Virus record (IMG/VR): IMGVR_UViG_3300023301_000106
Coordinates: 1 to 23,325 of that record
Source: a virus
Direction: 5' to 3' (one strand)
Length of the DNA: 23,325 nucleotides
Numbering within the stretch: the first letter of the stretch is position 1; each line of letters begins with the position of its first letter. This document shows, in pieces, positions 1-23,325 of this stretch. A program made the translations under genes and the position numbers. A model generated the notes under the pieces. It had not been told where the DNA came from. It was given only the letters and a program-made list of their open reading frames with translations, and searched no databases.

Positions 1-43
1 GAGCCGTTGCTTAATACAATTAATAATTTTAAATTTTAAAAAA

Positions 44-1300
44 ATGGATGAAATTCAAAAGGCAATGGAAACAAAATTTGCCGAATTAAAAAAACAAGTC
101 GAAGCGAAAACCTCAGAGGTCACAGCCGATGAGTTCAAATCTTTGGAAACAAAGTACAATGATATGGTTAAAGAATTGGCAGATGCTAAATCTAAAGACC
201 AAACAGATGTTACTATCAAGGCTATGCAAGATCACCTGGATAAACTTGATATTAAGATGCAAAAGAAAGGTGTTGAAACTAAGCGTTCTAATGCCACTAT
301 TGACAGTGAGGTTAAATCTTACTTCGAGAAATCAGAAATTAAAAGTGCTATTGATGAATTGAAAACCAACCGTTCGACTTCCGTTAACATGGAAGTAAAA
401 GCAGTTGGAACGATGACTCTAGGATCTTATGACGGAACTTCTCTAACCACCGATATTGATAGAACAATTTCTAAAGCTCCAAACAGACAGCCTTATCTTA
501 GAAACCTTGTAAATGTTTCGACTATTACTGGGAATAAGGTAACATGGGTTAATAAGGAAGCTATAGAAGGTTCTGCAGGAATGACTGCGGAAGGTGCATT
601 GAAATCTCAGGTTTCATGGACCTACACAGAAGAAAGCGCAGACGTTAAGAAGATCACAGCTTTTGTAAAAGTATCTAAAGAATCCCTAGACGATTTAGAC
701 TTCTTACGTTCTGAAATTAACACAGACTTACGTGAGGAAATCGAGTTAAAACTTGATGAACAATTAGCAAGCGGAACAGGTTTAACAACAAACCTCAAAG
801 GCATTTTAACTTATGCTCCGACATTCGATGTGACAGGAACTCCATTCATAGATTCAGTTGCTACTCCTAACAGAGTTGATGCACTAAGAGTTGCGGTTTC
901 GCTTGTTAAGAGTAACAGATTTACTCCTAATTATGCGGTTATTAATCCTATGGATGCAGCATTAATGGACTTAGCGAAAGGCGAGGACGGGCATTACATC
1001 TTGCCTCCATTCGTTACCTCTGATGGGCTTAGAATTGCGGGTATTCCAATTATTGAGAATGAAGCGATTACTGCGGGTAGTTTCCTTGTAGGAGACTTTA
1101 ATAAGTCTAATCTTAGAATTAAGGAAGAAATCAACATTAACTTAGGTTATGAAAATGATGACTTTACTAGAAACTTAGTTACTATATTAGCTGAAATGAG
1201 AGCAGTACATTATATCAAAAAGCATCATATCCCTGCCTTCTTGAAAGGTACTTTTGCTCAAGCGATTGACGATATTAACACAGTTCAACCAGCAGTATAA
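44..1300 (+). CDS. major capsid protein, HK97 fold
   Basis: This 418-aa protein forms the icosahedral head shell. The N-terminal ~60 residues are charged and predicted to be coiled coil, and with residues up to ~110 they look like the scaffolding (delta) domain that HK97-type capsids fuse to the shell protein. From about residue 115 the pattern fits an HK97 capsid: a stretch around the NxVTW motif, then an E-rich segment with a long helix (EEIELKLDEQLASG), a conserved A-domain-like stretch (NYAVINPMDAALMDLAKG), and a late IPIIENEAITAGSFLVGDF motif. The length is typical for the family. The frame stays open to the left window edge, but the ATG at 44 follows an A/T-rich leader typical of starts in this operon, so I kept it. 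It heads the late structural cluster seen here. Cleavage of the delta domain by an upstream protease is likely from family knowledge but cannot be seen. Confidence 0.92.
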   Translation: MDEIQKAMETKFAELKKQVEAKTSEVTADEFKSLETKYNDMVKELADAKSKDQTDVTIKAMQDHLDKLDIKMQKKGVETKRSNATIDSEVKSYFEKSEIKSAIDELKTNRSTSVNMEVKAVGTMTLGSYDGTSLTTDIDRTISKAPNRQPYLRNLVNVSTITGNKVTWVNKEAIEGSAGMTAEGALKSQVSWTYTEESADVKKITAFVKVSKESLDDLDFLRSEINTDLREEIELKLDEQLASGTGLTTNLKGILTYAPTFDVTGTPFIDSVATPNRVDALRVAVSLVKSNRFTPNYAVINPMDAALMDLAKGEDGHYILPPFVTSDGLRIAGIPIIENEAITAGSFLVGDFNKSNLRIKEEININLGYENDDFTRNLVTILAEMRAVHYIKKHHIPAFLKGTFAQAIDDINTVQPAV

Positions 1301-1308
1301 TTAATAAT

Positions 1309-1339
1309 AGGGGTTGATTAATTTCAGCCCCTTAATTTT
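1309..1339 (+). terminator. stem-loop after capsid gene (attenuator or terminator)
   Basis: A 9-bp inverted repeat (AGGGGTTGA at 1309-1317, TCAGCCCCT at 1324-1332, one G-U wobble) surrounds a TTAATT loop and is followed by an A/T-rich tract with a TTTT run. It sits 9 nt after the capsid stop codon. It may partly end transcription or protect the capsid mRNA so that capsid protein exceeds the downstream products. The stronger terminator at 21439 has the same TTAATT loop. The T-run is short, so full termination is doubtful, and the operon clearly continues. Confidence 0.55.
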
Positions 1340-1345
1340 AATATT

Positions 1346-1528
1346 ATGAAGATAAAAGCATTAAAGAATTTTATAGATAAGACCAATAGCAAAGCCATAA
1401 AGGTTGGCGATGTTATAGATATTTCAGACACAAGGGCAAAATCTGCCATTGAGCGTAAATTAGCCGAAGAGGTTAAAACAGAAAAAAAAGAAGGTAAACC
1501 AAAGATATCTAAGAAAGAAAAAAAGTAA
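1346..1528 (+). CDS. small basic protein of the head gene cluster
   Basis: This is a 60-aa protein whose C-terminal 20 residues are strongly basic (a run rich in Lys and Glu ending KKEKK). The first 40 residues have a compact pattern (KALKNFIDKTNSKAIKVGD...DISDTRAKSAIERKLAEEV). Small proteins of this form often follow the capsid gene in siphoviruses and may be accessory head factors, but I do not recognise a named family. The stop codon is immediately followed by the ATG of the connector gene, so the two are probably translationally coupled. The function is unknown. Confidence 0.75.
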   Translation: MKIKALKNFIDKTNSKAIKVGDVIDISDTRAKSAIERKLAEEVKTEKKEGKPKISKKEKK

Positions 1529-1984
1529 ATGAGTTACCTATCTGTAATATCTTTATCACAAGCAAAGAATCATCTTAGAATAGATGAGGACTTTACAGCT
1601 GATGACAGTTCAATCGAAAGAATGATAGCGTCTGCATTGGAGTTAATAGAAAAGAACACTAATCATTTAGTTTACCAACGTGAAAGGACTTATTATCGGT
1701 CCGTTGATAATGCTAGAATATCAGTATTTGACTATCCAATAAATAAATATGATATGGAGGTCACAGCATTACATTACTCATTAAAACACGAATTTCATAC
1801 GGATAAGATTACTTTGGACGTTGGGTATATAAGCCCTTATGACGTTCCTAGTCCTTTGATTGATGTGGCGTTAATGATTATAGAAAATTGGTATTACGAA
1901 GCGGAAAACGAGGGAAACAAAGCCGACATTCCAGAACGTGCCAATAGTATTATGTTTACCTATAAACGTTGCATTGTTTCATGA
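1529..1984 (+). CDS. head-tail connector protein, gp6-like
   Basis: This 151-aa protein is mostly helical. It opens with SLSQAKNHLRID, followed by a DDSSIERMIASALELIEKNTN helix. That pattern is characteristic of the HK97 gp6 / Phage_connect_1 (QLRxxEAK-type) family, which forms a ring below the portal. A late helix (LIDVALMIIENWYYEAENEG) matches the usual C-terminal 'WYxxRE' helix of the family. It sits between the capsid gene and the head-tail adaptor, the usual place in HK97-like genomes. Its stop overlaps the next start as ATGA. The assignment rests on pattern and synteny. Confidence 0.78.
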   Translation: MSYLSVISLSQAKNHLRIDEDFTADDSSIERMIASALELIEKNTNHLVYQRERTYYRSVDNARISVFDYPINKYDMEVTALHYSLKHEFHTDKITLDVGYISPYDVPSPLIDVALMIIENWYYEAENEGNKADIPERANSIMFTYKRCIVS

Positions 1985-2301
1985 GAGCTAGAAGATACAC
2001 CGATATAATAGAAGTTTGGCAGTCTATTGAGATTGAAGACGGGTTCGGCGGGTATACTAATCAAGAAGTTAAGCAGTTCGATAAATGGGCGCAAAAGAGA
2101 ACCCAAGGTGCAGGAAATAAATTCCAGTTATACGGGTTAAACGATTTTAAAAACCCAGTTATATTCAGGATACGCAAAGGCAACAATTTTATAAATGAAG
2201 ATATGTTTATTAAATTTAACGGTTCCAAATTCATTATAAAAGGAATAGAAAACGTAAATTTGGACAACATCGAGATTAATTTATATTGTGATGAAACTTA
2301 A
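1981..2301 (+). CDS. head-tail adaptor (Phage_H_T_join / SPP1 gp16-like)
   Basis: This 106-aa beta-rich protein has the hallmarks of head-tail joining proteins: an N-terminal short strand, then EDGFGGY (the DGxGG motif), a conserved Trp (KWAQ), and a C-terminal pattern in which a strand is followed by FNGSKFIIKGIENV and ends in INLYCDE. Family members close the head and receive the tail. I placed the start at the ATG at 1981, which forms an ATGA overlap with the connector stop. A longer version would need a TTG at 1969 and adds only four residues. Synteny with the connector and gp10-like genes supports the call. Confidence 0.8.
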   Translation: MRARRYTDIIEVWQSIEIEDGFGGYTNQEVKQFDKWAQKRTQGAGNKFQLYGLNDFKNPVIFRIRKGNNFINEDMFIKFNGSKFIIKGIENVNLDNIEINLYCDET

Positions 2302-2313
2302 AACCAAAAGATT

Positions 2314-2509
2314 ATGAAACCAATACCAAAAATAGTAGTAGATGAAAAAGGATATATAAGAGTTCAAACTACCTAGTGGCGAAATGTTGCCAGAGGTTGA
2401 TCTAATAATAGAGAACAGCATGAATTCAACTAGCGTTGAAAAAAGAGAAAGAAATAATAAACAGTGTTTTGTTACTGTTAAATTTCTATGTGAACACGAT
2501 TTAAAATGA
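2314..2509 (+). pseudogene. small phage protein broken by a +1 frameshift
   Basis: The ATG at 2314 opens a frame encoding MKPIPKIVVDEKGYIR and stopping at TAG 2374-2376. In the +1 frame, open from 2360, the sequence continues as FKLPSGEMLPEVDLIIEN and runs to a TGA at 2507-2509 that overlaps the next gene's ATG as ATGA. The other genes here show the same coupling. Removing one base near 2362 joins the halves into one ~64-aa protein (GYIR-FKLPSGEMLPE). This suggests a recent one-base insertion, a sequencing error, or an unusual +1 shift. The second half could alternatively start at an internal ATG at 2384 (41 aa). I see no sequence at the junction that resembles a known +1 slippage site. The function is unknown; it lies in the head-tail joining gene group. 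Confidence 0.65.
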
Positions 2510-2946
2510 AACTTAAAGACGTAAATCAATTACAAGTTAAGCTATCTAAGATGAACCAACAGAGTTCTAAGATAGTTGGAGACATAGTAAGGTTGAACGC
2601 TAATGAGATAGCAAGTGAGGCATCTAGGAACGCACCAAAGATGTTTAAAACGAAAGGAGGTACGGGATTCCCAACTAATGGAGAGATTAATCAAAGTATT
2701 GCAACCGATAAAGTAAGCGAATTAAAATACACAGTATCGGTTAACTCAGTGATGGGTGCTTATGCGGAATTTGGTACTGGCGCATTTGTAGACGTTCCAG
2801 AAGGATGGAATGAAATATCATGGAGTTATTATGTGAATGGTAAAGGAATGATAATGCCAACGCCTTATTTCATACCAGCATTTAGAGCGGGAAAAGAAAG
2901 AATATTAAAAGATTTACAAAACTATTTGAGTAAAATAAATGATTAA
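2506..2946 (+). CDS. HK97 gp10-like tail-completion/minor tail protein
   Basis: This 146-aa protein shows the diagnostic pattern of the HK97 gp10 family. It has an N-terminal helix with conserved small residues (IASEASRNAPK), a GxINQSIATDK segment, the central YAEFGTGAF motif (family consensus Y-x-EFGT), and a late PTPYFIPAF motif followed by a terminal helix. Members join the head-neck complex to the tail. The start forms an ATGA overlap with the frameshifted upstream gene, and its 3' end overlaps the following gene by 8 nt. The length is normal. Confidence 0.85.
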   Translation: MKLKDVNQLQVKLSKMNQQSSKIVGDIVRLNANEIASEASRNAPKMFKTKGGTGFPTNGEINQSIATDKVSELKYTVSVNSVMGAYAEFGTGAFVDVPEGWNEISWSYYVNGKGMIMPTPYFIPAFRAGKERILKDLQNYLSKIND

Positions 2947-3355
2947 TCCAGATAAACACATAAGGAAGTATTTTGCAACCACTTTAAGCGGTCAAATAGT
3001 AGATGGTAAAACAATTACCGTACATGATTATAGAGCGCCTTTTAATTCAGATGCTTACATTCTTATGATTAATCAATCAATGACACCTAACAAAGACCAT
3101 AAATGCGATATAGTTAGCTGGAATTGCTTTATAGTTTTAGACGTTGTTACTCTTTTTGATAACATTTCAGGCAGTCGAGTATTAGCAGATAATATCAAAG
3201 AAATGGTAATGAATGAAACTCAAAGCATTTCAATAGATAATTTTTCAGTCGACAATGTTAACATAACTTATCCAGACGATTTAAGTTTAATCACAAGCAC
3301 ACAAACTATATTTAGAAAATTAATTAATTACGAATTTAAAATAACACAACTATGA
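2939..3355 (+). CDS. probable tail terminator / tail completion protein
   Basis: This 138-aa mixed alpha/beta protein lies between the gp10-like gene and the tail tube gene, where siphoviruses encode the tail terminator (gpU/gp17-like; DUF3168-type in many genomes). Visible features are an N-terminal helix (INPDKHIRKYFATTL), alternating beta strands (KTITVHDYRAP, DIVSWNCFIVLDVVTLFD), a helix (SRVLADNIKEMVMN) and a C-terminal strand (NYEFKITQL). This order fits the terminator fold, but the sequence match is weak. The call is mainly by position. Its stop overlaps the tube gene's start as ATGA. Confidence 0.55.
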   Translation: MINPDKHIRKYFATTLSGQIVDGKTITVHDYRAPFNSDAYILMINQSMTPNKDHKCDIVSWNCFIVLDVVTLFDNISGSRVLADNIKEMVMNETQSISIDNFSVDNVNITYPDDLSLITSTQTIFRKLINYEFKITQL

Positions 3356-3801
3356 GTAAAATTGTTCAAGGTAAAAATGTCATCCTTAAATTTTGGGATG
3401 GAACGGCATATCTGCCAGTGGGATGCTTGACCACAAACAGTATTAACGAGTCTCAGGACATCACAGAGGGAGAACCAAACAAATGCGATACGACTAAACC
3501 TAAATCACAGGGTTCGTATTCCTATGATATTAGCGGGGACGCAGTTATGATATCTTTAGACGATACTGAATATGCTACAAAGGCTCATTACGAGAAATTA
3601 AGAACGCTTTGGGCTGATTCAAGAACGAGCGGTGATGCTATTAATTGGGCTATGGAGGGTAGTAATATTGATTACTATGGTGAAGGGTTTATCACAGAAC
3701 TTTCTGCAAAATATCCAACAGATGGAAGTGCTACTTTCACTATTGGCCTTTCAGGTATTGGAGAAGTGTTATTGACAGACCCAAAAGCTCCAGTAGTTTA
3801 A
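3352..3801 (+). CDS. major tail tube protein, TP901-1 type
   Basis: This 149-aa beta-rich protein polymerises into the tail tube. It carries the usual features of TP901-1-like tube proteins: an N-terminal VQGKNVILKF strand, a CLTTNSINESQDI segment, and a central stretch with conserved Gly and Ser (KSQGSYSYDISGDAV). A helix (YEKLRTLWADSRTSG) follows, and then a strand pair ending in a G-F-I-T-E-L motif and a TFTIGLSGIGEV stretch. Position directly before the assembly chaperone and tape measure genes confirms the role. A divergent relative is encoded at 8825-9316. Confidence 0.82.
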   Translation: MSKIVQGKNVILKFWDGTAYLPVGCLTTNSINESQDITEGEPNKCDTTKPKSQGSYSYDISGDAVMISLDDTEYATKAHYEKLRTLWADSRTSGDAINWAMEGSNIDYYGEGFITELSAKYPTDGSATFTIGLSGIGEVLLTDPKAPVV

Positions 3802-3818
3802 TTTAAAACTAAAACATT

Positions 3819-4199
3819 ATGAAAATCACAGTTAAAGATAAAGAATACGAGCCAAAGTTTGGTATAGGTTTTATGGAACGGGCTATCAAAGAGGACCAAC
3901 CAGAGGGGCAGGATATAATGCAACTGCCGACACAAAGACTTCTGTATCATGCCTTAGCTTATGCCGATGAGCGTAACGGAATAGAGCCACAGTTGACAAA
4001 GTTTGATATTTTTGATTACTTGGATGAAGTTGGTTTAAATTCTAAAGATATTAAGCTGTTTCAAATTGAGTTTTTTAAATCTATGCGAGTTCATTTGCCT
4101 GATAACGAAAGCAAAAAAGCAATCGATGAAGTAGTGAAAGCACTTACGCCTGAGGACAAAAAAAAAGTTTTGAAGAGTGGCAAGAAAACTGGGAAGTAA
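3819..4199 (+). CDS. tail assembly chaperone, short form (lambda gpG analogue)
   Basis: This 126-aa acidic protein is encoded between the tail tube and tape measure genes, the invariable place of the gpG-type chaperone that coats the tape measure during assembly. It is helical ([52 protein letters not shown]). Its C-terminal part, [18 protein letters not shown], is encoded across a nine-A run, after which an overlapping -1 frame is open. This is the classical arrangement for production of a longer frameshifted form. Terminating ribosomes make this short form, which is expected to be the more abundant product. Confidence 0.8.
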   Translation: MKITVKDKEYEPKFGIGFMERAIKEDQPEGQDIMQLPTQRLLYHALAYADERNGIEPQLTKFDIFDYLDEVGLNSKDIKLFQIEFFKSMRVHLPDNESKKAIDEVVKALTPEDKKKVLKSGKKTGK

Positions 4200-4498
4200 A
4201 CGTAATATCATTTTCTTTATATGAGTTAAAGCTCCCGTCTTTGCAATCGGTTAACGATATGACATGGCGGGAGTTTCAGTTAAGGAAAGCGGGTTACGAA
4301 CGTGAACAGTTAAAAGAGTGGCAACGTGCTAGAATGATAGCTTATTTCAGTGGTTACGGCCAATCAATAAGCGAAAAAAACATTTTAAGATGGCTGCCCT
4401 TAAAAGGTGAAATCATAAAACCAAAGGTTTCAGACGAACACAGAGAGAGTTTTAACAAAGCGATGCAAGATTATAAAAATAAGGTAAATGGCAACTAA
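3819..4498 (+). CDS. tail assembly chaperone, frameshifted long form (gpGT analogue)
   Basis: A -1 shift on the A9 run (codons AAA AAA at 4161-4166) would fuse the first 116 residues of the chaperone to 110 residues of the downstream frame, giving about 226 aa ending at TAA 4496-4498. The downstream frame is open from 4154 and reads [22 protein letters not shown] through a T-domain-like segment ([30 protein letters not shown]). That region has no ATG until well inside the conserved part. An independent start would need the TTG at 4241, which would remove part of the conserved stretch. Frameshifting therefore explains the sequence better. The T domain is known to recruit the tail tube protein in lambda. 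The downstream frame overlaps the tape measure gene by 11 nt. Confidence 0.78.
4158..4166 (+). promoter_or_regulatory. programmed -1 ribosomal frameshift slippery site
   Basis: Nine consecutive A residues lie in frame as AAA AAA AAA (Lys codons 114-116 of the chaperone), so the heptamer A-AAA-AAA at 4160-4166 allows re-pairing of both tRNAs after a -1 slip. The upstream frame stops at 4197-4199, 31 nt later, while the -1 frame is open from 4154 to 4498. A weak 5-bp stem (GTTTT at 4167-4171, AAAAC at 4185-4189) follows. I see no strong stimulatory structure. Confidence 0.8.
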
Positions 4499-6905
4499 TG
4501 AATTAAATGTATCGATTGGCGCTGAAATTGACGGCTTACAAAAAGGGCTAGATAAAGCAGGGCGTGAATTAGGTAAGTTTGAAACTAAAATAAATAGTTT
4601 AGCAAAAGTTGGTGATAAACTTTCATCTATAGGTGCGAAAATGTCTATTGGCATAACAGCACCTTTGTCAATTTTAGGAGGTTTAGCTGTTAAAACATTT
4701 GCAGATTTTAGTCAAGAAATGGCAAAAGTAAAAGCTATTTCAGGTGCTACTTCTCATGAGTTTGAAAGCCTTAAAAAGTCAGCTATGGATTTAGGTAGTG
4801 CCACAAGATTTAGCGCAAGCGAGGTCGCAGGGTTGCAGTTAAATTTATCAAAGTTAGGTTTTAATACTAAAGCGATTAACGATTCTACAGGCGCTATACT
4901 AAACTTAGCGCTTGCGACTGGCGAAGATTTAGCACAATCTGCAACGGTGGCAGCATCAACAATACAAGGTTTTGGACTAGCTACGGCTGATGCAGGAAGA
5001 ATAGCGGATGTAATGGCCAAATCATTTTCAAGTTCGGCTTTAGACTTACAGAAATTCAAGGTAGCTATGGCGACGGTTGCGCCAGTAGCAAAGACAGCAA
5101 ATCAAAGTTTAGAAGCTACCACGGCCGCATTATCTATTTTAGTAAATTCAGGTATTGAGGCATCTACAGCGGGGACGGCATTAAGAAACATATTCTTAAA
5201 ATTAGCACAGTCAGGAGTTTCAATGGACGCTGCATTTAAAGATATTAGAGAGTCTTCAAATAAAAGCGCAAAGGCAATTGAGTATTTCGGAATAGAGGGA
5301 GCAACGGCCGCGGTTGTTTTAGCGGATAACGCTGATGCCGCCAAAGCCTTAGAAACTCAATATTTAGCCGCAGGAGGTTCTGCGGAAAAGATGGCTAAGA
5401 TAATGGACAATACTCTTACAGGGTCATTGGCTAATCTTAAATCAGCTACTGAGGGCGCAATGATAGCTATTGGAGAGCAATTAGCGCCAGCAATCAAAAA
5501 AATATCTGAGTTTGTCACAGGATTAATAGGAAAGTTTAACGCATTGGATCCAACTACAAAGAAAATAATAGTCGGTGTAGGTGTTCTAGTTGCTGCTATC
5601 GGGCCATTAATCGGTGGTTTTGGGTTGTTTTTAACATTATTGCCAGCATTAACTGCGGGTGTTGCTTCTCTAGGTGGTGTGTTCGCATTGCTTACTGGAC
5701 CTATTGGTTTAGTCGCCTTAGCCATTGCGGGCGTTGTTTATGCTATTACTGATAATTGGGATAAGATTAAGCCCTATATAGTAAACACAATAAATTATTT
5801 TATTGAATTATACAATGAGAGTAGAGTTTTAAGATACGCTATTGAAAGTTTATCATTGTATTTTAAGAATGCGTTTTCAGTTATTAAAAACGTTTTATCG
5901 ACTGCATACGAGGTCTTTAAATCTTTTGCAAAAGCAACTGCTGATATATTTGGAGGAATTGGGACTATTTTAAAAGGGGTTTTTAGTGGCAGCGTAAGTG
6001 ATATAAGAAAAGGTATTTCAGAAATTGGAAGTGCTTACTACAAAGGTTTTGTAAGTGTAGGTAAAGACATTTCGGACGGTGTAAGTTCAATAATTTCAGA
6101 TTTTGAAGCTAATGATAAACAAAGGTTAGCTAATTTAATAGGGGGAAAAAAAGCATTAATAACCGATATTAAATTATTCGAAGATGGAAAAATAGAAGAA
6201 ACTAAGAAAGAACTTAATGATGATGTAGAAAGTATTATTGGTGGATTAAAAAATACTCCTTTAAATTTAGGTTTTGATTTAACTAATGTAGAAAGTAATT
6301 TTGCAAAATTAGGAGCCACTTTAAGCACGTCGATTGATAATGCGATTACATTATATAGGACGAAAGTTGATGAGTCAAAAGTATTAATAGCCGAAATGAA
6401 TTATAACCTATCTGAAGCATTTTCGAGTATTGTTTCAAGTGGGGTTTCCGACGGAATAGCGAATACATTTGCGGGTATTGGTGACGCGCTGTCCAACGGT
6501 GGTAATGTTATTGATGTAATTGGTAAAGGGATACTAGGAACTATTGGAGATATTGCAATGCAATTGGGTAAGGCCTCTATAGCTGTTGGTGTAGGTATGA
6601 TAGCCATAAAAACAGCTTTTACAAATCCATTTACCGCTATTGCTGCGGGTGTTGCCTTAGTAGCTTTAGGTGCATTTATAAAAGGCTCTGTTTCAAACAT
6701 ACCTAAAGGTGGGGGCGGTGGGTCGGTTCCTTTCAGTGGTGGCTCAAGTGGTGGATACACTTCTCCAAGATCAAGCTCGCCAAGCTCAGGAGGTTTTGGA
6801 GGCGGTACGGTAGTCTTTGAAATAGAAGGGCAAAAATTAGTAGGAGTTTTAAGTCGTACTTTGGAAAGAAACAGACGTTCAGGCGGTCAATTAAATTTAT
6901 TATAA
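4488..6905 (+). CDS. tail tape measure protein
   Basis: This 805-aa protein sets the tail length and leaves through the tube at DNA injection. The N-terminal ~45 residues form a coiled coil. Residues ~60-275 match the TP901 / PhageMin_Tail domain ([63 protein letters not shown]). Long hydrophobic Gly/Ala-rich segments lie at ~360-425 and ~690-735, probably the membrane-active parts. The C-terminus is Gly/Ser-rich and ends in a strand-like segment. At about 0.15 nm per residue the tail would be near 120 nm; that is an inference. The ATG at 4488 overlaps the chaperone frame by 11 nt, and the stop overlaps the next ATG as TAATG. I see no lytic transglycosylase or peptidase motif. Confidence 0.96.
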
Positions 6906-8824
6906 TGGCATTAAAATATACTTTAAATTACACAGATACAATAGGTAAAGAATTTAGAGCCGAAATATTTGACGTTAGATTTATTGGCGAACCATCCGAA
7001 ATACGTGGTAATGCTGTTTTAGAATATGCTAAAGTCGAAAGAGTTTTAGAGTGTTTTAGAGGATCAATGCTTACTTTGAATTTAGAAGCTGACTCAAACA
7101 TAGACTTAACCGATTTGTACTCAGAAAACGAGACCGATTTAACCGTAGATTTTTATATAGATGAAGTCGTTGCTTTTAAGGGATTTGTAAAACCAGATGG
7201 GATTTATACTGATTTTGTAAATGAGCTTTATACTATTTCTTTAGATTGTATAGACGGCTTAGGAGTTCTTAAAAACCTATCTTTTGTAAATAATGTTGGG
7301 GGTTACTTCGTCGGATTCATGAAGGAAATAGACATCGTTTATAATTGCTTGCGTAGAACATCTATACCTATGCCAATAAACGTTGATATTGGCTTATTCC
7401 ATGAGGGGATAATGGTATCAGAGGAATCAACTATAGACGTTTTAAACGCTACCAAATTAAGCGCAGACAGGTTTTATAAAGATGATGAGAAAGACAATAT
7501 AATGGACTGCGATGAGGTGTTAAGGTCTGTTTTAGAAAAATATTGTGCAATCGTCCACCAATATAACGGCGAATGGTATATTTATCGTCCTCAGGATGTG
7601 GCAATTTCTAAAGATGTACAATTCTATAGATATATTAATGGTGTGTATAGCGAGAGGCTACCAGTTAAAAATATATCCTTTGAATTTGGATCACAGATAG
7701 ACGCCTATTACCCGCATCATTGCAATGGAAATCAAAGGATTAATATTAATGGTAGTGTTTCGGCTTTTAGAGTGCATTATAAATACGGCCTTTTAAAAGG
7801 CTTTTTTAATAACGCCAATTTAGTTTGGAATGCTGGAATTATAGACGGATGGAACTTTTTACCCGACAGACAGTTTACTCAATTTTCAGCCGACGGAGGT
7901 GTTAGGTGGGATGGCGAGGCTATAACCTACGGAAATCCAGAACTAGAATCACAAAATGCGAACGTGATAGAAGGTGATTCACTTAGACTTAAGTTAGAGT
8001 TTTACTCAATCGGTTATCATAATGATTTATACGTTACTATCAAATTAACAGATGGAACTCAAACAAAGTATTTTAACGGCACAGAATGGGTTGACTCATT
8101 CACGACCAATGGAAGTTGGGTGATAGAAAATGGATACACAGTCACCGAAACATGCGAAATAAACGGAGGCGAAACTGAATTTGATGATATTACATACGGT
8201 GCGGGCGCTTTATCTTTTAGCCAACCCATAGCGTCTGTTCCTTTTGATGGGTTAATGACTATAATTGTAAACGGGGTTAATGCTAGAGGCACAATATTAG
8301 GATGTATTAACCCTCCTAGCGAAAGCTATTCTTATATAACGCAAATAGGATTCTTGGGAGAATCAATATCAGAAATTACAAAAGGCGAGTTTCACACAGC
8401 AATAAGACAGCCGAGATCATCTAGTATAGTGGAAGATAATATCACTATCTATAACGGTGATATGGAGTCTGATATTTACGAGGGAACAATTAAGACGTTA
8501 GCGAACACAAATACAAGCTCATGGAGACATAAGGGAACAGGTGAAGACAAGGCAATTCTACAAATAATGGTAGAGGACACTGTAAAGGCTCGAATTAGGC
8601 CACAAAAACTATTTATAGGAGACACTTACGGTTCTATGCCTTTTTTAAGCGTGTTCAATATCAATAATATTGAGGGGAATTTATTACCTTTATCTTATAG
8701 ATATGATACATCTAAAAATATTGTATCTTTGGAATTAGTGGAAATACCTGATTACGTTAACCAAAATATAGATTATGAAAAGAATATTGATTATGGCAAC
8801 GTAGTAAAACCAACAATAGTATAG
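6905..8824 (+). CDS. tail tip / distal tail protein
   Basis: This 639-aa protein is encoded directly after the tape measure gene, where siphoviruses encode the distal tail (Dit) and tail-associated (Tal/hub) proteins. The N-terminal ~125 residues are beta-rich (LNYTDTIGKEFRAEIFDVRF, GSMLTLNLEADSNIDLTDLY, VDFYIDEVVAFKGFVKPDG), a pattern consistent with a hub-like domain. A helical middle part follows (IMDCDEVLRSVLEKYCAIVHQ, then NGEWYIYRPQDV). The C-terminal 350 residues are beta-rich with a late SSWRHKG segment. Bacteroidota phages commonly carry a protein of this size here with no named family. The stop is directly followed by the next ATG. The role comes from position, and I see no peptidase motif. 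Confidence 0.6.
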   Translation: MALKYTLNYTDTIGKEFRAEIFDVRFIGEPSEIRGNAVLEYAKVERVLECFRGSMLTLNLEADSNIDLTDLYSENETDLTVDFYIDEVVAFKGFVKPDGIYTDFVNELYTISLDCIDGLGVLKNLSFVNNVGGYFVGFMKEIDIVYNCLRRTSIPMPINVDIGLFHEGIMVSEESTIDVLNATKLSADRFYKDDEKDNIMDCDEVLRSVLEKYCAIVHQYNGEWYIYRPQDVAISKDVQFYRYINGVYSERLPVKNISFEFGSQIDAYYPHHCNGNQRININGSVSAFRVHYKYGLLKGFFNNANLVWNAGIIDGWNFLPDRQFTQFSADGGVRWDGEAITYGNPELESQNANVIEGDSLRLKLEFYSIGYHNDLYVTIKLTDGTQTKYFNGTEWVDSFTTNGSWVIENGYTVTETCEINGGETEFDDITYGAGALSFSQPIASVPFDGLMTIIVNGVNARGTILGCINPPSESYSYITQIGFLGESISEITKGEFHTAIRQPRSSSIVEDNITIYNGDMESDIYEGTIKTLANTNTSSWRHKGTGEDKAILQIMVEDTVKARIRPQKLFIGDTYGSMPFLSVFNINNIEGNLLPLSYRYDTSKNIVSLELVEIPDYVNQNIDYEKNIDYGNVVKPTIV

Positions 8825-9316
8825 ATGTACGTAAAAGGCAAAGACTCAATATTATATATTAAATGGAAGGATTACTGGGTTCCAATATCTTGTGAAACCT
8901 CAAACGGTATGAGCGAAAGCGCTGAAATGATAAACACAACCACCAGAGATAACAAAGGATGGACCACAAGCCGACCAAATATGCAGTCTTATAACATTTC
9001 TTTTGCAGGTCAAACTGTTTTAGAAGCTGGTAATAATATTTTGAACTATTACGAATTAGTAAAGTTAAAAAGAAATAGATTATTGATTGAATGGCAAAGA
9101 CGAACTTCAGGCAGAATGATTGAAAGCGGAATGGCCTATATTAAAGACATTAGTAACACTTACGAAACCGATGATATCGCTAACTTTGAAATGACTTTAG
9201 AAGGCTTCGCAATACCTAGATTAATAGACAATCAAGACCCTAATGGGGTTATAGCGGATTATGATGATGCAGCATTAGTCAACGAATTAAACAACGCAAT
9301 TTATACAAATCCATAA
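8825..9316 (+). CDS. second tail-tube-like protein
   Basis: This 163-aa protein resembles the tail tube protein at 3352. Both start with V-x-GK...IL and have a W, then PV/PI-x-C-x-T-x-N, then ES at about residue 31. Both continue through a T-rich segment to x-P-x-x-Q-SY (tube: KSQGSYSYDISG; here: NMQSYNISFAG), a helix containing YxxLVKLK or YEKLRTL, and a late G-x-A/F-I-x-x-I strand with a FxxxLxGFA-like end. It lies just downstream of the tail tip gene rather than with the tube gene. It may form a tube-like ring at the tip or baseplate, or cap the tube. Its C-terminal ~25 residues are an extra acidic tail (DYDDAALVNELNN). Homology is my reading of the two sequences; the role is inference. 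Confidence 0.62.
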   Translation: MYVKGKDSILYIKWKDYWVPISCETSNGMSESAEMINTTTRDNKGWTTSRPNMQSYNISFAGQTVLEAGNNILNYYELVKLKRNRLLIEWQRRTSGRMIESGMAYIKDISNTYETDDIANFEMTLEGFAIPRLIDNQDPNGVIADYDDAALVNELNNAIYTNP

Positions 9317-10938
9317 TGGCAGATTTAATACCAATTAAAGCAAGTGAATTACCTTTAGATAATACTCTAACAAATGGGGACGTAATATTATCGGTGGGAG
9401 ATGTCTTGCATAGGGTGGATCTTGCTAGAATATTAGAAAGTAATGGAGGCGGTACAGTACCCACTGGCAAAGATGGACTTATAAGTGGCTCTTCGGAGCA
9501 TATAGCCAACTACCAATATAGATTTATAGCCAATGAATATCGTATTGACGGATTTTATTACGACCAACCATTAAGTAACGTTATTACCTTTGATGCAGCC
9601 GACCCAGCTCATGATAGAATTGATTTGGTTATTATTGAATTAGTATTGGCTGGCCCACAAATATCTGTAATAAAAGGAGAGGCAACCACGCCTCCTTCTA
9701 AGCCTTTATTAGAAAACCCTGACAATCAAATAGAGTTTACTTTTGTTACCATAAAAGCAAATACGACCTCGCCCGATACTATTAACAATATTTTAGCTTA
9801 TGATGAAAATACGGGTATTGCGGGCGGTGAGTTTGACGCTTTAGGTTCTAATTCTGACATATATTTAGAGGATGTTAGCGACCCATTTTCAGGCGTTAAG
9901 GCTATTTTAATGGACAGTTCAGCGATTGAAACGTCGGTTACTTTAACACCTAGTGCACCTTTGACTAATACTGATTCTACACTTATATTTAAGTTAAAAC
10001 TATTAGAAAGTCTTGGTACAGGTTATGTGTTTACCTTGTCTATAGGCACTCAAACTTTATACGTAAAGGCGGGCACGTATGGATATGATAATACTAATAT
10101 GTTATATCAATCTATAATAATACCTCTTAATAAATTTAGCGATGCAGAAATAACAGAAATTAAAATAACAAAGAAAGCCAGAAGTGCTAGGCTATTTATT
10201 GATCAAGTTAAAATACAAACGGGTAATGATATATCGACTGAAAATGGCGATTATACGCTGTCAGGAGGTTCAGAACTAACTACTCAGGATGTTGTCAATA
10301 TGATAGGAGGTGGCACTTCCGTGACAATAATTCAAAATACAGAATCAGTTCTAAATTTCAATTTATCAAAGGAAATATTAGCAAACTTTGGAAGTCCAAA
10401 CGCAAACGAGACGTACAGCATTAAAGTAGGTACGCCTATAATTAATTCATCCAATAGAGTTCTAATAAACGCTTTGAATGAACCAACTATTACTAATGCC
10501 ACAAAGTTAAGTGGGTCGAATTTTGTGCCTAATACTGATATGTATATGGTTGCTAATTATACAGGCACGGCAAGAGGTTACGAGTATTTCTTTTTGAATA
10601 TTTCTGATATTGGTAGTGATGTTGAGTTTAGGCCTCTGTATGATAGACTCATTGAGAATGCATCAGTTTCTGGAGCTTATAATATTTCCATGACCTCTGG
10701 GGAAACTTGGTTGTTAACGATAAGTTCGGCAACTTCAATTGCTTTAACGGATTTGCCAGCCACCAATAAAACTAAAACTATAACCGCTCATTTCTTAGTA
10801 GGCACGCATATACCAACATTTTCAGCGAAACTACTTGAATATAAAACGGGGGATTTTGACTTAGCAAGGGTTAATACAATAGTTATTGAGTATGTTAAAT
10901 CAACATTTGTAAAAATGCAAATTTCCCAAAAGGATTAG
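9316..10938 (+). CDS. baseplate / tail fibre protein
   Basis: This is a 540-aa, beta-rich protein. Residues 1-40 (IKASELPLDNTLTNGDVILSVGD) look like the attachment stretch seen in many Bacteroidota phage tail proteins. Residues ~55-160 include YRIDGFYYDQP, FDAADPAHDRIDLVIIELV and IKGEATTPPSKPLLENP. This is a pattern I associate with fibre or baseplate proteins that carry host-binding parts. The middle is Ser/Thr-rich, and the last ~100 residues form an Ig-like beta region. It overlaps the upstream stop as TAATG and sits at the head of the receptor-binding gene group. The exact position in the virion is not evident. Confidence 0.55.
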   Translation: MADLIPIKASELPLDNTLTNGDVILSVGDVLHRVDLARILESNGGGTVPTGKDGLISGSSEHIANYQYRFIANEYRIDGFYYDQPLSNVITFDAADPAHDRIDLVIIELVLAGPQISVIKGEATTPPSKPLLENPDNQIEFTFVTIKANTTSPDTINNILAYDENTGIAGGEFDALGSNSDIYLEDVSDPFSGVKAILMDSSAIETSVTLTPSAPLTNTDSTLIFKLKLLESLGTGYVFTLSIGTQTLYVKAGTYGYDNTNMLYQSIIIPLNKFSDAEITEIKITKKARSARLFIDQVKIQTGNDISTENGDYTLSGGSELTTQDVVNMIGGGTSVTIIQNTESVLNFNLSKEILANFGSPNANETYSIKVGTPIINSSNRVLINALNEPTITNATKLSGSNFVPNTDMYMVANYTGTARGYEYFFLNISDIGSDVEFRPLYDRLIENASVSGAYNISMTSGETWLLTISSATSIALTDLPATNKTKTITAHFLVGTHIPTFSAKLLEYKTGDFDLARVNTIVIEYVKSTFVKMQISQKD

Positions 10939-10941
10939 ACT

Positions 10942-11874
10942 ATGAGTAAGAAAATGTTATTTGCCGTCACAAAATATAAACCTAATACTTTTATCGGGGG
11001 TATTGGCCTTGACATTACCACAAAAGAGGAATTGGCATTAAAACTTGCCGTATCTATTTCAGATATTAAAGAATTCAAAATTGCAGGGGTTAATGTCGAG
11101 TTTTATATTAGCAAAAACTATAATATACCGATTGATTGCTTCTCTAATTACGACACATTTACAAGTAGCTTCAATTATTATTTCATTGATGTCGATGGAA
11201 GAGTACAAATAACTAAGACAAGGAGCTTTGCCGATAATTCAGATATTAATTTTTTATTTCCTAATCTAATAACATGGGAGGAGCAGTCAAATGGGTTCTC
11301 GATAGACGGCCCTAATAACATATATTTGCCAAAATGCAATTCCACTACGGGTATATATACATTTCATAATTGGCGCGGCGGTGTAAACAGACTTTACATT
11401 CCTTTATTAACATATTTAGGAGCGGAGGCCTTCTTTAACTACAAAATTAACCCATCAACAAAAAAAAACATAATATACATTAATCCTTCAATTGCATCAA
11501 ATGATAAAATACTTAATGCAAAATCAAAAGGGGCAATTATTAGAGAGGTAACAAACTTTACCTCCCCATCAAAAATCGCAGATTTATCAGTTTCAAAAAC
11601 AGAAACTACTATTACTTTAATTTTCACCACTCCCTCATCCTTTAATGTGATAGATTTTCACGAAATATGGATAAAAGAAAAGGAAGTTTTCGATCCAAAA
11701 ACAGAATATTTGCCGAATGATTTTGAAATAACTGGTAGTAATCAGATACTTACAGGTTTAAAGTCAAATACGGAATATATCGTTAAGCTTGCGACTTGTG
11801 ACATTATGTACAATGGTAGCGGAATGAGCGACACACCATCTTTCTCGAATGTAGTCGAGTTTAGAACTTTGTAA
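10942..11874 (+). CDS. adhesin-like tail protein, BspA-like repeat region plus FN3 domain
   Basis: This 310-aa protein has two parts. Residues ~85-200 have short repeated units of the BspA / leucine-rich-repeat-5 type (FPNLITWEE, NNIYLPKCNST, NRLYIPLLTYLGAEAFFNY, NIIYINPSIASND), in which tyrosine- and proline-containing strands alternate with 'lgxxAFxx' segments. Residues ~205-310 form a fibronectin type III domain (PSKIADLSVSKTETTITLIF, then EIWIKE, LKSNTEYIVKLATCD, SNVVEFRTL). Both modules bind surfaces in other proteins, so a receptor-recognition role is likely but inferred. The gene follows the baseplate/fibre gene by 3 nt. Confidence 0.62.
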   Translation: MSKKMLFAVTKYKPNTFIGGIGLDITTKEELALKLAVSISDIKEFKIAGVNVEFYISKNYNIPIDCFSNYDTFTSSFNYYFIDVDGRVQITKTRSFADNSDINFLFPNLITWEEQSNGFSIDGPNNIYLPKCNSTTGIYTFHNWRGGVNRLYIPLLTYLGAEAFFNYKINPSTKKNIIYINPSIASNDKILNAKSKGAIIREVTNFTSPSKIADLSVSKTETTITLIFTTPSSFNVIDFHEIWIKEKEVFDPKTEYLPNDFEITGSNQILTGLKSNTEYIVKLATCDIMYNGSGMSDTPSFSNVVEFRTL

Positions 11875-11934
11875 TAAAAGAGTTATAAAAAATAAAAGTA
11901 ATTTCAGAACACCAAAAGAGAGCAACTGTAAATT

Positions 11935-13425
11935 ATGTGTAATATTTTAATCTATATAAATAAAAAGTGCAAAGAAATGTTATATGAACTCCAATACTTA
12001 AATCAGCAGATTAAAGGTTCGAATGATCCTATCCCATTGCCTTTGGTTAAAGCCTTCCCGACGGCTTACGGAGGTGGAGCAGCAGCAACTGGAGGAAGGG
12101 GTGGCAATGTATATCATGTCACTAATTTAGATAACAGTAATAGCGGTTCTTTCAGATGGGCAGTTACTCAACCAAGGCCCGCAACTATTGTGTTTGACGT
12201 AAGCGGAACAATTTTGTTAACTTCGAGTTTAAATATTTTAGGTGATAATATCACTATATCAGGACAATCAGCACCACAGGGCGGTATTACCATTACGACA
12301 AGTTCTGCATCAACTTATATTAAATTTGGGGTAGGTAACAATAGAATAGTTCGTTTTTTACGGATAAGGCCACAAGATAGCGACAGTGATTCATCCGAAA
12401 TAGCCGTGTTCAATGGGACAGAGGCTTATGGAGACACCCATATTTTTGATCATTGTTCTTTAAGTTATGGGGGAGATGAAGCCTTTTCAATTAGAGGGCG
12501 TGATACTAATAACATTACCTTCCAAAGGGGCATACTCGCTGAATCTGCTAAAGGAAGTCTAATGGGAGATATAGGGTCATTAGGAGAATTCAGTAGAGAT
12601 AATAGTTTTATGACTTCCTTATTCTACAATATTTCTCATCGCACGCCAAATGTTTACAGCAAAGGGAGAACGGATATTATCAACAACGTAATTTACAACT
12701 GGAGCCAAAGATTATCTAACGCTTATGACGCTCAAATAAATCACATAAATAATTATTGTTTTAATACGAGTACTAGACCTACTGGGCCATTTCCTAGTCA
12801 AGAAGGTTACAAGGCTTATGTAAATATGGCTAATGAAGGGAGCGAAACTCTTGATATATATACTTCTGGAAATATAATTCAAGACCACTTTATAGATGTC
12901 AATGCTGATAATAAGCCACTTTGGTATAACTATGATTTAGGGACTCAGTCGGAAAGACTTTTAGATGTCAATTTCACAACAAACAGACACTCTCTGATTG
13001 GTATTACTAATAACGAAATAATGACAGCTTTAGATGCCTCTATTGACGTAGTGGCAGACTGTGGGACTAATAAATTCTTGAATGAAGATGGAACTTTTGG
13101 AATACACATGGATGCACCTGATACTGATTATGTAAATAATGTACAAAACGGGGTGATTGAGCCATACGATGCGGATGGGGCGGTAAGTCCATCTGACCCA
13201 TCAAAAACTAGGCATACATTCATAACAGGCACTAGGTATTCTGATTTTCAGGCAACAATAAGTTCTACTCCTGTAAATACTAGGCCAGCTAGTTTTTATT
13301 TGTCAAACGCACATATTCCAGAGGTTTGGTTTCAACAAAACGTACCAAGTGGCAAAAATCATAATGACACTGCGCCCAATGGATATACTTATTTAGAGAA
13401 TTATTTAAACGAAGTAGATAAATAA
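11935..13425 (+). CDS. pectate-lyase-like (PL1) tail spike
   Basis: This 496-aa protein has a right-handed beta-helix of the polysaccharide lyase family 1 type. Diagnostic parts are AFPTAYGGGAAATGGRGG at residues 41-58, NVYHVTNLDNSNSGSFRWAV, ATIVFDVSGTI, NITISGQSAPQGGITI, IFDHCSLSYGGDEAFSI (Asp172 and Asp181, possible calcium ligands), SHRTPNVY with Arg236 in the place of the catalytic arginine, and TDIINNVIYNW. The C-terminus (IPEVWFQQNVP, then NGYTYLENYLNEV) matches the end of free bacterial pectate lyases. Placed among fibre genes with no signal peptide, it is probably a spike that cleaves capsular or exopolysaccharide. Whether its substrate is pectin-like is unknown. The ATG at 11935 is used; ATG 11977 is possible and would remove a Cys-rich 14-aa stretch. 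A 60-nt noncoding gap precedes it. Confidence 0.82.
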   Translation: MCNILIYINKKCKEMLYELQYLNQQIKGSNDPIPLPLVKAFPTAYGGGAAATGGRGGNVYHVTNLDNSNSGSFRWAVTQPRPATIVFDVSGTILLTSSLNILGDNITISGQSAPQGGITITTSSASTYIKFGVGNNRIVRFLRIRPQDSDSDSSEIAVFNGTEAYGDTHIFDHCSLSYGGDEAFSIRGRDTNNITFQRGILAESAKGSLMGDIGSLGEFSRDNSFMTSLFYNISHRTPNVYSKGRTDIINNVIYNWSQRLSNAYDAQINHINNYCFNTSTRPTGPFPSQEGYKAYVNMANEGSETLDIYTSGNIIQDHFIDVNADNKPLWYNYDLGTQSERLLDVNFTTNRHSLIGITNNEIMTALDASIDVVADCGTNKFLNEDGTFGIHMDAPDTDYVNNVQNGVIEPYDADGAVSPSDPSKTRHTFITGTRYSDFQATISSTPVNTRPASFYLSNAHIPEVWFQQNVPSGKNHNDTAPNGYTYLENYLNEVDK

Positions 13426-13428
13426 ATT

Positions 13429-13833
13429 ATGACAAACGAGATATATAATTTTCCAGAATTAAAAAGAGGGGATAGTTTTTTCCCCGCTTTAAACGGAAAC
13501 CCTGGGGGTATGCGATTTAGAATATACGACACCGATACGGGAGTTGCTTATAACGATTTAGATATAACTATACAATTTAAGAATAGTAGAGGTTATTGTG
13601 CTCAAACATTTGCGACAGAGCCAACAACTGAGACTAATTATATTGTAATAGAAAGAGAATTAGACGGATGGTATAATGTTAAAACGCATATTGTGACTAT
13701 AAAACCAGACACATATTACCACGATTGGGAGTTTGTTTGGCCGATAGAATTAATTAATAATAGCAGACCTACGTTATCGACTAGAACTGGTAAGCGAGTA
13801 ATTTTACAAGATATAACTAATAGCAAATTATGA
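13429..13833 (+). CDS. tail/baseplate-associated protein, Ig-like beta fold
   Basis: This 134-aa beta-rich protein has a pattern common to N-terminal domains of phage baseplate and fibre proteins. It starts with FPELKRGDSFFP, followed by MRFRIYDTDTG, a strand DLDITIQFKNSRG and a late HDWEFVWPIELIN strand. It then ends with TLSTRTGKRVILQDIT, a typical last strand in this group. The BppU N-terminal domain is a possible relation, which I have not established. It is encoded between the spike and the collagen-repeat gene, overlapping the latter as ATGA. It probably connects a fibre or spike to the baseplate. Confidence 0.5.
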   Translation: MTNEIYNFPELKRGDSFFPALNGNPGGMRFRIYDTDTGVAYNDLDITIQFKNSRGYCAQTFATEPTTETNYIVIERELDGWYNVKTHIVTIKPDTYYHDWEFVWPIELINNSRPTLSTRTGKRVILQDITNSKL

Positions 13834-14168
13834 AAGTAAGTGTAGATATAGTTGAAGAAAACAGAACGGTAACTCAGGATATATATAATGGTGGTGCTCC
13901 TGGTCTTACGGGCAAAGGGACTTATCAATATTGGTTAGATTTGGGTAATGCTGGTACTGTACAGGAATTTATGAATAGCCAGAAGGGCGATAAGGGCGAT
14001 AAGGGCGATAAGGGTGACGTGGGAACGGTTGGTCAGAAAGGCGATCCGTTTATTTACATCGACTTCACAGCTCAACAATTAGAAGAATTAAAAGCCAGAG
14101 TGCTATTAACACAAATTGAATTCGATGCCTTGCCTACAAAAGAAAATAAAATTTATTATACATACTAA
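13830..14168 (+). CDS. small fibre protein with collagen-like repeats
   Basis: This 112-aa protein has an N-terminal beta segment (residues 1-25), a GTYQYWLDLGNAGTVQEFMN helix, and then a short collagen-like stretch of Gly-X-Y triplets (QKGDKGDKGDKGDVGTVGQKGD, residues ~51-72). The C-terminal part (DFTAQQLEELKARV, then FDALPTKENKIYY) resembles the ends of other phage fibre proteins. Collagen triplets usually trimerise and form thin shafts. The stop directly abuts the next gene's ATG, which begins with another fibre protein, so the two probably act together in one fibre. Confidence 0.62.
   Translation: MKVSVDIVEENRTVTQDIYNGGAPGLTGKGTYQYWLDLGNAGTVQEFMNSQKGDKGDKGDKGDVGTVGQKGDPFIYIDFTAQQLEELKARVLLTQIEFDALPTKENKIYYTY
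13983..14018 (+). repeat. 9-bp tandem repeat coding for Gly-X-Y triplets
   Basis: AAGGGCGAT repeats three times in a row (13983, 13992, 14001), followed by a diverged copy AAGGGTGAC. The repeats encode KGD units. Such tracts can gain or lose units by slippage and so change the length of the collagen shaft. Confidence 0.85.
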
Positions 14169-15185
14169 ATGATTAACGACAGCGGATATATTATTAAGAA
14201 TGTTATGGACTACACCACGAACGTACAGCGCATTATTAAAAAGGTGTACATTGGCAGTCAGTTAGTGTTTAATTCGCCTTTGGGAGCGTTGGCGGATAGA
14301 GCCTCATTTTTAAACAACAATACAAAAAATATTATTGATAGAGGTGAAAAACTTTTATTGACACCAACCGCTTACAGTAATGGCGCTCTTCATTCGGCAT
14401 TACCTAAAAATGGTAGTAGTGATTTTACAGTATTAAGAAACAGTATTGCTACTTATTTAGATGTAAACGGAATTTTAAAAGTTGCACAAACAAATATACC
14501 TAGAATTGATTGGTCAACGGGTGAGGGCGTTTTATTAGTTGAAAACGAAGCCACTAATATTATTACGCATAGCGAAGATATAGTAGGTCTAAATATTAAA
14601 TCAGGAATTTCAGAAGACGCAAGCCAATTTGGGATAGGATTTACAAAATCAGTAAGGTTCAATAATTCTTTATCTACAATTTACGGATATAGTTCGGTTA
14701 ATTTTGAATTAAATAAATATTATACTTATAGTGTGTTTATATTAACCGACAGTGAGGCAAAGCCTATAGCTTCTAATTTGAGCACTGATTCAAACGCCAA
14801 CTTTCTTTTAAATATTGGTGGATCAGTGTCCTCCGAAGTAGATTATTTTAATATCCCTAATACTAATATTTGGAGAGTATCCAGAACAATTATATTTACA
14901 TCTTCTCCAAACAATAATTTTTTAGGAATTTCGAAATATAAAGAACAGACAAAACCCTTTAGGATGATAGGTTGGCAATTAGAGCAATCATCTAAGATTA
15001 CTTCATATATCCCCACAAATGCCTCATCAATAACAAGATTAGCCGACAATATTTCAGTAACTCCTCCACAAACAACATCTGAAATAAAAGAATATCAAGC
15101 TGATGGATTGATTAACACTATTTCTGCAATACCAACATATTACAGAATACCAGAGGGAGAGTATAAAAAAATAACCATGTACTAA
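14169..15185 (+). CDS. tail fibre with spike-type carbohydrate-binding domain
   Basis: This is a 338-aa protein. Residues ~1-45 (YIIKNVMDYTTNVQRIIKKVYIGSQLVFN) are an N-terminal attachment segment. From ~70 the sequence shows the pattern common to phage spike/fibre tip domains: SDFTVLRNSIATYLDVNGILKVAQTNIPRID, WSTGEGVLLVENEATN, YTYSVFILTD, IWRVSRTIIF and a GWQLEQSSKITSYIPTN motif followed by SITRLADN. This jelly-roll-like pattern is widespread in phages and thought to bind sugars; I cannot point to a binding site. It follows the collagen-repeat gene directly. Confidence 0.66.
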   Translation: MINDSGYIIKNVMDYTTNVQRIIKKVYIGSQLVFNSPLGALADRASFLNNNTKNIIDRGEKLLLTPTAYSNGALHSALPKNGSSDFTVLRNSIATYLDVNGILKVAQTNIPRIDWSTGEGVLLVENEATNIITHSEDIVGLNIKSGISEDASQFGIGFTKSVRFNNSLSTIYGYSSVNFELNKYYTYSVFILTDSEAKPIASNLSTDSNANFLLNIGGSVSSEVDYFNIPNTNIWRVSRTIIFTSSPNNNFLGISKYKEQTKPFRMIGWQLEQSSKITSYIPTNASSITRLADNISVTPPQTTSEIKEYQADGLINTISAIPTYYRIPEGEYKKITMY

Positions 15186-15466
15186 TGGAATACGCCAAAT
15201 ATGAGTTTATAGAATTGCCCGATTTACTAGATAATATCGAAAACGCTAATATTGTTATATTAGGTCATCTGGTTGTCAAAGAAGGAACTTATGACGAATA
15301 TTTTAATGAGATTACGGCTCCAATAATTAACGATAAAATAGCCGTTGACGTATTGTATCAATTAGATATTTTAGACAAATTAGAGCCTAATCGAGTTTAT
15401 CCAATAAATCCAAAGCATTTTATAGGCGGATGCCAAGAATTATATTATAAAACATTAAAACAATGA
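15185..15466 (+). CDS. unknown 93-aa protein at end of fibre cluster
   Basis: This is an acidic, helical and strand-mixed 93-aa protein (NIVILGHLVVKEGTYDEYFNEITAPIINDKIAVDVLYQLD, then a LEPNRVYPINPKHFIGG motif). I do not recognise a family. It starts at a TAATG overlap with the fibre gene, and its own stop overlaps the next gene as ATGA, so it is part of the same transcript. It may act with the fibre, for instance as a chaperone, but that is only position-based. No signal peptide or transmembrane segment is visible. Confidence 0.6.
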   Translation: MEYAKYEFIELPDLLDNIENANIVILGHLVVKEGTYDEYFNEITAPIINDKIAVDVLYQLDILDKLEPNRVYPINPKHFIGGCQELYYKTLKQ

Positions 15467-15693
15467 AATTACCAAAACAAGATAAACTCCTACACATATT
15501 AGCAGGAATTTATATTTTTTTAATTGCAAATATATTATTAAACAATTACATAGCCTTATCTATTGCCATGGTGTTCGGAATTGGAAAAGAATTACTATGG
15601 GATAAACGATTAAAAAAAGGAACTCCAGAAATAGCTGATGCATTGGCTACAATTTTAGGCGCTATGTCCGTATTTTTATTAACGTTATGTTAA
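15463..15693 (+). CDS. small membrane protein, holin candidate
   Basis: This 76-aa protein begins with KLPKQDKLLHILAG. It has hydrophobic segments around residues 10-30, 31-42 and 58-75, with a short charged stretch between (GKELLWDKRLKKGTPEIADALATILGAM). The size, the two or three membrane segments and the position just before the endolysin gene are typical of a holin. The KELLWDxxxKKGTPEIADALA pattern also resembles small lipoprotein-like YfiM/DUF2279 proteins, so the role is open. It overlaps its neighbours at both ends (4 and 7 nt). Confidence 0.5.
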   Translation: MKLPKQDKLLHILAGIYIFLIANILLNNYIALSIAMVFGIGKELLWDKRLKKGTPEIADALATILGAMSVFLLTLC

Positions 15694-15992
15694 ACACAAT
15701 TTTCAAAGACCTAAATTTCAGATGGTGGTCAAGTTTAGAGGCTCAACAAAAATTGACCGTAGGAATGTCAGCCATAATAGTGTCGCTTTGTTTTGTTATC
15801 GTAAGTCAGGAGGGCGATAAAAAAGCAATCAGAGCTAATAATAGAATAGAATTAAATAGGCAACAAGCGAGAGCCGACGGTATTCAAGACGCTTTTTTAA
15901 TTTATTTAAAAGAGCAAGGTAAATTCTCGCAAGATATGCTATTCAAATATTTAGAACTTAATAAAAAAACAAATGAATCAGAGATTAATTAA
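15687..15992 (+). CDS. single-pass membrane protein, possible inner spanin
   Basis: This 101-aa protein has one transmembrane segment at residues ~23-41 (LTVGMSAIIVSLCFVIVSQ). The remaining 60 residues are helical and charged (AIRANNRIELNRQQARADG, IYLKEQGKFSQDM, YLELNKKTNE), which would face the periplasm in a type II orientation. This is the layout of an inner (Rz-like) spanin, which disrupts the outer membrane of Gram-negative hosts at lysis. The next small gene overlaps its 3' end in another frame. The Rz/Rz1 analogy rests on architecture and position; I see no specific sequence motif. Confidence 0.48.
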   Translation: MLNTIFKDLNFRWWSSLEAQQKLTVGMSAIIVSLCFVIVSQEGDKKAIRANNRIELNRQQARADGIQDAFLIYLKEQGKFSQDMLFKYLELNKKTNESEIN

Positions 15993-16164
15993 TATATTAT
16001 TAATAGCGCCCTTTTTATTTGTTAATGCTCAAAAGACAGATATAAAGGTTATTGATGTAGCAGAGCCAATCGAGTTGCGTATCGAAAAGTTAAAATTGGA
16101 AACCACCAATAATAAAATAATTAGGGTAGTTTTTGAAATTGAATACAAACAATCTATAAAATAA
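15973..16164 (+). CDS. small secreted protein overlapping the spanin-like gene
   Basis: This 63-aa protein starts with a clear signal peptide (RLINILLIAPFLFVNAQ, cleavage probably after Ala19). The mature part is short and basic-acidic (KTDIKVIDVAEPIELRIEKLKL, then IRVVFEIEYKQS). Its first 20 nt overlap the previous gene in a different frame, as Rz1 often overlaps Rz. However, the signal peptide has no lipobox cysteine, so it is not an obvious outer-membrane lipoprotein. It could be a periplasmic lysis factor. Confidence 0.5.
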   Translation: MNQRLINILLIAPFLFVNAQKTDIKVIDVAEPIELRIEKLKLETTNNKIIRVVFEIEYKQSIK

Positions 16165-16171
16165 CTAAAAA

Positions 16172-16699
16172 ATGAAAAGAATTGAAGTAAGCGAAAATTT
16201 TATGCTCGATGAATTTTTAGATCCATACACGTATCTTTTTGATAAAGACAACGGATTAGACAAAATGGATTTTAAGGTCTTTCAGATAGCCCAAAAGGTA
16301 AGGGAATTGCACGGACAGCCTTTAGTAATTAACACATGGTGGGGAACTTACAAAGATTTAAAAAATAGAGGCTATTCAGATATTGACATTGTTAAGTCAA
16401 TAGAGGACAATAGAGGTCTTCGCAAGTGGTCCGGTCTTCGTACGGTTAGAAGTGATGTTGGTGGTAAAAATTCTGAACATCGTAAAGGCAAAGCAATTGA
16501 TTTAAAAGGAAACGGATTAGAACTTTACAACATCGTAAAGAATAACGCAGAAGAACTATATTGCGTGGGGCTTCGTAGGATTGAAGATAAACGCATAACT
16601 ACCACATGGCTTCATTGTGATACAGGGGAGCGCAACACAAAGCCTAATTCTATTCGTGTAGTTGATTTGACTAAGTGTACGGAAACTATATATTTTTAA
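16172..16699 (+). CDS. endolysin, M15 peptidase (VanY/L-Ala-D-Glu type)
   Basis: This 175-aa protein carries the M15 zinc site: SEHRKGKAIDL at residues 101-111 (His103 and Asp110 as ligands) and WLHCD at 146-150 with His148 as the third ligand. The preceding SGLRT and residues 45-58 (LHGQPLVINTWW) fit the usual fold. Relatives hydrolyse peptide bonds in the peptidoglycan stem peptides. It has no signal peptide, so release depends on a holin encoded nearby. It lies 7 nt after the small secreted protein and is the core of the lysis region. Confidence 0.86.
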   Translation: MKRIEVSENFMLDEFLDPYTYLFDKDNGLDKMDFKVFQIAQKVRELHGQPLVINTWWGTYKDLKNRGYSDIDIVKSIEDNRGLRKWSGLRTVRSDVGGKNSEHRKGKAIDLKGNGLELYNIVKNNAEELYCVGLRRIEDKRITTTWLHCDTGERNTKPNSIRVVDLTKCTETIYF

Positions 16700-16727
16700 T
16701 TATCTTTAACATCTAAAACAAATTAAA

Positions 16728-17030
16728 ATGAAAAATTTAAAAGCATTGGATTTTATTCTAACATTAGCAACAATTGTATTATTTTCAATCGATTCAATTA
16801 ATTCAGATGCAAATATTGCAGGACTTATTGGAGTTGACCTATTGGCAAAAATAGCGGGTGTTGCTACGATTATTAAATTAGTCCTCACTCAAATTAAGTC
16901 TTTAACGTTTAGTGAAGTCGTAGAACTTGTAAACGAGGACAAGGACAATAACACGTTCGCTCGCGGGGTGGAACAAAAACGTAGATTTATGACCGTTCAG
17001 GATGTTAAGAATTGGAAGTCTAATAAATAG
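16728..17030 (+). CDS. small membrane protein, second holin candidate
   Basis: This 100-aa protein has two hydrophobic segments: residues ~7-22 (LDFILTLATIVLFSID) and ~28-54 (NIAGLIGVDLLAKIAGVATIIKLVLTQI). These are followed by a charged soluble tail (ELVNEDKDNNTFARGVEQKRRF). Two-segment small proteins next to an endolysin are classical holin candidates. There is also one upstream of the endolysin, so I cannot say which is the holin. It starts 28 nt after the endolysin and is followed by the next gene after 6 nt. Confidence 0.48.
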   Translation: MKNLKALDFILTLATIVLFSIDSINSDANIAGLIGVDLLAKIAGVATIIKLVLTQIKSLTFSEVVELVNEDKDNNTFARGVEQKRRFMTVQDVKNWKSNK

Positions 17031-17036
17031 TGAATT

Positions 17037-17624
17037 ATGAACTTCATTAAAAAGAATTGGTTTGTTTTCGTGTCGATCATAGCGGTATTTATTATCGTTA
17101 AAAGCTGCGAACCTAAACCGATAATCAAAGTTAAAACAGAAGTAAACATTAAAGATATTATTGATAGCGTAAGAACAGCCACTTTAAAAGGTGTTAAACC
17201 AGTTTATATCGATACTTCAAAAAGTGAAATAAGATATATAAAAGGCAAAACAATATTTAAAGATTCAATCGTTTACGTAAAAACCCCAAACGATAATACT
17301 ATCAAAGCAAATCAATACGATACTAAATTAACCGCTAATAACGCTACTGCGAAGTTAAAAATAACCACGACTGGTGACTTATTAGATGTTAGTGGGACAA
17401 TTGAGTATAAAAAAAAAGAAACCACTACAACGGTATCTAAAATAGTCCCTATGAGTGGTTTATTCATTTACGGTGGTGCGTCCGTTGTTCCAATGTTGCA
17501 AAGTGTTGAAGTGGGGGTGGATTATCAAATTAGGAACACTGTAATAATTGGCATTAACGCTGATCATAACTTTCAATATAATTTTAATAGTATTGGGGTT
17601 AAGTTGGGGGTTAATATATTTTAA
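17037..17624 (+). CDS. membrane-anchored protein with outer-membrane-like C-terminus
   Basis: This 195-aa protein has an N-terminal hydrophobic segment (residues ~8-22, WFVFVSIIAVFIIV), then VKSCEPKP; the Cys might be lipidated, although the lipobox is poor. The middle is beta-rich and charged (KPVYIDTSKSEIRYIKGKTIFKD). The end contains alternating strands with aromatics (LFIYGGASVVPM, VEVGVDYQIRN, NSIGVKLGVNIF). The final Phe and the amphipathic strands resemble the C-terminal signal of outer-membrane beta proteins. It is the last gene of the late operon, so it might be an outer spanin or affect the host outer membrane. I do not recognise a family. Confidence 0.5.
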   Translation: MNFIKKNWFVFVSIIAVFIIVKSCEPKPIIKVKTEVNIKDIIDSVRTATLKGVKPVYIDTSKSEIRYIKGKTIFKDSIVYVKTPNDNTIKANQYDTKLTANNATAKLKITTTGDLLDVSGTIEYKKKETTTTVSKIVPMSGLFIYGGASVVPMLQSVEVGVDYQIRNTVIIGINADHNFQYNFNSIGVKLGVNIF

Positions 17625-17691
17625 TTTCAATATCTTATATTACACAAAACATACTCCTATCCCTCCCTTTAGGGTTACTATCAGCACCTTT

Positions 17692-17729
17692 GTTACTGCT
17701 ATACCTTAGTTAGTAACAATTATTTTTTT
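17692..17729 (+). terminator. probable terminator of the late operon
   Basis: GTTACT at 17692-17697 pairs with AGTAAC at 17712-17717 (14-nt loop). A further GTTACTA at 17674-17680 offers a longer alternative stem with TAGTAAC at 17711-17717. A T-rich tail (TTATTTTTTT) follows. The stem lies between the convergent late operon and methyltransferase gene and overlaps the end of the latter. The loop is large for an intrinsic terminator. Confidence 0.5.
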
Positions 17730-18373
17730 GCCACCAAGCCTGTACGCTCACTCATAATCTCACAATATTTCGCATCAATGTCGTACATAATAGAATCAAA
17801 CCCTAAATCTTCTGCAACTTTTCCAGTTGTTCCACTTCCTCCGAAAACATCAATAATTAAATCACCATCATTTGCAGTAGTTCTAATTATCTTATTTATA
17901 ATTTCCTCGGGTATTTGGCAAGGGTGTTCTGTTTTTTCTTTACTTACATTCTTAACTTGGTTTACATTCCACCAGTCATAAAGTTTCGCACCTGTTTTAC
18001 CTTCTGCAATTCTTTTTATAATTCGTTTGTCTTTTAGGTTTTTGTAAGATTGTCTTACTTTTCTAAAATCAGGTTTGCACCCCCACCAACTTATAATTCT
18101 ACTTTGTTTTCCTGTGTTACTATTGTAAACCCAACAAACAACTTGTTCGCATTTTCCTTTTATTGCTTTAGGTAGTAAATTTATAGTTTCTTCTGGATAA
18201 TGTATAATTACACAAGGCGTTGGTATTTTAGATAATAACTCAATGTAATCATCTTCACTCATTCTGTCCTTATATTGATTATACGCATATCCTTGATTAT
18301 AAGGAGGGTCTGTAATTGTCAAACCTTTTGGTATTTCACAATCTCTAAAGTCTTTATTTATTATCTGTATCAT
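17720..18373 (-). CDS. orphan DNA methyltransferase, N6-adenine/N4-cytosine type
   Basis: This 217-aa enzyme transfers a methyl group from S-adenosylmethionine to an exocyclic amine of DNA. Motif IV TDPPY is at residues 21-25, and the SAM-binding motif I DVFGGSGTTG is at 175-184. A HPCQIPEE segment (150-157) plays the usual role of the 'HPTQKP' region just before motif I. The motif IV-before-motif I order is that of the beta class (Pfam N6_N4_Mtase type). It is short, with a minimal region for target recognition. No restriction endonuclease is nearby, so it more likely protects phage DNA or has a regulatory role. It is the first gene of a block transcribed against the late operon. Confidence 0.9.
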   Translation of the reverse strand: MIQIINKDFRDCEIPKGLTITDPPYNQGYAYNQYKDRMSEDDYIELLSKIPTPCVIIHYPEETINLLPKAIKGKCEQVVCWVYNSNTGKQSRIISWWGCKPDFRKVRQSYKNLKDKRIIKRIAEGKTGAKLYDWWNVNQVKNVSKEKTEHPCQIPEEIINKIIRTTANDGDLIIDVFGGSGTTGKVAEDLGFDSIMYDIDAKYCEIMSERTGLVAKK

Positions 18374-18401
18374 ATATTTTAATTTTTACTAAAATTAATT
18401 T

Positions 18402-18487
18402 GCCAACGCTCTAAAAAATAACAGTAACTAACACCGTATATAATTCAGTTGTGAAAAACAACCGAAATCATATACATTTCGTTAGGC
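18402..18487. repeat. nested inverted repeat, attC-like geometry
   Basis: On the minus strand an outer pair GCCTAACG / CGTTGGC (18487-18480 and 18408-18402) brackets GTATAT/ATATAC and GTTGT/ACAAC inner arms (with a 5-nt GAAAA loop at 18453-18457 on the + strand). The outer GCCTAAC matches the RYYYAAC core of integron attC sites; the opposite arm is one base short of the GTTRRRY form. It lies at the 3' end of the 83-aa gene, as an attC would. Confidence 0.45.
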
Positions 18488-18497
18488 AACAGATGAA

Positions 18498-18749
18498 CTA
18501 CCGCCATTTAGTTTTGAAATCAATACCTCCTTTTGGTTTTCTTCCGTTTAAAAATTCCATCACTCTAATCGTTGGTCTTTCAAGTGATCTTCCTGCAAAA
18601 CCAGGGAATCTATTATCATAATCATTTTTTTGAACTCCAATTGCTTCTTTTTCTATTTCTTCAATTGTTGCATTTTCATCTATATCAAAGTATTCAAAGC
18701 CTAATCCCCCGTTTTCTCCGAATTTTTGTGTAATCTGAAATGTTTTCAT
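18498..18749 (-). CDS. unknown 83-aa protein
   Basis: This is a small mixed-charge protein with no membrane segment or signal peptide. Visible stretches are MKTFQITQKFGENGGLGFEY, FDIDENATIEEIEKEAIGVQ, then FAGRSLERPTIRVMEFLNGRKP. A helix around residues 25-38 and a Gly-rich start are the only clear features. It is flanked on both sides by structured noncoding DNA, and the spacing is loose compared with the packed late operon. It may be an accessory (moron) gene. The start ATG has an A/T-rich upstream context. I do not recognise it. Confidence 0.6.
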   Translation of the reverse strand: MKTFQITQKFGENGGLGFEYFDIDENATIEEIEKEAIGVQKNDYDNRFPGFAGRSLERPTIRVMEFLNGRKPKGGIDFKTKWR

Positions 18750-18807
18750 ATTTTTTATTAATTAAGTGAGTAAATCCGACCACTTTAGATTTTGCTTATT
18801 TACAAGT

Positions 18808-18830
18808 CGTTTCATATACTGAAACGTTGT
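18808..18830. repeat. hairpin between two minus-strand genes
   Basis: CGTTTCATATACTGAAACG forms a 7-bp stem with a TATAC loop at 18808-18826. It is extended by ACAA at 18802-18805 pairing with TTGT at 18827-18830 across a 2-nt bulge. It lies just past the stop of the 91-aa gene on the minus strand. There is no clear T-run on either side, so it is not a typical terminator. Confidence 0.6.
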
Positions 18831-18836
18831 AGTGCA

Positions 18837-19112
18837 TTAGTCAACAATAAATTTATCGTTCAAATAACACTGTAAACCTTCTACTAATTCTGCTCTAGTA
18901 CCTGTCACTATAACTGTTGCGTGGGGGTGCATATTTTCACTCAACCACTTCATTAGAGGAACTACCGCTTCTTCAAAAGTTTTAGCATCTTCAATAGACT
19001 CACTAGCTACAGTTACAATTCCCTTCCAATCATTAGGAACTCTACCATTTGCTTTTTCATAAAGATTCAGTTCTTTAATTAGTTTGTTTGATTTTTTTAA
19101 AATTAAGCTCAT
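18837..19112 (-). CDS. unknown 91-aa protein
   Basis: This is a helical small protein. It starts with LILKKSNKLIKELNLYEKANG, then a tract with DWKGIVTVASESIEDAKTF, and a conserved-looking end (PLMKWLSENMHPHATVIVTG, TRAELVEGL, NDKFIVD). The last part looks like a small alpha/beta unit with His79 and His81-like residues close together, but I can assign no function. It has no membrane segment. Both flanks carry inverted repeats (18802-18830 and 19141-19240), so it appears to be an isolated cassette in the minus-strand block. Confidence 0.6.
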   Translation of the reverse strand: MSLILKKSNKLIKELNLYEKANGRVPNDWKGIVTVASESIEDAKTFEEAVVPLMKWLSENMHPHATVIVTGTRAELVEGLQCYLNDKFIVD

Positions 19113-19140
19113 AATAATAACGCCCTACAACACTATGTAT

Positions 19141-19240
19141 AGCAAATAGCCGTGTTACGGGTCTTTTTGAAACTATTTGCTTAATTATTAATTACTGTTT
19201 ATTTACTTCATTCCGTGCTTAAATCGGCTACTTGCCATAC
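19141..19240. repeat. two competing inverted repeats in a 171-bp intergenic region
   Basis: AGCAAATAG at 19141-19149 pairs perfectly with CTATTTGCT at 19173-19181, and the region between holds a CCGT/ACGG hairpin (19150-19153, 19157-19160 approximately). The same arm, extended to GTATAGCAAATAGCC (19137-19151), also pairs with GGCTACTTGCCATAC at 19226-19240. There are two mismatches on the + strand that become G-T wobbles on the minus strand. The 19113-19283 region has no ORF. The two folds are mutually exclusive. Confidence 0.6.
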
Positions 19241-19283
19241 ACTAAGCGTCACCCATAATAAACATCTAAAGTTATTTTAAAGG

Positions 19284-19484
19284 CTACAATTCGTAATCAC
19301 TAATATCTTCTCGATCATTTAATATTTGCATTAATCTTTCAGGAGTTAACGCCCATCCGCAGAGTACTTCATGAGTCCCGAACTTCCCGCAATCAGATGA
19401 AAACTCAAGGGATATTTTTTCTTTATTTTGCACAATGCTGACCTCAACTGTTTGTTTTTCTTTTTTATTGTATATTAAGTTCAT
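19284..19484 (-). CDS. unknown 66-aa protein
   Basis: This is a small protein with an N-terminal strand pair (LIYNKKEKQTVEVSIVQNKEK, ISLEFSSDCGKFG) and a helical C-terminus (ALTPERLMQILNDREDISDYEL). Cys32 and Cys42 are the only cysteines. It begins 23 nt after the stop of the XRE gene and is probably in the same transcript. It might be a partner or modulator of the regulator, but that is only position-based. The structured 171-bp gap follows it. Confidence 0.6.
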   Translation of the reverse strand: MNLIYNKKEKQTVEVSIVQNKEKISLEFSSDCGKFGTHEVLCGWALTPERLMQILNDREDISDYEL

Positions 19485-19507
19485 AATTTTGTCTTTTTAA
19501 ATAGCAA

Positions 19508-19714
19508 CTAATAATCATCTTTAATATCCACAATATTAATAACAACCTCTTTTTTTAAAACCTTACATATTGCCTCTAAAGTGCTAATTGATGTGTTGCC
19601 GTTACCTTCTATCTTGCTAATAGTCGGAACAGAAACGCCCGCCATTTTAGCTAAATCAATTTGATTAATTTTCTTATCCTTTCTAATAATCATTAATTGT
19701 GTACCTACCTTCAT
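19508..19714 (-). CDS. XRE-family HTH repressor-like protein
   Basis: This 68-aa protein is almost entirely an HTH_3 domain. Helix 2-turn-helix 3 lies at residues ~16-36 (NQIDLAKMAGVSVPTISKIE), with conserved Gln18, Ala22, Gly26 and Ser32. It is a small repressor-like type without a dimerisation or cleavage domain. It is transcribed away from the early genes across an AT-rich region that contains inverted repeats and opposite promoter-like sequences. It therefore probably controls the lysis-lysogeny switch or the early operon. An antitoxin role is an alternative, but no partner toxin is evident; the 66-aa gene downstream on the same strand is unknown. Confidence 0.82.
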   Translation of the reverse strand: MKVGTQLMIIRKDKKINQIDLAKMAGVSVPTISKIEGNGNTSISTLEAICKVLKKEVVINIVDIKDDY

Positions 19715-19732
19715 ATCTTATTTATTTAATTA

Positions 19733-19740
19733 CAAATATA
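19733..19740 (-). promoter_or_regulatory. repressor promoter -7 element (candidate)
   Basis: On the minus strand TATATTTG at 19740-19733 matches the Bacteroidota -7 form TAnnTTTG and lies 18 nt before the repressor ATG. The expected -33 region contains only a weak TTAG-like match. Confidence 0.45.
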
Positions 19741-19757
19741 TAACAAATTTAGTTATA
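19739..19757. promoter_or_regulatory. candidate repressor operator (inverted repeat)
   Basis: TATAAC (19739-19744) and GTTATA (19752-19757) form a perfect 6-bp inverted repeat with a 7-bp spacer, which is typical for a dimeric XRE binding site. It overlaps the candidate minus-strand -7 element, so binding would repress the repressor's own gene and perhaps the early promoter 40 bp away. Being AT-rich, the site could be fortuitous. Confidence 0.4.
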
Positions 19758-19772
19758 AATCTAATTTATTTT

Positions 19773-19805
19773 TTTGCTTTAATAAAATAAACTTTTGTAT
19801 ATTTG
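19773..19805 (+). promoter_or_regulatory. early-operon promoter, Bacteroidota type
   Basis: TTTG at 19773-19776 is followed by a 21-nt spacer and TATATTTG at 19798-19805, an exact match to the TAnnTTTG -7 form of Bacteroidota promoters. The expected start of transcription is about 8 nt later, a little upstream of the ATG at 19829. It faces the early genes and diverges from the XRE repressor gene. Confidence 0.65.
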
Positions 19806-19828
19806 TACCGAACAAAAAACTAATACAT

Positions 19829-20047
19829 ATGTTTACATACGAATATGATCAATTAACAGGAGTATCAACAACAAAAGAAGATGAACACACAGTTGCTCAA
19901 TTACATATTAATAGCGATGTGTTCGAGCAATTAGACGGAGAAGAAATGAGTGACGGCGAAATAGAGATGCACTGCGAAGGAATGTATAAAGAATACGATA
20001 GGATTAAAGAACTTGAAAAGAGTTTTGAAAACGATATTACCCAATAA
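19829..20047 (+). CDS. first early gene, unknown 72-aa acidic protein
   Basis: This is a strongly acidic small protein (MFTYEYDQLTGVSTTKEDEH, then a GEEMSDGEIEMHCEGMYKEYDRIKELEKSF stretch that looks helical). It is the first gene after the early promoter, opposite the XRE repressor, a place where phages put antirepressors, Cro-like proteins or host-takeover proteins. It has no helix-turn-helix pattern. The acidity would suit a DNA-mimic or a protein-binding inhibitor, but I have no direct sequence support. The function is unknown. Confidence 0.65.
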   Translation: MFTYEYDQLTGVSTTKEDEHTVAQLHINSDVFEQLDGEEMSDGEIEMHCEGMYKEYDRIKELEKSFENDITQ

Positions 20048-20059
20048 AAACTAAATATT

Positions 20060-20230
20060 ATGAAAATAAGTCACAATTTCACAAAGAATAATATTTTTAT
20101 AGAAGTATTACAATGGCCCAATTTAGACACTCAAATGTTTGGGTTTTTCTATAAAAAGTCGATAACCATAGGGTTTTCATTCAGAACAATAGGAGTTTGG
20201 AATATTAAATATAAAACCACTAAAATATAA
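20060..20230 (+). CDS. unknown 56-aa early protein
   Basis: This short ORF begins at an ATG 12 nt after the previous stop and ends TAA at 20228-20230, overlapping the next ATG as TAATG. The product is basic and rich in aromatics (NNIFIEVLQWPN, MFGFFYKKSITIGFSFR, IGVWNIKYKTTK), with alternating strands. The coupled stop/start and the A/T-rich start context support it being real. There is no signal peptide or clear membrane segment. I do not recognise a family. Confidence 0.55.
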   Translation: MKISHNFTKNNIFIEVLQWPNLDTQMFGFFYKKSITIGFSFRTIGVWNIKYKTTKI

Positions 20231-20400
20231 TGGCAACAACAATATCAGAGAATAGCAGAGAATTATTTTTACACATAGCCGAGAAGCATTTTCACGACCA
20301 CCCGCTTGACCATCAGTACATAGAACGTAAACACGTTGTAAAGATGCTTAATGACTATGGTGAAACAGAGAAGGCTAATGAATTAACAGAATTATTATAA
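20230..20400 (+). CDS. unknown 56-aa histidine-rich early protein
   Basis: This short ORF starts with a TAATG overlap with the previous gene. The product is helical (SENSRELFLHIAEKHFHDH, then QYIERKHVVKMLNDYG, ending in ETEKANELTELL). It has six His residues in the first 36, including HFHDHP, which could bind a metal or be incidental. The regular helical pattern and coupling support coding. The function is unknown. Confidence 0.55.
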   Translation: MATTISENSRELFLHIAEKHFHDHPLDHQYIERKHVVKMLNDYGETEKANELTELL

Positions 20401-20408
20401 ACCAAAAC

Positions 20409-20459
20409 AAGCGTCAATTATAACTTAACCATGTTATTTTATTTGACAAATTGGCGCTT
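20409..20459. repeat. 11-bp inverted repeat after the small early genes
   Basis: AAGCGTCAATT at 20409-20419 pairs with AATTGGCGCTT at 20449-20459, with one G-T wobble and a 29-nt loop. There is no T-run on the + strand, so it is not a typical terminator. It may be a regulatory stem or end the first early transcription unit. It is part of the 20401-20734 region, which otherwise holds a weak ORF and a structured leader. Confidence 0.5.
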
Positions 20460-20597
20460 AAATTATTACCCAAAGTAAAAGTAAACACAGTCGAGAACCT
20501 AATAGCATATCAAAAATTCAAGATACAACCAGCGGATAAAGACATTTCAGATTACTTTATATATTGCGAAAGTTCGTTTAACCTTAAAAATGAATAG
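20451..20597 (+). CDS. possible short or 5'-truncated ORF
   Basis: The frame is open from 20424 to a TAG at 20595-20597 and gives a plausible protein (LALKLLPKVKVNTVENLIAY, QKFKIQPADKDISDYFIY, CESSFNLKNE). No ATG lies in it; the first usable start is a TTG at 20451, giving 48 aa. It could be a remnant of a gene that lost its 5' end, or a real small gene with a TTG start. The start lies inside the 3' arm of the inverted repeat at 20449-20459. Confidence 0.35.
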   Translation: MALKLLPKVKVNTVENLIAYQKFKIQPADKDISDYFIYCESSFNLKNE

Positions 20598-20637
20598 GAT
20601 ATTTAATTAATTTAATGTATATTTACATAACAAATAG

Positions 20638-20715
20638 AGCCGATGCGGCTATTATGAAAAAATGTGTTGTTTATAAAAATTAATAACGCCGACGCGCTTA
20701 CGGCAAGATTAAGCG
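20638..20715 (+). promoter_or_regulatory. structured leader before the SSB-like gene
   Basis: A 5-bp hairpin AGCCG-ATG-CGGCT lies at 20638-20650. After a nine-codon reading frame (ATG 20654, MKKCVVYKN, TAA), two overlapping stems follow: GCCG (20688-20691) with CGGC (20701-20704), and CGCTTA (20695-20700) with TAAGCG (20710-20715). These last two cannot form at once. The leader ends 20 nt before the ATG at 20735. It could control the gene post-transcriptionally; this is inference. A weak TATATTTA promoter-like element lies at 20618-20625. Confidence 0.4.
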
Positions 20716-20734
20716 TAATTTAAAATTATTAATT

Positions 20735-21418
20735 ATGAGTTGGTTAGAAAGACCCGAAAAAAAGAGTAGCAATCCTGCTGCCAAATTCCTTGAATGGAAA
20801 TCAAATGACAAATGCTTCTCGTACTACGACAAGGAGAAAAAAGAAAACGTCAAAGTGCCACTTCCTTTAAAATTCGTTATACTTGAACATTACCATACTG
20901 TTAAAGGTTGGAATGACGCAAGCGAAAGCGGAATTTATGCAAATGAAGTACTTTATACAGGTTCTGAACAATTAGAAGTCAAATCGTTTAAAGGCGGTGA
21001 AATAGCAAAAGGACTTTACAAAGACATAAGGTCTAAAATTATTGATGCTGGTGGTAAATATCACAGATCAATTTATGCAGTAACCAATGACCTAGAAATT
21101 ATTAACATCGCCATAAAAGGTGCTGCAGTTTCTGAATACTCTAAATTCATTGAGGTTAATGGCGATAATTTTTTTACTCAAAATTGGGTAGAAGTTTCAA
21201 GCGTTGTTGATGGAAAGAAAGGGAGTATCAAATATAGCTCCCCTGTATTTAAAAAGTCAACTGAAATAAAAGACTCTTCAAAGTTAAGACCATTTGCAGA
21301 AACTTTACAAGCATATATGAATGAGTATATGCCTAAGGCGTCAGGTGAACGTTTAGGGTCGGTGGTTGATAAATATGAAGCCGATAAAGAAATGGACGAA
21401 GGAGATTTAGAATTTTAA
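20735..21418 (+). CDS. SSB-like DNA-binding protein with acidic C-terminal tail
   Basis: This is a 227-aa protein. It starts with an N-terminal basic stretch (residues 1-30, LERPEKKSSNPAAKFLEWKSNDK), then a beta-rich core with many aromatics (FSYYDKEKKENVKVPLPLKF, ILEHYHTVKGWN, IYANEVLY, KYHRSIYAVTND, NFFTQNWVEV). The C-terminus ends in an acidic stretch with a final Phe (EADKEMDEGDLEF). That tip is the form seen in SSB and T7 gp2.5 proteins and recruits replication partners. It is the first gene of a well-terminated early unit. No enzyme motif is visible. The SSB role is inferred from the tail and context; a recombination mediator is an alternative. Confidence 0.5.
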   Translation: MSWLERPEKKSSNPAAKFLEWKSNDKCFSYYDKEKKENVKVPLPLKFVILEHYHTVKGWNDASESGIYANEVLYTGSEQLEVKSFKGGEIAKGLYKDIRSKIIDAGGKYHRSIYAVTNDLEIINIAIKGAAVSEYSKFIEVNGDNFFTQNWVEVSSVVDGKKGSIKYSSPVFKKSTEIKDSSKLRPFAETLQAYMNEYMPKASGERLGSVVDKYEADKEMDEGDLEF

Positions 21419-21438
21419 TTAAAAATTAAAAATTAACC

Positions 21439-21469
21439 AAGGCGCATAATTAATTTTATGCGCCTTTTT
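21439..21469 (+). terminator. strong intrinsic terminator
   Basis: AAGGCGCATAA (21439-21449) and TTATGCGCCTT (21456-21466) form a perfect 11-bp stem with a TTAATT loop, followed by a T-run (five Ts including the two in the stem). It lies 20 nt after the SSB-like gene and 18 nt before the next ATG. It should end or strongly reduce transcription, setting a high ratio of SSB-like protein to the next gene. The stem is self-complementary, so it can also act on the minus strand. Confidence 0.85.
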
Positions 21470-21483
21470 AAAAATCAAAAATT

Positions 21484-21921
21484 ATGAGCAAAGATTTATT
21501 TTACTTAATGCGTGAACAAGAGATTGCTACATCAAATTTTTTACCGACAAAAAAAGAGATAACAAAGACGTCTAAAGAGTTTGCGGAAAAACTTATTGAA
21601 GACGGAAACCACAACCCACAGGAGTTATTTGCGCAAGCTTTAAGGCTATCGGAATCTTTGAGTATCATAACCGATGCTTTGAAAAAATCACTACCAGAAG
21701 AAAACTTTGAAGCGTTCGGATTAAAAGGAACTTATAGAAGCGGTGGGGATGCTATAAATTATAAAGAAGACCCTATTTACTGCGCGTTAAAAGAAGATTT
21801 AGACAATCGTACCGAATTGCTTAAAACAGCTCAGAAACAGGATCTAATTGATGCTAGTGGTAATGATGTACCAAAAGTTTCAACTACTCCCCGTAAATCA
21901 AGTTTGGCAATATCTTTTTAG
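21484..21921 (+). CDS. unknown 145-aa early protein
   Basis: This helical, acidic protein has a central stretch PQELFAQALRLSESLSIITDALKKSLPEENFEAFG, then TYRSGGDAINYKEDPIYCALKEDLDNRTELLKTAQKQD. Its C-terminus is conspicuous (VPKVSTTPRKSSLAISF), basic and with alternating polarity. Proteins of about this size and end occur next to SSB-type or recombination genes in Bacteroidota phages, but I cannot name a family. It lies between two terminators, so it either needs its own promoter or depends on read-through from the SSB-like gene. Confidence 0.62.
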   Translation: MSKDLFYLMREQEIATSNFLPTKKEITKTSKEFAEKLIEDGNHNPQELFAQALRLSESLSIITDALKKSLPEENFEAFGLKGTYRSGGDAINYKEDPIYCALKEDLDNRTELLKTAQKQDLIDASGNDVPKVSTTPRKSSLAISF

Positions 21922-21941
21922 CCTTAATTAATAGCAATTTT

Positions 21942-21976
21942 AAAAACCGTTTACATTTATGTAGGCGGGTTTTTTA
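21942..21976 (+). terminator. intrinsic terminator after the 145-aa gene
   Basis: A stem pairs ACCGTTTACA-like sequence (about 21945-21955) with TGTAGGCGGGT (about 21960-21970) through several G-U pairs, with a TTTA loop, flanked by an A-run before and a GTTTTTTATT tract after. The form A-run, stem, T-run is typical of an intrinsic terminator working in both directions. Confidence 0.7.
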
Positions 21977-21981
21977 TTAAA

Positions 21982-22137
21982 AGACACATTATAGGTAAAG
22001 ACACATTATCGTAATCCTATATACCCCCTACAAAATAGAAATGAATTTCAATATAGGGGGCAGCAAAATACTATTTTAATGTGTCTAATGCGGAATACCT
22101 TTGTATTCATTGACTTTAATGTGTCTTTAAAGTGTCT
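21982..22137. repeat. five TAAWGTGTCT sites around a central hairpin (candidate origin or operator)
   Basis: AGACACATTA occurs at 21982-21991 and 21999-22008, and its exact reverse complement TAATGTGTCT at 22077-22086 and 22117-22126; a variant TAAAGTGTCT lies at 22128-22137. Between the inner copies lies an imperfect hairpin: CCCCCTA (22024-22030) with TAGGGGG (22054-22060), and GAAAT (22038-22042) with ATTTC (22045-22049). The inner sites and hairpin share nearly one dyad axis near 22042. Two right-hand sites are followed by GGAATA at 22092 and 22145. The region is noncoding and just before the HTH and primase genes. Confidence 0.7.
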
Positions 22138-22180
22138 TCAAAGTGGAATAACTGTCTTTTAATAATTTAATGTAATTTTG

Positions 22181-22211
22181 TTTGTTATGTTAATATAAAA
22201 GACTATCTTTA
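22181..22211 (+). promoter_or_regulatory. promoter for the HTH-primase genes
   Basis: TTTG at 22181-22184 is followed by exactly 19 nt and TATCTTTA at 22204-22211, one base from the Bacteroidota -7 form TAnnTTTG. It lies 18 nt before the ATG at 22229 and just downstream of the TAAWGTGTCT sites, so a protein bound there could regulate it. Confidence 0.55.
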
Positions 22212-22228
22212 CTTTTTAAACGAACACT

Positions 22229-22387
22229 ATGACACACTTTAAAAATAAAATAAAGGATAAGGGCTTAAAGATTATTTGGCTTGCCGATAAATGTGATATA
22301 AGCCAACCTTTAATGTCTATGTATCTTAATGGGGATAGACCTATGCCTTTTAAAGTTGAAGACAAATTAAAGGAATTACTTAATTAA
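22229..22387 (+). CDS. small 52-aa helix-turn-helix protein
   Basis: This short ORF encodes a Cro-like HTH protein: THFKNKIKDKGLKIIWLADK, then CDISQPLMSMYLNGDRPMP, then FKVEDKLKELLN. Residues ~13-40 have the XRE pattern (LADKCDISQPLMSMYLNG), in which the turn and second helix are clear. It has no other domain. It is encoded immediately beside the repeated TAAWGTGTCT sites and its promoter, so binding these sites to control its own operon or replication is plausible. Its 5' end (ACACTTTAAA) itself resembles a repeat copy. It precedes the primase by 44 nt. Confidence 0.68.
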   Translation: MTHFKNKIKDKGLKIIWLADKCDISQPLMSMYLNGDRPMPFKVEDKLKELLN

Positions 22388-22431
22388 TTAGGTTTTTTTT
22401 ATAATAATTGCTATAAAAATATAACAAATAT

Positions 22432-23325
22432 ATGAATATCACAGTATTTAAAGATTTATTTAAAAGCACGGACGTGCCTTTTATAGTCCCTATTGATAAG
22501 GTTATTAGGAGAATAAAAGAGGGCTCTTCTAAAGAACTGATAGATCGTATTAGAAGTTCTAAAAACAAAGAAGAAAAGGATATTTTAAAAAGAAAACTTC
22601 CTGCTATCTTATTTGCTGGGGAGTTTTCAGAACGCAACAAAGATGGATGCACCTCACATTCTGGCTTTATGATTACTGACTTTGATAAATTTCCTAACGA
22701 ATCAGAATACAATATATCGTTTGAATTATTGAAAAACAATAAACACGTTTATTTGATTTTTAGAAGCCCTAGCGGTAATGGATTTAAGGCATTAATAAAG
22801 ATACCTAGATCAGATAAATTTGAGCATACAAAATACTTTAAATCGTTTACAAAGGAGTTTAAATACCAGTATTTTGATATTTCAAATTCAGATATTTCAA
22901 GAGTTTGTTTTGAATCTTATGATCCAGATATTTATGTAAACAAAAACGCTATTGATTTTTCACCTAAACTTATAGATGATGGTTTTGAGTCTAAAGAATA
23001 CTTCTCTTATACACCTTTAATAGATGAAGATAAGATTATTGATAGAATCATGCTATGGGACTGGAAGAAATCCTTTGTAGAGGGTGAAAGGAATAATTTG
23101 ATATTTGATATTTCTGGGGCGTTTTGCGAGTTCGGTATCTCTGAAAGTACAGCGATAGGTTATATTATAAACAACGTTGTTATAGGAGAGTTTTCAGAAG
23201 ATGAAGCAAAGAAGACAATTAAGAACGTTTACCGTAAAAGACAATTTGGAAGCCGAGTATTTGAAGATTACGAAAGAAAAAAGAAGCTACAAAAAGATGT
23301 AATTAAAAAAGATAAGGAGGAAATA
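22432..23325 (+). CDS. VirE-N / BT4734-type primase, 5' part
   Basis: The frame is open from the ATG at 22432 to the window end (298 codons) with no stop, so the gene is incomplete. The N-terminal ~170 residues match the BT4734-like/VirE-N domain of Bacteroidota: a helix KVIRRIKEGSSKELIDRIR, the core LPAILFAGEFSERNKDGCTS, then HSGFMITDFDKFP with acidic residues of the likely catalytic site, and later YLIFRSPSGNGFKALIKIP and DISRVCFESYDPDIYVN. Residues ~225-285 look like the helical PriCT-type linker (KSFVEGERNNLIFDISGAFCEFGI). A helicase domain is expected downstream. This is the first replication gene seen. Confidence 0.8.
   Translation, partial: MNITVFKDLFKSTDVPFIVPIDKVIRRIKEGSSKELIDRIRSSKNKEEKDILKRKLPAILFAGEFSERNKDGCTSHSGFMITDFDKFPNESEYNISFELLKNNKHVYLIFRSPSGNGFKALIKIPRSDKFEHTKYFKSFTKEFKYQYFDISNSDISRVCFESYDPDIYVNKNAIDFSPKLIDDGFESKEYFSYTPLIDEDKIIDRIMLWDWKKSFVEGERNNLIFDISGAFCEFGISESTAIGYIINNVVIGEFSEDEAKKTIKNVYRKRQFGSRVFEDYERKKKLQKDVIKKDKEEI

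Follow-up and report, generated by a model that had tools for sequence, protein, structure and literature searches.

The question raised by this locus is where copying of the DNA begins and which protein finds the place. The window, the whole stretch of DNA that was analysed, is a viral record of 23,325 nucleotides (23.3 kb) whose nearest relatives at the DNA level are Flavobacterium phages; among its genes are one for a tail component (HK97-gp10-like) and further long ones of late type. A second locus, L005, is identical to the window around the region of interest and runs past the window's end, and some of the other related loci are MAGs labelled Flavobacteriaceae. Close to the end of the window, a set of symmetric repeats precedes a primase-helicase gene, and these repeats are, on the reading of the sequence given here, very probably the start site of DNA copying in a flavobacterial phage.

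The word AGACACATTA occurs exactly in four places and nowhere else in the 23,325 bases. Two direct copies form the left iterons (21982..21991 and 21999..22008, plus strand, 17 bp apart) and two inverted copies the first right iterons (22077..22086 and 22117..22126, minus strand), with a one-mismatch variant as a third right iteron (22128..22137, minus strand) 11 bp from the second. Right after the left iterons lies a TCCTATATACC element (22015..22025, plus strand) that matches the CTCTATATACC element of relatives, and the arms of a central hairpin follow as CCCCCTA (22024..22030) and TAGGGGG (22054..22060), both given on the plus strand. The inner iteron pair is centred on 22042.5 and the hairpin on 22042.0, half a base away, and GGAATA stands at 22092 and 22145. 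The preliminary description, made from the letters of this DNA, had reported the two direct and two inverted copies with their variant, the common dyad axis and the GGAATA by the right-hand sites; every coordinate of the repeats was reproduced, as were the axis and both GGAATA copies.

The repeats occupy a noncoding stretch of 307 bases before a small helix-turn-helix (HTH) gene and the primase gene, as had been described. The left border is the intrinsic terminator of the upstream gene (21947..21978, plus strand; a 9-pair stem, a 4-nt loop and a T-run). On the right, the promoter with a 19-nt spacer that had been noticed earlier is found again as TTTG-N19-TATCTTTA at 22181..22211 (plus strand), a pattern match only, which resembles the promoters of Bacteroidetes and would drive the HTH gene and the primase gene. 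It is followed by the 52-aa HTH gene (22229..22387, plus strand), a weak match to phage repressors, and by the start of a 790-aa primase-helicase gene (22432..23325, plus strand; complete in L005 at 5001-7373), the proposed initiator, which begins 295 bp from the last iteron. The proposed origin itself, iterons to iterons, spans 21982..22137 with no strand assigned, and is delimited by its symmetry and repeats and by the like plan in relatives. Further upstream, two genes at 20735-21921 (227 aa, phrog_6706 of unknown function, and 145 aa) come before the repeat region; the same two genes also precede the primase in several relatives, and the replication module may therefore be larger. An N6/N4 DNA methyltransferase gene (Pfam PF01555; 17720-18373, minus strand) opposes the transcription of its neighbours.

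Tests against chance were made at several levels. The most frequent 10-mer of the 307-nt noncoding stretch, counted on both strands, has a multiplicity of 4, a value reached or exceeded in 3 of 5000 dinucleotide shuffles of that stretch; in a scan of the whole record, the only 307-nt windows to attain it were those over this region, and a second repeat score was higher than in 100 of 100 shuffles. Folded as single-stranded DNA, 21980-22140 gives z = -4.55, a low energy that is due to the nested inverted repeats, and the fold energy of the central hairpin alone is unexceptional (z = -1.43). The central segment is 68% A+T against about 66% in the record, so there is no AT enrichment. An Rfam search returned no credible match at the repeat region. 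GC skew was considered as an origin mark and set aside as uninformative, because the skew follows gene direction.

Relatives were collected via the primase (loci L006-L084 and L091-L267), and the region 5' of the primase gene was read in them as in the window. A plan recurs before the primase start in dozens of related phages, in which one to three direct iterons come first and inverted iterons last, 62-102 bp downstream of the left set. The right-hand iterons are often two, 8-11 bp apart, at times with more downstream, and between the two sets there is often a CTATATACC-like element together with C-run and G-run arms. Exact words in inverted orientation at a spacing of 60-99 bp have, in this region, about 6 times the density that they have within the primase gene; the CTCTATATACC element, at a threshold of at least 8 of 11 matches, is present in 11 of 28 lineages versus 1.5% of random windows, and hairpin-like arms of C4+/G4+ in 15 of 43 lineages versus 0.42%. 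The iteron words themselves vary by lineage (GACACATTA, GACACAT, AACACAT, TACACAT, TGCGAAG, TACGAAG, GACGCAA, GACGATA and GACAACT), and words of different lineages align on NNC[AG]. An automatic search found no word clearly above shuffles in about half of 76 lineages. The sister locus L034 has two GACACAT copies in direct order only, with no clear inverted partner, and in elemo, Panino and phi46:1, phages in isolation whose primases are more distant, inspection by eye revealed no evident iteron plan at this place. Two variations were seen in passing: about 340-170 nt before its primase, L034 carries a AGTGGAAT word resembling the GGAATA sites of the window at 22092 and 22145, and in L137, L149 and L227 the hairpin arms between the iteron sets stand in the opposite order, the G-run before the C-run, as though the centre had been flipped.

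The alignment of related phages that the preliminary description had called for comes out in favour of its origin reading, as far as sequence comparison can speak to it: the architecture recurs before homologous primases in many lineages, including those that lack the HTH gene. The same comparison turns against its choice of ligand, the 52-aa HTH protein. No copy of that gene turned up in the relatives checked, the repeats were kept there nonetheless, and the protein was rejected as common ligand on this ground; the primase-helicase is probably the better candidate, judged from the sequences. L146 and L148 do have a small HTH-like gene between the iteron region and the primase, placed as the HTH gene is in the window, but the two kinds of sequence give no alignment and are unrelated.

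Another element of these upstream regions is a leader of pseudoknot topology (stem1a, stem2a, stem1b, stem2b and a T-run) that follows a TAnnTTTG promoter. It was found in 22 of 76 primase lineages versus 0 of 303 control windows, right before the primase in L007 (about 3740-3860), L013, L021, L034, L091, L253 and others, with 125 matches on the primase strand versus 8 on the other in 2.06 Mb, near-duplicate loci being counted. The topology is kept and the stem sequences vary; the leader has no Rfam match and is absent from the window. One copy, at L002:4694, precedes the gene of an endonuclease in Flavobacterium phage mumin6-1. The leader is a candidate for an unnamed regulatory RNA.

The complete 790-aa protein has BT4734-like_N and PriCT_1 domains, a match to AEP primase-polymerases that is weak and below the NCBIfam cut-off, and no match to the Pfam VirE, DUF927, DUF3987 or D5 models in its helicase part. 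Its AlphaFold model (pLDDT 84.6) matches ASFV PrimPol and, through the helicase fold, the SaPI5 primase-helicase 7ola (E 1.5e-13, TMt 0.61). In a separate model of the last 136 residues (pLDDT 87.5), the order is strand-helix-helix-helix-strand-strand, with helix 3 from residue 743, and the C-terminus is predicted from this model to be a winged helix. Matches of this piece in the PDB are weak, most of the best being winged helices, and a profile search of PDB sequences gave no relative. The protein as a whole is predicted to have three parts: a primase of AEP type, a helicase like that of SaPI5 and, at the C-terminus, a winged helix. The PrimQH family (PrimPol-PV1; PMC5862659) has the same order of AEP primase, PriCT-1, ATPase/helicase and C-terminal winged helix, a likeness of domain order in which the AEP call is weak, and PrimQH differs in that the helicase part here lacks the four Pfam matches just named. 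For related AEP proteins it has been suggested that the winged helix takes part in recognising the origin (PMC5862659).

Residues were compared with iteron letters across the lineages, on a tree from which the C-terminal domain was left out. Asn744, where the recognition helix begins, occurs in three clades, (L146, L148), (L014, L017, L203) and (L006, L013, L253), with CGAA iterons in 8 of 8 lineages; L091, which groups with the last of these, carries Arg at this position, and its iteron is TACACTT. Gln744 is found in (L039, L069) and separately in L108, with GACAAC iterons in 3 of 3, and Lys744 mostly goes with CACA/CACT iterons. At residues 743-744, L005 has QK, L253 RN and L108 PQ, which under a residue code would go with iterons of the GACACATT, CGAA and CAAC types, respectively. 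Among 649 columns, 744 ranks first and 743 second when the curated iterons are used. Part of this curated set came from reading iterons by eye, in L146 and L148 at a time when the pattern was already known, and for that reason the analysis was redone with automatic words that were registered blind to the protein. In partial Mantel tests given residues 1-650, these words correlate with residues 700-776 (r 0.39, p 0.001) and with residues 741-748 (r 0.37, p 0.001), and not with the primase or helicase parts.

The rank of the residue 744 column drops to 11-122 with the automatic words and so depends on hand-registered iterons, a loss that is at least partly caused by misregistered words. Control traits reach a partial r of 0.29 for residues 700-776, so that part of the co-divergence at the level of the domain is ancestry; for residues 741-748 they range from -0.16 to 0.18. 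Independent-pairs tests all point in one direction (3:0, 2:0 and about 5:0), with too few pairs for p < 0.05, and earlier sliding Mantel scans over 24 lineages localised no domain convincingly. Since the iteron letters change along with the winged helix, the primase-helicase would be the protein that finds the site; from these sequence comparisons the winged helix is the likely iteron reader, and a residue code at 743-744 is a well-founded hypothesis.

Other explanations of the repeats have to be weighed against this. That they are a chance cluster in AT-rich noncoding DNA would fit the ordinary fold energy of the central hairpin and the base composition, but the shuffle tests speak against it, as does the fact that independent lineages have the repeats in the corresponding position, and it is very improbable indeed. 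The repeats might instead be a multi-site operator only, where a phage repressor, or else the 52-aa HTH protein, acts on the promoter at 22181, with no origin involved; the promoter-like site and the HTH gene directly downstream, and a divergent XRE repressor gene at 19508-19714, speak for such an arrangement. However, the search of relatives with conserved repeats turned up neither of these regulator genes, the repeats lie at least 44 bp upstream of the promoter, the hairpin-centred plan goes with the primase, and the iteron words vary together with the winged helix of that same enzyme, all of which makes an operator alone an improbable account.

Alternatively, the origin may be read by a host initiator or another phage protein, with the primase-helicase recruited secondarily. 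Binding by the primase-helicase is an inference, DnaA-like genes lie nearby in some relatives, and ancestry accounts for part of the co-divergence; yet the iteron words vary among close phages, unlike sites of host proteins, and the association is centred on the recognition helix of the primase-helicase, so that this reading appears about as improbable as the operator. We regard it as quite probable, on the comparisons described, that 21982-22137 is an iteron origin and that the primase-helicase which the phage itself encodes binds it with the C-terminal winged helix.

Several known systems resemble this arrangement in part. In iteron plasmid origins of the RepA/RepE type, short repeats are the sites of the initiator and lie beside its gene, and here too several copies of a short word, beyond chance, lie by the gene of the proposed replication initiator; RepA/RepE-type initiators are without primase or helicase, and their origins differ from this one in that the repeats form direct arrays, flanked on one side by an AT-rich region where opening occurs. 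The alpha protein of satellite phage P4 is a primase and a helicase in a single polypeptide, which also binds its own repeats specifically. The proposed reading of its own sites likens the present protein, by description, to P4 alpha with ori and crr, although alpha is a different primase type and P4 has two separated sites where one is seen here. In PICI origins two iteron sets flank a central region and replication is by their own Pri-Rep (PMC6092414). As in PICI/SaPI origins (pri-rep-ori), two iteron sets here surround a central segment beside a primase-helicase gene, and the helicase fold matches that of SaPI5. Unlike them, the iteron sets here are inverted around a C/G hairpin and the region lies 5' of the primase-helicase gene, both in the window and in those relatives that were read, where theirs lies 3'; the centre is not AT-enriched; and, unlike the satellites, the contigs here carry phage structural genes. 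The region is not classed as a PICI origin because of its AT content, its position 5' of the gene and the structural genes in the window. The proposed origin is of a known kind, that of P4 and phage-satellite origins, in a Bacteroidota phage form that is a new variant; the literature searched held no account of origins of this sort from phages of Bacteroidota.

Iteron binding, melting, priming and autoregulation are the functions that we infer for the primase-helicase. Its molecules would bind the left iterons (21982 and 21999) and the inverted right iterons (22077, 22117 and 22128) through the winged helix, placing two facing assemblies around the central segment with its TCCTATATACC element and CCCCCTA/TAGGGGG hairpin. 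The helicase domains would then open the centre or extrude the hairpin, and the primase domains would start synthesis at the opened centre. Iteron binding may regulate the promoter at 22181 too, autoregulation being possible as an additional role.

For the family as a whole, the chances appear evenly balanced that a large group of Bacteroidota phage primase-helicases reads its own origins by the winged helix, residues 743-744 helping to set the letters (Asn744 with CGAA, Gln744 with CAAC, Lys744 mostly with CACA/CACT). What the analysis offers is a proposed origin with defined limits, a candidate for its initiator and, across more than 40 lineages, a hypothesis of specificity at the level of residues, and the origin could also provide replicons for flavobacterial genetics. 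If true, the 743-744 code would be a natural one that can be read, through which an origin and its initiator diverge together.
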